Part shown: positions 1-64,000 of the stretch, piece after piece
How the letters are laid out: each line of letters begins with the position of its first letter
Numbering within the stretch: the stretch's first letter is position 1
Assembly: GCA_943846685.1 (NCBI GenBank)
Contig: OX044363.1
Span: 1,096,001-1,160,000, forward strand
DNA length: 64,000 bases
Reading direction: 5' to 3'
From: an uncultured Pseudomonadales bacterium
GTDB lineage: Bacteria > Pseudomonadota > Gammaproteobacteria > Pseudomonadales > Porticoccaceae
Notes under the pieces: generated by a model
The model's input: only the letters and a program-made list of their open reading frames with translations
Database searches by the model: none
What the model was told of the DNA's origin: nothing
Translations under genes and position numbers: made by a program

Positions 1-1802
1 GGCTGATCAGAAACCTTTTCTACCACTGGGTGGCGTCCGCCCTCAATATTGATGCCAGGCTGTTCGAGGAGCTCTGGCTGGCAGAAGTTTAAACTCTGGG
101 CGCGTTCGGCGAGAGTTGATAAAACATCCAGTTCGGAGATTGCAGCGGAACAGTTCTGCAGGGCTTCGAGGCTTTCGTTAAGGCGTTCCAGCAGCTCTTC
201 ATAGAGAAATTTCTCTCGAGCCAGCGAGCGACTTTTGGCGCTTAGGGCTTTGTCTTCAAAGGTTTTAAGTTCCGGGGTAATAAATCGCTCGGCATTTTTC
301 AGTGTCTGGCGGCGGATATATTCCACCGGGGCGTTATCGCTCTGACCGCGAGAGATTTCAATATAGTAGCCATGCACGCGGTTGTAGCCGACTTTTAGGG
401 TGGCGATGCCGGTGCGGGCTTTTTCGCGCTCTTCGAGTTCTAGCAGGTAGTCGCCGGCATTGGTATTCAGAGCGCGGAGTTCATCGAGTTCACTGTCGTA
501 ACCATCGGCTATAACGCCACCATCGCGAATAACAACTGGGGGATTTTCCTGAATAGCGTTGGCCAGTAGTTCCACTAAATCTGGCAGCGGTTTGGCTGTA
601 GTAGTTAGTTTGGCGAGATGCTCGACGGGTGCCTCAGCCAAGGCAGTTTCCAACTGCGGCAACACGGCGAGGGATTCATGCAGTCGGGTCAGGTCTCTAG
701 GTCGCGCTGAGCGCAGTGCTACTCGCGTGAGAATCCGCTCCATATCGCCGACCTGCTTTAAATACTCGTGCAGAGTTTCGTAAAGATAGTTGCTCTGCAG
801 GGCGGCGATAGTTTGCTGTCGGGCTTGCAGAGTGGGCAAATGCTGTAGCGGGCGGTTTAACCAGCGGCGTAAAAGACGGCTGGCCATATTGGTCGCAGTA
901 TTGTCGAGTACATCGAAGAGGGTATTTTCCTGGCCGCCGGTCATGTTGATATCCAGTTCAAGATTTTTGCGGCTCGAGGCATCCAGTGAAACGGTCTCGT
1001 CGCGATTCTCTGTGCTGATGCTGCGAATATGCGGCAGGGCACCGCGCTGGGTATCCTTGGCATACTGCAGCAGACAGCCTGCGGCGCTCATGGCTAGAGG
1101 CAGATGGTCACAGCCAAAGCCGCTGAGATCGCGGGTGCCGAACTGTTTGTTTAGTAATCGTTGGGCGCTGTCCAACTCAAATTCCCAGATATGGCGACGG
1201 CGAACACCGGGACGATTGGTGAGAAAGTCGTTGTCTGGCAGCTCTTCCGAAATAAGAATTTCAACCGGATTTAAGCGTTGCAGTTCACTGATTAATTCTT
1301 CTTCACTGGGCAGTTCGAGGAGCATAAATCGACCGCTGCTCATATCCAGCGTGGCCAAGCCAATAGTAGAGGTATCAGCATCACAGTGAACGGCCAGAAG
1401 AAGGTTGTCACGGCGCGCATCGAGCAGTGCTTCGTCACTGATAGTCCCCGGCGTAATTACCCGCATAACCTGACGCTCAACCGGACCTTTACTGGTTGCG
1501 GGGTCGCCGACCTGCTCACAGATAGCTACAGATAGGCCCTGTTTAACTAGCTTGGCCAGATAGCCCTCGGCGGCGTGATAGGGAACGCCGCACATGGGGA
1601 TAGGGTTACCGCCGGTTTTGCCTCTGGCAGTAAGAGTGATGTCGAGAATTTGACTGGCGCGTTTGGCATCGTCAAAAAACAGTTCATAAAAGTCGCCCAT
1701 ACGATAGAACACTATATCGTTGGGGTGTTCTGCCTTGATACGTAGATACTGCTGCATCATTGGTGTGTGTGTTTGTGAACTGGCTTGGGCTGTTGCGCTC
1801 AT
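1..1802 (-). CDS. mutS: DNA mismatch repair protein MutS (N-terminal ~600 residues; rest beyond window)
   Basis: MutS binds mismatched base pairs and recruits MutL. The minus-strand frame is open from an ATG at 1802 to the window edge. It gives about 600 of the roughly 860 residues usual for the family. The mismatch-reading Phe-x-Glu motif is present (MGDFYEL, F38 and E40). The connector, lever and clamp domains follow, and the frame runs off the edge at the EGRHPVVE-like stretch that precedes the ATPase domain. The Walker A motif is therefore outside the window, so this is an edge truncation and not a pseudogene. The ATG at 1802 opens a non-conserved 13-residue tail before the family start region (TPMMQQYL); an ATG at residue 15 is an alternative. 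The gene is divergent from cinA/recA, as in many gammaproteobacteria. Confidence 0.97.
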
Positions 1803-1889
1803 TAAACGGTGGCTCTTTATAAAATGACTTAACCGATAATGATTGATTACCGGGTCTAGCAAGGGCAAGAATTCTAACAGAGCGAAGGC

Positions 1890-1911
1890 TAAATCACAGT
1901 GCTGTGATTTA
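1890..1911. promoter_or_regulatory. 10-bp-arm palindrome between mutS and cinA
   Basis: Two perfect 10-bp arms, TAAATCACAG and CTGTGATTTA, are separated by only TG. The element lies in the divergent intergenic region, 88 bp from the mutS start and 51 bp from the cinA start. Such a compact, symmetric site suits a dimeric regulator better than a terminator, as no T-run follows. It does not read as a CRP site, because the TGTGA/TCACA half-sites are in the opposite order. The cognate protein is unknown. Confidence 0.45.
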
Positions 1912-1961
1912 AAGTCCAAATAAAACTATAGCCGCAGATAAAACGACGATACACTTTCCCT

Positions 1962-2459
1962 ATGCACAGTGAAATCTATCATCTTTCCGAACAGTTGGGC
2001 AGGGCGCTTTGGCAAAAAAGTGCCACAGTAACCAGCGCTGAATCCTGTACCGGTGGCGGAGTGGCTCAGGCTATTACCGCGGTCGCCGGAAGCTCGGCGT
2101 GGTTTGAGCGCAGTTTTGTTGCCTATGCCAACAGCGCCAAGCAGGAGATGCTCGGCGTGGATGGCGCACTGCTTAAAGAGCATGGCGCGGTTTCAGAGCC
2201 GGTGGTGATCAGTATGGTCAAAGGTGCAGCGCGCCTTGCCCGTGCAGATTACGCAGTAGCGATTAGTGGTATTGCCGGGCCAGATGGTGGCAGTGAAGAT
2301 AAGCCGGTTGGGACAGTTTGGTTTGCCTGGCGGAGTCCGAATGGGGTTGTCGCGCGTAAGTACCTTTTGTCAGGTGACCGTCATTCAGTCCGCGAGCAAG
2401 CAGTAAAAATTTCTCTGCAAGAACTCTTGCATCAGGTTACTGGATGTAATACTGTATAA
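1962..2459 (+). CDS. pncC: CinA C-terminal-domain protein, NMN amidohydrolase (PncC type)
   Basis: This 165-residue protein corresponds to the stand-alone C-terminal domain of CinA. The family deamidates nicotinamide mononucleotide to nicotinic acid mononucleotide in the pyridine nucleotide cycle. Family motifs are visible: TSAESCTGGGVAQAIT near residues 24-39, the YANSAKQEMLGV segment, and AISGIAGPDGG followed by KPVGTVWFAW in the second half. The N-terminal molybdopterin-binding domain of full CinA is absent, which is normal for gammaproteobacteria. It sits directly upstream of recA. Its stop codon lies inside the recA SOS box, so recA probably has its own LexA-controlled promoter at the end of this gene. 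Confidence 0.9.
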   Translation: MHSEIYHLSEQLGRALWQKSATVTSAESCTGGGVAQAITAVAGSSAWFERSFVAYANSAKQEMLGVDGALLKEHGAVSEPVVISMVKGAARLARADYAVAISGIAGPDGGSEDKPVGTVWFAWRSPNGVVARKYLLSGDRHSVREQAVKISLQELLHQVTGCNTV

Positions 2460-2467
2460 CCATACAG
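2452..2467 (+). promoter_or_regulatory. LexA (SOS) box of recA
   Basis: The sequence CTGTATAACCATACAG matches the LexA consensus CTGT-N8-ACAG exactly, and the flanking TA and CA extend the similarity to the 20-bp E. coli-type box. It lies 60 bp before the recA start and overlaps the cinA stop codon at 2457-2459. LexA repression with induction on DNA damage is inferred from the match and from the known regulation of recA. Confidence 0.9.
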
Positions 2468-2527
2468 CAACTGATCAAGTAACCAGTAGTTAGAGATCAT
2501 AACAATATTTATAACGAGGACAGAATA

Positions 2528-3556
2528 ATGGATGCCAATAAATCAAAAGCACTAGAAGCCGCGCTTGGTCAGATCGAACGACAGTTTGGTAAGGGCACAG
2601 TAATGCGTATGGGTGAGGGCACCCGTCAGGCAGTTCCCGCTATATCAACGGGTTCACTGGGTTTAGATATTGCACTGGGCATTGGCGGTCTGCCAAAAGG
2701 CCGAGTGGTTGAGATCTACGGACCTGAATCCTCTGGTAAGACAACTCTGACGCTGCAGGTGATTGCCGAGGCACAAAAAGCCGGTGGCACCTGTGCCTTT
2801 ATTGATGCGGAGCACGCGCTTGATCCTGTCTATGCCGAGAAACTCGGTGTTTCAGTTGATGACCTGATTGTCTCACAGCCAGATACCGGTGAGCAGGCTC
2901 TTGAAGTCACCGATATGCTGGTTCGCTCTGGTGCCTGTGATGTACTGGTTGTTGACTCAGTGGCGGCATTGACACCACGTGCCGAGATTGAAGGCGAGAT
3001 GGGTGATCACCATGTTGGCTTGCAGGCGCGACTGATGTCTCAGGCACTGCGAAAGCTGACCGGTAATATTAAAACGGCAAACTGTCTGGTTATCTTTATC
3101 AACCAGATTCGTATGAAGATTGGCGTGATGTTTGGCAACCCGGAAACGACTACTGGTGGTAATGCACTGAAGTTTTACTCTTCGGTACGTCTGGATATTC
3201 GCCGTATTGGTGCGGTTAAAAATGGCGATGAGATTGTCGGTAATGAAACCCGAGTCAAAGTAGTAAAGAATAAGGTGGCACCGCCATTTAAACAGACTGA
3301 ATTCCAAATCCTCTATGGTCAGGGTATCAACCGCAATGGCGAATTGGTGGATCTGGGTGTTAAGCATGGTCTGATTGATAAGTCTGGCGCCTGGTATGCT
3401 TATAAAGGTAATAAGATCGGTCAGGGTAAAGCCAATGTGGGTATTTATCTGACGGAAAATCCAGAAGTTGCTGCTGAAATTGAAGCCTTTATTCGCTCAA
3501 AAGAGCTCGGTGGCGAAGCGCCAACGGAAGAGTCAGCTGGTGATGTAGCAAAGTAA
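2528..3556 (+). CDS. recA: Recombinase RecA
   Basis: RecA forms filaments on single-stranded DNA, drives homologous strand exchange and triggers LexA self-cleavage. The 342-residue length is standard. The start region [23 protein letters not shown] is family-typical, Walker A reads GPESSGKTT near residues 65-73, and the L2-region segment [15 protein letters not shown] is present. No intein interrupts it. A ribosome site (ACGAGGA) lies just upstream of the ATG. An exact SOS box upstream and a strong hairpin terminator downstream make recA a self-contained unit. recX follows after a 227-bp gap. Confidence 0.99.
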
Positions 3557-3626
3557 TTTGATTGACGAGCAGAGCAGTTTTCTCTCGATGGCTTTTAGTT
3601 GGTTTTTTAGCTAATTTAAGCACCAC

Positions 3627-3653
3627 AAAAAGCGCCTTTTGGCGCTTTTTGTC
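3627..3653 (+). terminator. Rho-independent terminator after recA
   Basis: A perfect 10-bp stem, AAAAAGCGCC and GGCGCTTTTT, encloses a TTTT loop at 3637-3640, and the right arm ends in a T-run. It lies 70 bp past the recA stop and should end most recA transcripts before recX. Confidence 0.9.
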
Positions 3654-3696
3654 TATTAGAACGTAAATAAAGATAAAGACCTAAGGCTTTGAAAGT

Positions 3697-3753
3697 AGTA
3701 CTGGAAAGGTAGTACTGGAAAGGACTAAGTACTGGAAAGAAAGTACTGGAAAA
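3697..3753 (+). repeat. Four short direct repeats AGTACTGGAAAG between recA and recX
   Basis: Copies start at 3697, 3711, 3728 and 3742. The first three read AGTACTGGAAAG, and the last ends in A instead of G. The spacing is 14, 17 and 14 bp. They occupy the stretch from shortly after the recA terminator to 30 bp before the recX start. They could be a cluster of protein binding sites in a recX promoter or a product of slippage. Confidence 0.85.
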
Positions 3754-3783
3754 AGCTAAGCAATAAACAAGAGGCACTGATTT

Positions 3784-4320
3784 ATGTTGCAAGACCCAGC
3801 AGAAATCACACCAGCAAAAATTCGTATAGCGGCGATGGATTTACTCACCGGTAGAGAGTACTCCCGTGCCGAATTGGCGACCAAGCTTAATAAGCGCTTT
3901 GATTCTCACACCTCTATCGATCAGGTGCTAGTGCAGATTGCTGAAGAGGGTCTGCAGTCGGATAAGCGCTTTACTGAAGCCTATATACGATCCCGCATCT
4001 ACCGTGGCCATGGTCTCAATCGCATCCGTCAGGATATTCGTCAAAAAGGAGTCGCCGATGAGCTGGTTGCTGTGGCACTAGAAGAGGCTGATATTGATTG
4101 GTTTGAACTGGCCAGAGAGGTAGCCGAGCGTAAGTTTGGACTGCGCAAGTCTGAGAGTCATAGATCGTCTACAGATCATGCAACTGATCATGCCGCAAGC
4201 CAGAAAGAAAAAGCCAAGCGGATGCGCTTTATGCAGTACCGAGGGTTCAGTTACGACCAGATTAAATATGCACTGGATTCATCGGTAGATGACGATAGTT
4301 TCGATCACTCAATAGACTGA
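3784..4320 (+). CDS. recX: Regulatory protein RecX
   Basis: RecX binds RecA filaments and limits their extension and activity. The 178-residue protein has the expected three-helix-repeat character, with family segments LTGREYSRAELATKL near residues 21-35, the central SDKRFTEAYIRSRIYRGHGLNRIRQDIRQKGV, and the C-terminal RFMQYRGFSYDQIKYAL. A polar Ser/His-rich insert (ESHRSSTDHATDHAASQ) near residue 125 is longer than usual. The gene follows recA, which is the usual order, but after a terminator and a repeat cluster, so read-through or its own promoter must supply transcription. Confidence 0.93.
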   Translation: MLQDPAEITPAKIRIAAMDLLTGREYSRAELATKLNKRFDSHTSIDQVLVQIAEEGLQSDKRFTEAYIRSRIYRGHGLNRIRQDIRQKGVADELVAVALEEADIDWFELAREVAERKFGLRKSESHRSSTDHATDHAASQKEKAKRMRFMQYRGFSYDQIKYALDSSVDDDSFDHSID

Positions 4321-4347
4321 TCTTCGGTTCTAATACTCCCCCTTTTT

Positions 4348-5322
4348 TTATAGATAGCTGTTAAATATCTTTGCCAGTCGCGGCTCAATCCAACTGTGCG
4401 CAGCAAGATTTAGAATAAACCCGCAATGCCCGCCAAATGTCTGTATATCAATATTAAGCTGATCAGGACAGTTGATTCTCTGAATATCCGCCACTGGAAT
4501 AATTGGGTCATCCTGCGAGGCGATAAGGTGCGCCGGAACCCTGAGATTGGCAAGCCGATCTCCGGTCAGTGCGTAGGATGAAAAGTAGCTATCTATATCG
4601 TCAAACGGCGTATATTTGGTAATAAACAGGTTATTCATATCGTTGATTGAACGGGCGCTGTCGAGGGCCTCGGCAAAATCATATTCGGGGAAGTGCTTAA
4701 GCTTTTTCTTTAGTGAATTACTCCAGCGATAGAAGAAATATTTCTCATAGAAAAACACCGTTCGATCCAGTGCAATCATGGCGTTAATCGGATCCACCGG
4801 CGGGCAAATGCCCACAGTGGAGTTTAGGTTTAGCCTTTGACCATGGTCTGCGGCAATACGCAGGGCAAAGTTGGCCCCCAGTGAAAATCCGCAGAGAAAG
4901 GTTTTTTGATAGCTGTATTGCTGATTAAAGTCGGCAATCGCTCCGGCGACTTCATCGGTCAGGGTTGAATTAAAAATACCCTGATTGAGATGTTGAGTGT
5001 CGCCATGGTCGCGGAGATTGAGGCGCAAGATATCAAAACCCTGCTTTAGAAGATAATTGGCGGTGGTGACCTGATAGGCTGATTTACTCGACCCCTCCCA
5101 GCCATGAATCAAAATAATCACCGCACCGTTTGGTGTCTGGCTGCGGTCATACTCTGCTGTGAGCCGGGTTCCATCCTCTGCAGTAAGAATCAGTGACTCA
5201 CTATTCAACTGCTGAACCAAACGCTTGGCACGAAATTTTCTCGGCCCGACACTATTGAGAATACTTTGGATATGAGGGTTTTTTAATAACCGGGGTGGGG
5301 TAAATGGGTCGGATGTAGTCAT
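4348..5322 (-). CDS. YheT-family alpha/beta hydrolase
   Basis: This 324-residue protein is a predicted serine hydrolase of the YheT/ABHD1-3 type, whose natural substrates in bacteria are uncertain. The N-terminal FTPPRLLKNPHIQSIL segment is a family hallmark. The oxyanion region is HGWEGSS, the nucleophile elbow is GFSLGAN with Ser147, the acid is probably in SQDDPIIP, and the catalytic His is His299 in GGHCGF. No signal peptide is seen, so it is cytosolic. It is convergent with recX, and the two stop codons are 27 bp apart without a clear shared terminator. Confidence 0.88.
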   Translation of the reverse strand: MTTSDPFTPPRLLKNPHIQSILNSVGPRKFRAKRLVQQLNSESLILTAEDGTRLTAEYDRSQTPNGAVIILIHGWEGSSKSAYQVTTANYLLKQGFDILRLNLRDHGDTQHLNQGIFNSTLTDEVAGAIADFNQQYSYQKTFLCGFSLGANFALRIAADHGQRLNLNSTVGICPPVDPINAMIALDRTVFFYEKYFFYRWSNSLKKKLKHFPEYDFAEALDSARSINDMNNLFITKYTPFDDIDSYFSSYALTGDRLANLRVPAHLIASQDDPIIPVADIQRINCPDQLNIDIQTFGGHCGFILNLAAHSWIEPRLAKIFNSYL

Positions 5323-5474
5323 ATTAGATAGAGTGTTAATTATTTTTATTGGTGAGGGTGATTTTTATACTAATATTTTTATGCTCAGGTTTTAATATTA
5401 GTTGCTTGAAGGTTGAAGGGCCAATGTTTTCTACCATTTAGTAATTCCCTCATCTGTGTATCAGGGAGATCAAG

Positions 5475-5972
5475 ATGAAGATAATCCAACTTACAGGGTC
5501 TGTATTAGTTCTTTTATTATCAGTTTTATTATTTACCAGTCAGGGTTTTGCGGAGCAGGCGGTGAATTCCAATGCTTCGGAGTCTGTCAGTACTGGCAAT
5601 ACTTCAAAAGTTGAGAGCCTAACAGATCAACTAGAAGACCTAGAGGATGATGTAAATCCAGCGGCTTGGAATATCCGCAATGGTTGTGTACCCTTAAATA
5701 GAATAAAACGTATCAAGTTTGTCGATGATCAGACTGCGTTGTTGTCTATACGGAATAGAGATTCTGGCAAGAAGAAGATCATACTGAAGCTTAAGCGCCG
5801 GTGCCCCGGTATCAAGCGCAACGGCTATATTCACCATGCTGGCGGACTTAAACTGTGCGCCGGATTTGATCGATTTAGCGTTTTGGGTTCTTCGGGCTAT
5901 AGCTGTCGAATAGGCTCGTTGGAACCTTATGTAAATATTGAAGAGCCAGCAACTGAAAGGGATTTGGACTAA
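5475..5972 (+). CDS. Exported DUF6491-like protein of unknown function
   Basis: The 165-residue product starts with a clear signal peptide (MKIIQLTGSVLVLLLSVLLFTSQGFA, cut probably after GFA). A Ser/Thr-rich linker follows, then a domain with four cysteines. The pattern includes NGCVPLNRIKRIKFVDDQTALL, RRCPG, KLCAGFD and SCRIGSLEPYV. This matches what I recall of DUF6491 proteins, whose function is not known. The paired Cys suggest disulphides in the periplasm. A GGGAG-like ribosome site precedes the ATG. The next gene, an M23 peptidase, starts 42 bp later and may be co-transcribed. Confidence 0.7.
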   Translation: MKIIQLTGSVLVLLLSVLLFTSQGFAEQAVNSNASESVSTGNTSKVESLTDQLEDLEDDVNPAAWNIRNGCVPLNRIKRIKFVDDQTALLSIRNRDSGKKKIILKLKRRCPGIKRNGYIHHAGGLKLCAGFDRFSVLGSSGYSCRIGSLEPYVNIEEPATERDLD

Positions 5973-6014
5973 ACCCTTTTCTGAGGCTCTAAAAGTTGTT
6001 GTTTAGGGCCTTAA

Positions 6015-6887
6015 ATGATTCCAATAAATCGCTTTATTAACTACTTCCTCAACCTATTCCAAGCACTGGTGTCGGTTTGGTTGCTTCTTGCGGCCAGTAT
6101 TTTTTCTTCTAGCAGCGCACAGGCCGAATCGGTGATTGTCTGGCAGGGCAGTTGGCAGCAGGGTGGGCTTTTGTTGGGTCAGATTGACCCCAGCCACCAT
6201 GTCAGTGTTGCCGGTGAGTCAATAAAAACTACCGAGGATGGACACTTTCTGTTTGGCCTCGGGCGCAATGCTCAGGGCGCTTCATCTTTTATTATCAGCA
6301 GACCCAATGGCACTATTATAGAAGAGCAATATCCGGTTGCCGAGCGGGATTTCCCCATACAGCGTATCGAAGGTGTTCCCCAGCGGACGGTGACACCACC
6401 GGCGGAACAGTTGCAGAGAATTAAGTCTGACTCTGCGCTAGTTGGTAAGGCACGGCGTGATGTGACCGATAAAACTGATTTTCTCAAGGGTTTTATAAAG
6501 CCTTTGCAGGGTCCCAAAACCGGAGTCTATGGCAGTCAGCGATTCTATAACGGTGTGCCAAAAAGTCCCCACTATGGTGTCGATTACGCCGCGCCGACGG
6601 GCACTGAAGTCATTGCGCCGGCGGCGGGTATAGTTCGTCTGGCTCACCGAGATCTTTTTTACTCCGGGGGCACGCTGATTATTGATCACGGGCATGGCCT
6701 CAGCTCCAGCTTTTTGCATCTCAGTGATATCCTTGTTGCCGAGGGTAGTCGCGTTGAGCGTGGTGATTCAATTGCCAAAGTCGGCGCCACAGGTCGTGCA
6801 ACGGGCCCCCATTTGGATTGGCGGATGAACTGGCGCAATGTCCGCGTTGACCCAGAGCTGGTTCTTAAGGCGCTTCCTGCGCAGTAG
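6015..6887 (+). CDS. Secreted M23 (LytM/lysostaphin-type) peptidase-like protein
   Basis: M23 proteins are zinc endopeptidases or regulators acting on peptidoglycan cross-bridges. The 290-residue protein has an N-terminal signal segment ending near SSSAQA (about residue 37), a beta-rich middle part, and a C-terminal M23 domain from about residue 160. The first zinc motif HxxxD is present (His186, Asp190, in HYGVDYAAP), as is IIDHGHGLSSSFLHL. The final HxH motif reads HLD (His266-Leu-Asp268) in ATGPHLDWRMNW, so the usual third zinc ligand, the second His, is Asp. This may be a subfamily trait with Asp as ligand, or a non-catalytic regulator. The fold assignment is firm; activity is uncertain. 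Confidence 0.88.
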   Translation: MIPINRFINYFLNLFQALVSVWLLLAASIFSSSSAQAESVIVWQGSWQQGGLLLGQIDPSHHVSVAGESIKTTEDGHFLFGLGRNAQGASSFIISRPNGTIIEEQYPVAERDFPIQRIEGVPQRTVTPPAEQLQRIKSDSALVGKARRDVTDKTDFLKGFIKPLQGPKTGVYGSQRFYNGVPKSPHYGVDYAAPTGTEVIAPAAGIVRLAHRDLFYSGGTLIIDHGHGLSSSFLHLSDILVAEGSRVERGDSIAKVGATGRATGPHLDWRMNWRNVRVDPELVLKALPAQ

Positions 6888-6991
6888 TTATTCATTCTTT
6901 TTATATTTATTAACAGCGATATCTTCCACAGGCCATGGCGGTTTTGGGGGATTTTCAGTACACTAACGCGGTTTTGAAACGGACGGTTATC

Positions 6992-7231
6992 GTGGACAAA
7001 AAACTTTTAAGTATATTGGTTTGCCCGGTTAGCAAGGCACCTCTCGAATATAATAAAGATAAGCAGGAATTAGTTTGCCGGGCCAGTGGTCTAGCTTACC
7101 CCATACGTGATGGTATTCCAGTGATGTTGGAGACTGAGGCGCGGCCTCTCGATGCTGATGAAAAGCTTCGTGATTCTTCTGGCGCAGCTTCTTCTGATAG
7201 CGGCTCATTCGACAGCAGTTCTGCTCAATAA
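6992..7231 (+). CDS. Trm112-family (YcaR-like) zinc-ribbon-type small protein
   Basis: This short protein has the family core [52 protein letters not shown] chose the GTG at 6992 because the family begins exactly there and a GGACGG site precedes it; an upstream in-frame start at 6935 would add 19 non-conserved residues. The usual CPxC pair reads CPVS, so one zinc ligand of the first pair is missing, and only one Cys (VCR) remains in the second. A Ser/Asp-rich tail of about 20 residues is added. In many gammaproteobacteria this gene sits near lpxK/kdsB; here it lies between an M23 gene and a HIT gene. Function is unknown in bacteria. Confidence 0.85.
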
Positions 7232-7248
7232 CCTCTGAGGTGCTGACG

Positions 7249-7617
7249 ATGGCTGAGACAACTTTATTTACCCGAATTATCAATCGCGAAATCCCCGCAG
7301 AGATTATCTATGAAGATGATCTGTGTATTGTGATCAATGATATTTCGCCGCAGGCACCGGTACATATGCTGGTTATCCCGCGCAAGCCGATCGCCAAGTT
7401 AGCCGATGCGGGTGAGGACGATAAGTCGCTGCTCGGGCATTTAATGTGGGTGGCCGGCGAAGTGGCAAGGCAGGCTGGTGTTGCTGAGTCTTTCCGGCTG
7501 GTGGTTAACAATGGTCTCGGCGCGGGTCAGACTGTTTTTCATCTGCACCTGCATGTACTGGCCGATTCCCAGGCCGATTCCAAGAGCAGCGAAACATTCT
7601 CTGAATCAAATATATAA
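7249..7617 (+). CDS. hinT: HIT-family purine nucleotide hydrolase (HinT type)
   Basis: HinT proteins hydrolyse nucleoside phosphoramidates such as adenylated lysine. The 122-residue protein starts MAETTLFTRIINREIPAEIIYEDD and carries the histidine triad HLHLHVLA near its end, preceded by NNGLGAGQTVF. The ATG at 7249 is preferred over the GTG at 7240 because a CTGAGG site lies 8 bp before it and the GTG overlaps that site. The last 15 residues are Ser/Asp-rich. It is downstream of the Trm112-like gene by 17 bp and upstream of alaS by 41 bp. Confidence 0.93.
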   Translation: MAETTLFTRIINREIPAEIIYEDDLCIVINDISPQAPVHMLVIPRKPIAKLADAGEDDKSLLGHLMWVAGEVARQAGVAESFRLVVNNGLGAGQTVFHLHLHVLADSQADSKSSETFSESNI

Positions 7618-7658
7618 GGCACAGGTCACAACGACCTGGCCATAATTGGAAATAATTA

Positions 7659-10256
7659 ATGATGAAAAGCGCCGAAATTCGTGACGCATTTTTAAACTAC
7701 TTTGCCAGCCAACAGCACAGTGTTGTGCCTAGTAGTAGTCTGGTACCTGGAAATGACCCCACTCTGCTGTTTACCAATGCCGGAATGGTGCAGTTTAAAG
7801 ATCTGTTTCTCGGTGCAGAGAAGCGCGACTATGTTCGCGCAGCCTCTTCCCAGCGCTGCGTTCGCGCGGGCGGCAAGCACAATGATCTGGAAAACGTCGG
7901 TTATACCGCCCGTCACCACACCTTCTTTGAGATGCTCGGCAACTTTAGCTTTGGCGATTACTTTAAGCGCGATGCGATTAATTTTGCTTGGAAATTCTTG
8001 ACCGAAGTCCTCGAGTTACCGAAAGAGCGACTCTGGGTCACGGTTCATATCAGCGATGACGAAGCGGCTGATATCTGGGTCAATGAAATTGGTGTTGATC
8101 CGGCGCGACTGTCGCGACTGGATGAAGATAACTTTTGGCAGATGGGCGATACCGGCCCCTGCGGCCCCTGTACTGAAATCTTTTGGGATCACGGCGAAGA
8201 TATTCCCGGTGGCCCTCCAGGCAGCGAAGACGATGATCTGGATCGCTATATTGAGATCTGGAATCTGGTGTTTATGCAGTTTGAGCGCGATGCCAGCGGC
8301 AAGATGACGCCGCTACCCAAACCTTCGATCGATACAGGTATGGGTTTGGAGCGTATTGCTGCAGTGATGCAAGGCGTGCATAACAATTACGATATCGATC
8401 TTTTTCAGCACCTGATTAAAGCAGCTGCCAAAGTGATTGGCGTATCTGATCTACAGGAAAACTCTCTGAAAGTGGTTGCCGACCATATTCGCTCCTGTGC
8501 CTTTTTAGTGGTTGATGGTGTGCAGCCATCAAATGAAGGTCGCGGTTATGTGCTGCGCCGCATTATTCGTCGCGCCCTTAGACATGGTCATAACCTTGGC
8601 GCCAAAGGCAGCTTCTTCTTTAAGCTGGTTGCCCCGCTCGGTGAAGTAATGGGTGAAGCCTATCCTGAGCTGCTGAGTATGCAGGAAGAAATTACCAATA
8701 CCCTAAAGAAGGAAGAAGAGCAGTTTGCCCGAACCCTTGATAAGGGCATGGGCGTTCTTGAAGCTGCGTTGGTAGAAGTTTCCGGCGATGTACTTCCCGG
8801 TGAATTGATTTTCCAACTCTATGATACTTTTGGATTCCCAACTGATTTAACCAATGATGTGGCCCGCGAGAAAGGCTATAGCTTGGATATGGATGGCTAC
8901 GAAAAATGTATGGAAGAACAGCGCAATCGCGCCCGCTCCGCTAGCCAGTTTGGTATTGATTACACGGATAGTATCCGCGTAGACGGCAGCACTGAGTTCT
9001 GTGGTTACAGCAGTCTGGAAAATACAGCCAAGGTTATTGGGCTGTATGCCGCGGGCGAAGAAGTTGAGTCGGCCGCTGAAGATACTGAGGTTGTCGTTGT
9101 TCTCGATAGCACGCCATTTTATGCCGAGTCTGGTGGGCAGGTGGGTGACAGTGGTTATCTACAAACCGCTTCAGGAAAAATTGAAATTACCGATTGCCGT
9201 AAATCGGGTGATCACCATCTGCATATGGGTCGTGTCCTGTCAGGTCAGATTAAAACTGCTGAGACTGTCACTGCAGTGGTCGATGCCTCCGTGCGTGGCG
9301 CTACAGCCTTAAATCACTCGGCGACCCACCTCTTGCATAAAGCTCTGCAGGACGTACTTGGCGATCATGTTCAGCAAAAGGGATCGCTGGTCGATAGCCA
9401 AAGGCTGCGTTTTGATTTCTCTCATGGTGACTCGCTGACAGCCGCGCAAACTCGTGAGATCGAGCAGATAGTTAACCGTGAAATACTCCGTAATACCCAG
9501 GTTAATACCGAAGTTATGAGTATGGATGATGCGGTTGAGAAAGGTGCTATGGCCCTGTTTGGCGAGAAGTATGGCGACGAAGTTCGCGTGCTGAGTATGG
9601 GCGGTGATTTCTCTGTAGAACTCTGCGGCGGTACCCACGCAGAGCGCACCGGTGATATTGGTCTACTAAAAATTAGTGGTGAATCCAGTGTTGCCGCCGG
9701 TGTAAGACGTATCGAAGCAGTAACCGGCGAGAATGCTCTGGCACTGGTCGATGAACTTCAGGACAGTATTGGCGATGTGGCGAATATAGTTCGTGCTTCA
9801 CGACATAATGTCGCCGATAAGGTTCGTCAGGTGGTTGAAGAGAATCGTCGCCTGCAGAAAGATATAGATGCATTAAAGAGCAAGCTGGCCAATGCCTCTG
9901 GCAGTGATCTAATGGCCGGTCTGAAAGAAGTAAATGGCATCAGTGTACTTGCTACCGTTGTTGAGGGTGCCGATGGCAAGAGCCTGCGCGGTGTTGCCGA
10001 TCAGGTGCGTTCAAAAATGCAGTCCGGTGTGTTCCTGCTGGCCGCAGTCGATGGCAATAAAGCGGCACTGGTTGCCGGTGTTACCAGCAATCTGACCGAT
10101 AAGCTCAGTGCTGGAAATCTTCTTAAGTTTGTAACTGCACAGGTCGATGGCAAAGGTGGTGGCCGTCCAGATATGGCTCAGGGTGCTGCCGGCAGCACTG
10201 AAAATCTGCCTGCTGCTCTTGAGTCTGTTTATGGTTGGGTTGAAGATACAGCCTGA
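7659..10256 (+). CDS. alaS: Alanine--tRNA ligase
   Basis: AlaRS charges tRNA-Ala and edits mischarged Ser and Gly. The 865-residue length is normal. The class II catalytic core fills roughly residues 1-450, with [13 protein letters not shown] and the [16 protein letters not shown] motif near the start. The editing site is intact, with HSATHLLH and [12 protein letters not shown], followed by a coiled-coil linker (about 730-760) and a C-Ala domain ending [11 protein letters not shown]. The gene starts with two ATG codons, and I took the first. lysC, csrA and tRNA-Ser follow, the usual gammaproteobacterial order, but recX is not adjacent here. Confidence 0.98.
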
Positions 10257-10324
10257 AGGCCTTAACTTTTAACCCAAATTACTGTTTAATCAGCGACCTT
10301 TTTATCTAAGTAGATATATAAAAG

Positions 10325-11551
10325 ATGAGTTTAATTGTACAAAAATATGGCGGCACCTCGGTTGGCACTGTTGATCGAATTAAAGCTGTTGCCGAAAAAG
10401 TAGCCGCAGGCCATCGTGCCGGCGACAAGATTGTGGTCGCTGTTTCAGCAATGAGCGGAGAAACCAATCGCCTAATTGGTCTTGCCAGTGAGATTCAGGA
10501 GCAGCCGAATCTTCGCGAGATGGATGTATTGGTTTCAACCGGTGAGCAGGTAACCATTGCACTACTGTGTATGGCACTGCAGGAAGCAGGCGTTGAAGCC
10601 CGTTCTTACACCGGTGGTCAGGTGCGTATCCTTACCGATAATGCTCACGGCAAAGCGCGTATTCAAGAGATTGACGGACATCGAATCCACGATGATCTGG
10701 ATGCCGGAAAAGTTGTGGTTGTCGCAGGTTTTCAGGGCGCAGATGAGTCCGGCAATATAACCACTCTGGGACGCGGCGGTTCAGATACCACTGCTGTGGC
10801 ACTGGCTGCGGCTCTAAACGCCGATGAGTGTCAGATATATACAGATGTGGACGGTGTTTATACCACCGACCCACGAGTTGTCGCAGAAGCGCGACGACTG
10901 GATAAGATTACCTTTGAAGAAATGCTGGAAATGGCCAGTCAGGGTTCAAAGATACTGCAGATTCGCTCCGTTGAATTTGCTGGAAAATACAATGTACCAC
11001 TACGTGTGATGTCCAGTTTTGAAGAGGGCCCAGGCACGTTGATTTCTCTCGAGGATGACGATCAGATGGAAAAACCAGTTGTTTCAGGTATCGCGTTTAA
11101 CCGCGACGAAGCCAAGTTAACTATTCGCGGTATACCGGATCAGCCCGGTGTTGCCTACAAAGTATTGGGTGCGGTTAGTGCCGCCAATATTGAAATTGAT
11201 GTAATCGTGCAGAACGTTGCCAAAGATAACTCGGCGACCATTACCTTTACCGTGCACCGCAATGACCTTAAAAGAGCCTCTGACCTGTTGGAGAAAATCG
11301 CATCAGATCTCGGCGCAATTGAAGTGGATACAGATGATCGTATCGTTAAAGTTTCGATTGTCGGTGTCGGAATGCGCTCTCATGCAGGCGTAGCTGCAAC
11401 CATGTTTGAATCACTGGCGGCAGAAGGCATCAATATTCAGCTAATTACCACCTCAGAAATCAAAATAACTGTGGTAATTGAGGAACGGTACTTAGAATTG
11501 GCAGTTAGAGCACTGCATTCCGCATTTGGGCTTGAACAATCAGAGGCATAA
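10325..11551 (+). CDS. lysC: Aspartate kinase (LysC type, with two ACT domains)
   Basis: Aspartokinase phosphorylates aspartate, the first step to lysine, threonine, methionine and diaminopimelate. The 408-residue protein begins LIVQKYGGTSVG, the family signature. It contains VSTGEQVTIALL, GRGGSDTTAVALAAAL and TDVDGVYTTDPR in the kinase domain (1-250), then two ACT domains with SIVGVGMRSHAGVAATMF near residues 345-362. This alpha-type layout is usually feedback-inhibited by lysine plus threonine; that is family knowledge. No lysine riboswitch is seen in the 68-bp upstream gap. Confidence 0.97.
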   Translation: MSLIVQKYGGTSVGTVDRIKAVAEKVAAGHRAGDKIVVAVSAMSGETNRLIGLASEIQEQPNLREMDVLVSTGEQVTIALLCMALQEAGVEARSYTGGQVRILTDNAHGKARIQEIDGHRIHDDLDAGKVVVVAGFQGADESGNITTLGRGGSDTTAVALAAALNADECQIYTDVDGVYTTDPRVVAEARRLDKITFEEMLEMASQGSKILQIRSVEFAGKYNVPLRVMSSFEEGPGTLISLEDDDQMEKPVVSGIAFNRDEAKLTIRGIPDQPGVAYKVLGAVSAANIEIDVIVQNVAKDNSATITFTVHRNDLKRASDLLEKIASDLGAIEVDTDDRIVKVSIVGVGMRSHAGVAATMFESLAAEGINIQLITTSEIKITVVIEERYLELAVRALHSAFGLEQSEA

Positions 11552-11698
11552 ACGGTCTCATTTTGGACACAGCAGTTAAAAACTGTTAGATTCTGCGCTG
11601 CTTGGAAGAGGTTAATACCTTTAGCAGCGTTCAACCGGGGGGATTGGCCGTGACCACTAGATATAAAACAGTGAGTATGGCGGATTAAGGAAATATTC

Positions 11699-11717
11699 TT
11701 CACCAATGATTGGTGAA
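11699..11717 (+). promoter_or_regulatory. Leader palindrome upstream of csrA
   Basis: The arms TTCACCAAT and ATTGGTGAA are perfect over 9 bp around a single G. As RNA this could fold as a 7-bp stem with an ATGAT loop. It ends 20 bp before the csrA ATG and is flanked by two GGA triplets (in AAGGAAAT and in the ribosome site TAGGAGC), the core of CsrA binding sites. Auto-repression by CsrA is known in other bacteria and is only inferred here. Confidence 0.5.
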
Positions 11718-11737
11718 CAGCAGTGTAGGAGCAAGTT

Positions 11738-11944
11738 ATGTTAATACTTACTAGAAGAGTAGGAGAGACTCTTGTAATTGGTGATGATGTCACCGTTACG
11801 GTATTGGGAGTTCGAGGAAATCAGGTTCGATTGGGCGTTAATGCACCAAAAGAAGTCGCAGTACATCGCGAAGAAATCTATCAGCGTATCCAAATGGAGA
11901 AGGGCGGGAATGTATCTCCTGCAGCCGACGATTCAGCTGAATAA
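11738..11944 (+). CDS. csrA: Carbon storage regulator CsrA
   Basis: CsrA is a dimeric RNA-binding protein that blocks or stabilises target mRNAs at GGA motifs. The 68-residue product begins [24 protein letters not shown] and holds the RNA-contacting [12 protein letters not shown] near residues 40-51. It has a slightly long acidic tail (SPAADDSAE). The ribosome site TAGGAGC overlaps a GGA motif, which fits auto-regulation. It is followed by the tRNA-Ser region as in Pseudomonas and E. coli relatives. Confidence 0.97.
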
Positions 11945-11950
11945 ACTGGT

Positions 11951-11977
11951 TTGATTTTTTCGTCAATGTGCTATTAT
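11951..11977 (+). promoter_or_regulatory. Candidate promoter for the tRNA-Ser region
   Basis: A TTGATT box at 11951-11956 and a TATTAT box at 11972-11977 are separated by 15 bp, which is short. GC-rich sequence (GCCGCCGC) follows, as in stringently controlled stable-RNA promoters. The segment 11976-12001 also forms an inverted repeat (ATGCCGCC and GGCGGCAT). It lies just downstream of csrA and is the only promoter-like pair I see ahead of the tRNA. Confidence 0.35.
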
Positions 11978-12051
11978 GCCGCCGCTGTTTAAGGGCGGCA
12001 TAGTTGTTTATAAAGCATCTTAAAAACGCCTCCTAAAATAAGCAGCAGCTT

Positions 12052-12083
12052 ACAAGTTTATGGAGAAATGGCCGAGTGGCTGA
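12052..12083 (+). pseudogene. Truncated 5' copy of the tRNA-Ser gene
   Basis: The 32 bp here (9 bp of leader, one T, and the first 22 bases of tRNA-Ser, from GGAGAAATGGCC to GTGGCTGA) are identical to 12275-12306, where the intact tRNA-Ser(GCU) begins. After the D-stem region the copy switches abruptly to a hairpin-rich sequence. No anticodon arm, T arm or acceptor 3' strand follows, so it cannot be a tRNA. It looks like the 5' remnant left by a duplication or insertion 223 bp upstream of the real gene. Confidence 0.9.
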
Positions 12084-12274
12084 CAAAATGCGAAGGCATT
12101 TTGGACGCGCATCGAGCGGTCCGCAGGACCGAGCAACACGATAGAGTGTTGCGAGTCACTAAATGCGAAGGCATTTTGGACGCACGAAGGGCGGTCTCGA
12201 AGAGACAAGAAGCGAAAGCTTCGCAGCAACGCGCGACCGGGCGCGACTTCTAACTAGTAAGTGAATGCCGGAAA
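12084..12274 (+). repeat. Chain of small hairpins between the tRNA-Ser fragment and tRNA-Ser
   Basis: About 190 bp hold successive short inverted repeats: AAAATGC-GAAG-GCATTTT (12086-12103), GGTCC-GCA-GGACC, GCAACAC-GATAGA-GTGTTGC, a second AAATGC-GAAG-GCATTT, GGTCTC-GAA-GAGAC, and GAAGC-GAAA-GCTTC. Several loops are GNRA-like tetraloops. The block ATGCGAAGGCATTTTGGACG occurs twice here, and near-identical versions start each 248-bp unit downstream of the tRNA. No protein-coding sense is visible. The block is likely transcribed as a tRNA leader if the only promoter is the one after csrA. Confidence 0.8.
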
Positions 12275-12284
12275 ACAAGTTTAT

Positions 12285-12375
12285 GGAGAAATGGCCGAGT
12301 GGCTGAAGGCGCGCCCCTGCTAAGGGCGTATACGTTAATAGCGTATCGAGGGTTCGAATCCCTCTTTCTCCGCCA
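12285..12375 (+). tRNA. tRNA-Ser (anticodon GCU)
   Basis: A 91-base class II tRNA with encoded CCA. The acceptor strands GGAGAAA and TTTCTCC pair, the anticodon stem CGCCC/GGGCG holds the loop CTGCTAA with anticodon GCT at 12319-12321, and a long variable arm is followed by the T arm GAGGGTTCGAATCCCTC. It reads AGC and AGU serine codons. It sits downstream of csrA as in other gammaproteobacteria and is followed directly by a strong terminator. Confidence 0.97.
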
Positions 12376-12410
12376 AATAAAAAAGCCCCCTTTTAGGGGG
12401 CTTTTTTATT
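12376..12410 (+). terminator. Rho-independent terminator after tRNA-Ser
   Basis: A perfect 15-bp stem, AATAAAAAAGCCCCC and GGGGGCTTTTTTATT, encloses the loop TTTTA. It starts at the base after the CCA end and contains a T6 run in its right arm. Being A/T-symmetric, it may work in both directions. Confidence 0.93.
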
Positions 12411-12445
12411 TGCGAAGAATTCGGGTGAGAACCCTAGCCGGTTCG

Positions 12446-13123
12446 ACTAAATGCGCATGCATTTTGGACGCCGAAGGCGGTACGCAGGACTAAATAGCAG
12501 GCTTCAGCCTGCTATTTATCAATCCCTTCTCCCAGCATCAACCCAACCCCTTTTTTGCTAAGAAAAATAAAGCCCCGGCAGGTGCGATCAGCATAAGATC
12601 CTTCGGCTTCGCTCAGGATGACAAGTTTGAAGAGTTTTGGACGCCGAAGGCGGTCCACAGGACTTTTTAGCAAGCTTTAGCTTGCTAGTGATCACTAAAT
12701 GCGCATGCATTTTTTTGGACGCCGAAGGCGGTCCGCAGGACTAAATAGCAGGCTTCAGCCTGCTATTTATCAATCCCTTCTCCCAGCACCCACCCAACCC
12801 CTTTTTTGCTAAGAAAAATAAAGCCCCGGCAGGTGCGATCAGCATAAGATCCTTCGGCTTCGCTCAGGATGACAAGTTTGAAGAGTTTTGGACGCCGAAG
12901 GCGGTCCACAGGACTTTTTAGCAAGCTTTAGCTTGCTAGTGATCACTAAATGCGCATGCATTTTGGACGCCGAAGGCGGTCCGCAGGACTAAATAGCAGG
13001 CTTCAGCCTGCTATTTATCAATCCCTTCTCCCAGCACCCACCCAACCCCTTTTTTGCTAAGAAAAATAAAGCCCCGGCAGGTGCGATCAGCATAAGATCC
13101 TTGGGCTTCGCTCAGGACGACAA
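12446..13123 (+). repeat. Tandem 248-bp repeat, about 2.7 copies, built of hairpins
   Basis: Units start at 12446, 12694 and 12945 with ACTAAATGCGCATGCATTTT. The first is 248 bp, the second 251 bp because of three extra Ts, and the third stops after about 179 bp at 13123. Copies differ by only a few bases. Each full unit holds AAATGC-GCAT-GCATTT, a GGACGCC/GGCGGTCC hairpin, a 13-bp-arm palindrome (TAAATAGCAGGCT, loop TC, AGCCTGCTATTTA, at 12491-12518), a GATCCTTCGG to CTCAGGATGA hairpin, TAGCAAGC-TTTA-GCTTGCTA, and the 12-bp palindrome TAGTGATCACTA. No open frame persists across the units. It is a non-coding structural repeat of unknown role. Confidence 0.93.
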
Positions 13124-13202
13124 ATTAGTGAATTCCAGAATAGCCACTTCCAGAAAATTACGCCATATTGGCGAAAGCCAGTATCTAGTTCTAATGTCTA
13201 GA

Positions 13203-13220
13203 TCCCAGCCTCCGCTGGGA
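13203..13220. repeat. REP-like hairpin in the gap after the tandem array
   Basis: The arms TCCCAGC and GCTGGGA enclose the loop CTCC and are followed by TGACGG. This resembles small extragenic palindromes that are common in marine proteobacteria, which is recalled and not checked. The rest of 13124-13257 shows no gene or other structure I can support. Confidence 0.55.
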
Positions 13221-13257
13221 TGACGGCTTTAATTTCTCCCGCCAAAAAAAATCTCTC

Positions 13258-13459
13258 GCAACCTTTTCCCAATACCCAAGGTATATATCTTTGAAGGACA
13301 CAACTTAACCAGAAAGGAAAGGGGAAGATTATGAAAAGCTTTAGAGACTCATTTGTACCAATCATTGGCATAGCCGGTGTTTTTGCAATGCCAGTATTTT
13401 TCGTGTGGTTCGCACTGCATTTCAACTCCATCTATATTTACTCTGCTATATTAACTTAG
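13258..13459 (+). pseudogene. Decayed duplicate of the promoter and 5' end of the downstream membrane-protein gene
   Basis: This stretch matches 13489-13655 closely: GCAACCTTTT, the AAGGTATATATCTTTGAAGG block and ACACAACTTAACCA are shared, followed by an ATG at 13331. The reading frame gives 42 residues (MKSFRDSFVPIIGIAGVFAMPVFFVW and so on) that align with the first 30 residues of the gene at 13562. It then leaves the similarity and stops at 13459. It is either a broken gene copy or a tiny single-helix membrane peptide under the same promoter. The promoter-like boxes are intact. Confidence 0.75.
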
Positions 13460-13488
13460 GTATAAGTCGATCCATTTAAAGAAACCTT

Positions 13489-13516
13489 GCAACCTTTTTC
13501 CAATAGCCAAGGTATA
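13489..13516 (+). promoter_or_regulatory. Candidate ECF-sigma promoter of the sigma operon
   Basis: GCAACC at 13489-13494 and GGTATA at 13511-13516 are 16 bp apart. The AAC core of the -35 box and the GTA-containing -10 box are typical of ECF promoters. The same two boxes with the same 16-bp spacing occur at 13258-13263 and 13280-13285 ahead of the decayed copy, while the sequence around them has drifted. Autoregulation by the ECF factor encoded downstream is inferred. Confidence 0.5.
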
Positions 13517-13561
13517 TATCTTTGAAGGACACAACTTAACCAAGACGAAAAGGAAAAAATT

Positions 13562-13954
13562 ATGGAAGGCCTTATAGATTCATTAGTACCAATAGTTGGC
13601 ATAGTCGGTGTTTTTGGGATGCCGGTATTTATCGTCTGGACTGCGCTGCACTTCAACAATAAAAAGAAGCAGCAGTTTCACGCATCCCTACAAAAATTAA
13701 TTGAAAGCGGACAAGAACTATCGCCAGAATTATTGCAAAGCATTCCAGGCTATAGAGAAGAAGATAAAAAAATCAGTGATATTAAATCTGGTGCGATTTT
13801 AATTGGCATAGGTGTAGGTGTCGTAATGCTGGGGTACTTTGGATTGCATGCGACGGTAGTTTGGGCCTCAGGATTACTGGTAGCATCACTGGGTTTGGCG
13901 TTTCTTGTCTATGGCATCTACGCTCAGAATAAGAACCTTGATGATGCTGTTTAA
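13562..13954 (+). CDS. Small membrane protein, DUF6249-like, first gene of the ECF operon
   Basis: The 130-residue protein has one hydrophobic helix at the N-terminus (LVPIVGIVGVFGMPVFIVWTAL, about residues 8-29). A charged cytosolic segment with a Lys/Gln-rich part follows (NNKKKQQFHASLQKLIESGQELSPELLQSIPGY), then two C-terminal helices (about 75-95 and 98-120). This arrangement resembles DUF6249 proteins as I recall them, which are often encoded next to ECF sigma factors. Its stop overlaps the start of the sigma gene (TAATG), showing tight co-translation. It may sense membrane state or act on the sigma factor. A partial duplicate lies 230 bp upstream. Confidence 0.65.
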   Translation: MEGLIDSLVPIVGIVGVFGMPVFIVWTALHFNNKKKQQFHASLQKLIESGQELSPELLQSIPGYREEDKKISDIKSGAILIGIGVGVVMLGYFGLHATVVWASGLLVASLGLAFLVYGIYAQNKNLDDAV

Positions 13955-14445
13955 TGGACACAGATGAAGAGCTGGTAAAAAGAGCCCTCAAAGGTGGGAA
14001 TCATCATTATGGGGTGCTTGTTCAACGCTATGCTGATTATCTGTTTGGCTTGGGTATGCGCCTGACTTCGGGTAATAGAGAACTTGCTGAGGATATCTCT
14101 CAGCAAAGTTTTCTCAAGTCTTATAGTTACCTTAAAAGCTTTGATTCTCGTAAGACCTATAAGTATTGGCTGACAGGAATTGCCGTCAATTGCTTTAAGG
14201 ATATGATTAAAAAAGATCAGAAATACACGGATTTAGACAGTGGCAGTGAGCCAAGCTATTCCCCCCAACTTGAAGGTAATACAGGTTTTTTTGATCTGAT
14301 TGCACCCTTGACTGAGGATGAAAAGATTCTTTTCACGCTAAAGTATATTTACGAGTATCAGATCAATGATATCGCCGATTTTTTAGACCTAAAACCTGGC
14401 ACGGTTAAATCTAAGATAAGCCGTGCTTTGGAGAAACTTAAATGA
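13954..14445 (+). CDS. ECF-type RNA polymerase sigma factor
   Basis: ECF sigma factors redirect RNA polymerase to small regulons. The 163-residue protein shows region 2 in the first half (YADYLFGLGMRLTSGNRELAEDISQQSFLKSYSYLKSF, including the DISQQSFL motif) and region 4 at the end (LTEDEKILFTLKYIYEYQINDIADFLDLKPGTVKSKISRALEKL), a helix-turn-helix for the -35 box. The start codon overlaps the preceding stop, and the last codons overlap the next gene by 4 bp, so three genes form one operon. The surrounding membrane proteins are candidates for control. Confidence 0.9.
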   Translation: MDTDEELVKRALKGGNHHYGVLVQRYADYLFGLGMRLTSGNRELAEDISQQSFLKSYSYLKSFDSRKTYKYWLTGIAVNCFKDMIKKDQKYTDLDSGSEPSYSPQLEGNTGFFDLIAPLTEDEKILFTLKYIYEYQINDIADFLDLKPGTVKSKISRALEKLK

Positions 14446-14768
14446 ATTCATTTGAAGAAATCGTTAAGCAAGAAAAGCAGGTCTCATACGCTCAAAGGGA
14501 CCGAGAGCTTTTTAGCTTTTATACTTTGACGCTTATAGCGCAAGAGCAGGCATCGAAAAAGCTAAAGACAAAACTCTGGGCTTGCCTGATATTTTTTACC
14601 CTCGGTCTATTTATATTTTTCTCGCCGATTTACCAGCTAATGGGTGATCTGGTTGTTCATTTAAGCACTATCGAAATAATTGATATTTTCAAAATGGCGC
14701 TGGTCAGTTATGGGGTTGCAGGGCTTTGTATTGTACTGATCAAAAGGGGAGCAGTTGTTTTTAGGTAG
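14442..14768 (+). CDS. Small two-helix membrane protein, possible anti-sigma partner
   Basis: The 108-residue protein begins with a charged cytosolic stretch of about 45 residues (MNSFEEIVKQEKQVSYAQRDREL). Two hydrophobic helices follow (about 46-68 and 80-103). It overlaps the sigma gene by ATGA. An N-terminal cytosolic part plus membrane helices, encoded directly after an ECF gene, is the usual layout of an anti-sigma factor. I see no zinc-binding HxxxCxxC motif, so it is not a ZAS-type anti-sigma factor. The function is inferred from position only. Confidence 0.6.
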   Translation: MNSFEEIVKQEKQVSYAQRDRELFSFYTLTLIAQEQASKKLKTKLWACLIFFTLGLFIFFSPIYQLMGDLVVHLSTIEIIDIFKMALVSYGVAGLCIVLIKRGAVVFR

Positions 14769-14801
14769 AGCAGGGTTTTAGTTGACCTCGACGCTGAAGC
14801 T

Positions 14802-15695
14802 TTAAGCCACCTCAGTCCCATTAGCCGCCTGATAAAGCTCAAACCATGACTGCCGGTCCAGTTCAATCTCTAAGGCCTTAGAGAAGCCCTCTATCCGCTG
14901 AATATTATTGCTTCCCATAATCGGTAGAATATTCGCCGGATGTTTTAGCAGCCATGCAATGGCAAGAGAAGCGGCATCCACAGAAAGCGCCTCAGCCATC
15001 TGATTCAATTTTAAACTTAACTCTGAGTGCGGTTCGCGAAACAGCGATCCACCACCCAGCGGAGACCATGCCATAGGCGCAACTCTATGCTGCTGCAAAT
15101 AGGCCAAATCACCATTGGTCAGTGCAGAATTTTCCCCTAGGCTGATTTCAATTTGGTTGGTGACAAGCTTATTGCTCATCCGTGACTGAAGCAGGTCTAT
15201 ATCCCAGGGGCGGAAGTTTGAAACCCCAATAGCGTTGACCTTGCCGCTCTCAACAAGGCGATCGAGAGCGCTGCCGGTTTCCTCGGCATTTATCATTGGA
15301 TCTGGGCGATGAATAAGCAGTAAGTCGATATGCTCAATGGCCATTTCCCGAAGGGAGCGATCAACAGCCTGAGTAATATATATTTCCGAAGTATCGTAGT
15401 ATTTCAGTCGCTTATCCGCATGAATCCCACAGGGCGCGACGATATTGCACTTGGTAATTATTTCCATCTGCCCGCGCAGGCTGGGTGCCTGTTTTAGGCA
15501 TTGGCCGAGCAGTGTCTCACTGGTATAGCCACCATAGATATCCGCTTGGTCAAAGCTGGTGATACCCTGATCTAGACAGGCTTTGATTTTGGCTTGAACA
15601 TGCTTAACTGATGTGTCGCTATCCTCAGTTAACCGCCACATCCCGTAGATAATACGGGATAGTTCTAAGCTGTCAGTCAGGGCAATCCTTTCCAT
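14802..15695 (-). CDS. Aldo/keto reductase (YdhF-like)
   Basis: This is a 297-residue NADPH-dependent oxidoreductase of the AKR superfamily with a TIM-barrel fold. The catalytic tetrad appears as Asp and Tyr in SFDQADIYGGYTSE, Lys in IITKCNI, and His in LLLIHRPDP. The C-terminal part has GVSNFRPWDIDLL and the cofactor-binding ILPIMGSNNIQRIEG. No signal peptide is seen. The substrate cannot be read from the sequence. It is convergent with the ECF operon and lies downstream of the GH16 gene on the same strand. Confidence 0.9.
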   Translation of the reverse strand: MERIALTDSLELSRIIYGMWRLTEDSDTSVKHVQAKIKACLDQGITSFDQADIYGGYTSETLLGQCLKQAPSLRGQMEIITKCNIVAPCGIHADKRLKYYDTSEIYITQAVDRSLREMAIEHIDLLLIHRPDPMINAEETGSALDRLVESGKVNAIGVSNFRPWDIDLLQSRMSNKLVTNQIEISLGENSALTNGDLAYLQQHRVAPMAWSPLGGGSLFREPHSELSLKLNQMAEALSVDAASLAIAWLLKHPANILPIMGSNNIQRIEGFSKALEIELDRQSWFELYQAANGTEVA

Positions 15696-15723
15696 TAACT
15701 TATCTTCTCTTAACTAATCTGCT

Positions 15724-17862
15724 TTAAAAAGACGGCATCAGTGATTCGAGATGGGCCTCAATGTCAGCAGCACTGGTTCTGGTAGCATTATCGGCAACAA
15801 CACCGTCGATTAGCGATTCACCGCTAAAGCCAAAGGCATAGCGAAGAACCAGCATAACATCGGTTAATCCATCGATCTGGCCATTGCCATCAATATCCAT
15901 AACATTGGTTGGCGTATTGGTTGAATCCAAGGGGAAGCTATCCAGACTATCGAGGATTCCATCACCATCATCATCTGTATCGGCGTTGTCGCCAATGCCA
16001 TCGCCATCTGTATCAATCGACTCAGTGGCTAACAGTGAGAATGCATCCAGTGAGTCGATAACGGTATCGTTATCATCGTCAGTATCTGCATTGTTACCAA
16101 TGTTATCGCCATCTGTATCAAGCCACTCGGAAGAATTCAGGGGAAAGGCATCCTGTGAGTCGATGACATTGTCGTTATCATCATCTGTATCGGCATTGTC
16201 ACCAGTGCCATCGGAATCTGCATCGGCCCACTCTGTGGAAATTAGCGGGAATGCATCCTGTGAATCACTGACGTTGTCGTTATCATCATCGGTATCTTCA
16301 TTATTGCCTATGCCGTCGGAATCTGTATCAAGCCACTCGGAATTATCCAGCGGGAAGGCGTCGATTGAATCAGCATAAGTATCATTGTCATCATCGGGAT
16401 CTACGCTGTCATCAATACCATCGCCATCTGTATCTATTCCACTGTCGGTATTAAATTCGTCTGACCAAATTGGCTGGGCGGAAGCACTGGCATTTTCCGC
16501 ATAGACTCTAACGTAATCAATTTCCATGGCTGACTGGCTGAAATTCGACGCGATACTGTCCTGTATCGCAACATTTAATATCAGGTACTGTTCTGCGTTG
16601 TAGGGCCAGGTGGAAGAGTTTTTCACCGAAGGTTGGTAGATGTAATGAACATTGCCATCAACACTAAAAATTATTCGTTGGCTATTCCAATCCATCTCAT
16701 AGTTGTGGAATTGTGTGGAAGCTGTGCTGATTACCTGACCACCGTGATTGACGGTGCCGCCATAGCTCGACGGCGTATGCATAGCACTCTGAACAAAGTT
16801 CTGGTTGTTGCCCCAGTGCTCCATAATGTCTATCTCACCGCAGGCCGGCCAATTTGTATTGCCGAAGCCCTGGGTCTGCCAGTAGGCGCCAGCTTCATTG
16901 ATATTTTTACCCAGAGTCCAGATCGCTGGCCAGGTGCCAGCGCCAGTGGGCAGTTTTGCTCTAACTACTACGCGCCCATATCTAAAGGCATATTTGGAAT
17001 TGAGTCGGGCAGAGGTGTACTGTTTGGTTTGTCCCTGATTAAAAAAGGATTCTTTTTTGGCAACAATTTTCAGGCTGCCATCGCTGACATAGGCGTTCTC
17101 AATACGGTTGGTGTAATGCTGCTGTTCGTTGTTATACCAGCTGCCGCCACCAGGTAGTTGGGTTTGGTGAAACCATTTGCTTGAATCAATAGCAACCACT
17201 GAACCGGAGCCTCCGCCAGTTCCGCCATCGGTACCGCCACTGCCATCGCCACCGCCACCGGCTGCAGTCTCCCAGCGAACATTATCAATGCGGAATATAG
17301 TGCTTGTTGCATTGGACGCCCAGATCACTATGCCGGTATCTACCTGTGATAGATTCAAGCCAGAGGAAACCAGTGAATCAACGGGTACAGTAACTGGTTC
17401 CCAACCTGAGGCTCCTCTACTGCCCAATGATCGGTCGCCTGATGTACAGGGATATACACAGTCAATTTTCATGGTGATATTACTGTTGCCGCTAACCACC
17501 TTAATATCAAAGATAATATTGCCGCCGGCGTAATTACTTAAATTCTTGGGTGTGCTGGATGCGATAAACAGGCCGGCCAGATTGCCCGAAGCGCTGTGGC
17601 TAATTTGCAGTACGCTCCCACGCTCACTGTCATTGACCGTTGCCCAGCTAATACTTGGGCAACCATTGCCGCCGTCATTACTGCACACAGAGTAGCTAAT
17701 TGCCGAATCAAAGGCGCTGATTCCTCTGTCCCAGGTAGATGGAGCGCTTCCCTGGTCAAAAACAGTGAATTCCTCAGCAATAGCATGACCTATGCCGGTT
17801 AATAACAGCAGGGCCAGCAGGCCACAGGCTTTGTGAAACTGACTAAATGGTATCTTCGCCAT
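15724..17862 (-). CDS. Secreted GH16 endo-beta-glucanase (laminarinase type) with CBM-like, TSP3 and dockerin-like parts
   Basis: A large exported enzyme of 712 residues, likely acting on beta-1,3-glucans such as algal laminarin. The start at 17862 follows a GAGGGG site; a TTG at 17880 is rejected. The signal peptide ends near AIA (about 29). A carbohydrate-binding-like beta domain spans about 30-205, then a Gly-rich linker to about 222. The GH16 domain spans about 225-455 with the active site GEIDIMEHW (Glu343, Asp345, Glu348). About six calcium-binding thrombospondin type 3 repeats (DTDGDGIDD, DDDND) span 475-640, and the C-terminal part has EF-hand-like DIDGNGQIDGLTDVMLVLRYAFG. The WSDEFN strand that normally opens a GH16 domain occurs after it (Trp466), not before it. 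Confidence 0.9.
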   Translation of the reverse strand: MAKIPFSQFHKACGLLALLLLTGIGHAIAEEFTVFDQGSAPSTWDRGISAFDSAISYSVCSNDGGNGCPSISWATVNDSERGSVLQISHSASGNLAGLFIASSTPKNLSNYAGGNIIFDIKVVSGNSNITMKIDCVYPCTSGDRSLGSRGASGWEPVTVPVDSLVSSGLNLSQVDTGIVIWASNATSTIFRIDNVRWETAAGGGGDGSGGTDGGTGGGSGSVVAIDSSKWFHQTQLPGGGSWYNNEQQHYTNRIENAYVSDGSLKIVAKKESFFNQGQTKQYTSARLNSKYAFRYGRVVVRAKLPTGAGTWPAIWTLGKNINEAGAYWQTQGFGNTNWPACGEIDIMEHWGNNQNFVQSAMHTPSSYGGTVNHGGQVISTASTQFHNYEMDWNSQRIIFSVDGNVHYIYQPSVKNSSTWPYNAEQYLILNVAIQDSIASNFSQSAMEIDYVRVYAENASASAQPIWSDEFNTDSGIDTDGDGIDDSVDPDDDNDTYADSIDAFPLDNSEWLDTDSDGIGNNEDTDDDNDNVSDSQDAFPLISTEWADADSDGTGDNADTDDDNDNVIDSQDAFPLNSSEWLDTDGDNIGNNADTDDDNDTVIDSLDAFSLLATESIDTDGDGIGDNADTDDDGDGILDSLDSFPLDSTNTPTNVMDIDGNGQIDGLTDVMLVLRYAFGFSGESLIDGVVADNATRTSAADIEAHLESLMPSF

Positions 17863-17919
17863 CAGTACTAATCCCCTCAATATATTGTTGTTTTTTTTAA
17901 TTTTTTGGTTGTTCTTGAT

Positions 17920-18285
17920 TTAGGCTATCTGAAGCGCCATGCAAATCATGGCGATAATAGACGCGGCCCATATACCACTTCTAAGCACCGGGATGCCAAA
18001 TGAGTAACAGGCCAAATAGGCGACTCTCAGTCCCAGCCAGGTGGTTGCAGCTGTGGTTACATCAGCTTCAACAATCATTGCCAGAAGGCTCAGGGCAAGA
18101 AATGCAGGCAGGCTTTCTTGCAGATTGGTTGATGCGCGGGCAACTCTTTGAGATAGCGGTGAAGTCCGCAGTTCTTCATCGCGGTTAGATAGCAGGTAAG
18201 TCATGCTCTTGATATTGATGGCCATAGGTAAAAGCCATATCTGCACGAGAGCCAGTGTGAGTGTGTATAAGATAATCTCGGTCAT
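17920..18285 (-). CDS. MAPEG-family membrane protein
   Basis: This 121-residue, four-helix membrane protein matches bacterial MAPEG proteins, relatives of microsomal glutathione transferases. The ATG at 18285 is preceded by a GAGGTGG ribosome site; the longer frame to 18324 adds 13 doubtful residues. Visible segments are the N-terminal helix ILYTLTLALVQIWLLPMAI, the cytosolic SNRDEELRTSPLSQRVARASTNLQESLPAFLAL, and the C-terminal helices with WLGLRVAYLACYSFGIP. The RAxxNLQESLPAFLA part is the family hallmark. Substrate unknown. Confidence 0.85.
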   Translation of the reverse strand: MTEIILYTLTLALVQIWLLPMAINIKSMTYLLSNRDEELRTSPLSQRVARASTNLQESLPAFLALSLLAMIVEADVTTAATTWLGLRVAYLACYSFGIPVLRSGIWAASIIAMICMALQIA

Positions 18286-18407
18286 ATCCACCTCTAAAGG
18301 TATATGTATTGTTATGCAGAGCATAATAGCAGTATCTGCTGGGGGAAATAGGTTTTTCTGACCCTGTAGTTTTACCTAGCTGGCTGTCTAAGACGGTCTA
18401 GGAAAGT

Positions 18408-19262
18408 CTAGGACAGGCTGGTCTTTAAGAACTCAATCAACAGGTGAACGGCCTCATTCTTTTTGTTTCTAGCCGAGCATATAAGGCTAATTCCAACCTT
18501 GCCGAGTTCTGGAAAGCGCGCCGACGGAGTTAAGATTTTCAGATTTTCCGGCACTGTGCTCTTGGCCAGCACGGTGACCCCCAGCCCTTCCTGAATGGCA
18601 TATTGGATGCCGGTTAAATCCGGGATTGTATAGACAATCTGCCAGGGCTGTCTGGCTCTATCCAATAGTTTAATCGCTCGCTGTCTGTAGATGCAGCCCT
18701 CTGCGGCAGCGATCAGTGGGACTATCTCAACTTTCTGTGTGCTGTGTTCGGCACTGGCCACCCAGACTAATTCATCGGTTTTAACCAGGCTTGAGCCGGT
18801 TTTGGAAGGATTGTCTTCGAGGGCGAGGATAAGGTCATGGTTTGCCTTGCCCTCTTTTGAGAGCAGGGTTTTGCTCAGCTCACAGTTGACCTCGAGAGTG
18901 ATATTTGGATAGGCCTTGGCAAAACGGCTGACAATTTTAGGCAGTAGAACGGTGGCAAATTCACTGGGAATACCCAGACGAATTTTACCGGTGATAGTGC
19001 TTTTCGATAACTGGCTAATGGCCAGGTCATTGAGGGTTAAAATCTGGTTGGCATAGTTATAGAGGTTTTCGCCAGCTTCACTCAGCTCGAGATTTTTACC
19101 ATTGCGTACTAGCAATGTCTCATCGACCAGTTCTTCCAGGCGCTGCATCTGCAAGCTTACGGCTGGTTGTGAGCGGCCAAGCAGTTCGCCGGTGCGGGTA
19201 AAGCTGTTTAGCTGTGCTACGGAGACAAAAGTTCGCAGCAGATCCATAGGTAAATTCTTCAT
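18408..19262 (-). CDS. LysR-family transcriptional regulator
   Basis: The 284-residue protein has the N-terminal winged helix-turn-helix of LysR regulators (DLLRTFVSVAQLNSFTRTGELLGRSQPAVSLQMQRLEEL, about residues 7-45) and a periplasmic-binding-like effector domain (about 92-284, beginning GKIRLGIPSEFA). It is divergent from gcvT with a 159-bp shared region that holds a LysR-type T-N11-A palindrome. It is not GcvA by any motif I can name, and the effector is unknown. Control of gcvT/gcvP or autoregulation is inference from arrangement. Confidence 0.92.
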   Translation of the reverse strand: MKNLPMDLLRTFVSVAQLNSFTRTGELLGRSQPAVSLQMQRLEELVDETLLVRNGKNLELSEAGENLYNYANQILTLNDLAISQLSKSTITGKIRLGIPSEFATVLLPKIVSRFAKAYPNITLEVNCELSKTLLSKEGKANHDLILALEDNPSKTGSSLVKTDELVWVASAEHSTQKVEIVPLIAAAEGCIYRQRAIKLLDRARQPWQIVYTIPDLTGIQYAIQEGLGVTVLAKSTVPENLKILTPSARFPELGKVGISLICSARNKKNEAVHLLIEFLKTSLS

Positions 19263-19306
19263 CTTTCTGGCACCTGTTTCTGGTTCAGGGAACGGGAGAA
19301 TTAACT

Positions 19307-19321
19307 ATTAATAATATTAAT
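19307..19321. promoter_or_regulatory. Candidate LysR-type operator between lysR and gcvT
   Basis: The 15-bp palindrome ATTAATA-A-TATTAAT contains the T-N11-A pattern used by LysR proteins. It lies 45 bp from the lysR start and 100 bp from gcvT. The local DNA is A/T-rich, so chance symmetry is possible. No glycine riboswitch aptamer is visible in this leader. Confidence 0.4.
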
Positions 19322-19421
19322 GATTACATTGTATCTATTAATTTAACAAATTATAAGTATCGGAATAAAATGCGCTATTGCGCGTATATATACTTTAAAT
19401 AGACGTTAAAAGAAGAGCTCT

Positions 19422-20570
19422 ATGACCACAGATACTCCAGTAAAAAAAACCATTTTCTACGATTATCACCTGGGTGCAGGGGGCAAGATGGTGCCTTTTG
19501 CCGGCTATCTTATGCCTGTGCAATACAGTGCTGGTATTAAGCAAGAGCATCTACACAGCAGGGATAATGCCGGTTTATTTGATGTCTCCCATATGGGGCA
19601 GGTTATTGTAAAAGGCGAGGGCGCTGCTCTGGCGCTTGAGAAACTGATGCCTGTTGATCTGGAAGCTCTGGCAATCAATCAGCAGACCTATGCAACCCTG
19701 ACCAATGAGCAGGGCGGGGTGCTCGACGATCTGATTGTTACGCGCTGGGCTGAGGATACCTTCTTTCTGGTGGTCAATGCCGGCTGCAAACATGAGGATA
19801 TAGCCCATATCCGCAACCATCTTGGCGATTTTGATATTACCTATCTGGGCGATCGTGGACTGCTGGCGCTGCAGGGTTTAAAGGCCAAAGAGGTGATGGC
19901 TGAATTATCTCCTGAAGCTAGTAAGCTGGTATTTATGCATGGCTGCCACTCTTCTATTGATGGTATCGACTGCTATATCACTCGCTCTGGTTACACCGGA
20001 GAAGATGGCTTTGAAATTTCTGTCGACCCCCAGGATGCCCTTAAGCTGGCCGATAAATTACTCTCTTTTGAGGCGGTTAACTGGATTGGACTGGGTGCTC
20101 GCGATTCGCTGCGTCTGGAAGCGGGGCTGTGCCTCTACGGTCACGATATGGATCAGCAGACCACACCAGTGGAGGCCGGTATTATCTGGAGTATCAGCAA
20201 ATCTCGTCGTGTCGGTGGCGCTAAAGAGGGCGGCTTTTTAGGTTCCGACGTAATTCTTCAACAGATTGCCAATGGGGCTGATAAAAAACGTGTTGGCTTT
20301 TTAGTGGATGGTCGCGCACCGGTTCGCGAGGGCGCAGAAATTGTCGATGAGCAGGGTAATGTGATTGGCGCTATTACCAGTGGCGGCTTTGGGCCTACCC
20401 TGCAAGCGCCAATTGCGATGGGTTATGTGCCGACTGAACTGTCAGCTGTAGGAACAAAACACAATGCATTGGTACGCGGTGTTGCACGCCCAATCACGAT
20501 TGCCAAAATGCCGCTGGTTGAACAGCGCTACTATCGTCGAAAAGACGCTGAAGGCTCTGCTCTTTATTAA
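19422..20570 (+). CDS. gcvT: Glycine cleavage system T protein (aminomethyltransferase)
   Basis: GcvT transfers the methylene group from aminomethyl-lipoyl-H protein to tetrahydrofolate and releases ammonia. The 382-residue length is normal. Family segments include HLGAGGKMVPFAGYLMPVQY near the start, AGLFDVSHMGQ, DDLIVTRW, RSGYTGEDGFEI, RDSLRLEAGLCLYGHDMD and ITSGGFGPTL. It is followed by gcvP after 96 bp. gcvH, which usually lies between them, is not in this window, so the H protein must be encoded elsewhere. Confidence 0.97.
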   Translation: MTTDTPVKKTIFYDYHLGAGGKMVPFAGYLMPVQYSAGIKQEHLHSRDNAGLFDVSHMGQVIVKGEGAALALEKLMPVDLEALAINQQTYATLTNEQGGVLDDLIVTRWAEDTFFLVVNAGCKHEDIAHIRNHLGDFDITYLGDRGLLALQGLKAKEVMAELSPEASKLVFMHGCHSSIDGIDCYITRSGYTGEDGFEISVDPQDALKLADKLLSFEAVNWIGLGARDSLRLEAGLCLYGHDMDQQTTPVEAGIIWSISKSRRVGGAKEGGFLGSDVILQQIANGADKKRVGFLVDGRAPVREGAEIVDEQGNVIGAITSGGFGPTLQAPIAMGYVPTELSAVGTKHNALVRGVARPITIAKMPLVEQRYYRRKDAEGSALY

Positions 20571-20666
20571 AGGACGCTGAAGGCTCTATATAGGGTGTCG
20601 CTAACGGCTTCGGCAACTAACAAGTATTTAATAGATTAATTTTCTTCTCTGGGGAGTGGATAAAAA

Positions 20667-23555
20667 ATGTTACAGAAAAAACGCAGTTTAAAAGATTTAC
20701 AAAACGCGGCTGAATTTATTGCCCGTCATATTGGCCCCAGTGCGGAAGATCAGCAGCAGATGCTGAAAACCCTCGGCTGTAATAATCTCCAGCAGCTAAC
20801 CGAGCAGGTAGTTCCCGAAGCCATTGCTATGGCGGATGATCTGGCAATTGTCGATGGCTGCAGCGAAGCTCAGGCGCTTGAAGAACTGCGTGCACTGGCC
20901 AGTCAGAACAAGGTGTTCCGCAGCTTTATTGGTCAGGGTTACTACAACACTATTACGCCCAATGTTATTCAGCGCAATATCCTTGAAAATCCGGCTTGGT
21001 ACACGGCTTATACCCCTTACCAGCCAGAGATTTCTCAGGGTCGTCTGGAGGCATTAATTAATTTTCAGACCATGATTACTGATCTGACTGGCATGGAAAT
21101 GTCCAATGCCTCGATGCTTGATGAAGGCACGGCGGCGGCAGAGGCAATGTCTCTCTGTCAGCGTATGTCGAAATCCAAATCAGCGCGCTTTTTTGTCGAT
21201 AGCGACTGCCTGCCTCAGACCATTGAAATTATTAAAACCCGCGCTGAACCTATGGGCGTTGAGGTGGTGGTTGGAGATCCGGCAACACTTACGGCTGATA
21301 CCGAGCTATTTGGGCTGTTGCTACAGTATCCAGGTGCCAGCGGTGAGATTCGCAATTTCCGCGAGGTGATCGAGCAGGTTAAGCAGCAGGGTGCTCTGGT
21401 GGTAATGGCGGCAGATATTTTAAGCCTGGTGCTGTTGGAATCTCCCGGTTCACTGGGCGCGGATGTCGCCATTGGCTCAACGCAGCGCTTTGGTGTTCCT
21501 CTCGGCTTTGGCGGCCCGCACGCGGCCTATATGGCAACCCGCGAAGCCTTTAAGCGCAACCTTCCCGGTCGACTGGTTGGCCTGTCTCAGGACGCCAATG
21601 GCGATCCGGCCTATCGTCTGGCACTGCAGACTCGCGAGCAGCATATCCGCCGTGAGAAGGCGACCTCGAATATCTGTACTGCCCAGGTTCTGTTGGCGGT
21701 TATCGCCAGTATGTATGCGGTCTACCACGGCCCCGATGGTTTGCAGCGTATAGCCCAGCGGGTTCATCTGCTGACCTCTGTGCTGGCTGAAGGATTGGGT
21801 TTAAATGGTATTGAGCCAACTAATCAGAATTGGTTTGATACGCTGACGCTAAATACTGGCAGTCGCACTCAGGGCATTCTTGAAGCCGCTGCAGCCCGTG
21901 AAATTAATCTTCGCGCTATTGATGAAAATACCTTAGGTCTGTCACTGGATGAAACCACCGGCGAAAAAGATATTGTCGATCTCTGGGATATTCTGATCGG
22001 CGATCACAGCCTCCAGGTTGAAGAGCTGGCTGCTGAAGTTGGCGAGAGTCTACCGAGCCAGCTGATGCGCACCGATAGTTTCCTCAGCCACCCAACCTTT
22101 AATAAATTCCATTCAGAAACCGAGATGCTGCGTTATCTGCGCAAGTTGTCGGATAAGGATATTGCCCTTGATCGCGCGATGATCCCTCTCGGTTCCTGCA
22201 CCATGAAGTTAAATGCAACCGCCGAGATGCTGCCAATTACCTGGCCGGAATTTTCGACTATGCACCCCTTTGCGCCATCCGATCAGACACAGGGCTATCG
22301 CGCCATGATCGATGATTTGGAATCTATGCTCTGCGCCTCGACAGGCTACGATGCCATTTCCCTGCAGCCCAATGCCGGTTCTCAGGGTGAGTATGCTGGT
22401 CTCTTGGCGATTCGCGGTTACCACGAAAGCCGTGGCGACAGCGACCGTGATGTCTGCTTAATCCCAAGTTCTGCCCACGGCACTAACCCGGCTTCGGCAC
22501 AGATGTGTGGTATGAAAGTGGTGGTGGTTAAATGTGATGATCAGGGCAATGTGGATGTTGACGATCTACAGGCCAAGGCTGAAAAGCACGAAGCTAATCT
22601 GGCGGCGATTATGGTCACCTATCCATCAACCCACGGTGTGTTCGAAGAGAAGATCACTGAGATCTGCGCTATTGTCCATGACTATGGCGGTCAGGTTTAT
22701 ATCGACGGTGCCAACCTCAATGCGATGGTTGGTGTCTGCCAGCCGGGCAAATTTGGCGGCGATGTCTCGCACCTGAACCTGCATAAGACTTTCTGTATTC
22801 CCCATGGTGGTGGTGGCCCCGGTGTGGGTCCAGTGGCGGTGGGTGAGCATCTGGAAGCCTTTTTGCCCAGTGAGTCTGCGGTTGAATCTGGCGACAGTAA
22901 GCGTCGCGGTGCTCAGGTTTCCGCTGCACCTTTTGGCAGTGCCAGCATCTTGCCAATCACCTGGATGTATATCCGTATGATGGGTCGCATCGGTCTTAAG
23001 CAGGCGACCGAAGTAGCTATTCTCAATGCCAACTATGTGGCCAACCGTCTGCAGGATCACTACCAGATTCTCTATACCGGTGCTCAGGGGCGTATTGCCC
23101 ACGAATGTATTCTCGATGTCCGCGATATTAAAGACAATATAGGTATTAGCGTTGATGATATTGCCAAGCGTTTGATCGACTTTGGCTTCCATGCGCCGAC
23201 CATGTCTTTCCCAGTTGCTGGAACACTGATGATCGAGCCGACCGAGAGTGAGTCAAAAGCCGAGTTGGATCGTTTCTGTGATGCGATGATTGCGATTAAA
23301 AACGAGATCGATCAGGTTGCCGCAGGGCAGTTTGAACTCGACGATAATCCACTGGTCGGTGCGCCCCATACAGCTGCGGTGGTCTCGGCGGATAGCTGGA
23401 CAAGAAACTACAGTCGTAGTCAGGCTGCCTATCCACTGGCATCACTGCGTGAAAATAAGTACTGGCCGCCGGTGGGTCGTCTTGATCATGTGTTTGGTGA
23501 TCGGAATCTGGTCTGCTCCTGTCCATCTATCTCGGACTATGAAACGGATAGCTAA
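20667..23555 (+). CDS. gcvP: Glycine dehydrogenase (decarboxylating), P protein
   Basis: GcvP is the pyridoxal-phosphate enzyme that decarboxylates glycine and loads the lipoyl arm of GcvH. The 962-residue single-chain form carries both halves. Residues 1-450 contain [29 protein letters not shown] and [11 protein letters not shown]. The catalytic second half has [27 protein letters not shown] and the PLP-binding Lys in [21 protein letters not shown]. The ATG follows the site GGGGAG. It ends 8 bp before the convergent phnE-like gene, without an obvious terminator. Confidence 0.98.
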
Positions 23556-23562
23556 TATTGAA

Positions 23563-25080
23563 TTAGAGAGATTCCGGTGTGGTTTTCAAATGCAGACGCA
23601 GACGAATACGGCGAGCGAATTGATCGACACTAATATTTAGCAGGGCACTGGCAAGAATTAAGATCAAGGCGCGGTCAAAGCGAAACTCTTCAAAGGCCGA
23701 GTCGATATAAAAGCCCAGAGTCGATATTCCCAGAATGCCAAGGATGGCTGTCTCGCGCAAAATTACTTCCCAGCGATAAAATAGAAAGGCTAAAAACTGC
23801 CGGTAGATACGTGGCAGTACTTCATAGAAATAGCGATTTAAACCGCCACTGGCATCGCTCCTTAAAACCAGCTCTTCACTGTGGCGACCTACCAAATGAG
23901 CGATGATCGCGGCGTTGTGAATACCCAGTGCCAATATTGCTGGCAGCATTGAGGGGCCGAGTATCAGCAGGCCTAAAAAGGCCAGCAGATATTCCGGCAG
24001 GGTGCGCAGTAATATCAGCAGACCATCTCCGGTCATGCGGCCACAGCGGCGAAAAAACAGCGGTGAATTTAACGGGAAGAGCAATAGTGCCAGCAGTCCG
24101 GTAAACACCAGGCTGATCTGGCCTAAAACCACTGTATTAATAAGCCCTGGCCACATTTGCTGCTGCCACAGCAGACTAAACCAATCGGCAAACCCCGACA
24201 GAGTGCCTGCGGTGAAAAACACCTCGCCGCGCAGCGGTGTGGGCACTATATCCTCAGTGATAAAGCGTGCGATCAGATCCCAGGATATCTGTGCCTGAGG
24301 AGGCAGGTAATAAAATACTGCCAGCAGATAGATCGGTAGCAAGCTTTTTTGCAGCCAAAAGCGCAGGGTGCCAATCAGTAGTAAAAGGGCGTAAAAATAA
24401 GCCGCCGCTTCACTGTAATGACCTTCCCCTAGCGCAGTCTCTAGGTGGAAGCCAATAGTTGGTAAACCGACGAAGCCGAGAATAGCACTGGAGCGAATCG
24501 CACATTCAAACCTGTAGCTGGTATAGGTAGCCATAGGTCGCCAAGCCAGAGGCAACACTGTGTAGAAAAAATGCGTTAGGGGCTGTTTGGCGGCGGGGCT
24601 ATTGCGAGCCGGAGCCAGATCCACTTCTTCAAATAACTCGCCGTAGATTTTAGCCAATGTGCCGGCATAGGGGATGGCAATGGCCAGTAGTCCGGTCAGT
24701 GATGAGAGCCCGGTAATTTGAATAAATAGCAGCGCCCAGAACAGCTCATGGATTGAGCGAATAAAGGCACAGAAGGCGCGGATAATAGTGGAGCCATAGC
24801 CCAGTGCAAGAATAAACCCGGCAATGGCCGCCAGTGCGACACCCTGCAGGGCAAAGGAAAAGGTATTGGCAAGGCTGGTCAGCAGTGTTGGCCATGACCA
24901 TACCGAGGGGCTGAGTGCACCAACCGCCATAAGGCTCAGTTCATGCCAGGGATCTACCGTGGAAATATCCAGATCAGCGCAGAGCAGGCAGATCAGGGCA
25001 ATGGCGGCAAACCAAAAGCTGGTTTTGCGCAGTGCTTTAGCGGAGGTGTCTAGGCTGTTTGCGTCTGAATTAAACAGCAT
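23563..25080 (-). CDS. PhnE-type ABC transporter permease, two permease domains fused
   Basis: This 505-residue inner-membrane protein carries two complete permease halves (about 70-255 and 300-495). Each has a cytosolic EAA-like loop for the ATPase: around PLTHFFYTVLPLAWRPM in the first and GGLNRYFYEVLPRIYRQF in the second. E. coli PhnE is about half this length and acts as a dimer, so this is a tandem fusion. The ATG at 25080 overlaps the end of the upstream ATPase gene by 11 bp; the longer frame to 25137 would overlap much more. With the PhnC- and PhnD-like genes it forms a phosphonate/phosphite-class importer. The actual substrate is unknown and no C-P lyase genes are present. Confidence 0.85.
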   Translation of the reverse strand: MLFNSDANSLDTSAKALRKTSFWFAAIALICLLCADLDISTVDPWHELSLMAVGALSPSVWSWPTLLTSLANTFSFALQGVALAAIAGFILALGYGSTIIRAFCAFIRSIHELFWALLFIQITGLSSLTGLLAIAIPYAGTLAKIYGELFEEVDLAPARNSPAAKQPLTHFFYTVLPLAWRPMATYTSYRFECAIRSSAILGFVGLPTIGFHLETALGEGHYSEAAAYFYALLLLIGTLRFWLQKSLLPIYLLAVFYYLPPQAQISWDLIARFITEDIVPTPLRGEVFFTAGTLSGFADWFSLLWQQQMWPGLINTVVLGQISLVFTGLLALLLFPLNSPLFFRRCGRMTGDGLLILLRTLPEYLLAFLGLLILGPSMLPAILALGIHNAAIIAHLVGRHSEELVLRSDASGGLNRYFYEVLPRIYRQFLAFLFYRWEVILRETAILGILGISTLGFYIDSAFEEFRFDRALILILASALLNISVDQFARRIRLRLHLKTTPESL

Positions 25081-25747
25081 CGTAAAGGCTGGCGAGATCG
25101 CTGGCAGTGAGTTGGTCGCTAGCTGCGTCCAGGGCAATTACGCCATCTTTAAGACCGATAATCCGTGTGCAGAACTGCAGTGCCTGTTCTATATCGTGTA
25201 GTGCCAATACAACTGTTTGGTGTTGTTGGCAGATTAACCGAAGCAGTCTTTCAGCTTGATACTCATCGACATTGGCGACTGGTTCATCACCAATAAAAAT
25301 TGGACGTTGCTGGATTAGCGCGCGGCCAATACTGGTGCGCTGTTGTTGACCGCCGGAGAGTTTATCTACGGAGCTGTAAAGCTGCTGTTCAAGGTCAATA
25401 CTGCGGGCTATTCCGCTAACCTCACGGCGCGCTGCAGGCAGCGGTTTAATCAGGTTGCCCAAGTTATAAATAAACGAGTGGCGATCCAGCGCACCCATAT
25501 AGATATTGTGAAAGGCGCTGAGCATTGGCACCAGCCCCGGCTGCTGTGGGCACCAGGCGACTTGGTCAGACCGCTGTTCGCGCAGAGTTTTAAGTAGAGT
25601 TGATTTGCCCGCGCCACTGCCGCCAACAAGAGCTACTCGCTCGCCGGGATAGATAGATAAAGACAGATTGTCGAGTACCGTTTCTTCCTGGTACTCGAGT
25701 CGTCTGTTTTTAAACTCAAACAGTGGTTGATCGGTGAGCGCGGTCAA
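25070..25747 (-). CDS. PhnC-type ABC transporter ATP-binding protein
   Basis: The 225-residue ATPase powers the importer encoded around it. It contains Walker A GGSGAGKST (about 41-49), the Q-loop region, the signature LSGGQQQRTSIGRAL, Walker B RPIFIGDEP and the H-loop VVLALHDIEQAL. It starts 8 bp after the substrate-binding protein gene and overlaps the permease gene by 11 bp, so the three are one operon. Assignment to the PhnC group rests on its partners. Confidence 0.9.
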   Translation of the reverse strand: MTALTDQPLFEFKNRRLEYQEETVLDNLSLSIYPGERVALVGGSGAGKSTLLKTLREQRSDQVAWCPQQPGLVPMLSAFHNIYMGALDRHSFIYNLGNLIKPLPAARREVSGIARSIDLEQQLYSSVDKLSGGQQQRTSIGRALIQQRPIFIGDEPVANVDEYQAERLLRLICQQHQTVVLALHDIEQALQFCTRIIGLKDGVIALDAASDQLTASDLASLYDAV

Positions 25748-25755
25748 AGTTGCCT

Positions 25756-26613
25756 CTATTTCTTCGCATCAATCAGACCAATCTCAATGGCAGTATTGAC
25801 GATGGGTGCATAGAGATCATTGCTGGCTTCAATAAAGCTTTTGCGCGGGAAGCTGGCAAGCAGTTCCGGATCTTTCATCCCCAGCAGGGCGTTGACCAGT
25901 TTCTGCTGGATTTCAGCACTAACGTCACCGCGCAATGTCCACTGATAGTCAGGGTAGGGGGGAGTCTCCCAGATAATCTTTACCTTGGTGGGGTCAATTT
26001 TTCCCGCTGCCAGTTCCTTGGCCCATACTTTGTAGTTGACCGCGCCAACCTGGTAGGCGCCGGACTGAACCAGTGCAATGGTTCGGCTGTGGTCGCCGCT
26101 AAAGCCCACCTTGGAGAAGATATTCTGCGGTGTATCCTTGAGCTGCTGGCGAATATGGTACTCGGGCATCAGCCGTCCAGAGGTGGAGCCTTTTGAACCA
26201 AAGGTAAAGGTCTTGCCGGCAATAGCCGCTGGAAAATCAGTGCTGCTATCCAAGCCACTGCTGCTGTGGGCGATCAGGTAAGTTTTAAAGAACGGATCCT
26301 CATAGCCCTGGGCGATGGCCTGGCTGCCGGGCACCAGTCGTCTTGCCTGTACGCCGGAGAGACCGCCAAACCAGGCTAGCTGCACCTGGTTATTGCGAAA
26401 GGCAGTAACCGCAGCGGCATAGCTTTTAACCGGAATGTAGCGCACCTCGATACCCAGCTGCTTTTCCAGATAGACGGCGATCTTGTTAAAGCGCTCCTGC
26501 AGATGGGACTCATCCTGATCGGGAATAGCGGTAAAGGTAAAAGGCTGAGCATGGCTAATCGATGCAATCAGTAGAGCGGCGGCAAAGATAAAACCGGATA
26601 AGAGGCGGTTCAT
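25756..26613 (-). CDS. PhnD-type periplasmic substrate-binding protein
   Basis: This 285-residue exported protein has a signal peptide ending near SISHA (about 22). It matches the phosphate/phosphite/phosphonate binding family: FTFTAIPDQDESHLQERFNKIAVYLEKQLGIEVRYIPVKSYAAAVTAFRNNQVQLAWFGGLSGVQAR is the usual N-terminal lobe, and TFTFGSKGSTSGRLMPEYHI and KVKIIWETPPYPDYQWTLRGD form the second lobe. Ligands of the wider family include phosphonates, phosphite and other small anions, and the sequence alone does not decide. It lies between the HisA-like gene and the ATPase gene. Confidence 0.88.
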   Translation of the reverse strand: MNRLLSGFIFAAALLIASISHAQPFTFTAIPDQDESHLQERFNKIAVYLEKQLGIEVRYIPVKSYAAAVTAFRNNQVQLAWFGGLSGVQARRLVPGSQAIAQGYEDPFFKTYLIAHSSSGLDSSTDFPAAIAGKTFTFGSKGSTSGRLMPEYHIRQQLKDTPQNIFSKVGFSGDHSRTIALVQSGAYQVGAVNYKVWAKELAAGKIDPTKVKIIWETPPYPDYQWTLRGDVSAEIQQKLVNALLGMKDPELLASFPRKSFIEASNDLYAPIVNTAIEIGLIDAKK

Positions 26614-26675
26614 TAATGAGTTCCTTTTTGTGTTTATTTTTATGTTTATTGTTGTGTTTATAGCTGTGTTAAAAA

Positions 26676-27437
26676 TTAAGTTTTGGACTGGTTCCAGTTA
26701 ATACAGGCTTCAAGGGTCACGCCTGATCCACCAAAAATATCCAGGGCACTGCCAATAGTAAGATCAACCTTACCTTTGGAGAGAGTCTCAACCAGTTTCA
26801 GGTCTTGCAATGAACGGGCACCACCCGCGTAGGTGACGGGCAGATTGCAGCAGTCGCCGAGCAGAGTAACCAGATCCTGATCTATACCAGCTTGCAGTCC
26901 TTCAACATCGGCGCCGTGAACTAAAAACTCCGCACAGTGTTTTTCCAATTCTGAAAGGGTCTGCTGATTGATTGGAGTGTTGGTAATAGTCTGCCAGCGA
27001 TCTGTTGCAATCATCCAGCCCTCCGCTGTTCTGCGGCAGCTAAGGTCGAGCACTAATCGATCGGCGCCGACCTCAGCTTTTATTGCCTCGAGCCGCGGCC
27101 AAGAGAACTCGCCGTTTTCAAACAGGTAGGAGGTAACAATAATATGGGAGGCGCCGGCCTCTAAATAACTGCTGGCATTTTCGAGGTTAACACCGCCACC
27201 AAATTGCATACCCTTTGGGTAGGCGCTGAGCGCTTCAAGAACCTGCTGCTGATTGTTCGGGCCAAGGGCAATAACATGACCGCCAGTTAAATGATGCTGC
27301 TTGTAGAGCTGTGCATAGTAGGCGGCATTGTGAGAACTGACAAAGTTGGTGTCGGCACCGCTGTCGGTAAGGCTGCCGCCAACAATTTGTTTTACCTGAC
27401 CCTGATGAAGGTCGATGCAGGGGCGAAACGCGGTCAA
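26676..27437 (-). CDS. HisA-like isomerase of the eukaryotic (His6/HISN3) type
   Basis: HisA isomerises ProFAR to PRFAR in histidine synthesis on a TIM barrel. This 253-residue protein begins FRPCIDLHQGQVKQIVGG and ends with LKLVETLSKGKVDLTIGSALDIFGG. Both segments resemble fungal and plant enzymes as I recall them, more than bacterial HisA. The two catalytic aspartates are in place (Asp9 in CIDLHQG, Asp131 in LVLDLSCRR), so activity is plausible. It stands alone without other his genes and heads an operon with a PhnDCE-type importer (62 bp to the PhnD-like gene). It may be the cell's only HisA, acquired by transfer, or a paralogue with another substrate. Confidence 0.85.
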   Translation of the reverse strand: MTAFRPCIDLHQGQVKQIVGGSLTDSGADTNFVSSHNAAYYAQLYKQHHLTGGHVIALGPNNQQQVLEALSAYPKGMQFGGGVNLENASSYLEAGASHIIVTSYLFENGEFSWPRLEAIKAEVGADRLVLDLSCRRTAEGWMIATDRWQTITNTPINQQTLSELEKHCAEFLVHGADVEGLQAGIDQDLVTLLGDCCNLPVTYAGGARSLQDLKLVETLSKGKVDLTIGSALDIFGGSGVTLEACINWNQSKT

Positions 27438-27496
27438 GGAACTAACTCCGAATAGTTAAATCGTCAAAGAGGGCCGCAGTATAACTTATGTAAAAT

Positions 27497-28405
27497 TTAC
27501 TGCAGTGCTATTCCTACCTTTGAACCATTAACGCGCTGGAGTTTTTGACTGATAAAGTTGCCGGCGGCGATTAGTTTTTTAATATCGACACCATGTTCTA
27601 TACCCAGACCATTGAGCATATAGACCAGATCTTCTGTGGCGACATTGCCCGATGCAGCGCCGCCATTGGCGAGTTTGGCATAGGGGCAGCCACCCAGACC
27701 TGCGACGGAGCTATCCACAACCGAGATTCCCATCTGCAGTGCGGTCAGTACATTGGCCAGGGCCTGTCCATAGGTGTCGTGGAGATGGACGGCGAGTTTT
27801 TTGGCGGGAATTTCCTCAAGCAATCTAGCCAATAACTTTTCAACCGAGGCGGGGGTGCCGACACCAATGGTGTCGCCAAGAGATATTTCATAGCAGCCCA
27901 TAGCCAATAGCTGTTTGGCAACCATGGCCACAGTTTCATTGTCGACACTGCCCTCATAGGGGCAGCCAACCACGCAGGAGATATAACCGCGCAGTCTGAT
28001 ATTGTTGGCCAGTGCCTGATCGGCAAGGGGTTTAAAGCGTTCGAGACTCTCGGCAATAGAGCAGTTGATATTCTTTTGGCTAAAGCTCTCGGAGGCCGCG
28101 GCAAAAACTGCCACCTCTTTTACGCCACACTCCATAGCTCGCTCCAAACCACGGAGGTTAGGAACCAGTGCGGCGTAAATGGTATTTGTATCTGTGGCCA
28201 GTTTGGCAAAGACCTGATCGCTGCCAGCCATTTGTGGAACCCATTTCGGGCTGACAAAACTGCCCGCTTCGATATAGCTGAGCCCTGCTTCTGTAAGCTG
28301 ATTAATCAACTCAACTTTGGTGCTGACTTCAACGGCAATTTTTTCATTTTGCAGTCCGTCGCGAGGGCCGACTTCAACTATTCTGACGCGGCGGGGTAAA
28401 TTCAT
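27497..28405 (-). CDS. liuE: Hydroxymethylglutaryl-CoA lyase
   Basis: HMG-CoA lyase splits 3-hydroxy-3-methylglutaryl-CoA into acetyl-CoA and acetoacetate, the last step of leucine breakdown. The 302-residue protein opens with [18 protein letters not shown], has the metal-binding [12 protein letters not shown], and carries the catalytic Cys loop [25 protein letters not shown]. Its ATG overlaps the end of liuD by 4 bp, so it is the last gene of the liu operon. A mitochondrial-type name is mvaB. Confidence 0.95.
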
Positions 28406-30339
28406 TGGGCTTCCTCAGATTCTGCAAAGGCTAAAAGCTCGGCACCGCCATCAACCAGCTCTCCCTCTTTATAAAAGAACTCGCTGACAGTGCCGTCGGC
28501 GGGGGCAATAATAGCATGTTCCATTTTCATCGCCTCAATCACCATCAGGCTGTCACCCTTGGATACTGGTGCGCCGCTTTTAACTAACAGGGTGACTACA
28601 GTGCCATTCATTGGCGCGGTTAAATTGCCGTCGGCCTGATTATCCTGAAGACCCAGATCCGGTTTAACCTCGGAGCAGTGGAATACTCCCTGATCGGTAA
28701 ATAGATTAAAACTTTCTGTATCCGCAGCAACTACTTTTAATTGGGTGTTTAGGTTATTCGGGTCTGCTTCTACGGTAATCTCTCTGGCGCCAATTTTAAC
28801 CTGTACCCTTGGCTTGGTAATGCTGTTAGCTTGCCAGCTATTGGCCAGATGCCAGGGTGAGTTAGGCTCGCTGGATTGCGCCGCCTGTTGTTTTGCCGAG
28901 TCCTGCCTAGCCGCCAAAATGGCCTCTGCGGCCAGTGGTGCTCCATAGTTAATATCTTCGCTGCGCTGACGGAAAATCTCACTTTCATACTTTTCAATAA
29001 AGCCGGTATCCACATCGCCCCGGCGAAAGGAATGGGTCGTCGCGAGGTTGTATAGAAAGCATATATTGGTCGTCAGTCCAGCAATCCGGTAGTTGCTAAG
29101 GGCTTCGGTCAATCGCGCTAATGCGCGCTCCCGATCTCTGTCCCAAACCACTAATTTGGCGATCATAGGGTCATAGTAAATACTCACCTGATCACCCTCA
29201 ACGACCCCGGTATCCACACGCACATAAGCGCTTTCTGCTGGAGGGCGAAGCAAACTCAGGGTGCCGGTGGCGGGAAGGAAATCATTTTCCGGGTCTTCGG
29301 CATAAATCCGCGCTTCAAATGCGTGGCCCTTAATCTGCAGTTGATCCTGAGTGCAGGGCAGGGGTTCTCCGGAGGCAACTCGCAATTGCCATTCGACCAG
29401 ATCCTGACCGCTAATCATTTCGGTAACCGGATGCTCTACCTGCAGGCGGGTATTCATTTCCATAAAGAAGAATTCCCCCCGTGTATCGAGCAAAAATTCC
29501 ACCGTGCCCGCGCCTTGATAATTAATCGCCTTGGCCGCTCTTATAGCTGCCTCGCCCATCCGCTGGCGCAGCTCTTCGGTCATCCCCGGTGCCGGTGCTT
29601 CTTCAATTACCTTTTGGTGGCGGCGCTGCACTGAGCAGTCACGCTCAAAAAGATAGACGGCATTGTTATGCTGATCGCAGAACACCTGAATCTCTACATG
29701 GCGAGGGCCGAGTAGGTATTTTTCCACCAGCATAATCTCATCATTAAACCCATTCAGCGCTTCACGCTTGGCTGCTGCCAGCGCTTCCTCAAACTCATCG
29801 GCATGAGCGACCGCACGCATACCCTTGCCACCGCCACCAGCGGCTGCTTTAAGCAGTACCGGATAGCCCATATCATCTGCCGCCTGTTTAAGTACCGCCG
29901 GTTTCTGATTATCACCGTGATAGCCCGGTACCAGAGGTACATCAGCTTTAGCCATAATATTTTTCGCCGCTGACTTTGAACCCATGGCCAAAATAGCTTC
30001 GACTGGCGGGCCGATAAAAATCAGATTGTGAATTTTGCACTGTTTGCAAAATTGCGCATTCTCAGAGAGAAAGCCATAGCCGGGATGGATAGCTTCAGCG
30101 CCACTGATCAGTGCCGCCTGAATAATTTTATCAATCACTAGATAGGATTCATTGGATGGCGATGGGCCTATATGGACAGCTTCATCGGCCATGCTTACAT
30201 GCAGGGAATCGCGATCTGCGTCGCTAAATACCGCAACAGTGACAATACCCATCTGTTTAGCCGTTTTGATAATCCGGCAGGCAATTTCACCGCGATTGGC
30301 GATCAGTATTTTGTTAAATACAGCATTGTTAGGTGTCAT
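28402..30339 (-). CDS. liuD: Methylcrotonyl-CoA carboxylase, biotin-containing alpha subunit
   Basis: This subunit carboxylates biotin using ATP and bicarbonate for conversion of 3-methylcrotonyl-CoA to 3-methylglutaconyl-CoA. The 645-residue protein has the biotin carboxylase fold (about 1-455: [17 protein letters not shown], the ATP-grasp glycine loop [28 protein letters not shown]). A BT-like linker follows, then a C-terminal biotinyl domain with the biotinylated Lys in [11 protein letters not shown]. It starts 3 bp after the liuC stop and overlaps liuE, consistent with translational coupling. Confidence 0.96.
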
Positions 30340-30342
30340 TGG

Positions 30343-31122
30343 TTAAATCCATTTTGGGGAACGTTTTTCCAAAAACGCGTTAAGACCTTCCTGGCCCTCA
30401 TCGCTGACTCGAGTCGCGGCAATCACCTCGCAGGTCTGCTCAATCAGAGCATTGTCTATAGATTTGCCACTGATATTAAAAATTAACTGTTTGGCATGCT
30501 TGATCGCGATGGGACCGTTGGCTAGCAGGGTAGTGATTATCTCTTCAACAGCGCTATCGAGTTTATCTGCATCGGTGACTTGGCTAATTAAGCCAAGTTG
30601 CTGAGCAGTCTGTGCATCAAAGCGCTCGGCCGTGGTGAAGTAACGGCGGGATGCCCGCTGACCAATGGCGGCAATAACATAGGGGCTGATAGTGGCTGGC
30701 ACCAGACCAATTTTAACTTCGCTCAGGCAAAAAGAGGCGCGTTCGCTGGCAATGGCCATATCGCAGCAGCTAACCAATCCAACAGCGCCACCAAAGGTGG
30801 CACCCTGAATCCGGGCAATAGTCGGTTGGGGGAGGCTGTTTAATGTTTTAAGCATTTCAGCCAGTGCTCGGCTGTCGCTAAGATTTTCGGCGTAGGAATA
30901 ATCTGCCATACGCTGCATCCAGCTTAGGTCGGCGCCGGCGGAAAAGCTTTTGCCTGCAGAATCTAGAATCATCAGCCGCACATCAGTATTGTTGGCAATT
31001 GCCTTAAATGCCTGAGTTAGCTGAGCGATAATTTGATCATCAAAGGCGTTATGTTTGTCAGGATTATTTATCGTAACCCGAGCCACACCTCGGCTGTCGA
31101 TATTATTTATCACTGTATCCAT
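30343..31122 (-). CDS. liuC: Methylglutaconyl-CoA hydratase (enoyl-CoA hydratase family)
   Basis: The 259-residue crotonase-family enzyme hydrates 3-methylglutaconyl-CoA to HMG-CoA. The oxyanion-hole segments are visible: AGKSFSAGADLSWMQRMADY (about 53-72) and GATFGGAVGLVSCCDMAIASE (about 104-124). The specific role is assigned from its place between the carboxylase subunit genes. It is separated from liuB by a 318-bp repeat-rich gap, the only long interruption in this operon, so it may need read-through or an internal promoter. Confidence 0.92.
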   Translation of the reverse strand: MDTVINNIDSRGVARVTINNPDKHNAFDDQIIAQLTQAFKAIANNTDVRLMILDSAGKSFSAGADLSWMQRMADYSYAENLSDSRALAEMLKTLNSLPQPTIARIQGATFGGAVGLVSCCDMAIASERASFCLSEVKIGLVPATISPYVIAAIGQRASRRYFTTAERFDAQTAQQLGLISQVTDADKLDSAVEEIITTLLANGPIAIKHAKQLIFNISGKSIDNALIEQTCEVIAATRVSDEGQEGLNAFLEKRSPKWI

Positions 31123-31157
31123 AATATTTATATCCCTATTTGCGATTTAGCACTGAG

Positions 31158-31314
31158 CCCAGCTCTACAAGCGCCTTTGGGATCAGTCAGGCTCCGCTTA
31201 TGGTTATCTGGTTTTCAGAAACAAGCGAGCAACTGTTTGAGCGCAGCGAGTTTTGCGAGCGCTGAAAACCAGATAACCATGGAGCCGATCCCAAAGGCGT
31301 TTGTAGAGTTGGGC
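31158..31314. repeat. Long imperfect inverted repeat inside the liu operon
   Basis: The left arm (31158-31218) and right arm (31262-31314) pair over about 50 bp, with CTCTACAAGCGCCTTTGG against CCAAAGGCGTTTGTAGAG and GGTTATCTGGTTTTCAG against CTGAAAACCAGATAACC. There are one or two mismatches and a small insertion in the left arm. The loop of about 43 bp is rich in GCGAGC and GAGCGCAGCGAG motifs. No frame or transposase is present. It looks like a mobile palindromic repeat, or a folded RNA element between liuB and liuC. Confidence 0.88.
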
Positions 31315-31330
31315 GGTCCCTGAATTGAGT

Positions 31331-31412
31331 TCCTTCGGTTCGCTGCGCTCTCTCAGGATGACAGTCAAAAATGACGACAGGATCCTTCGGTTCGCTGCGC
31401 TCTCTCAGGATG
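31331..31412. repeat. Two direct copies of a CCTTCGG...CTCAGGATGA hairpin
   Basis: Two nearly identical copies (about 31331-31361 and 31382-31412) read TCCTTCGGTTCGCTGCGC followed by TCTCTCAGGATGA. Each can fold as a hairpin through TCCT and AGGA. The tandem array at 12.4-13.1 kb carries a shorter relative (CCTTCGGCTTCGCTCAGGAT), so this is a dispersed repeat family of the genome. Confidence 0.8.
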
Positions 31413-31413
31413 A

Positions 31414-31440
31414 TTTAGTTCGGCCGTAGGCCTAACTAAA
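31414..31440. repeat. Hairpin abutting the liuB stop codon
   Basis: The arms TTTAGTT-C-GGCC and GGCC-T-AACTAAA flank a GTA loop, with one C-T mismatch. The hairpin ends at the base next to the liuB stop. There is no T-run on the minus strand, so simple termination is not supported. It may protect the liuABR transcript end or adjust liuC expression. Confidence 0.65.
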
Positions 31441-33048
31441 TCACATTCTAAACAGCCCAAACTTGGTTTCTTTAATCTCCCGGTTATGGCTTGCCGAAAT
31501 AGCCAATCCCAACACCATGCGTGTATCCGCCGGATCAATCACACCATCATCCCAAAGCCGCGCCGAAGCGTAGTAGGGGTGACCCTGATGTTCATAGTTA
31601 TCAATAATCGGCTGCTTAAAATCAGCTTCCTCCTGTGCAGACCAATCCTTTGCGTCGCGCTCATACTTATCTCTGGTCACCTGCGCTAAAACCCCCGCAG
31701 CCTGTTCACCACCCATCACTGAAATACGCGCGTTAGGCCACATAAATAGAAACCTTGGATCGAAGGCGCGACCGCACATTCCATAGTTGCCGGCACCAAA
31801 AGAGCCGCCAATTAAAATAGTAAATTTCGGCACATTGGCGGTGGCAACCGCCGTCACCATCTTGGCGCCGTGTTTGGCAATACCATCATTCTCGTACTGC
31901 TTGCCGACCATAAACCCTGTGATATTTTGTAAGAAGACTAAGGGAATTTTGCGCTGCGCACAGAGCTCAATAAAGTGCGCACCTTTCTGCGCCGACTCGC
32001 CAAATAAAATGCCATTATTGGCAACAATACCCACCGGATAGCCAAAAATTCTGGCAAAGCCACAGATCAGAGTGGTGCCATAAAGCGCCTTGAATTCATC
32101 GAAGTCCGAGCCATCGACAATCCGCGCAATAATTTCTCTAACATCGTAAGAGACGCGGGATTCACTGGGGACAATGCCGTAGATTTCGTGGCTGTCATAA
32201 AGAGGCTCCACGGCCTCCTTAAAATCACCATTCAGCGGTTTTACTCGGTTGAGTCTAGCCACCGAAGCCCGCGCCATTTCCAGTGCATGATGATCGTTAT
32301 TGGCATAGTGGTCAGCAACTCCGGATTTACGGCAGTGCACATCGGCACCACCCAAGTCTTCTGCACTGACCACTTCACCGGTGGCCGCCTTAACCAACGG
32401 TGGGCCGCCGAGAAAAATAGTGCCCTGATTTTTAACAATAATAGATTCATCGGCCATCGCTGGCACATAGGCGCCGCCGGCAGTACAGGAGCCCATCACC
32501 GCGGCAATCTGGGGAATATTTTGCGCCGACATATTGGCTTGATTAAAAAAGATTCGGCCAAAATGTTCACGGTCGGGGAACACCTCATCCTGAAGGGGCA
32601 GATTGGCACCGCCGGAGTCGACCAGATAGATGCAGGGCAGATTGTTTTCTGCGGCAATAGCCTGGGCGCGCAGATGTTTTTTTACCGTAAGTGGGTAGTA
32701 GCTGCCGCCCTTAACCGTCGCATCATTGGCCACAATCACGCACTCCTGACCGCTGACTCGACCAATGCCGGTGATCATGCCTGCGGCGGGTACATCGTCG
32801 TCGTAAACATTGTGCGCCGCTAATGGCGAGAGTTCGAGAAATGGGGAGCCCGGGTCCAGTAAGGCCTTAACCCGCTCGCGAGGCAATAATTTACCGCGAG
32901 CAATATGTCTGGCGCAGGCTTTTTCGCCGCCGCCACTGGCGATCTTGTTGAGCGTGCTTTTTAGATCATCGACAATACTTTGCATCGATTGGTAGTTGTT
33001 CTCATAGTCGCTGCTTTTGCGGTTAATTTTTGAGTGGATTACAGCCAT
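31441..33048 (-). CDS. liuB: Methylcrotonyl-CoA carboxylase beta subunit (carboxyltransferase)
   Basis: The 535-residue subunit moves the carboxyl group from biotin to methylcrotonyl-CoA. It has the paired carboxyltransferase domains of this family: the N-terminal part includes [22 protein letters not shown] and [20 protein letters not shown], the central part [19 protein letters not shown], and the C-terminal part [43 protein letters not shown]. It is 39 bp downstream of liuA on the same strand. Confidence 0.96.
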
Positions 33049-33087
33049 ATTATTTCCTTTTAATATGTTCCTTACTTTCGCTTATAG

Positions 33088-34257
33088 CTACGCGCTTTGC
33101 CCAAACAGCTCACGACCAATCAGCATACGTCGCACCTCTGAAGTGCCGGCGCCAATCTCATAGAGCTTCGCATCGCGCAGCAACCGACCGGTAGGGTATT
33201 CGTTAGTATAGCCATTGCCGCCCAGTGCCTGAATCGCCTGCAGTGCCATCTGGGTGGCTTTCTCTGCGGTAAATAAGATTACCGCTGCGGCATCTTTGCG
33301 TGAGTCCTGACCTAGATCACAGGCTCTTGCCACTGCATAGAGATAGGCCCGTGAGGCATTTAGCTCGGTGTACATATCGGCGATCTTGCCCTGCATAAGC
33401 TGAAACTCGCCGATTGCCTGACCGAACTGTTTGCGCTCGTGAATATAGGGAAGCACTACATCCAGACAGGCCTGCATAATGCCCACCGGACCGCCGGATA
33501 AAACCGTGCGCTCGTAGTCCAGTCCGGACATCAATACGGCAACCCCACGGCCTTCGCCACCAAGTATATTCTCGGCAGGTACCGCGCAGTCCTGAAAAAC
33601 CAGTTCGCAGGTATTGGAGCCGCGCATACCGAGCTTGTCGAGTTTTTGATGACGGGAAAAGCCCGGATAGTCGCGCTCAACAATAAACGCAGTAATACCT
33701 TTGGAGCCGGCGCTAGTGTCGGTCTTTGCATAGATAACAAAGGTGTCGGCATCGGGGCCATTGGTGATCCACATCTTATTGCCGTTGAGGATATAGTTGT
33801 CACCTACCTTTCTGGCGCTAAGTTTCATACTCACTACATCGGAGCCCGCATTGGGTTCGGACATGGCTAGAGCGCCAATATGCTCACCGCTGCAAAGTTT
33901 TGGCAGGTACTTATTTTTCTGCTCTTCGCTGCCATTTTTATGCAGTTGATTGACGCAGAGATTGGAGTGGGCGCCATAGGAGAGACCCACTGAGGCGGAG
34001 GCGCGAGAGATTTCTTCCATGGCCACCACATGAGCCAGATAGCCCATGCCTGAGCCGCCATACTGTTCGGCGACGGTCATACCGAGCAGGCCCATATCGC
34101 CCATCTTGCGCCATAGCTCATTGGGGAATTCATTGGTTTGGTCAATCTCGTCAGCGCGGGGTGCTATTTCATTTTGGCAGAATTGAAAAAGGCTGTCGCG
34201 AAGCATATCTATATCTTCGCCGAGATTGAAATTCAGGCTAGGGTAGGCAGTATTCAT
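33088..34257 (-). CDS. liuA: Isovaleryl-CoA dehydrogenase
   Basis: This FAD enzyme oxidises isovaleryl-CoA to 3-methylcrotonyl-CoA. The 389-residue acyl-CoA dehydrogenase shows [16 protein letters not shown] (about 130-145), [18 protein letters not shown], and the C-terminal [42 protein letters not shown]. The substrate is assigned from the operon with methylcrotonyl-CoA carboxylase. It begins 36 bp after liuR, so both are likely transcribed from the liuR promoter. Confidence 0.95.
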
Positions 34258-34293
34258 AAATCACAGGTTCCATTGCAATTAGAGTTTGTACTC

Positions 34294-34704
34294 TTAGTGG
34301 TTGTCTTTCAGTGCCTCAACACAGTCGGTTTCAGCTTTATTTAAATCCTTTAGAAGCTTGGTGATGTCGTCTAGTTGCTGATTGAGTTTGGTGCGCTGTT
34401 GCTGAATCGCATCAATCAACTTTTTTAACTGATCGAGATTGGTTTTACCCGGCTCGTACATATCGATAATCTCCCGCGAGTCCTCAAGGGAGATCCCCAA
34501 GCGCTTGCCACGCAAGATTAACTTTAAGCGAGTGCGATCCGCGGGACTGTAAACTCGGGTCTGGCCACGGCGAGCCGGGGCCAGCAGTCCTATATCTTCA
34601 TAGTGACGGATGCTGCGAGTGGTGATATCAAACTCTTTGGAAAGTTGGCTGATACTGTATTCGAGCGGCATCTGTGCTGAATCTCTGGATGGGGTTTCAG
34701 GCAT
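34294..34704 (-). CDS. liuR: MerR-family regulator of leucine degradation (LiuR type)
   Basis: A 136-residue MerR protein with the N-terminal winged helix (EYSISQLSKEFDITTRSIRHYEDIGLLAPARRGQTRVY, about 14-51) and a coiled-coil dimerisation helix at the end (LKKLIDAIQQQRTKLNQQLDDITKLLKDLNKAE). It heads the liu operon, as LiuR does in many proteobacteria. A TTTACGT-CA-ACGTAAA palindrome overlaps its promoter. Neither the ATG at 34704 nor the one at 34671 has a good ribosome site, so the start is open by 11 residues. Confidence 0.9.
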   Translation of the reverse strand: MPETPSRDSAQMPLEYSISQLSKEFDITTRSIRHYEDIGLLAPARRGQTRVYSPADRTRLKLILRGKRLGISLEDSREIIDMYEPGKTNLDQLKKLIDAIQQQRTKLNQQLDDITKLLKDLNKAETDCVEALKDNH

Positions 34705-34738
34705 AAATAGTTATTTCACAGATTCTGGGTAGGCGGGC

Positions 34739-34774
34739 ATTGTAAAATAAATATTACGTTTACGTCAACGTAAA
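34739..34774 (-). promoter_or_regulatory. liu operon promoter with LiuR-type palindrome
   Basis: On the minus strand, TTGACG (34768-34763) and TACAAT (34744-34739) are separated by 18 bp. The perfect inverted repeat TTTACGT-CA-ACGTAAA at 34759-34774 overlaps the -35 box. The repeat resembles LiuR operators described by comparative genomics, as I recall them. A start point about 27 bp before liuR is expected. Confidence 0.7.
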
Positions 34775-34829
34775 CTAATTGGGGGGGGGTAGATGAGAAT
34801 GAAATAGTGGTTAAAAAGGGTTTAAGCGG

Positions 34830-35333
34830 TTAGATGGCGCTGTATTGGCCGCGGTAAAAGACCAGTGGATTATGTCCGTTGTCGACAAACTCAAGGACTT
34901 TGCCAACCAGAATAATATGGTCGCCACCTTCGTACTGGTGTTCAAGTGAGCACTGAAAGCAGGCGCTGTAGTGGGGCAAAATAGGTACGCCCGAGAGGCC
35001 TTCGAGGCATTCAACGTCAGCGAACTTATCGGCACCGCTCTTGGCGAAGCGGTTGGATAGTTCCTGCTGCTCGTCGCTGAGTATATGAATAGCAAATGAT
35101 TTGGCCGCCATAAAATCCTCAAAACAGCTTGAATCCTTGGCAATGCTCCACAGCACAAGGGCTGGGTCGAGAGACACCGAGTTAAAACTATTTGCGGTCA
35201 TGCCGATTTTTTGACCATCGCGACCCACTGCGGTGACGATGGTTATGCCTGTTGTGAAACTGCCGAGGGCATTGCGGAAATCAATTATTTGCTGGTCTTT
35301 CCCGGATATTTGTTCAGGCTTTTGAGTCGACAT
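34830..35333 (-). CDS. Flavin reductase-like FMN-binding protein
   Basis: This 167-residue protein belongs to the flavin reductase (HpaC/DIM6-NTAB) family, which uses NAD(P)H to reduce free flavin for partner monooxygenases or binds FMN itself. Visible segments are DFRNALGSFTTGITIVTA, GMTANSFNSVSLDPALVLWSIAKDSS and the C-terminal HQYEGGDHIILVGKVLEF. I chose the ATG at 35333 because the family begins there; the open frame reaches 35438 but the extra residues are not conserved. The ribosome site is weak. It lies 122 bp downstream of the FadH-like gene on the same strand, so a shared transcript is possible. Confidence 0.82.
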   Translation of the reverse strand: MSTQKPEQISGKDQQIIDFRNALGSFTTGITIVTAVGRDGQKIGMTANSFNSVSLDPALVLWSIAKDSSCFEDFMAAKSFAIHILSDEQQELSNRFAKSGADKFADVECLEGLSGVPILPHYSACFQCSLEHQYEGGDHIILVGKVLEFVDNGHNPLVFYRGQYSAI

Positions 35334-35455
35334 AATTTTAGGGTACGGAGTCTCTTTCAGTGAGTAATGTTGTTGAGCATACAGATTATGCACGCTCAAG
35401 GCAGCGCGCATAATCGGTTGAATGCCCATCGGTTGCAAGGGTTATCACACAAATT

Positions 35456-37495
<2,040 letters not shown>

Positions 37496-37594
37496 CTATT
37501 ATTTTCGTCATTCTTTTCTTATTTTTAGTAGTGCATTTTCTTACGACACTTCCGGTGGTTTTGGATGTCTGTAAAAGCAGGTTAAGGGTCAATT

Positions 37595-37623
37595 TTGACA
37601 CTGTCAAGATGTGTTGCTACATT
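37595..37623 (+). promoter_or_regulatory. tetR promoter with embedded palindrome, predicted leaderless
   Basis: TTGACA at 37595-37600 and TACATT at 37618-37623 are 17 bp apart. The -35 box is half of the palindrome TTGACA-C-TGTCAA (37595-37607). A start point 6-7 bp after the -10 box falls on the ATG at 37630, and no ribosome site precedes that ATG. This predicts a leaderless mRNA and autorepression by the encoded TetR protein. It also lies between tetR and fadH. Confidence 0.5.
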
Positions 37624-37629
37624 GCTGGG

Positions 37630-38262
37630 ATGAACCTATCAGTTAATCAAGGCGCTGCTCAAGAAAACGCCCGCCCAAGCTACCATCACGGCGACCTGCG
37701 CCAGAGTTTATTAATGGCTGCCAAGTCACTAATCGCTGAGGCAGGTATAGAAAGTCTCTCTCTGCGCAAGTTGGCTGAGCGGGCCGGTGTCTCGCGAACT
37801 GCGCCTTATCACCATTTCTCGGATAAAAACGATCTGCTCTGTGCCATCGCTGCTGAGGGATTCTGCCGCCGCCATAAGGCTGCGGCCCAGGCCTTTGATA
37901 ATCCAGACTTGTCGCCCCGCGAGCAGTTTGAGCAGTTTATCTGTGGCTATATTAAGTTTGCCGCCGAAAACCCCGAAGAGTACGAGCTGATGTTTGGGCG
38001 CAATATCTGGAAGCAGAAAAATAGCACTCAGGAACTCCGTGATGTCGCCTATCCCTGCTTTCAGCATCAGCTTGAGATGATTCGCAGTTGGCAGCAGTGC
38101 GGTCTTATCGGCGGCGAAAGCGCTCTGCGAACCTCTCAGGTCATCTGGGGCACGGTGCACGGTATAGCCAAACTATGGATTGATGGGATTTATACTGATT
38201 TAGCTCAAATTGAGGAGGTCTCTCTCTGCGCAGTGAAAATGTTTGTTAATAAAACTGTCTAA
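37630..38262 (+). CDS. TetR-family transcriptional regulator
   Basis: The 210-residue protein has the TetR helix-turn-helix near residues 33-70 (ESLSLRKLAERAGVSRTAPYHHFSDKNDLLCAIAAEGF) and a C-terminal ligand domain with EFEQFICGYIKFAAENPEEYELMFG, like WHG-type TetR regulators. The open frame extends upstream to 37459, but the added 57 residues are hydrophobic and would overlap fadH. The ATG at 37630 fits the family length and the promoter. The effector may be an acyl-CoA or enone, inferred only from the divergent FadH-like gene. Confidence 0.88.
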   Translation: MNLSVNQGAAQENARPSYHHGDLRQSLLMAAKSLIAEAGIESLSLRKLAERAGVSRTAPYHHFSDKNDLLCAIAAEGFCRRHKAAAQAFDNPDLSPREQFEQFICGYIKFAAENPEEYELMFGRNIWKQKNSTQELRDVAYPCFQHQLEMIRSWQQCGLIGGESALRTSQVIWGTVHGIAKLWIDGIYTDLAQIEEVSLCAVKMFVNKTV

Positions 38263-38529
38263 CTGATTGTTTTTAAAACGCTTTGCCTTTCAGCGCACTT
38301 CTATAATCGTTAGTTACCTTCTTGATATTGGGGTAAGTGATTGATTCTTCGTATAAAAACCTGCAAATAAAACAACTTTATTTTTTGACATCATCAAAAA
38401 TGAGAACTACTTTTAACTAGCCTGTTAAGCAGTTATGTTTTTTAGTTTCAAAATATGGATTTGGTCGCAAATGCTTAGATTTTAAGTATCCCTGCGAAAT
38501 ATTAGTTTCAGGAGTTTGAGGAGTTAGAT

Positions 38530-39162
38530 ATGAATAAGAGTTTTGTAAAATTACTGCAGTCATTCGCAGGCGTAGCACTGTTATCAATGGCCAGTTTTTC
38601 GATGGCAGCAACCTACACATACGATTTTGATGCTGATGAAAATGAGCGTGGTGGTCAGCCGTTAAATTTTGGTGATCTCAATGTTTATGGTTACAAGAAC
38701 GGCAATGCTGCCAATGCCTATTTAGATAGTGGCAATCTTGCTGGTATGGGTGTTTGTGGGACTCTGCTTGATCAGCAGGACGGCACTAACTGGTGTAATC
38801 CAGCCAGTGACGACAATCTTCAGGTTGACGAAATGCTGGAGTTTGTTTTCGACAGCGCCAAGAATGTCTCTGTTGTTGGTGTTAATGGTGCTCACAAGCA
38901 TGCAAATGGTGCTTGGGTTAGTATTTGGACTGATACCCAAGGCTGGGATTATCTTCAGATTGCTGCAGATAAGATAACGCTAGGGTTTTATCTGACAACC
39001 TTGAAGATTTTTGGGCAAGGTGATTTTGGCTATAAAGCTGAAACAACAGCTAACCTCTATGTTGCAGGCATTAATGAAGTGCCAATTCCTGCTGCGGCTT
39101 GGTTGTTTGGTTCAGCACTCCTTGGTTTGACCGGATTGCGCCGCCGTAAAGTTGCCGCTTAA
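38530..39162 (+). CDS. Exported protein with VPLPA/PEP-CTERM-type sorting signal
   Basis: The 210-residue protein has a signal peptide (MNKSFVKLLQSFAGVALLSMASFSMAA). A beta-rich, Asn/Gly-rich body follows, with one Cys pair (VCGTLLDQQDGTNWC). The C-terminal tail has VPIPAAAWLFGSALLGLTG and then RRRK, which is the motif, hydrophobic helix and basic end of exosortase substrates (VPLPA variant). It is probably processed by an exosortase and placed on the cell surface or in extracellular polymer. The function of the body is unknown. A GAGGAG ribosome site and a strong terminator frame it as a single-gene unit. The 267 bp upstream hold only a TTTTTGA/TCAAAAA inverted repeat at 38382-38400. Confidence 0.85.
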   Translation: MNKSFVKLLQSFAGVALLSMASFSMAATYTYDFDADENERGGQPLNFGDLNVYGYKNGNAANAYLDSGNLAGMGVCGTLLDQQDGTNWCNPASDDNLQVDEMLEFVFDSAKNVSVVGVNGAHKHANGAWVSIWTDTQGWDYLQIAADKITLGFYLTTLKIFGQGDFGYKAETTANLYVAGINEVPIPAAAWLFGSALLGLTGLRRRKVAA

Positions 39163-39190
39163 GTTCTCGTTAAGCAATTAACTGCAAATA

Positions 39191-39219
39191 AAAAACCCCA
39201 GCATTGCTGGGGTTTTTTT
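39191..39219 (+). terminator. Rho-independent terminator after the sorting-signal gene
   Basis: The stem AAAAACCCCAGC and GCTGGGGTTTTT encloses the loop ATT, and seven Ts end the right arm. It starts 29 bp after the stop. The A-run on the left arm suggests it could also serve the minus-strand lipoprotein gene that ends at 39264. Confidence 0.92.
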
Positions 39220-39263
39220 GTTTAAGATGGATTTCTAAATAACTGTTTAGAAATAAGGTGCAG

Positions 39264-39533
39264 TTATTTATTCATCATCTTGTCGACGGACTCGGAGAGG
39301 TCTTCTTCAGCGCTGTCAGACATTTCTTCCATCATCTCATCCATGCTGTCAGACGCATCATCAATTACCTCTTCGATGGTTTCCATGGCATCTTCGCTTG
39401 CCTCTTCAACCGTATCCATAACAGTTGATTCTTCTACGGCAGCTGGGCCATCAGTGGGTGAGTCACCGCTATCGCAGGCACTTAACCCAAGGGTTGCCAT
39501 AGCGGCAATCAGCAAAACGTGGTACTTCTTCAT
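39264..39533 (-). CDS. Small acidic lipoprotein of unknown function
   Basis: An 89-residue protein with a lipoprotein signal (MKKYHVLLIAAMATLGLSAC, lipobox LSAC with Cys20). The mature part is nearly all Glu, Asp, Ser and Met (TVEEASEDAMETIEEVIDDASDSMDEMMEEMSDSAEED) in a heptad-like helical pattern. It could be an anionic coiled-coil rod anchored in the outer membrane or a cation-binding peptide. No known family is recognised. An AGGAG-like site precedes the start. The 288 bp between this gene and tRNA-Leu hold no gene I can support. Confidence 0.8.
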   Translation of the reverse strand: MKKYHVLLIAAMATLGLSACDSGDSPTDGPAAVEESTVMDTVEEASEDAMETIEEVIDDASDSMDEMMEEMSDSAEEDLSESVDKMMNK

Positions 39534-39821
39534 ATCCTTACTCCTACCTAGTTGTTTGAATTATGTGAGAAAAATGTTGCTCCAATAAAGCATAGTCCAA
39601 GGCTATTAATAGTGGATGGTTATAAGCAATTTTTTTTATTGGCAGCTCTTGCAGCCGGTTATATTTCAATTTAAACCGTAATCTGAGATAAATAGGCTAA
39701 TTTTTTGTCGAAGTGGTTGCCGATTACAGGGTGCTGTGGCAAACTTCACGCCGCTTTTAACTGACCCCCTTCAACAACTGGGTGGATCCAGAGTTTTCCG
39801 TATTTTAAAAGCCCATTTTTT

Positions 39822-39906
39822 GCGAGTGTGGCGGAATTGGTAGACGCGCTAGATTTAGGTTCTAGTGTCTTAGGATGTGAGAGTTCGAGTCTCTCCACTC
39901 GCACCA
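39822..39906 (+). tRNA. tRNA-Leu (anticodon UAG)
   Basis: An 85-base class II tRNA with encoded CCA. Acceptor strands GCGAGTG and CACTCGC pair, the anticodon stem CTAGA/TCTAG holds the loop TTTAGGT with anticodon TAG at 39856-39858, and the long variable arm and the T arm GAGAGTTCGAGTCTCTC are clear. It reads CUN leucine codons. It lies 30 bp before tig, a common gammaproteobacterial order. Confidence 0.97.
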
Positions 39907-39936
39907 TTTTATCTAGTTTGATCAAGAGGAAAATCC

Positions 39937-41250
39937 ATGCAGGTTTCCATCGAATCGAGCACAGGTCTAGAGCGTCAGCTGAAGATCGGTGTTCCTGCCG
40001 ACCGTATTGAAAAAGAAGTCACTGAACGTCTCCAAAAAGCGACTAAGACAGTAAGAATCGCTGGCTTTCGCAAAGGCAAGGTACCTCTTAAAGTTGTTAA
40101 ACAGCAATATGGCAAAGGTGTTCGCCAAGAAGTAGTTGGCGAAGTGGTCAATTCGAGCTTCTACGAAGCTATCAAGCAAGAAGACTTAAATCCTGTAGGT
40201 CAGCCTCGTATCGATGATGTCACTGATGCTGAAGGTCAGGATCTGGAATATATTGCGGTCTTCGAAGTTTACCCGGAAGTTGCCCTAGCGGACTTGAGCA
40301 AGGTTTCTATCGCTCGTCCGGTAACCGATCTAAATGATTCTGATGTTGAGACTATGATCGAAGTGCTGCGCAATCAGCAGGCTACTTTTGATGTGGTTGA
40401 AAGACCCGCTGAAGAAGGTGATCAGGTTAATATCGATTATGTTGGCACCCAGAAGAAGGTTGAGTTTGCTGGTGGCAGCGCAGAAGCACAGGACCTGATT
40501 CTAGGTTCAAACAGCATGATTCCCGGGTTCGAAGATGGACTTGTGGGTGTGAGTGCTGGTGACGAAACTGTTCTCAAATTGAAATTCCCTAAAGATTATC
40601 ATGCTGAAGAGCTCAAAGGTAAGGCTGTACAGTTCGCTGTTAAGGTCAACTCTGTTGCTGCAAAGCAGATGCCTGAAATGGACGATGAGTTCTTCAAGCT
40701 CTACGGTGTTAGCGAAGGCGGCGAAGAGAAGTTCCGCGAAGATGTTCGCAATAATATGGAGCGTGAATTGCGCAATGCGATTCGCAACAAGGTAAAAAAC
40801 CGCGTTATGGATCAGTTATTTGATCTCAATAAGGTTGAGTTGCCAAAAGCTCTTATTAGCAATGAAATTACTCAGCTTAAGCAGCAGATGATCCAGCAGT
40901 TTGGCGGTGGCCAGCAGTTTGATCCAAGTATGTTGCCGGATGAGATGTTTACCGCCAAGGCCGAGCGCCGTGCAGCACTGGGCGTGATCGTCTCTGAAGT
41001 AGTTAAAGTTGAGGAACTCACTCCCGATGAAGATAGCGTGCGTGAAAGAATTAATGAAATTGCTTCAACTTATGATCAGCCAAAGGAAGTTGTCGACTAC
41101 TATTACAGTCAGCAGGAATTATTAAGCTCTGTTGAAGCGGTAGTGTTGGAAGATCAGGTCACTGAACTGGTGCTGTCAAAAGCGACAGTCAGTGAAGAGC
41201 CTCTCTCTTATGAAGAAGCAATCAAGCCTGATCCCGAAGCTGTCGCCTAA
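39937..41250 (+). CDS. tig: Trigger factor
   Basis: Trigger factor is the ribosome-bound chaperone and prolyl isomerase. The 437-residue protein has the ribosome-docking signature GFRKGKVP (about 44-51), an FKBP-type PPIase domain (about 160-245, EGDQVNIDYVGT to LKFPKDYHAEELKGKAVQFAVKV) and the C-terminal helical arms. The start follows AGAGGA. It heads the tig-clpP-clpX-lon quality-control block. Confidence 0.98.
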   Translation: MQVSIESSTGLERQLKIGVPADRIEKEVTERLQKATKTVRIAGFRKGKVPLKVVKQQYGKGVRQEVVGEVVNSSFYEAIKQEDLNPVGQPRIDDVTDAEGQDLEYIAVFEVYPEVALADLSKVSIARPVTDLNDSDVETMIEVLRNQQATFDVVERPAEEGDQVNIDYVGTQKKVEFAGGSAEAQDLILGSNSMIPGFEDGLVGVSAGDETVLKLKFPKDYHAEELKGKAVQFAVKVNSVAAKQMPEMDDEFFKLYGVSEGGEEKFREDVRNNMERELRNAIRNKVKNRVMDQLFDLNKVELPKALISNEITQLKQQMIQQFGGGQQFDPSMLPDEMFTAKAERRAALGVIVSEVVKVEELTPDEDSVRERINEIASTYDQPKEVVDYYYSQQELLSSVEAVVLEDQVTELVLSKATVSEEPLSYEEAIKPDPEAVA

Positions 41251-41438
41251 GCTTCTAACAGTTGCTGAAAGCTGATTAGAGATAACTGACTCTATAGAAG
41301 TCAGTTATTGACAATCTGCTGCTGGAGTAGAAAGATTTATGGCAGGGCAGTTAAGTCGAGATGTAAATCCGGTGTTTGACTGTCCTGCGTATATACTGGT
41401 GATCTTGAATCGAAGAAAAATACAATAGCGAGGAAGCA

Positions 41439-42074
41439 ATGAATTTTCAGCAGTCAAATATCGGCAGTATCCCCAACGATGTTCAAGCCAGTGGATTGGT
41501 TCCAATGGTGGTTGAGCAAACTTCTCGCGGTGAAAGAGCTTACGATATCTATTCGAGGCTATTAAAAGAGCGAGTGATCTTCTTGGTCGGTCAGGTTGAA
41601 GACCATATGGCCAATCTTATTGTCGCCCAGATGCTGTTTTTGGAATCTGAAAATCCAGACAAAGATATCCATCTCTATATCAACTCTCCCGGCGGATCAG
41701 TAACCGCAGGAATGTCTATTTACGACACCATGCAGTTTATCAAGCCAGATGTAAGCACTATGTGTATTGGTCAGGCTGCAAGTATGGGCGCTTTCCTATT
41801 AGCTGCCGGTGCCGAGGGCAAGCGTTACTGTCTACCCAATTCAAGAACCATGATTCACCAGCCAAGTGGCGGTGCTCAGGGTCAGGCGACGGATATTCAT
41901 ATTCAGTCCCAGGAAATTCTCAAGATCAAAGCGCGCCTTAACGATCTGATGGCCTCGCATACTGGCCAGCCAGTAGAGAAAGTCACCGAAGATACAGAGC
42001 GCGATAATTTTATGAGTGCAGAAGAATCCAAAGCCTATGGGCTGGTAGATGACGTGCTGGACAATCGTGGGTAG
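41439..42074 (+). CDS. clpP: ATP-dependent Clp protease proteolytic subunit
   Basis: ClpP forms the tetradecameric serine protease chamber served by ClpX. The 211-residue protein carries the nucleophile in [11 protein letters not shown] (Ser115) and the catalytic His in MIHQPSGG (His140). The pore-loop and oxyanion segment [11 protein letters not shown] is present. The first 30 residues include a short propeptide. It is 189 bp after tig and 69 bp before clpX. Confidence 0.98.
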
Positions 42075-42142
42075 AGGCGCTAGTCTTTCCTTTATAGGTT
42101 GTTGTTTTTTATCGGTTTTGTGGGTTTTTCAGGAGTTAGGTT

Positions 42143-43429
42143 ATGAGTGATAGTGACACTATGGATGAAGGCGGGAAACTGCTCTTCTGTTCGTTCTGTG
42201 GAAAAAATCAGAATGAAGTGCGCCGTCTAATTGCCGGCCCTTCTGTGTATATCTGTGATGAATGTGTCGATCTCTGCAACGATATAATCACTGAAGAATC
42301 CGTGGTTGCCGAGTCCGGTGAGAGCAGCGATCGTCTGCCCATACCCGCTGAGATCAAAGGTAACCTCGATGAGTATGTTATTGGTCAAGAGCGCGCCAAA
42401 AGAATCTTATCGGTAGCGGTATACAACCACTACAAGCGACTGCAGGTTAGTGAGGGCAGTTCAGACAGCTCCAACGTCGAATTAGGTAAAAGCAATATCC
42501 TCCTGATCGGTCCAACTGGTAGTGGTAAAACCCTGCTGGCTGAGACTCTCGCACGTATGCTCAATGTTCCCTTTACCATTGCTGATGCAACAACACTTAC
42601 CGAAGCTGGTTATGTGGGTGAAGACGTTGAGAACATTATCCAGAAGCTTTTGCAGAAATGTGATTACGATGTTGATAAGGCCCAGCGCGGCATTGTCTAT
42701 ATCGATGAGATCGACAAGATTTCCCGCAAGTCAGATAACCCCTCAATCACCCGTGATGTTTCTGGTGAAGGTGTTCAGCAGGCACTGCTGAAATTAATCG
42801 AAGGCACGGTTGCTTCGGTTCCCCCTCAGGGTGGTCGCAAGCATCCCCAGCAAGAATTCCTTCAGGTTGATACATCGAATATCCTGTTTGTTTGTGGCGG
42901 CGCATTTGCCGGACTTGAAAAAGTCATTCGCGAGCGTTCAGAGAAGGGTGGCATCGGCTTTAAAGCTGAGGTTAATAGTAAAGACAGCCAGAAGTCGATT
43001 GGTGAAACCTTGCTCGACGTGCAGCCCAGTGATCTGATTGGCTACGGTTTGATTCCCGAGTTTATCGGTCGTCTTCCGGTAGTGGCAACACTGCAGGAAC
43101 TGGATCGTGATGCGCTGGTCAATATTCTGGTTGAACCCAAGAACGCCCTGTTCAAACAATACCAGTCGCTGTTTGCGATGGAAGATGTCGATCTTGATCT
43201 GCGTCCCGATGCGCTAAATGCCATCGCCGATAAAGCCATTGAGAGAAAGACCGGTGCCCGAGGCCTGCGCTCAATTCTTGAGACAGTACTACTAGACACT
43301 ATGTACAAGATTCCTTCGGAAACTGATGTTGTCAAAGTGGTTGTCGATGCCGCGGTGATCAATGGTGAAAACGAACCATTGCTTGTCTACGAGCAGAATG
43401 AGCAGAAGTCAGGTACTGATGAGGCCTAG
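42143..43429 (+). CDS. clpX: Clp protease ATP-binding subunit ClpX
   Basis: ClpX unfolds substrates for ClpP. The 428-residue protein has the N-terminal zinc-binding domain ([30 protein letters not shown], four Cys), Walker A GPTGSGKT (about 120), Walker [11 protein letters not shown], the pore loop region GYVGEDVE, the ClpP-binding IGF loop ([11 protein letters not shown]), and the sensor-2 [11 protein letters not shown] terminator follows, so lon has its own promoter. Confidence 0.98.
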
Positions 43430-43478
43430 ATCTAGATTTCGGCACTGCTTCTTCTAAAGGCAGCAACCTGAAAGCAAC

Positions 43479-43508
43479 AAAAAGGTGACGACAGTCGCCT
43501 TTTTTTTC
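43479..43508 (+). terminator. Rho-independent terminator after clpX
   Basis: The stem AAAAAGGTGAC and GTCGCCTTTTT (one G-T pair) encloses GACA and runs into eight Ts. It closes the tig-clpP-clpX unit. The 170 bp beyond it, before lon, show only weak promoter-like boxes. Confidence 0.9.
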
Positions 43509-43681
43509 GCCAGTCAAAACCTCTCGACCTCTTCATGCGTAATTAATGGGCACTATTTGCGTTTATGCTTCACTGCAAGGTTGTTTTTAGCGTGCGCGTC
43601 CCAATATAAAAGTCTAATCTACTAATAAGACCGTTTTTTTAAAACGGTATTCTGCCCAGTTTCAGATAACCAGAGGTAACA

Positions 43682-46099
43682 ATGGCTGCTAATCCAGTTG
43701 AGTCAAAAGATACAATCTACCCACTTTTACCCTTGCGTGATGTGGTTGTTTATCCGCATATGGTCGTGCCGCTTTTTGTTGGCCGAGAGAAGTCTATTCT
43801 GGCACTTGAAGATGCCATGGAAAAAAACAAGCAAGTTATTTTGGTCGCGCAGAAAAATCCCGCTGAGGATAATCCTAAATTAGAGGATATCTATGCCGTG
43901 GGTACCCTGGCGACTATTCTGCAAATGCTGAAGTTACCCGACGGCACCTTAAAAGTTCTTGTCGAAGGCGTGAGTCGAGTCAGCCTCGAGAACGTTGTGG
44001 AAGACGATGCCGAGTTTATGCAGACACAGGCAACAGCCCTGCCCAGCGGTGATCTGGATGAGCGAGAAGCTGATGTGCTGATGCGTTCGGCAATATCCCT
44101 ATTCGAGCAATACGTTAACTTAAGTAAAAAGATACCCGCTGAAGTTATAGCCACTGTAAGCGCTATTGAAGACGCCAACCGTCTCGCCGATACGCTTGCC
44201 TCGCATATGAACCTGAATATCGAACAGAAGCAGGACGTGCTAGAGGTCGCCGATCTCACTGAGCGCTTTGAGCATCTGATGGGTTTGATGGAGTCTGAGA
44301 TTGATCTGTTCCAAATCGAGCAGCGAATTCGCGGCCGAGTTAAGAAGCAGATGGAGAAAAGCCAGCGCGAGTATTATCTAAATGAGCAGATGAAGGCGAT
44401 TCAAAAGGAGCTGGGCGATATTGATGATGAGGGTTCGGAGCTCGATCAGTTGGAAAAGAAAGTCGCCGAAGTGGGTATGCCCAAAGCGGCACTGGAAAAA
44501 ACCCAGTCGGAAGTCAGCAAGCTAAAAATGATGTCGCCAATGTCCGCTGAAGCCTCAGTGCTGCGCAATTATATTGACTGGATGATTGGTGTACCGTGGA
44601 AAAAGCGCAGCCGTGTAAAGCATGATCTGGTGGCAGCTAAGAGCACCCTCGATAAAGACCATCACGGTCTGGAAGAGGTCAAAGAGCGCATCCTCGAGTT
44701 TCTTGCGGTTCAGCAACGAGTTAAGAAATTAAAAGGTCCAGTGCTGTGTTTGGTAGGGCCTCCAGGTGTGGGTAAGACCTCGCTGGGAGAATCTATCGCC
44801 AGAGCGACCGGTCGACAGTTTGTTCGTATGAGCCTAGGTGGTGTACGCGATGAAGCAGAGATTCGCGGTCATCGTCGAACCTATATTGGCTCATTGCCGG
44901 GCAAGGTGATTCAGAAGCTCTCGAAAGTGAAGGTCAAGAACCCCTTGTTCCTGCTCGATGAAATTGACAAGATGGGTATGGATCAGCGTGGCGATCCGGC
45001 TTCAGCACTGCTTGAAGTGCTGGACCCAGAGCAAAACCATACCTTTAATGACCACTACCTAGAGGTTGATTACGATCTCTCTGAAGTGATGTTTATCTGC
45101 ACCGCAAACTCGATGAATATTCCTGAGCCACTGCTCGACCGAATGGAAGTGATTCGTATCCCCGGTTATACCGAGGGTGAAAAAGTCGCCATTGCCGAAA
45201 AATACCTGGTGCCAAAACAGCGCAAGGCAAACGGCCTTAAAGACGATGAGCTGGCGATTAGTGAAGAGGCTCTTAGGGATGCAATCAGATACTACAGCCG
45301 TGAAGCCGGTGTTCGCGGTCTGGATCGCGATATAGCAAAGATATGCCGCAAAATTGTTACCGAACACGTTCGCGATGGCGTTGCCTCTACCGACAGCGTT
45401 GGTCCAGAGCAGTTGGAAAAGCTGCTGGGAGTAAGACGATTCGATTACGGCCGTGCCGAGGTTGAAAGTCAGGTAGGCCAGGTTACCGGTCTGGCTTGGA
45501 CGCAGGTTGGCGGCGAGTTGCTAACCATTGAGTCTGCTGCGATTCCCGGCAAGGGGCGGGTGATCAAAACAGGATCACTGGGCGATGTGATGCAGGAATC
45601 GATTCAGGCAGCGCTTACAGTCGTCAGAAGTCGTGCCAAAGCACTGGGAATTCGCAAAGACTTCCAACAGGAAAATGATTTGCATATTCACGTTCCCGAG
45701 GGAGCAACACCAAAAGATGGCCCTTCGGCCGGTGTGGGTATGTGTACGGCGCTAGTTTCTGTTTTAACCGGTATTCCAGTCAAATCCAATGTTGCCATGA
45801 CCGGTGAAATTACTCTGCGCGGGCAGGTGTTAAAGATCGGTGGTCTCAAGGAAAAATTGCTGGCAGCCCATCGCGGTGGCATTACCACGGTTATTATTCC
45901 TGACGATAATGGTAGTGATTTGAAGGAGATACCGGACAATATTAAAGCAGACCTTAAAATCTGTCAGGTTAAGTGGATCGATGAAGTTTTAGCCATAGCA
46001 TTGGAAAAACATCCAGAATCACTTAGCGAAGAAGAGTTTAATCGCAGTAGCACAACGCAGGAAAAAGACGATTCTTCCTCTAGGCCAAGCACACACTAG
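43682..46099 (+). CDS. lon: ATP-dependent protease Lon
   Basis: Lon degrades misfolded and regulatory proteins. The 805-residue protein has the substrate-binding N-domain (about 12-205), Walker A GPPGVGKTS (about 358-366), Walker B PLFLLDEIDK, and the protease domain with the Ser-Lys dyad (Ser682 in KDGPSAGVGMCTAL, Lys725 in GLKEKLLAAHRGG). A Ser-rich, His-ended tail follows. A GAGG site precedes the start. A heat-shock sigma promoter is expected from the family but is not convincing in the sequence. Confidence 0.98.
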   Translation: MAANPVESKDTIYPLLPLRDVVVYPHMVVPLFVGREKSILALEDAMEKNKQVILVAQKNPAEDNPKLEDIYAVGTLATILQMLKLPDGTLKVLVEGVSRVSLENVVEDDAEFMQTQATALPSGDLDEREADVLMRSAISLFEQYVNLSKKIPAEVIATVSAIEDANRLADTLASHMNLNIEQKQDVLEVADLTERFEHLMGLMESEIDLFQIEQRIRGRVKKQMEKSQREYYLNEQMKAIQKELGDIDDEGSELDQLEKKVAEVGMPKAALEKTQSEVSKLKMMSPMSAEASVLRNYIDWMIGVPWKKRSRVKHDLVAAKSTLDKDHHGLEEVKERILEFLAVQQRVKKLKGPVLCLVGPPGVGKTSLGESIARATGRQFVRMSLGGVRDEAEIRGHRRTYIGSLPGKVIQKLSKVKVKNPLFLLDEIDKMGMDQRGDPASALLEVLDPEQNHTFNDHYLEVDYDLSEVMFICTANSMNIPEPLLDRMEVIRIPGYTEGEKVAIAEKYLVPKQRKANGLKDDELAISEEALRDAIRYYSREAGVRGLDRDIAKICRKIVTEHVRDGVASTDSVGPEQLEKLLGVRRFDYGRAEVESQVGQVTGLAWTQVGGELLTIESAAIPGKGRVIKTGSLGDVMQESIQAALTVVRSRAKALGIRKDFQQENDLHIHVPEGATPKDGPSAGVGMCTALVSVLTGIPVKSNVAMTGEITLRGQVLKIGGLKEKLLAAHRGGITTVIIPDDNGSDLKEIPDNIKADLKICQVKWIDEVLAIALEKHPESLSEEEFNRSSTTQEKDDSSSRPSTH

Positions 46100-46266
46100 T
46101 GTTAAAGAATTTACCGATTTCGTCAAACGGAGCTTGACCCGCTAAATAGCTATTGGTATAACGTACGCAAGAAAGTGCTCGAGGCCATATGTTTAGCGAG
46201 TTTGGCTCCTAAAAATACACTTTCTTTCTGACTAGGAAATACTAACTCTAAGAAAAGGGGAATACC

Positions 46267-46539
46267 GTGAATAAATCTGAACTTATCGACGCAATCGCTG
46301 CTGGCGCAGACATCTCTAAAGCATCTGCTGGACGTGCACTTGATTCAGCACTGGAAGCAGTAACAGGATCACTAAAAAATGGCGACCAGGTATCTCTGGT
46401 TGGTTTTGGTACTTTTTCTGTAAAGCACCGCGCAGCACGTGCAGGCCGTAACCCGCAGACTGGTCAAGAGATCCAGATCAAAGCTGCTAACGTGCCTAGC
46501 TTCAAAGCTGGTAAGGCTCTAAAAGATTCTGTAAATTAA
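46267..46539 (+). CDS. hupB: DNA-binding protein HU-beta
   Basis: The 90-residue nucleoid protein begins [27 protein letters not shown] and carries the beta-arm signature [25 protein letters not shown] (about 45-69) that inserts Pro into the DNA minor groove. The preceding 167 bp separate it from lon, and a terminator follows directly. Order lon-hupB-ppiD is as in E. coli. Confidence 0.98.
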
Positions 46540-46567
46540 TTTACAGCTAGTCTTTTTGCTTTAAGTG

Positions 46568-46594
46568 AAGGCGCATCGGTGATGCGCCTTTTTT
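46568..46594 (+). terminator. Rho-independent terminator after hupB
   Basis: A perfect 10-bp stem, AAGGCGCATC and GATGCGCCTT, encloses GGT and is followed by TTTT. It separates hupB from ppiD. Confidence 0.92.
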
Positions 46595-46641
46595 AATATT
46601 ATAAAAAACAGATGATTACAATCTGAAATGGGGATAGAAAC

Positions 46642-48519
46642 ATGTTGGACAGTTTTAGAACTAATATGAAAGGTATAGCTTTCGCGATTGTTGTATTAAT
46701 CGCCATTGTCTTCGCCTTTTCTGGAATTGGCTCGCTATCAGTCTCCGGAAGCGCATCGGAAACCGCAGTAAAAGTTAATGGTGAACGAGTTTCGGAATTG
46801 CAGGTTCAGCAGGCACTTAATTCCGAGAAGCAAAGAATACTCAATGAAAATGAAGGTCTTGATGCAGCACTGCTTGAAGATGATTTAATCCGACCACAGG
46901 TTGTTGAACAGATCATTGGACGCAAGTTGCTCTCTCAGGAAGCCAGCACTGGCGGCATGGCGATCTCATCGCGAGCCACCGGTAAGTTGCTTCTGGATAC
47001 ACCGTCTTTTCAGACTGACGGTCGCTTTGACCAAGAATTATTTCTCTACAGAATTCGCAATCTGGGCTATACCAGTGCCAGCTTCCTAGAGATGCTAGAG
47101 GAAAACCTCCTTATAGACCAATTTGTACGCGGCTTTGTTGCCTCTGGTTTTACTACCAGCAATGAGCTAGAACTGCTTGCCAGTGTTGTTGAGCAGGAAC
47201 GTGATTACTACTACCTGACAGCGCCACTTCAGCCAGTGATTGAGTCAGTTAAAGTCACTGATCAGCAGGTTGCGGCTTATTACGAAGAAAACAAAAACAG
47301 CTATCAGGCTGAAGAGCAGGTTGTAGTCGACTATATCGAACTTAGCCCTGCCCAGTTTGATGATACAGACGCGGTTAGCGAAGAGCAGGTAAAGGCTCGC
47401 TTTGAAGAGCAGGCTCAATCACTGGAGTCAGCTGTTTCTCTGCAGGCGGCGCATATACTCTTAGCAGAGCCGGATGCCGCGTTAATCAGTGAAATACAGT
47501 CGAAACTGGATGCCGGTGAAGACTTCGCCGCGCTAGCTAAGCAGTACTCTGAAGATGTGGGTTCAGCTGATTTCGGTGGCGATCTAGGCTTTACCACTGG
47601 TGACACCTTTCCGGATAGTTTCGAAACTGCTTTGGCAGCTCTCGAAGTGGGTCAGGTATCTGCACCAGTAGAAACTGAAAGTGGCACTCACCTGATTAAG
47701 CTTGTCGACAAGCAGGAAACGGTTATCGACTTCTCCACCGAGCGCGGTCGTATTGAGCAAGAGCTGGTTTCAGAGTTAAGAGATCAGTGGTTAGTTGAGA
47801 AGCTCGCCAACCTGAAAGAACTTAGCTTTAACGCCGAAAGCCTTGGCGAAGTTGCCGCAGACCTAAGTTTAACCGCTCAGGTATCTGATGCCTTTACTCG
47901 CTCTGGCGCAGCTGGCATAGCCGCTTTCCCAACAGTGATTAAGGCCGCCTTTAGCGATGAAGTTGTCAATGAGAAATATGCCAGTGAAGTGATTGATCTG
48001 GGCGACGACCGCTATGTGGTTCTCAAGCTAAATAAAAGCATTCCAGCCCGTCAAAAAGAATTGGCTGAGGTTAAAGATTCAGTTGTAGCTGCTATCAGTT
48101 CTGATCTGGCGCGTGCCGAACTGGCTGAGCAGGGCAGCGCACTTCTGGCCCGTGTAGAAGGCGGTGAAAGCGTTGAAACAGTGGCTAAAAGCGAAGATCT
48201 GGATTGGCAGGTAGTTTTGGATGCCAAGCGCAGCACCGGTAATATTAATGGTGATGTAAACCGCTTTGTATTCCAGCTTCCAACCACAGCAGCCTCTGAT
48301 GTCACTGAAAGCTTCTATACGCGCAATGGTGACTTTGTGGTGGTTGTACTGACTGAAGTTACCCCAGGCGATAGCAGCAAGCTAAGCGCCGAGCAGAAGA
48401 ACAATTTGATCTATGCTGGATCTGCAGCTAACAGCACTCGTGAGCTAAAGGCCCTACAAGATAGATTACTGGCTGATGCCAAGATAGTTGAAAATGCGGT
48501 TGTTTCATCTGCTGAGTAA
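46642..48519 (+). CDS. ppiD: Periplasmic folding chaperone PpiD
   Basis: PpiD is an inner-membrane-anchored chaperone near the SecYEG exit. The 625-residue protein has one N-terminal membrane helix (about 12-33, GIAFAIVVLIAIVFAFSGIGS), a SurA-like helical region, a parvulin domain near residues 265-355 (QAAHILLAEPDAALISEIQ and QYSEDVGSADFGGDLGFTTGD), and a helical C-terminal domain. Parvulin-like motifs are better kept than in E. coli PpiD, so isomerase activity is possible. A terminator follows. Confidence 0.95.
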   Translation: MLDSFRTNMKGIAFAIVVLIAIVFAFSGIGSLSVSGSASETAVKVNGERVSELQVQQALNSEKQRILNENEGLDAALLEDDLIRPQVVEQIIGRKLLSQEASTGGMAISSRATGKLLLDTPSFQTDGRFDQELFLYRIRNLGYTSASFLEMLEENLLIDQFVRGFVASGFTTSNELELLASVVEQERDYYYLTAPLQPVIESVKVTDQQVAAYYEENKNSYQAEEQVVVDYIELSPAQFDDTDAVSEEQVKARFEEQAQSLESAVSLQAAHILLAEPDAALISEIQSKLDAGEDFAALAKQYSEDVGSADFGGDLGFTTGDTFPDSFETALAALEVGQVSAPVETESGTHLIKLVDKQETVIDFSTERGRIEQELVSELRDQWLVEKLANLKELSFNAESLGEVAADLSLTAQVSDAFTRSGAAGIAAFPTVIKAAFSDEVVNEKYASEVIDLGDDRYVVLKLNKSIPARQKELAEVKDSVVAAISSDLARAELAEQGSALLARVEGGESVETVAKSEDLDWQVVLDAKRSTGNINGDVNRFVFQLPTTAASDVTESFYTRNGDFVVVVLTEVTPGDSSKLSAEQKNNLIYAGSAANSTRELKALQDRLLADAKIVENAVVSSAE

Positions 48520-48559
48520 ACTAGCTGCTCTAGTAAAAGAGCTCAAAAAGAAAGACTAC

Positions 48560-48598
48560 AAACTGCCAGCAGAGCGATCGTTCTAGCTGGCAGTTTTG
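48560..48598 (+). terminator. Rho-independent terminator after ppiD
   Basis: The stem AAACTGCCAGC (48560-48570) and GCTGGCAGTTT (48586-48596) encloses a 15-base loop that can extend the pairing through AGA and TCT. The right arm ends in TTTT. It lies between convergent ppiD and mltD and may serve both. Confidence 0.85.
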
Positions 48599-48644
48599 TT
48601 TCCAGGGTATGGATAGTTGCTAGTTAAAAGCGTTCAGACCAGCC

Positions 48645-50252
48645 CTATATTTTTAAGCCATCAATAAACAGCGTTAGCCTCTGCCCCGGCTGCAGTAGAT
48701 CACTGCGTCTAATCTTGTTCCAGCGGGTAATATCCCTAATCGCAATATCAAACTTACTGGCAATCAGTGATAGTGAATCCCCACGGCGCACTCGGTAGGA
48801 GAGTTTGCGAAGATTTTTTGCCGTGACTTCTTTAGCGCGGCTGCCCACTACCAGACGATCACCGATACGAAGCGTATTACTGCTGAGCTTATTTCTCTCA
48901 CGCAGGCGCTTGATGCTGGTGTTATATTTTCGGGCAATCGTCCACAGAGAGTCGCCCTGACGCACCAAATGGTAATCAGGCTGCACCTCTGTGTTCAGGG
49001 TATTGGAGAGATAATCGATATTGTCTCTGGAGTGAGGGATCAGTAAAACCTGACCAATCTGCAGCCTATCGTTGCGCAAATTGTTGCGGCTTCTCAGCCA
49101 GCTGGTCGGTATATCAAAGCGCGCAGCAATCTGCGAAAGGGTATCGCCATTAGCCACCGCATACTCAGTGTGCGGCACCCAGGTTTTTGGATCCGTGGTT
49201 GCCAGCATATCCCTTAATGGTTGCGCAGTACCCACCGGCAGCAGCAGATTATGTTTGCCCTCAGGTGGTGTAATCGCTCTGCGATAGGCGGGGTTAAGCC
49301 GAGTGAAATCAGCCACATCCACAGCGGTCACCTTGACCACATTGTTTAAATCAATCTGTGATTCAATCTCAACTACCTCAAAGAACGGTTGATTTGGCAT
49401 CGCGGGCAGCTTTAGATCATATTGTTCTGGATCGCGTATCAGGGTTGCTAGCGCCAGAAGCTGAGGCACATAGTTGCGAGTTTCTCGCGGCAGCGAAATT
49501 GACCAGAAGTCAGTTCCCTTGCCGAGCTTTCGATTGCGCCGAATCGACTTGCCGACATTGCCCTGTCCGGAATTATAAGCGGCTAGAGCCAGAAGCCAGT
49601 CATTATCGAAACGCTTATTAAGTTTCTCGAGATAGGTAATGGCCGCCTGAGTCGAATAGATAACATCGCGTCTGCCATCAAACCAGCGATCCCGACGCAA
49701 GCCGAGAGACTTGGCGGTAGAGGGAATAAACTGCCAGAGCCCAACAGCATGGCTGTGGGAGTAGGCGAGAGGATCGTAGGTGCTCTCCACAATCGGCAGC
49801 AGTGCCAGCTCAAGAGGCAGGCCAGCCTTATCCAGTTCATCGGTCACATAGTAGATATAGGGCTGAGCGCGACTAAAAACGGTCTTTAAATAACTTGGGT
49901 TGCGCAGGTACCAGTCACGCTGTTTGGTCACGCTGGCGGGCATAGATTCAGGAGTTAATTTAAAACCCTCGCGAATCCTCTGCCAAAGATCTATAGCCTT
50001 AGGTTCAGGGATCTCCTCGAAAACTATAGGGATGGGATTCTCAGAGGGTTCTATCTGTACGCTGGTAAAGCCGCCTTGGGCCGTCTCAGGACTCTTAGAG
50101 GGGCTCTCTGTTAGCTTCTCTGCGGTTTCTGTGGGGCTCTTGGCAGCTGTATTTTTAATCTCAGGCAAAAGCGCGCAACCGGACAACAGTGGAACGGTAC
50201 ACAGAGCGGTACTTAAAAGAAGCGCTTGAAAATGTCGAGGCACAGACTGCAA
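48645..50252 (-). CDS. mltD: Membrane-bound lytic murein transglycosylase D
   Basis: MltD cleaves peptidoglycan glycan strands to 1,6-anhydromuropeptides. The 535-residue protein has a lipoprotein signal (lipobox LLSGC, about residue 26). A transglycosylase domain lies at about 120-270 with the catalytic Glu in LLPIVESTYDP and AVGLWQFIPSTAKSLGL. Three LysM domains follow (about 365-410, 430-475, 487-530: YAVANGDTLSQIAARFDI, HLVRQGDSLWTIARKYN, YRVRRGDSLSLIASKFDI). It is divergent from the methyltransferase gene; in E. coli gloB lies in this gap but is absent here. Confidence 0.95.
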   Translation of the reverse strand: MQSVPRHFQALLLSTALCTVPLLSGCALLPEIKNTAAKSPTETAEKLTESPSKSPETAQGGFTSVQIEPSENPIPIVFEEIPEPKAIDLWQRIREGFKLTPESMPASVTKQRDWYLRNPSYLKTVFSRAQPYIYYVTDELDKAGLPLELALLPIVESTYDPLAYSHSHAVGLWQFIPSTAKSLGLRRDRWFDGRRDVIYSTQAAITYLEKLNKRFDNDWLLALAAYNSGQGNVGKSIRRNRKLGKGTDFWSISLPRETRNYVPQLLALATLIRDPEQYDLKLPAMPNQPFFEVVEIESQIDLNNVVKVTAVDVADFTRLNPAYRRAITPPEGKHNLLLPVGTAQPLRDMLATTDPKTWVPHTEYAVANGDTLSQIAARFDIPTSWLRSRNNLRNDRLQIGQVLLIPHSRDNIDYLSNTLNTEVQPDYHLVRQGDSLWTIARKYNTSIKRLRERNKLSSNTLRIGDRLVVGSRAKEVTAKNLRKLSYRVRRGDSLSLIASKFDIAIRDITRWNKIRRSDLLQPGQRLTLFIDGLKI

Positions 50253-50423
50253 GTTTTGACCCTTATTCTAAATTGGGGCGCGATTGTATCGGTCAGTCGA
50301 GGTCGAAACAATAACCAGATTCTCAGTGAGCCTATATCTCTGTCAAAACGCTACTCTTCAGACGCTGGTTTTTATTCAATTCAGCGAACATAATAACCCC
50401 TTATTAACCCTCTATTGGCCACT

Positions 50424-51245
50424 ATGCCCCTAACGCCTATTAGCAACATCGGACAGAATCTTGCGGATCGCCTTAAGGTTGCGGATATCGCCAGCACCTC
50501 TGCCGACCTGCGGCGATGGTTGGACAGTGATTTTGGTCGCTACCTGCAGGCTCGGGAGCGACAGGTTTTTCAGGAGCAGTTTGCCGAACTGCCCGGATAC
50601 CGCTTTATGCGTCTCGGTCTTAGCGAAGATCCACAGACCCTGGACTGTTTTAAACATATTCACCGCTTTAGTCTGCACCCCTCAGAGCTTCGTGGCGGGC
50701 ACGCGGCCCTGGCAAACTATATTGAATTGCCGCTGATGTCAGAAACTATCGATGTGATGCTATTGCATCATGCGCTGGAGTTTTCCCTGTCGCCAAAAGC
50801 GGTGCTTGCCGAGGCCAGTCGAGTTGTTATGCCGGGCGGTCACCTGCTGCTCTGTCTGTTTAATCCCTACGGCCCTATGGGTATCGCCAAATTCCCCATG
50901 CAGCTGTGCTCTGAGAAAGCGCAATTTCGCTTTCACAATCTGCGTTTGGGGCGTTTAACTGACTGGTTGTCACTGTTAAATTTTCACGTAGAACGCATTG
51001 AACATGGTGCTTATAATTTACCGTTTCGATATGGCACCAAAAACCAGTCTCTTGCAAACAATAGCCAATGGGAAAAGGCCTGTAAAAAGATTCGCTTACC
51101 TATGGGTAATTTCTATATGATTCACGCGGTTAAACGAGTCTCCCGAGGGATTAGAAGTTCCGGCCACCCATGGCGGGCGGCGGCTACTAAAAGTTACCGA
51201 GCGACTCAGGGCCTCAAGAGCACAGCCGTAAAAAATAATAAATAA
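50424..51245 (+). CDS. YafS-like SAM-dependent methyltransferase
   Basis: This 273-residue protein resembles E. coli YafS, whose gene also lies between mltD and rnhA. The class I methyltransferase core is degenerate in motif I, but the segments LMSETIDVMLLHHALEFSLSPKAVLAEASRVVMPGGHLLLCLFNP (motifs II-III) and LGRLTDWLSLLNFHVERIEHG are typical. The ATG at 50424 is preferred over a TTG at 50415; no strong ribosome site precedes either. The basic tail of about 40 residues is poorly conserved. Substrate unknown. Confidence 0.85.
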   Translation: MPLTPISNIGQNLADRLKVADIASTSADLRRWLDSDFGRYLQARERQVFQEQFAELPGYRFMRLGLSEDPQTLDCFKHIHRFSLHPSELRGGHAALANYIELPLMSETIDVMLLHHALEFSLSPKAVLAEASRVVMPGGHLLLCLFNPYGPMGIAKFPMQLCSEKAQFRFHNLRLGRLTDWLSLLNFHVERIEHGAYNLPFRYGTKNQSLANNSQWEKACKKIRLPMGNFYMIHAVKRVSRGIRSSGHPWRAAATKSYRATQGLKSTAVKNNK

Positions 51246-51286
51246 TCACAACAAACTGCAGCCATAGCTGTGGATAAAGGAAGTTA

Positions 51287-51718
51287 ATGAAATCGGTAGA
51301 AATATTTACAGACGGCGCCTGTCGAGGTAATCCAGGTCCCGGTGGCTGGGGTGTATTGATGCGTTACGGCGACAGTGAGAAATCACTGTTTGGCGGCGAA
51401 GCTGAAACCACCAACAACCGCATGGAGATGATGGCCGTTATTCAGGGATTGATGGCCCTTAACGTGCCCTGCAAAATCACCCTTACCTCAGACTCAACCT
51501 ACGTATTGAAAGGCATTCAGGAATGGATGCCGAATTGGAAGAAACGCAACTGGAAAACCGCCAGTAAAAAGCCGGTAAAAAATGTTGATCTGTGGCAAAA
51601 GCTTGATGCCCTTATTGGCACCCATGAGATAGACTGGCAATGGGTAAAAGGCCACAGCGGTCACCGTGAAAATGAAATTGCCGATCAGTTGGCCAATCGT
51701 GGCATTGATGAGCTGTAA
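51287..51718 (+). CDS. rnhA: Ribonuclease HI
   Basis: RNase HI cuts RNA in RNA-DNA hybrids. The 143-residue protein has all four acidic catalytic residues in [42 protein letters not shown] and ENEIADQLA. The basic handle region [15 protein letters not shown] is present. A short 36-bp gap leads to dnaQ, so they are probably co-transcribed. Confidence 0.98.
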
Positions 51719-51754
51719 ATTCGCATCTAAAAAAGCATATAAAAAGCAGGCAGC

Positions 51755-52474
51755 ATGAGACAAATCGTACTTGATACAGAAACTACCGGACTAGAGACTT
51801 CCCAGGACCACCGTATTATCGAGATTGGTTGTGTCGAGCTGGTAGGGCGGAAGCTGACGGGCAGGCATTACCATCAGTACATCAACCCGCAGCGCAAAGT
51901 CGATGAAGGTGCCATGGAAGTGCATGGTATCAGCGATCAGTTTCTGGAAGATAAGCCGCTGTTTGATCAGGTCGCCAAAGAATTTCTGGAATTTGTGGAT
52001 GGAGCCGATCTGGTGATTCACAACGCGCCTTTCGATGTCGGCTTTATCAACCATGAAATTGCCAAGCTGTCAGGCAAGTACCAGGTGATCGAAACCAGCT
52101 GCCGGATTATTGACACCCTGGCACTGGCACGGCAAAAGCACCCCGGACAGAAAAATAATCTCGATGCGCTGTGTAAGCGCTATGGCGTAGATAATTCAGC
52201 CCGTGACTTGCACGGTGCACTTCTCGATGCCGAGATTCTCGCCGATGTCTACCTGCTGATGACCGGTGGACAGGTCAACCTGAATATCAGTGACCAATCC
52301 AACTCTGCCAGTGGTGAAGTCAACAGTAAAAGCAGCATCCGTCGACTCTCTGCAGATCGCACGCCGCTGCGAATCGTTAAGCCTAGCGAAGAAGAGCTGG
52401 CCCTTCACCAACAAAAACTCGATGCCATCAACAAGAGCAGCGGGGCCTGCATCTGGATGGGCAGCAGCGACTGA
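51755..52474 (+). CDS. dnaQ: DNA polymerase III epsilon subunit (proofreading exonuclease)
   Basis: The 3'-5' exonuclease of the replicase. The 239-residue protein has the DEDDh motifs: Exo I LDTETTGLE (about 6-14), Exo II HNAPFDVGFI, and Exo III HGALLDAEILADVY. The C-terminal segment, about 50 residues with a Ser-rich linker, would bind the alpha subunit. It starts with MRQIVLDTETTG and lies directly before hrpA (9-bp gap). Confidence 0.97.
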   Translation: MRQIVLDTETTGLETSQDHRIIEIGCVELVGRKLTGRHYHQYINPQRKVDEGAMEVHGISDQFLEDKPLFDQVAKEFLEFVDGADLVIHNAPFDVGFINHEIAKLSGKYQVIETSCRIIDTLALARQKHPGQKNNLDALCKRYGVDNSARDLHGALLDAEILADVYLLMTGGQVNLNISDQSNSASGEVNSKSSIRRLSADRTPLRIVKPSEEELALHQQKLDAINKSSGACIWMGSSD

Positions 52475-52483
52475 TAAGCACCC

Positions 52484-55400
52484 ATGTCAACCGCGCAAGA
52501 GTTAAATACTCCTCCTAGTACCCCGCAGGATTTTCAGCGACTAAAATGCCTTGTTGAACAATCGACAAGCACCCGTGAGCGTTTCCGTTTAGGTCGTCAG
52601 CTCGCCGAGTTAAATAAGCTCGCCGAGCAGGGTAAAGCAATTACTGAGCGCTGGGGAAAGTGGCACGCTGCACTGCTTAAAGATCAGCAGCAGATCGAAA
52701 AGCGCCAGCGCAATTTGCCCGCCCTCGAATACCCGGATCTACCGGTTAGCGCCAGAGCCGAAGAGATCGCCGAGTTAATAAGCAAACATCAGGTGATTGT
52801 TGTCGCCGGTGAAACCGGTTCCGGTAAAACCACCCAGTTGCCAAAAATCTGCCTGCAAGCCGGTTGCGGGGTAAAAGGCATGATTGGTCACACCCAGCCG
52901 CGGCGAATTGCTGCGCGAACGGTCGCCAATCGAATTGCCGAAGAACTCAAAGTCTCACTGGGTCAGGCGGTCGGCTATCAGGTGCGCTTTTCCGATCAGA
53001 GTTCACCGAACAGCTATATCAAATTAATGACCGACGGCATTCTGTTGGCAGAAATTCAAAACGATCGATTTCTCAGTAAATACGACACATTGATTATTGA
53101 TGAGGCTCACGAGCGCAGCCTAAATATTGATTTTCTAATGGGCTACCTGAAAAATCTACTGCCCCAGCGACCAGATCTAAAAATAATTATTACCTCGGCA
53201 ACCATTGATGTCGAAAAGTTTTCAAAGCATTTTAATAATGCCCCGATAGTCGAAGTTTCCGGGCGCAGTTTTCCGGTCGAAGTTATCTACAACCACCCGG
53301 ACGAAACAGAGACTGATCGCGATCAGATGATTGTTGACTGCCTGCAAGATATTCAAGCCAATCAAAAGCAGGGCGATGTTTTAGTCTTTCTCAGTGGCGA
53401 GCGCGAGATCCGTGAAGTTAACCTGGCGCTTAAACGCGCGCAGCTGGCCCATACCGAAATTGTTCCGCTCTATGCGCGTTTAAGTCTTGCCGAGCAGAGT
53501 AAAATATTTTCCGCCCACCGCGGCAGAAGAGTAGTGCTGAGTACCAACGTTGCTGAAACCTCACTGACCGTGCCGGGCATTCGCTATGTGATTGATACCG
53601 GCCGCGCCCGAGTATCTCGCTACAGTTTCCGTACCAAGGTACAGCGGTTGCCTATTGAAGCAATTTCCCAGGCCAGCGCCAATCAGCGCGCTGGACGCTG
53701 TGGTCGAGTCAGTGAAGGGGTCTGCTATCGCCTCTATAGTGAGGATGATTTTAACGGGCGCTCTGAGTTTACCGATCCGGAAATTGTTCGCACCAATCTG
53801 GCAGCGGTTATTCTACAGATGCTGCATCTAAAAATTGGTGATATCCGCAGCTTCCCGTTTGTCGATGCGCCAGATCCTCGCATGATCAGCGATGGATTTA
53901 AGCTACTGGAAGAACTTCAGGTAGTCACCGCCAATGGCAAGTTAACCGCCCTCGGCAAGCGTATTGTGCATATACCGCTAGATCCAAGATTTGCCCGAAT
54001 GCTTTTAGAAGCCGCAAAAAACGGCTGTCTCTCCGAAGTGATGATTATCACCACCGGCCTGAGTATTCAGGATCCCCGCGAGCGTCCCGCCGACAAGCAA
54101 CAGGCCGCAGACCAAAGCCATAAAAAATGGCAGGAACCCAACTCCGATTTTATCTCGCTGTTAAACCTGTGGCGTCATTTTGAAGAACAGCGCCAGCAGC
54201 TCTCCGGCAATCAATACAGCCGCTACTGCAAAGCCAACCATGTCTCCTACCTGCGTATGCGTGAATGGCGAGACCTGCACCATCAGGTACACAGCGCCTG
54301 TCGCGCATTAAAGCTGACCGATAACAGCAAGCCGGCAGAAGCCGATGATATTCACCGCTCACTGCTCTCCGGACTGCTTGGGCAGGTGGGTATTCTGCAA
54401 GAGAAGTGGGAGTTTCTTGGCACCCGCAATCGCAAATTCTTTATCTTTCCCGGTTCAGGCCTAAGTAAAAAACCACCCAAGTGGGTGATGGCAGCCTCGC
54501 TGATGGAAACCACCAAACAGTTTGCCCTTACAGTAGCCAAAATCGACTCAGACTGGCTCGAGCCATTGGCCGCCCATCTAGTTAAGAAAACTTACAGTGA
54601 GCCGTTTTACAGTATTAAATCCGGTCAGGTCATGGCCAGTGAACGGCAGACCTTATTTGGTTTGAGCATTGTTGAAAATAAACGTCGCGTCTACGGACAG
54701 GTCAATCCCGATGAAGCGCGGAGAATATTTATTCAGCAGGCACTGGTAGAAAAGGGCTATCGCGGCAAAGGTGACTTCTACAGCGAGAATCAGAAACTGG
54801 TCGAAGAGCTGCAGGCCCTTGAAGACCGTTTTCGTCGCCGGGATCTGCTAGTCGAACAGCAGGTGATTTTCGAGTTTTATAACGAGCGAATTCCCGCAGG
54901 CATATACAACCTGCCGCTATTTGAAAAATGGCGTAAGCAGGCCGAGGCAAGCGATCCACGGCTATTGAAGCTGGAAAAAGAATATTTACTGCTGCGTGGT
55001 CTGTCTCAGGAAGAGCAGACTCAGTTCCCCGAAATCATTAGCTATCAGGGTATCAGCTACAACCTGCGCTACCATTTTGAACCCAATCATATCGAAGATG
55101 GGGTCAGCGCTGTGGTGCCATTGCCCCTGTTGCATCAGCTGCCGAGATACTATTTTGAATGGTTAGTGCCCGGTATGTTGCGGGATAAATGTATCGCCCT
55201 GCTTAAAAGCCTGCCGAAACAGACCCGGCGAAATTTTGTTCCAGTCCCGGACTATGTGGATGCATTCCTGTTAAAAGCTCGAGCTCAGGATCGGCCGCTC
55301 ACTGAAGTACTCGCAGAACATCTGCACAAGCAGACTGGCATAACCATTCCTGCGGAGCAGTGGAAACCGGAAAATCTCGATGCCTGGTACCAGATGAATT

Positions 55401-56419
55401 TTGTGCTCGAAGATGAAAATGGTGTCGAGATTGCCATGGCCAGAAGTCTTGAGAAGCTGCAGCAGGACTTTAAGCAGCAAATTAATAAGGGCCTAGAACA
55501 GGCCGCCGATCAGAACACTGAGCAGACCAGGACCCGGCAGGGAATCACCGAGTGGGACTTTGATGAATTGCCTGAAGAGGTGGCCTTAAAGCATGGCAAA
55601 ATAACCATCAAAGCCTGGCCAACACTGCGTGACTGTGGAGAGTCCGTATCTCTCGAAGTAATCGATAACCCGCTGCAAGCAGAAAAAATAAGCCGTCAGG
55701 GTCAGTTGCGATTGGCACTACTAAAAGGTCGCGATCAGGTTAAATATCTCACCAAGCACCTGCTGCGGGGTAAAGAGCTTGCAATCACCGCCGCCAAAAT
55801 TGGTGAGCGCAAACCGCTAGTTGATGCCCTGATCAGTGCCAGTTTTCAGCAGGCAATCTTTGCCAACCCCGAGGTGCTCAGAGAGCAGCAGCAATTTGAT
55901 CGTGCCTTTGAAGCGGGAATTGGCGATGTAGTGATGATTGCTCAGGAGAAGGGGCAGGTTATAGAGTCACTGCTGTTGCCTCTGCACGACACGCAAAAGA
56001 AGCTTAGAGCACTGGGTCTGCCAGCTATTTATGCCGCAGAGGATATTCGCAGTCAGTTGGATTGGCTGTTTAGTCGTGACAGCTTATCGACCATCACCAC
56101 CGAATCGATCCGGCAATATCCACGCTATATAAAAGCACTGCAGGTGCGTCTCGAAAAGCTCGCCGCTCAGGTCAGCAAAGATCGACAGCATATTGCCGAA
56201 CTACAGGTCCTTGTGGAGCCCTGTAAACTGGCACTGGTTGAAGATCAGCCACTCTCCTCGGAACTTGAGACAGCGCTGCGGGATTTTTACTGGCTGCTAG
56301 AAGAGTACCGCGTTTCGCTATTTGCCCAGCAGTTAAAAACCCGTGTTCCGGTATCCTTAAAGCGGCTGCAAAAACGCTGGGATGAAATTGAGGAGCAGTT
56401 GCGACGGTTTCGTGTTTAG
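52484..56419 (+). CDS. hrpA: ATP-dependent RNA helicase HrpA
   Basis: HrpA is a DEAH-box 3'-5' RNA helicase linked to rescue of stalled ribosomes in E. coli. The 1311-residue length matches the family. Motif I is GETGSGKTTQLPKICL (about 110-125), motif II DEAH in LIIDEAHERSLNIDFLMGYLK, motif III SATI, and motif VI QRAGRCGRVSEGVCYRLY. The helicase-associated and OB domains follow, then the DUF3418 C-terminal half (NLPEEVALKHGK region onward). Start MSTAQELN at 52484 follows dnaQ closely. The hvf operon follows. Confidence 0.97.
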   Translation: MSTAQELNTPPSTPQDFQRLKCLVEQSTSTRERFRLGRQLAELNKLAEQGKAITERWGKWHAALLKDQQQIEKRQRNLPALEYPDLPVSARAEEIAELISKHQVIVVAGETGSGKTTQLPKICLQAGCGVKGMIGHTQPRRIAARTVANRIAEELKVSLGQAVGYQVRFSDQSSPNSYIKLMTDGILLAEIQNDRFLSKYDTLIIDEAHERSLNIDFLMGYLKNLLPQRPDLKIIITSATIDVEKFSKHFNNAPIVEVSGRSFPVEVIYNHPDETETDRDQMIVDCLQDIQANQKQGDVLVFLSGEREIREVNLALKRAQLAHTEIVPLYARLSLAEQSKIFSAHRGRRVVLSTNVAETSLTVPGIRYVIDTGRARVSRYSFRTKVQRLPIEAISQASANQRAGRCGRVSEGVCYRLYSEDDFNGRSEFTDPEIVRTNLAAVILQMLHLKIGDIRSFPFVDAPDPRMISDGFKLLEELQVVTANGKLTALGKRIVHIPLDPRFARMLLEAAKNGCLSEVMIITTGLSIQDPRERPADKQQAADQSHKKWQEPNSDFISLLNLWRHFEEQRQQLSGNQYSRYCKANHVSYLRMREWRDLHHQVHSACRALKLTDNSKPAEADDIHRSLLSGLLGQVGILQEKWEFLGTRNRKFFIFPGSGLSKKPPKWVMAASLMETTKQFALTVAKIDSDWLEPLAAHLVKKTYSEPFYSIKSGQVMASERQTLFGLSIVENKRRVYGQVNPDEARRIFIQQALVEKGYRGKGDFYSENQKLVEELQALEDRFRRRDLLVEQQVIFEFYNERIPAGIYNLPLFEKWRKQAEASDPRLLKLEKEYLLLRGLSQEEQTQFPEIISYQGISYNLRYHFEPNHIEDGVSAVVPLPLLHQLPRYYFEWLVPGMLRDKCIALLKSLPKQTRRNFVPVPDYVDAFLLKARAQDRPLTEVLAEHLHKQTGITIPAEQWKPENLDAWYQMNFVLEDENGVEIAMARSLEKLQQDFKQQINKGLEQAADQNTEQTRTRQGITEWDFDELPEEVALKHGKITIKAWPTLRDCGESVSLEVIDNPLQAEKISRQGQLRLALLKGRDQVKYLTKHLLRGKELAITAAKIGERKPLVDALISASFQQAIFANPEVLREQQQFDRAFEAGIGDVVMIAQEKGQVIESLLLPLHDTQKKLRALGLPAIYAAEDIRSQLDWLFSRDSLSTITTESIRQYPRYIKALQVRLEKLAAQVSKDRQHIAELQVLVEPCKLALVEDQPLSSELETALRDFYWLLEEYRVSLFAQQLKTRVPVSLKRLQKRWDEIEEQLRRFRV

Positions 56420-56469
56420 TCTATTAATTGAGACTAAAAAGAGCCTTATTAAAAACTACCCTCAACAAC

Positions 56470-56497
56470 GGAACTTCGTATAAACTCATTTGTCAGA
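56470..56497 (+). promoter_or_regulatory. Candidate ECF-sigma promoter of the hvfABC operon
   Basis: GGAACTT at 56470-56476 and GTCAGA at 56492-56497 are 15 bp apart. This is close to the RpoE-type pattern GGAACTT-N15-GTCnnA. It lies 87 bp before the hvfA start in the only non-coding gap upstream. Related operons in other bacteria are often controlled by ECF factors, which adds weight. No sigma-70 pair of equal quality is visible. Confidence 0.6.
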
Positions 56498-56498
56498 A

Positions 56499-56533
56499 CT
56501 GCATCCCAAAACTAACTTGGAATTGGGATGCAG
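56499..56533. promoter_or_regulatory. 11-bp inverted repeat at the hvfA transcription start region
   Basis: The arms CTGCATCCCAA (56499-56509) and TTGGGATGCAG (56523-56533) are perfect and 13 bp apart. The left arm begins right after the ECF -10 box, so the repeat straddles the predicted start point. This favours a protein operator over a complete RNA hairpin. No T-run follows, so it is not a terminator. Confidence 0.6.
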
Positions 56534-56583
56534 GTAAAAATTGAATGATTAACCAGCTATTACCAACACATGGAGAAAGTCCA

Positions 56584-56919
56584 ATGAACAAACAGAATAT
56601 CAAACCTTTAGTTACTGCCGTAAGCGCAGCATTTCTCGCCACTGCAGCCATCTCAACGCCAGTGTTTGCCGCTGAAAACCCTTTCCAGGCCGATCAATTG
56701 CGTTCTGGCTATAACCTTGCTGACGGTCATGCCGAGGGTAAGTGCGGTGAAGGAAAGTGTGGCGAAGGTAAGGCTGAATCCGAAGGCAAGTGCGGCGAAG
56801 GCAAATGCGGTGAAGAGAAAGCCGAGTCTGAGGGCAAATGTGGTGAAGGCAAGTGTGGCGAAAGCAAAGCTGATGATGAAGGTAAGTGCGGTGAAGGCAA
56901 ATGTGGCGGCGCTGCGTAA
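56584..56919 (+). CDS. hvfA: HvfA-type (bufferin) RiPP precursor with eight EGKCG motifs
   Basis: The 111-residue precursor starts at the ATG that follows GGAGAAAG; the longer frame to 56545 is rejected. A Sec signal peptide (residues 1 to about 30, ending PVFAA) is followed by a short spacer (ENPFQADQLRSGYNLADGHA). The repeat region spans residues 51-108. It has eight EGKCG motifs in four pairs, with Cys at 54/59, 70/75, 86/91 and 102/107, an exact 16-residue (48-bp) period broken only by EGKAES, EEKAES and ESKADD. In Haemophilus HvfA, such Cys are converted by HvfB/HvfC to oxazolone-thioamide groups that bind copper. The same chemistry is inferred here. hvfB follows after 25 bp. Confidence 0.93.
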   Translation: MNKQNIKPLVTAVSAAFLATAAISTPVFAAENPFQADQLRSGYNLADGHAEGKCGEGKCGEGKAESEGKCGEGKCGEEKAESEGKCGEGKCGESKADDEGKCGEGKCGGAA

Positions 56920-56944
56920 TCATCTAATAAGAACACACTATTAA

Positions 56945-57808
56945 ATGGTTCAAGAAAAACAAAGCTACCCAGTTCAGGGGGCAGGTTTGGGATTAAGGCG
57001 GGCACTTTGTGGCCCGCTTTCTTCTGTGTCTCCCGAACAGGTTCAGTTTATGGAAGTAGCGCCAGAAAACTGGATTGATGTAGGTGGCCGTTACGGTGCG
57101 GTATTTCGAGAATACACCGAAAAATTTCCCTTTGTCCTGCATGGACTATCACTCTCAATAGGCTCCCCCTCACCACTTGACTGGGATTTATTGAAAGCTA
57201 TCAAAGCCTTTATGGCCGAACACTCGATTCGCTGTTACACCGAACATTTAAGCTATTGCAGCGACAGTGCCCATCTCTATGATCTGATGCCGATTCCCTT
57301 TACCGAAGAGGCTGTCGACTACGTGGCCGAGCGCATACTGCAGATACAGGATTTTCTCGGGCAGCGTATCGCCATGGAAAATGTCTCCTACTATGCCGCC
57401 CCACAGCAGGAAATGTCAGAGATCGACTTTACCAATGCAGTGCTTGAAAAAGCCGACTGCAAGCTGCTACTCGACGTGAATAATATTTACGTCAACAGTA
57501 TTAACCACAGTTACGATCCTCTCGAATTTCTTAAAGCATTGCCTGGCGAGCGCATTGCTTACGGCCATATTGCCGGCCATTACGACGAAGCTGAAGACCT
57601 GCGCGTCGATACCCATGGCGCCGATGTTATAGATCCGGTGTGGGCGCTTCTCGATGCGGCCTATCAGCAGTTTGGTGCTTTTCCGACACTGCTTGAGAGA
57701 GACTTTAATATCCCTCCGGTGGACGAGCTACTTAAAGAAGTTGAACAGATAAGAGAGCGGCAGGCCAAATACGCTGGCCGGCAAGCTCTAGCAGAGAATA
57801 TGGCATGA
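56945..57808 (+). CDS. hvfB: DUF692 multinuclear non-heme iron oxidase (HvfB/BufB)
   Basis: DUF692 (MNIO) enzymes use two or three iron ions and oxygen to modify cysteines of RiPP precursors. The 287-residue TIM-barrel protein keeps the candidate metal ligands: His66 (VLHGLSLS), Glu100/His101 (YTEHLSYCS), Glu145 (MENVSYY), Asp177 with Asn179/Asn180 (LLLDVNNIYVNSINH), His208 and His212 (YGHIAGH), Asp222/His224 (VDTHGADV) and Glu251 (LLERDFN). The start GLGLRRAL is typical. It lies between the precursor gene and hvfC, overlapping the latter by 4 bp. No strong ribosome site is seen, so coupling to hvfA translation is likely. Confidence 0.93.
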   Translation: MVQEKQSYPVQGAGLGLRRALCGPLSSVSPEQVQFMEVAPENWIDVGGRYGAVFREYTEKFPFVLHGLSLSIGSPSPLDWDLLKAIKAFMAEHSIRCYTEHLSYCSDSAHLYDLMPIPFTEEAVDYVAERILQIQDFLGQRIAMENVSYYAAPQQEMSEIDFTNAVLEKADCKLLLDVNNIYVNSINHSYDPLEFLKALPGERIAYGHIAGHYDEAEDLRVDTHGADVIDPVWALLDAAYQQFGAFPTLLERDFNIPPVDELLKEVEQIRERQAKYAGRQALAENMA

Positions 57809-58566
57809 CCAGAGATTCTCAAAAGCCATCCTTTCAACAGGCCCAGATAGAGTTTGCTGCTCATATTCGCAGCCCTGAGAGCAATCCAGCACCTCAGGGT
57901 ATTGAAGATCGTCGCCTGGATATCTACCGCAACTTGTTTTTCAATAATATCGAATCATTTATCGCCAATGGATTTCCAATCCTTAAATCGATCACCGATC
58001 CCGATCAGTGGACGGTTATGGTTCGCGATTTTATCCACCATCACCAGAGCCACAGCCCGTATTTTTTAGAAATAGGCAGCGAATTTTTAGACTATTTGCA
58101 AAATGAGCGTGAGCCTCTGGAAAACGACCCCGGGTTTCTTCTCGAACTGGCTCATTACGAATGGGTCGAGCTGGCGCTGGATACCTCGACAGTGGAATTT
58201 CCCGAGGCAAAAAGTGATGGCGATCTGCTCGACGACTGCCCGATAGTCTCACCGCTGGCTTGGCCTCTGAGCTACAGCTATCAGGTACAGATGATCGGTC
58301 CGGACTTTCAGCCGACAGCGGATCAAGCTGTCCCGACGCATCTAATTGTCTATCGCAACCGCAGTATGCAAATTGGCTTTATCGAAACCAATGCCACCAC
58401 CTGTCGACTACTTGAACTGTTCCGTGAAGAGAACCAAAGCGGTCGCGAAGCGCTATTAAAATTAGCTGCTGAGCTCAACCATCCCGACCCAGAGGCCTTG
58501 CTTCAATTCGGTCTCGATCTATTATTAGAGTTACGCAGTAAAGAGATTATTTGCGGTTTTCATTAA
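57805..58566 (+). CDS. hvfC: DUF2063 partner protein (HvfC/BufC)
   Basis: The 253-residue protein pairs with DUF692 enzymes and is thought to present the precursor peptide to them. The N-terminal DUF2063 helical domain shows DRRLDIYRNLFFNNIESFIANGFPILKSI (about 36-64) and FLLELAHYEWVELALD (about 109-125). The C-terminal part (HLIVYRNRSMQIGFIETNATTCRLLELF) is a winged-helix-like domain of the family. Its ATG overlaps the end of hvfB (ATGA). It closes the operon; no DoxX-like membrane gene, seen in some related loci, follows. Confidence 0.92.
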   Translation: MTRDSQKPSFQQAQIEFAAHIRSPESNPAPQGIEDRRLDIYRNLFFNNIESFIANGFPILKSITDPDQWTVMVRDFIHHHQSHSPYFLEIGSEFLDYLQNEREPLENDPGFLLELAHYEWVELALDTSTVEFPEAKSDGDLLDDCPIVSPLAWPLSYSYQVQMIGPDFQPTADQAVPTHLIVYRNRSMQIGFIETNATTCRLLELFREENQSGREALLKLAAELNHPDPEALLQFGLDLLLELRSKEIICGFH

Positions 58567-58663
58567 TTTTTTAACCTCTAGTCCCTCAGGCTGTGTACGC
58601 GGCTTTAATTGAGCAGTAGAATGCTTCGATATTCCCCTATGCACATGATTTGCGAGTAAATTT

Positions 58664-59392
58664 ATGTTTAACAAAAGCTTGGCAGCGGTTGCGCTATTGG
58701 TTTCAGGGCTGGTTTCAGGACTTGCAGCAATACCGGCTTGCGCCGATGACGACAGATTTGAAAATCTCAATCGAAAGATGTTTTATGTTAATGATCGCCT
58801 TGATCACTATGCTCTGCGCCCAGCGGCAGTCACTTACACCACAGTGATGCCAGATCCTCTGGAGAAAGGTATTGAGAACTTCTTTAGCAACCTCGATGAA
58901 GTGGGTAATGTAGTGAACGATCTTTTTCAGGGAAAATTCAATCAGGCAGCCCATGACAGTGGACGCTTTCTGCTCAACACCACCCTTGGTCTCGGCGGCC
59001 TCTTTGATGTTGCCAAGCGCGCTGGCCTGGAAAAAAGTGATGGCGAAGATTTTGGTCAGACTCTGGCAGTCTGGGGTGTGGGTGAAGGCCCTTATTTAAT
59101 GTTGCCGCTTATTGGTCCATCCACATTGAGGGATGCCCCGAGTAAATTCGTCGATAGTATAACCAGCCCATTTTCTTATGTAGATGATGTGCGAGCTCGA
59201 AATACTGCCAGAGGTGTCGATCTTTTGACTAAAAGAGTAGGCCTGTTAGAGCTCGATGATGTTATCTCTGGTGATAAGTATTTGTTTGTCCGTGATGTCT
59301 ACCTGCAGCGCAACAGATATCTGGTCAATGATGGGGCTATAGAAGACGATTTCGGTGATTTCGGTGATTTCGGTGATTTTGAAGATTATTGA
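58664..59392 (+). CDS. mlaA: MlaA/VacJ outer-membrane lipid asymmetry protein
   Basis: MlaA removes misplaced phospholipids from the outer leaflet of the outer membrane and passes them to MlaC. The 242-residue protein has a signal peptide and the core ENLNRKMFYVNDRLDHYALRPAA, NLDEVGNVVNDLFQGKFNQAAHDSGRFLLNTTLGLGGLFDVA, EDFGQTLAVWGVGEGPYLMLPLIGPSTLRDA. The expected lipobox is poor: the only Cys is in AIPACADDD (Cys26), so lipidation is doubtful. The C-terminus ends in Asp-Phe-Gly repeats encoded by a 9-bp tandem repeat (59348-59374). It is 97 bp after hvfC. Confidence 0.93.
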   Translation: MFNKSLAAVALLVSGLVSGLAAIPACADDDRFENLNRKMFYVNDRLDHYALRPAAVTYTTVMPDPLEKGIENFFSNLDEVGNVVNDLFQGKFNQAAHDSGRFLLNTTLGLGGLFDVAKRAGLEKSDGEDFGQTLAVWGVGEGPYLMLPLIGPSTLRDAPSKFVDSITSPFSYVDDVRARNTARGVDLLTKRVGLLELDDVISGDKYLFVRDVYLQRNRYLVNDGAIEDDFGDFGDFGDFEDY

Positions 59393-59528
59393 TTAAAGAC
59401 TAAATGATAACAGCGGTATATTGGCAACTAATGGAATCTACTTTTCAGCAAATCAGTTTTAAGCTAATCAAGTTTAAGCAGTGCGAGTATAAACAGCGCT
59501 CGTTGAAACCGCGGGCGCTGGGTTAACA

Positions 59529-60719
59529 ATGAATAAAGCCTCAGGCCTGATTATCCTTCTCAATGGCACTGAACCCAGTGTCCAAAGTATCGGAGACAGT
59601 CTCCAAGCCCTTGGCCGCGAGACTGCGACAGCAGAAAATTACCAAGCCATAGGCAGCCTGTGCAGCGACCCGCTGATTCAGCCGGTGGTTATCAGCTCTG
59701 AAAGTTCTCCTCTTAAAACCGACAGTCAGCGAGAACAGCTGCAAGTCATGGCAGCTAAATATTTGGTGATTGTCGCCCTGAGCGAATCGGGCATTGATAA
59801 TATTGCCGAATATTTCCGACTCGGTGTTGCCGATGTAGTCTTTCCCGAGCCCAACGAGCAGAAGATAAAAGATACCCTAGTGCGAATGGACAGGCGAGCA
59901 GAGTCGCGCTTGCAAAAAAGGCTCTATCGCACCGAAATGGAAAAGGCCAATCTCGAACTGCAAGAGAGTTTGCGGCTGCTAAAACAGGATCAGCTAGCAG
60001 GACTGGAAGTACAGAAGAGCCTGATGCCGGAGAGTCCCTTAAAGTTCGGCGACTATGAAATCTCTCACTCGATCACCCCATCACTTTATTTAAGTGGCGA
60101 CTTTGTCGGCTACAACTTTGTCCTCGGTCGCTACCTGCTGTTCTATTTTGCCGATGTCTCCGGTCACGGCGCCTCATCGGCCTTTGTTACCGTTCTGCTG
60201 CGTTTTATGATTGGCCGAGTGATACGCCGCCATCAGCTGGAAAAAGATTATACGGCGCTAGCACAGGCCCCTGAAGGGTTAGTGGAACATATCAACAATC
60301 AACTACTGGCCACCGGTCTGGGCAAGCACCTGACCATAGTCGCCGGTTCGCTAGATACAGAGACCAGTAAGTTGCGCTATGTGGTTGGCGCACAGCAGCC
60401 GTCACCAATCTTAATCACCGATGGCCGTGCTGAATACCTGCCCGGTAAAGGCAAGCCCGCAGGGATATTCGAAGATGCTGCTTGGGTGATTGAAGAGATG
60501 ACCCTGCCGGAAAGTTTTGCCTTGATACTCTTGTCCGACGGCGTATTTGATCTGATTCCGGATAAAGAAATCGCCGATAAAGAACAGACGCTGCTCAGCT
60601 ATCTCGCCACCAGTTCCGACAATATCGATAAGTTAAAGCAAGCACTACTGATCGACTCGGTAGAAGCGCCTCAAGATGATATTTCAGTGCTATTGCTGAC
60701 CCGGGGTATCAAGCCATGA
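59529..60719 (+). CDS. PP2C-type (RsbU/HsbR-like) phosphatase with degenerate receiver domain
   Basis: Partner-switching phosphatases dephosphorylate a STAS-domain antagonist. The 396-residue protein has an N-terminal receiver-like domain (about 1-125). Its usual phospho-Asp position is replaced (VVISSESSPL), so it is unlikely to be phosphorylated normally. A coiled-coil linker (about 130-170) and a PPM phosphatase domain follow, with metal-binding LYLSGDFVGY and Asp209 in FADVSGHGASSAFV, then LLSDGVFD. It resembles HsbR of Pseudomonas in layout. The stop overlaps the STAS gene start by 4 bp. No RsbW-type kinase gene is adjacent. Confidence 0.88.
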   Translation: MNKASGLIILLNGTEPSVQSIGDSLQALGRETATAENYQAIGSLCSDPLIQPVVISSESSPLKTDSQREQLQVMAAKYLVIVALSESGIDNIAEYFRLGVADVVFPEPNEQKIKDTLVRMDRRAESRLQKRLYRTEMEKANLELQESLRLLKQDQLAGLEVQKSLMPESPLKFGDYEISHSITPSLYLSGDFVGYNFVLGRYLLFYFADVSGHGASSAFVTVLLRFMIGRVIRRHQLEKDYTALAQAPEGLVEHINNQLLATGLGKHLTIVAGSLDTETSKLRYVVGAQQPSPILITDGRAEYLPGKGKPAGIFEDAAWVIEEMTLPESFALILLSDGVFDLIPDKEIADKEQTLLSYLATSSDNIDKLKQALLIDSVEAPQDDISVLLLTRGIKP

Positions 60720-61201
60720 GTGTCGGCAAAATATTGGTCTCCGATGATCAGGGCAACTACCTGCTCAAGCTGATTGGCGATGTTCGAGTGACGCTCTGCG
60801 GCTCGTTAAATCACCATATGGAAACCATCTTTGGCCGTCAGGATGTCAAAAATGTGATTGTCGATATGCTCGAGGCAGAAGGGCTCGACAGTACCACCCT
60901 TGGACTGATGGCCAAGCTGGGCCTGCACTGCCGCAAAGAATATGGCATTAACGTACAGGTGTTTTGCCAAAACCCGAGTATCTTGCGCACACTGGACTGT
61001 ATGGGTCTGGAGGAGATATTCGATATTATTCAAGAGGTACCAACGATTAATGCAGAGCTTCACAGCATAGAGTCGGTAAGTCCTGAAGTGGATGAGATTC
61101 GTCGGCAGGTGGTCGAAGCACACAGGCTGTTAATGGAGCTTAATCCGGATAACAGTAAAGAATTTATTGATCTGATCCGAGCGCTCGAATCAGACCAATA
61201 G
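60716..61201 (+). CDS. STAS-domain anti-sigma-factor antagonist (HsbA-like)
   Basis: The 161-residue protein has a STAS domain over about residues 1-105 with a phosphorylatable Ser/Thr cluster at Ser59-Thr60-Thr61 in AEGLDSTTLGLMAKLG, the usual position for this family. A helical tail of about 50 residues follows. As the partner of the upstream phosphatase, its unphosphorylated form should bind an anti-sigma factor or a diguanylate cyclase, as HsbA does in Pseudomonas. The target is not in the window. Confidence 0.87.
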   Translation: MSVGKILVSDDQGNYLLKLIGDVRVTLCGSLNHHMETIFGRQDVKNVIVDMLEAEGLDSTTLGLMAKLGLHCRKEYGINVQVFCQNPSILRTLDCMGLEEIFDIIQEVPTINAELHSIESVSPEVDEIRRQVVEAHRLLMELNPDNSKEFIDLIRALESDQ

Positions 61202-61249
61202 AGATATTTCAGCAGAGAGCTTTTTGCTAGAGAGCTCTTTACTAGAGAG

Positions 61250-61696
61250 TCAGGCCTGATCTCTAGCGCTTAACTTGCACTGTATATACTCGCTGTGACG
61301 AATATGCAGCAGATCCGCAACCCGACGAATAATCCCTTCCTCGTGCTTATCCAGATGGCCATCGGCAAAAGCCACTCGCCACATAGCGGTCATCAGGTCG
61401 ATCTTTTTGTCATGGTCAAAGTGGCTGTTGATCTCGCGAGTAAACTGATAGAGCGAAGTCGCCTCAGCCACCTCATCCCGAGACAGCAGAATTAACTCAT
61501 CCACCTGTTCCGAGCTGAGTTCCAGCATCTGGGCAAGGGTATTACTGATCGAAATCAGCTCATCTTCACCAAGATTGCCGTCAATCACCATTACTTCAAT
61601 AAGCAGTGCAGCAGTGGCGAGTTGATCGCCACTCAGTGAGTTATCGTCGGCCTCAATAACATTTTTGGCAAAAAACGCCTTAATCTTATCAATCAT
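61250..61696 (-). CDS. TerB-like helical protein
   Basis: The 148-residue protein matches the TerB (tellurite resistance) fold: LATAALLIEVMVIDGNLGEDELISI (about 25-50) and MTAMWRVAFADGHLDKHEEGIIRRVADLLHI (about 100-131) contain the paired acidic motifs typical of the family. The TerB fold is thought to bind metal ions, and these single-domain members have no defined role. Its ATG overlaps the tal stop codon by one base, making it the last gene of the dusA-tal-terB run. Confidence 0.82.
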   Translation of the reverse strand: MIDKIKAFFAKNVIEADDNSLSGDQLATAALLIEVMVIDGNLGEDELISISNTLAQMLELSSEQVDELILLSRDEVAEATSLYQFTREINSHFDHDKKIDLMTAMWRVAFADGHLDKHEEGIIRRVADLLHIRHSEYIQCKLSARDQA

Positions 61697-62661
61697 TAGT
61701 TGAGGTCTTTTAGCCAGGCTTCAAGTTTAATCTGGTCAGCGACAAAACCGCGAATACCTTCCGCGAGCTTCTCTGTCGCCATAGCATCCTGATTTAGTTC
61801 AAAGCGGAAATCACTTTCATTGCCCAGCTGATAATGAATTTTTGAGCCGGTGTTGGACGGATCCAGTTTGCGCTCCAGAGAACCATAATCATCGTCCAGC
61901 GCCTGCAGCAACTGCGGGCTGATAGTTAGACGGTCACAACCAGCCAGCTCGGTAATCTCTTCAGTATTTCTAAAGCTCGCACCCATAACTACGGTGTTGT
62001 AGCCAGTCTGCTTGTAATAGTTGTAGATACGAGTCACCGACTGTACGCCGGGATCATCGGCCGGCGCATACTCAGTAAGACCGGTCGAGTTTTTGTACCA
62101 GTCGAGAATTCTGCCAACAAAAGGCGAGATCAAATAGGCACCCGCATCAGCCGCAGCCGCTGCCTGAGTAAAGTTAAACAGCAGGGTCAGATTGCAATTA
62201 ATACCTTCTTTTTCCAACTGCTCTGCAGCGCGAATGCCTTCCCAGGTAGACGCCATCTTAATCAGAACGCGCTCTTTGCCGATACCCGCCTGCTCGTAGA
62301 GATTGATCAGGTGACGAGCCTTGGCAATAGAGGCATCCGCATCATAGGAAAGTCGCGCATCAACTTCTGTAGAGACACGTCCGGGAATCTGTTCAAGAAT
62401 TTTTTCACCAAAACCCACAGCCAGTCTATCCATACAGTCTGCAAGCTGCTCGTCACTGGACTGTCGGCCATTCATAGTGTTGGCGACAATCGAATCGACA
62501 AGACCGCGATAGGCGGGCATCTGTGCCGCTTTTAACAGCAGTGAGGGGTTGGTGGTGGCATCCTCGGGAGAGTATTGCGCAATCGCATCAAAGTCACCGG
62601 TATCTGCTACTACGGTGGTCATTTCTTTTAATTGGGCGAGTTTGCTCTTGTTGTTGCTCAT
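61696..62661 (-). CDS. tal: Transaldolase (TalB type)
   Basis: Transaldolase moves dihydroxyacetone units in the pentose phosphate pathway. The 321-residue protein begins [39 protein letters not shown]. It carries the Schiff-base Lys in [13 protein letters not shown] (about 135) and the [13 protein letters not shown] signature. Its ends overlap both neighbours by one base (dusA stop/tal start, tal stop/terB start), so the three genes are one operon. Confidence 0.97.
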
Positions 62662-63638
62662 TAACCATTTACTCCAGATGTTTTTGCTAGTGCGTTCGTT
62701 AAAACCTCAATTGTCGCTGAGGGTTTATGTGCATTTTCGCTGATATGTCGTCTAAATTGACGGGCTCCAGGCATGCCGTGAAATAAACCCAATATATGGC
62801 GGGTCATGGCATTTAGCTTGGTGCCTTTCGAGAGCTCATTATCCACGTATTTAAGAAACTCTTCAGCAATTTTTTCGCGACTTTTGATCGGATTCTGAGA
62901 ACCGTAGATAATTTGATCTACGCTAGCCAGTAAGTATGGATTGGTATAGGCCTCGCGCCCAACCATCACCCCGTCGAGATGCTTCAGATGTTCCGTGGAC
63001 TGCTCGAGAGTCGTCACGCCGCCATTGATAATGATGTCCAGATCGGGAAAATCTTTTTTAAGCTGATAGACCCGATCGTAGTTTAGTTCCGGTATCTCGC
63101 GGTTCTGTTTAGGGCTGAGACCTTTGAGCCAGGCCTTGCGCGCATGCACCAGAAATACCTCACAGCCAGCCTCGGCAACAGTGCCGACAAAATCCGCTAA
63201 AAACGGGTAGGAATCATGCTCATCAACACCGATGCGATGCTTAACCGTAACTGGAAGATCAACAGCCTCGCGCATAGCGGATACACAGTCAGCAGTGACC
63301 TGCGCATTTTTCATCATAATCGCGCCAAACATACCGTTCTGAACACGGTCGCTAGGGCAGCCACAGTTTAGATTGATTTCAGCGTAGTCGTACTTCGCGG
63401 CCATCTTGCAGGCCAGCGCCAAGTCTTTCGGATTGCTGCCGCCAAGCTGCAGTGCCACCGGATGCTCAAAGGCATCCATTTGCAGATGATGATCGCTATC
63501 GCCGTGGAGGATTGCGCCAGTGGTCAACATCTCGGTATAGAGCATCGAATGCTGACTGATCAGGCGCAAGAAATAGCGACAGTGGCGATCGGTCCAGTCG
63601 AGCATGGGGGCCACACAAAATTTTCTATCTAAGGGCAT
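62661..63638 (-). CDS. dusA: tRNA-dihydrouridine synthase A
   Basis: DusA reduces U20/U20a in the tRNA D-loop using FMN and NADPH. The 325-residue protein opens with [22 protein letters not shown] and has the catalytic Cys in [37 protein letters not shown] and the FMN-binding IINGGVTT and [16 protein letters not shown] follow. I use the ATG at 63638; a TTG at 63656 would add six residues. The 184 bp beyond it contain no gene. Confidence 0.96.
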
Positions 63639-63822
63639 GGTTTTTACAGGCAGCAAATTAATTTAGGGCCCAGTATTTGAGCAGGCGGCAATTATAGAAG
63701 CCCTGAAGCGAAAAGTCCGTAAACATTCATCGTTAACTCAGATTTAAGTGATCAATCTGGGCTTGAAAAGCGCTATGGTATTAGATTCTGAGGCCGGGCT
63801 CAGATAAAGGTTTTAAAGCAAG

Positions 63823-64000
63823 TTAAGACCACATTGCTTCAACCGGCACCGCCCAGAGGCGATCATCAAACGGAATTACTTTGTTGCCTCGATACAATAC
63901 GATGCCGCAACTAAAATCATCCCCCACCTGATCGCGTAAGACTTTGAGTCCCTTGAAATCCCTCTCAGAAACAGCGTCGCGACCTTTAATTTCGATCCCG
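63823..64000 (-). CDS. C-terminal end of a DUF4143-type ATPase (cut by window edge)
   Basis: The last 58 codons of a minus-strand gene enter from the window edge, ending at TTA 63823-63825. The reading GIEIKGRDAVSERDFKGLKVLRDQVG followed by CGIVLYRGNKVIPFDDRLWAVPVEAMW is the usual C-terminus of AAA ATPases with a DUF4143 domain, where it forms a PD-(D/E)xK-like IEIK strand. Such genes are of unknown function and often mobile. The N-terminal ATPase part is outside the window. Confidence 0.75.
   Translation of the reverse strand, partial: GIEIKGRDAVSERDFKGLKVLRDQVGDDFSCGIVLYRGNKVIPFDDRLWAVPVEAMWS

Follow-up and report, generated by a model that had tools for sequence, protein, structure and literature searches.

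A predicted EGKCG-type captophorin operon of a SAR92-like marine lineage with a probable ECF/σE-type promoter and a candidate RNA hairpin in the first hvfB codons

The hvfABC locus in the window (the whole 64,000-nt stretch of DNA analysed here) raises the questions of which peptide family it belongs to, what triggers its expression, and how such an operon could make more precursor than enzyme. The original prediction had described an eight-EGKCG precursor next to a DUF692 oxidase and a DUF2063 partner, and this arrangement was confirmed at the same positions, in the order hvfA-hvfB-hvfC, with the 3′ end of hvfB joined to the start of hvfC by an ATGA overlap (Table 1). The start of hvfA was set at 56584 from a GGAG just upstream and the genus alignment, with an alternative in-frame ATG at 56545. 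Comparison with relatives placed the host in a SAR92/Porticoccaceae-like lineage, in agreement with its predicted marine origin. The flanks of hvfABC are kept in the genus: of 23 loci, 20 have hrpA upstream and 21 have mlaA downstream (the exceptions are short loci that end first), and in the window an mlaA-like gene lies directly 3′ of hvfC. We regard the overall account, a captophorin operon with 5-thiooxazole/copper chemistry, an ECF/σE-type promoter and a hairpin at the end of the hvfA message, as very probable.

Table 1. Features of the hvfABC locus (positions in the window).
Feature	Position	Strand	Description
ECF/σE-type promoter	56470..56498	+	GGAACTT (56470-56476), 15 nt, GTCAGAA (56492-56498); phylogenetic footprint
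5′ UTR stem-loop, TGCATCCCAA/TTGGGATGCA	56500..56532	+	at predicted transcript start; fold z -4.5 for 56500-56540
hvfA	56584..56919	+	111 aa precursor: signal-like N-terminus, leader motif NPFQADQLRSGYNLA, eight EGKCG
hvfB	56945..57808	+	287 aa; predicted MNIO (DUF692) maturase
RNA hairpin (predicted) in hvfB codons for RRALCGPL, AAGGCGGGC-loop-GCCCGCTTT	56995..57020	+	pattern scan; T-rich stretch after
hvfC	57805..58566	+	253 aa; DUF2063/RRE partner protein

Family models supported the pairing of an MNIO with its partner. HvfB matched PF05114 (E 1e-103) and the HvfB-family MNIO model NF003818 (444 bits, cut-off 360), HvfC matched DUF2063 (PF09836), NGO1945_C (PF22106) and the HvfC-family partner model NF050145 (309 bits, cut-off 142), and sequence searches gave PDB 3BWW as a match for HvfB (E 4e-76) and PDB 3DEE as one for HvfC (E 1.7e-11). 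The candidate metal ligands of HvfB, all foreseen in the original prediction, were in place together with the candidate substrate-contact residues: R18, R19, E41, H66, H101, E145, N179, N180, H208, D222, H224, E251 and D253 are all found, with conservation of 97% or more among 93 distinct HvfB proteins, window included. By the DTH motif, D222 and H224 correspond to D242 and H244 of H. influenzae HvfB, and N179 or N180 to its N175, three residues reported as essential in that enzyme (PMC13419390). The Arg-Arg (R18/R19) and Asp-Phe (D253/F254) residues of Lys-Cys-class MNIOs are also present, and match R15/R16 and D249/F250 of FonB by motif (PMC13097082).

HvfA exceeded the cut-off of NCBIfam NF050137 (KCG-pair motifs; 65 bits against 19.5). 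Its 74.2 bits against the equivalog NF050188 stayed below the cut-off of 95, a shortfall in score, since the best match spans positions 3-95 of the 96-position model. The NCBIfam and Pfam matches thus bear out an HvfABC-type RiPP operon, and by sequence we assign hvfABC to the EGKCG-type captophorin (oxazolin/HvfA-family) operons as a further member of a known family. The label “bufferin-type” proved imprecise: the relation to copper stood, as family membership of the operon, whereas membership in bufferins 1 and 2 found no support in the Pfam and BufB models, HvfA having no Pfam match, and hence no DUF2282, and HvfB scoring 258 bits against the BufB model (cut-off 310). Methanobactin membership was rejected (37.6 bits against the MbnB equivalog TIGR04159, far under the cut-off of 325). 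Bufferins 1 and 2 share the MNIO, the DUF2063 partner, a Sec-exported Cys precursor and a link to copper stress, but their precursors are of the DUF2282 or 6/12-Cys type, and Buf1 operons, unlike the operon here, carry sigma and anti-sigma genes. The operon has no DoxX gene, both DoxX matches of the genome lying elsewhere; DoxX is a common, though not universal, trait of operons in the EGKCG captophorin/HvfA-oxazolin family, and the fon operon is also described as consisting of A, B and C only (PMC13097082).

All eight EGKCG occurrences in the six frames of the window fall within hvfA, starting at residues 51, 56, 67, 72, 83, 88, 99 and 104, so that the Cys spacing is 5, 11, 5, 11, 5, 11, 5 (four pairs with a 16-residue period). 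At the protein level the four 10-residue pairs are the same, but any two of them differ at 3–7 of their 30 DNA bases, always silently; the array is thus no fresh DNA duplication, despite the 48-bp period detected by TRF. The array had been called exceptionally regular, a description that the relatives do not support: of 80 distinct HvfA, counting the window's, 16 are strictly periodic pair arrays, and 12 of these contain at least four pairs. This count came from 107 loci, 14 of them without recognisable HvfA (two being DoxX loci), after five truncated HvfA (L012, L014, L042, L067, L101) and eight duplicates had been left out. Relatives had been sampled by retaining the best 80 of 555 confirmed ones. 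Across the relatives, EGKCG motifs form 225 pairs, compared with ~98 in permuted order, alongside 132 singles and 20 triples. Pairs are therefore the preferred unit of HvfA, though this is no proof that each pair binds one metal. One metal site per pair is plausible by analogy, as fontiphorin with seven 5-thiooxazoles took up to four Cu, but the authors of that work suspected stochastic binding by EGKCG products (PMC13097082), and relatives commonly have singles and triples.

Transcription most likely starts at the ECF/σE-type promoter upstream of hvfA. Of 79 loci, 42 carry its pattern in front of hvfA, each with the same spacer length: 18/20 genus loci and 24/59 others, compared with 0.1 and 0.32 in shuffled sequences. 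An initial, stricter pattern had matched 6/80 loci (0.54 expected) and was relaxed after a GAAACTT variant was seen; the shuffles were rerun for the relaxed pattern, yet its choice followed the data. A wrong-spacing control (25–28) matched 3/20 genus loci and 5/59 others (shuffles 0.1 and 0.18), matches that a second GTC ~9 nt downstream in some loci could produce, and a weight-matrix scan (18/20 and 30/59), being partly circular, was not relied on. A σ70 promoter scan gave three sites, all on the minus strand, against 2.7 in shuffles.

Genome-wide, the sigma assignment is weak. Exact GGAACTT-N15..17-GTCNGA and RAACTT-N15..17-GTCAGA each had one site, at hvfA (reversed controls 0 and 3, respectively), and GRAACTT-N15-GTC had five sites compared with 21 (10 and 11) for the reversed pattern. 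With no genome-wide enrichment over the reversed control in the last of these searches, no regulon is claimed. At C1:970966 lie genes that we take to be rpoE-, rseA- and rseB-like; GAACTA-N15-GTC occurs upstream of the rpoE-like gene and GAAACTT-N15-GTC upstream of a BepA-like gene, and the genome holds seven further sigma-like genes. Compared with the E. coli σE consensus, the hvfA promoter has the exact −35 GGAACTT, with GTCAGAA at −10 against near TCAAA (PMC2893595). Homologous operons are reported to be controlled by the ECF factor RpoE2 in H. influenzae (PMC7907618) and by σE in Neisseria (PMC2893595). The H. influenzae factor has a small, ZAS-related anti-sigma; the candidate in the present genome is RpoE, accompanied by the RseA/RseB-like genes.

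An ECF/σE-type promoter leads us to expect that envelope or oxidative damage, and not copper sensed directly, induces the operon, and the promoter gives no support to copper induction. That the operon instead stands under a CueR/CopR-like copper regulator and serves mainly as a copper-stress system seems unlikely: EGKCG peptides do bind Cu(I), and copper responses are reported for a Caulobacter bufferin operon (PMC8224329) and the Legionella GIG operon (PMC5413113), but within the genus no upstream element is as strongly conserved as the ECF-type one, and the homologous Microbulbifer operon gave no detectable expression either at 0.1–0.2 mM copper or without copper addition (PMC12538549). For this reason, and because that operon protected E. 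coli only slightly from copper (PMC12538549), we regard the role in copper handling as uncertain.

The 5′ UTR stem-loop is strong in the window and kept in the genus, but covariation is weak, with two-sided changes in 2 of 9 pairs and a covariation term of about zero (−0.01; 13 genus sequences), and we regard it as a minor feature. An Rfam scan of 56300–58700 gave no match at E<=1.

Comparison of relatives supports a conserved RNA hairpin in the first hvfB codons. In the window, the predicted hairpin is modestly stronger than in synonymous versions (z −1.8, p ~0.05). Over 89 loci, synonymous recoding with each gene's own codons gave a mean z of −2.53 for the windows at the start of hvfB, compared with −0.54 to +0.38 at 13 other offsets, and 640 paired cells were observed against 454 ± 9 under recoding. 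The stem reached p<0.05 in 15 of 22 genus loci. Hairpin presence followed the length of the hvfA-hvfB gap in two sets of relatives. In the first, a coding hairpin was present in 60/61 short-gap and 6/20 long-gap loci, and in the second the counts were 32/36 and 7/15; the limits of 95 nt for the gap and −15 kcal/mol for the fold were set on the first set after inspection and left unchanged for the second. The second set comprised 80 of the matches listed, taken in rank order down to G052 with weaker matches left out; five (G137, G339:C79, G361, G266, G230) were skipped as too near a contig end, and 11 of the 80, already in the first set, were removed. Long-gap loci often have intergenic hairpins instead, several with T runs, and 6 of 35 lacked both a −15 kcal/mol coding stem and an intergenic hairpin of z below −2. 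Coding folds at least as strong as −15 were also kept in 7 of the 18 loci of the second set in which no EGKCG precursor was recognised and in 2 of 8 first-set loci without a recognised hvfA, both at contig ends.

We consider it improbable that the hairpin has no function and simply results from the protein sequence and a GC-rich choice of codons. The encoded RR.L.GPL-like residues are conserved, permutation of codon columns keeps 591 of 801 cells paired compared with the 640 observed, and six genus members (L085, L087, L088, L089, L091, L095) lack a significant stem, but the weakening upon recoding, its absence at the other offsets and the dependence on gap length in both sets all argue against this explanation. 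A DNA operator for a regulator, in place of an RNA hairpin, has a similarly small chance of being right. In many relatives the dyad forms an inverted repeat whose 4-nt centre is nearly constant, but pairing is kept while the stem sequence varies, G-T cells included (positions 12-23 pair as GC in 40, AT in 16, GT in 11, TG in 6 and TA in 5 of 89 loci), and the frequent replacement of the coding hairpin by gap hairpins in long-gap operons speaks against an operator.

The hvfB hairpin would then mark where the hvfA message ends, either terminating part of the transcripts or protecting a processed 3′ end, and the precursor would thereby exceed the HvfB/HvfC enzymes. We infer an attenuator or 3′-end stabiliser that favours precursor over enzyme. 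Internal terminators that fix the stoichiometry of ABC importers in Clostridia are similar in placing a stem-loop just past a first, highly expressed gene, with a long GC-rich stem and low U content, but they are described as lying between genes (PMC9045158), whereas the hvfB stem lies in the next gene's codons. Counting against our reading, most coding hairpins lack a U tract: in 76 of 89, no more than three T stand in the first 8 bases past the core stem. It is reasonably probable that in many gammaproteobacterial hvf operons an RNA hairpin terminating or protecting the hvfA message lies in maturase codons over the proposed substrate-contact arginines and moves to the intergenic gap given room, so that the same bases would specify substrate-facing residues and the precursor:enzyme ratio. 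We found no earlier report of a hairpin in hvfB in the literature.

The chemistry, export and copper binding of the product are inferred from characterised homologues. The original prediction of oxazolone-thioamide groups has been superseded, Cys in the EGKCG family being now assigned as 5-thiooxazole (PMC13097082, PMC13419390): alkylation-assisted NMR reassigned oxazolin, and assigned gonophorin and fontiphorin, to this structure (PMC13097082), with the agreement of the group that first reported oxazolin (PMC13419390). HvfC would bind the precursor and activate HvfB, an iron-dependent oxidase predicted to convert the Cys of each Lys-Cys-Gly to 5-thiooxazole, up to eight per chain. The modified precursor would pass via Sec to the periplasm, in keeping with the exported-looking, eight-Cys precursor that had been proposed and with an N-terminus (MNKQNIKPLVTAVSAAFLATAAISTPVFA-AE) that, judged by eye, looks like a Sec signal peptide, and the thiooxazoles, probably in pairs, would bind copper(I) there. 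An unmodified metallothionein-like peptide, or one with oxazolone-thioamides as in methanobactin, is very improbable, for although oxazolin was first assigned as an oxazolone-thioamide (told in PMC13419390) and NCBIfam model names still say so, the NMR evidence, the original group's agreement and the far-too-low MbnB score (38 for HvfB) all oppose it.

Among characterised systems, the oxazolin/hvf operon of nontypeable H. influenzae shares the family models, HvfB with HvfC, ECF sigma control and paired EGKCG, but its precursor has six Cys (three AEGKCGEGKCG motifs) rather than eight and its operon includes the DoxX-like HvfX. Bulbicupramide (mmrABC of Microbulbifer) likewise comes from a marine gammaproteobacterium, with a three-gene operon and two-Cys cassettes; its precursors contain between five and eight Cys in EGKCG units (in the one tested, all six were modified) and differ from HvfA here in cassette count and spacer sequence. 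The captophorin fontiphorin (fonABC, Fontimonas thermophila) has the same minimal MNIO-PME1-EGKCG operon, with seven modified sites grouped 2-3-2, unlike the four pairs here.

New here are the ECF/σE-type promoter with fixed spacing before hvfA and the hairpin in the first hvfB codons. The locus brings a SAR92-like marine lineage into a peptide family of disputed role, in which the Microbulbifer homologue binds copper but copper induction was not seen (PMC12538549). The shared promoter suggests a testable answer, namely that the trigger is envelope or oxidative damage and not copper itself. The hvfB hairpin would explain simply, and in a way open to test, how more precursor than enzyme could be made from hvf operons; if this reading is true, codon-optimised hvfB in heterologous work would lose control of the precursor:enzyme ratio.

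In family searches (NCBIfam, plus Pfam), HvfB and HvfC scored over the cut-offs of the corresponding NCBIfam families; HvfA fell into the KCG-pair domain family but missed the HvfA equivalog cut-off (74 vs 95 bits). Among known structures, HvfB resembled 3BWW, an MNIO (E 4e-76), and HvfC resembled 3DEE (E 1.7e-11). A six-frame scan located all eight EGKCG occurrences of the window in hvfA, beginning at residues 51, 56, 67, 72, 83, 88, 99 and 104. The original prediction described the operon accurately. In the window hvfABC is flanked by an mlaA-like lipoprotein gene and by a helicase gene that, from its domains, we take to be hrpA-like. All candidate metal ligands and the Arg pair were present in the window HvfB and at least 97% conserved across 93 distinct sequences of HvfB, the window's among them; their names, apart from the counterparts of H. 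influenzae N175, D242 and H244, follow the MNIO literature. These three residues of H. influenzae HvfB are essential (PMC13419390); D242 and H244 correspond to window D222 and H224 via the DTH motif, and N175 matches one of two invariant residues, N179 or N180. hvfABC adds a new member to an already known family.

Features of the hvfABC region (window coordinates)
Feature	Position	Strand	Remarks
Putative ECF/sigmaE-type promoter	56470-56498	+	genus upstream alignment
5′ UTR stem-loop	56500-56532	+	10-bp stem; directly downstream of promoter, predicted hvfA transcript start; fold z −4.5
hvfA	56584-56919	+	111 residues, eight EGKCG
hvfB	56945-57808	+	MNIO family
hvfB coding hairpin	56995-57020	+	stem in codons for RRALCGPL
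hvfC	57805-58566	+	HvfC family

The oxazolone-thioamide chemistry first proposed for the peptide has been superseded, since 5-thiooxazole was shown in fontiphorin, oxazolin and gonophorin (PMC13097082) and the reassignment of HvfA was accepted (PMC13419390), where the full-length precursor including the signal sequence was the preferred modification substrate. Fontiphorin loses 4 H per EGKCG repeat, and MBP-fontiphorin with seven sites bound up to four Cu, the binding being suspected to be stochastic (PMC13097082). The Microbulbifer proteins escaped detection in the proteome whether or not copper was added (PMC12538549).

The precursor had also been called exceptionally regular; its spacing is neat, but the epithet was unfounded, as strictly periodic pair arrays occurred in 16 of 80 distinct full-length HvfA (window included), 12 of them with at least four pairs. 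Runs at 5-residue spacing in the 80 proteins comprised 132 singles, 225 pairs and 20 triples, with no longer runs; shuffling the gap order within each protein gave averages of 212, 98, 43 and 24, and in 2000 such permutations the count of pairs never reached 225, so the Cys pair is a preferred unit. This preference agrees with the cassettes of Microbulbifer, which hold two Cys each (PMC12538549), and with two-motif repeats of 17 residues (PMC12452194). The window's own pairs were identical in protein and differed in DNA by silent changes only, suggesting that it is the peptide that is under selection. In the HvfA of one relative (L077:3401-3967), an EF-hand-like stretch (DADGDGSITKEEF) lay between blocks of EGKCG; in the fusions of PMC12452194 such a stretch is at the C-terminus instead. 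Another precursor (L019:3489-3926) had just two EGKCG, after which came eight EGSCG units with Ser replacing Lys before Cys, and EGSCG or EGTCG units were also found in some genus relatives (L085, L089, L102).

Among the best 80 of 555 confirmed relatives, the closest named HvfB came from Pseudomonadales and Porticoccaceae MAGs (94 and 92% identity); SAR92 H231 and one HTCC2207 MAG followed at 82%. Within the genus, 25 of 50 genomes contained an MNIO match, at 79-100% identity in 23 (the close type) and at 34-35% in two; even among the genomes at least 90% complete the number was 17/30, so some genuinely lack the operon. The close loci had hrpA upstream (20/23) and mlaA downstream (21/23), the remainder being short loci that ended first, and HvfA was found in 21/23, its repeat part holding 4 to 10 Cys. 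Given these conserved flanks and varying Cys numbers, the operon is a long-standing resident of the lineage in which cassette number changes. The two distant MNIO genes (L104 in genome G035, 35%; L105 in G013, 34%; open frame 525 aa) had no EGKCG precursor in the surrounding sequence, that of L105 starting almost at the gene.

Most rows of the genus upstream alignment contained TGAAACTTC or GGAACTTC, then ~15 nt and GTCAGAA or GTCTGAA. A search within 250 nt upstream for GAAACT or GGAACTT, 14-18 nt and GTC found this pattern at 18/20 distinct genus loci and 24/59 others (0.1 and 0.32, respectively, in dinucleotide shuffles), and all 42 sites shared a total length of 25 despite the five spacings allowed. 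The genome carries an rpoE-like gene, itself preceded by GAACTA-N15-GTC and followed by rseA- and rseB-like genes; of the four other genomic sites, one directly precedes a BepA-like gene. Against a sigmaE assignment, the pattern was not enriched genome-wide (5 sites vs 21 in the reversed control). The sigma region-4 family had 11 genome matches, of which, besides the rpoE-like gene, three look like response regulators and seven like sigma factors; these seven could be alternative candidates for recognizing the hvfA promoter. A Sigma70_r4_2 match in the window (14296-14439; ECF-like sigma factor, 166-aa frame) was one of ten genome matches over the cut-off. The E. coli sigmaE −35 consensus is GGAACTT, as quoted in PMC2893595. 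Since ECF control has been reported for the homologous operons of H. influenzae, by RpoE2 (PMC7907618), and Neisseria (PMC2893595), the promoter class is unsurprising and the inducer is a prediction. The 5′ UTR stem-loop, conserved in position in the genus with slight covariation, may possibly serve message stability.

Inside hvfB, the native stem was stronger than versions recoded with synonymous codons drawn from each sequence's own hvfB, both in the genus (22 loci, mean z −2.0, p<0.05 in 15/22; window z −1.8) and outside it (54 loci, mean z −2.9, p<0.05 in 72%). Across 89 distinct sequence windows the mean z was −2.53 at the hairpin and −0.54 to +0.38 at 13 other offsets, and 640 of 801 cells were paired, against 454 ± 9 after own-codon recoding and 591 ± 5 with codons permuted within columns. 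Pairing between base 1 of the third codon after GL and base 3 of the Gly codon survived change (G-C 40, A-T 16, G-T 11, T-G 6, T-A 5 in the 89).

The coding stem followed the distance from the hvfA stop to the GLRR codons. With limits fixed on the discovery set (gap of at most 95 nt; fold of −15 kcal/mol or better), strong folds occurred there in 60/61 short-gap vs 6/20 longer-gap loci (mean z −2.93 and −0.56), and in a later second set, duplicates removed, in 32/36 vs 7/15 (−2.73 and −0.71), counts that overstate the number of separate events because the sequences are related. The 18 second-set loci without a recognised EGKCG precursor had a mean z of −0.92, yet 7/18 reached −15. Across the two sets, the 35 long-gap loci held a hairpin in the stretch of up to 150 nt that follows hvfA (mean z −2.71 vs shuffles; below −2 in 22/35), replacing the coding stem in Kangiella (L060/L070), Marinobacterium (L075), Exilibacterium (L056) and Pseudomaricurvus (L020); six of the 35 had neither hairpin by the set limits. 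T runs resembling intrinsic terminators were seen in several (e.g. L067, L075, L141, L142, L187), although by a fixed count only 4/35 had at least 5 T in the 8 bases past the last pair.

The hairpin would thus close the hvfA message, lying inside hvfB where there is no room before that gene. Since the 8 bases that follow contain no more than 3 T in 76/89 coding stems (window, TTCTTCTG), the stem is as likely to protect a processed 3′ end as to cause termination. Literature on MNIO, DUF692 or bufferin with terminator or stem-loop, in incomplete coverage that may miss a prior report, yielded no report of the hvfB hairpin. A hairpin at the end of the hvfA message fits a device keeping the precursor in excess; in Clostridia, internal terminators downstream of substrate-binding-protein genes do likewise, with stems that are long and GC-rich and with little U (PMC9045158). 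Together, the hvfB hairpin and the ECF-type promoter merit follow-up.
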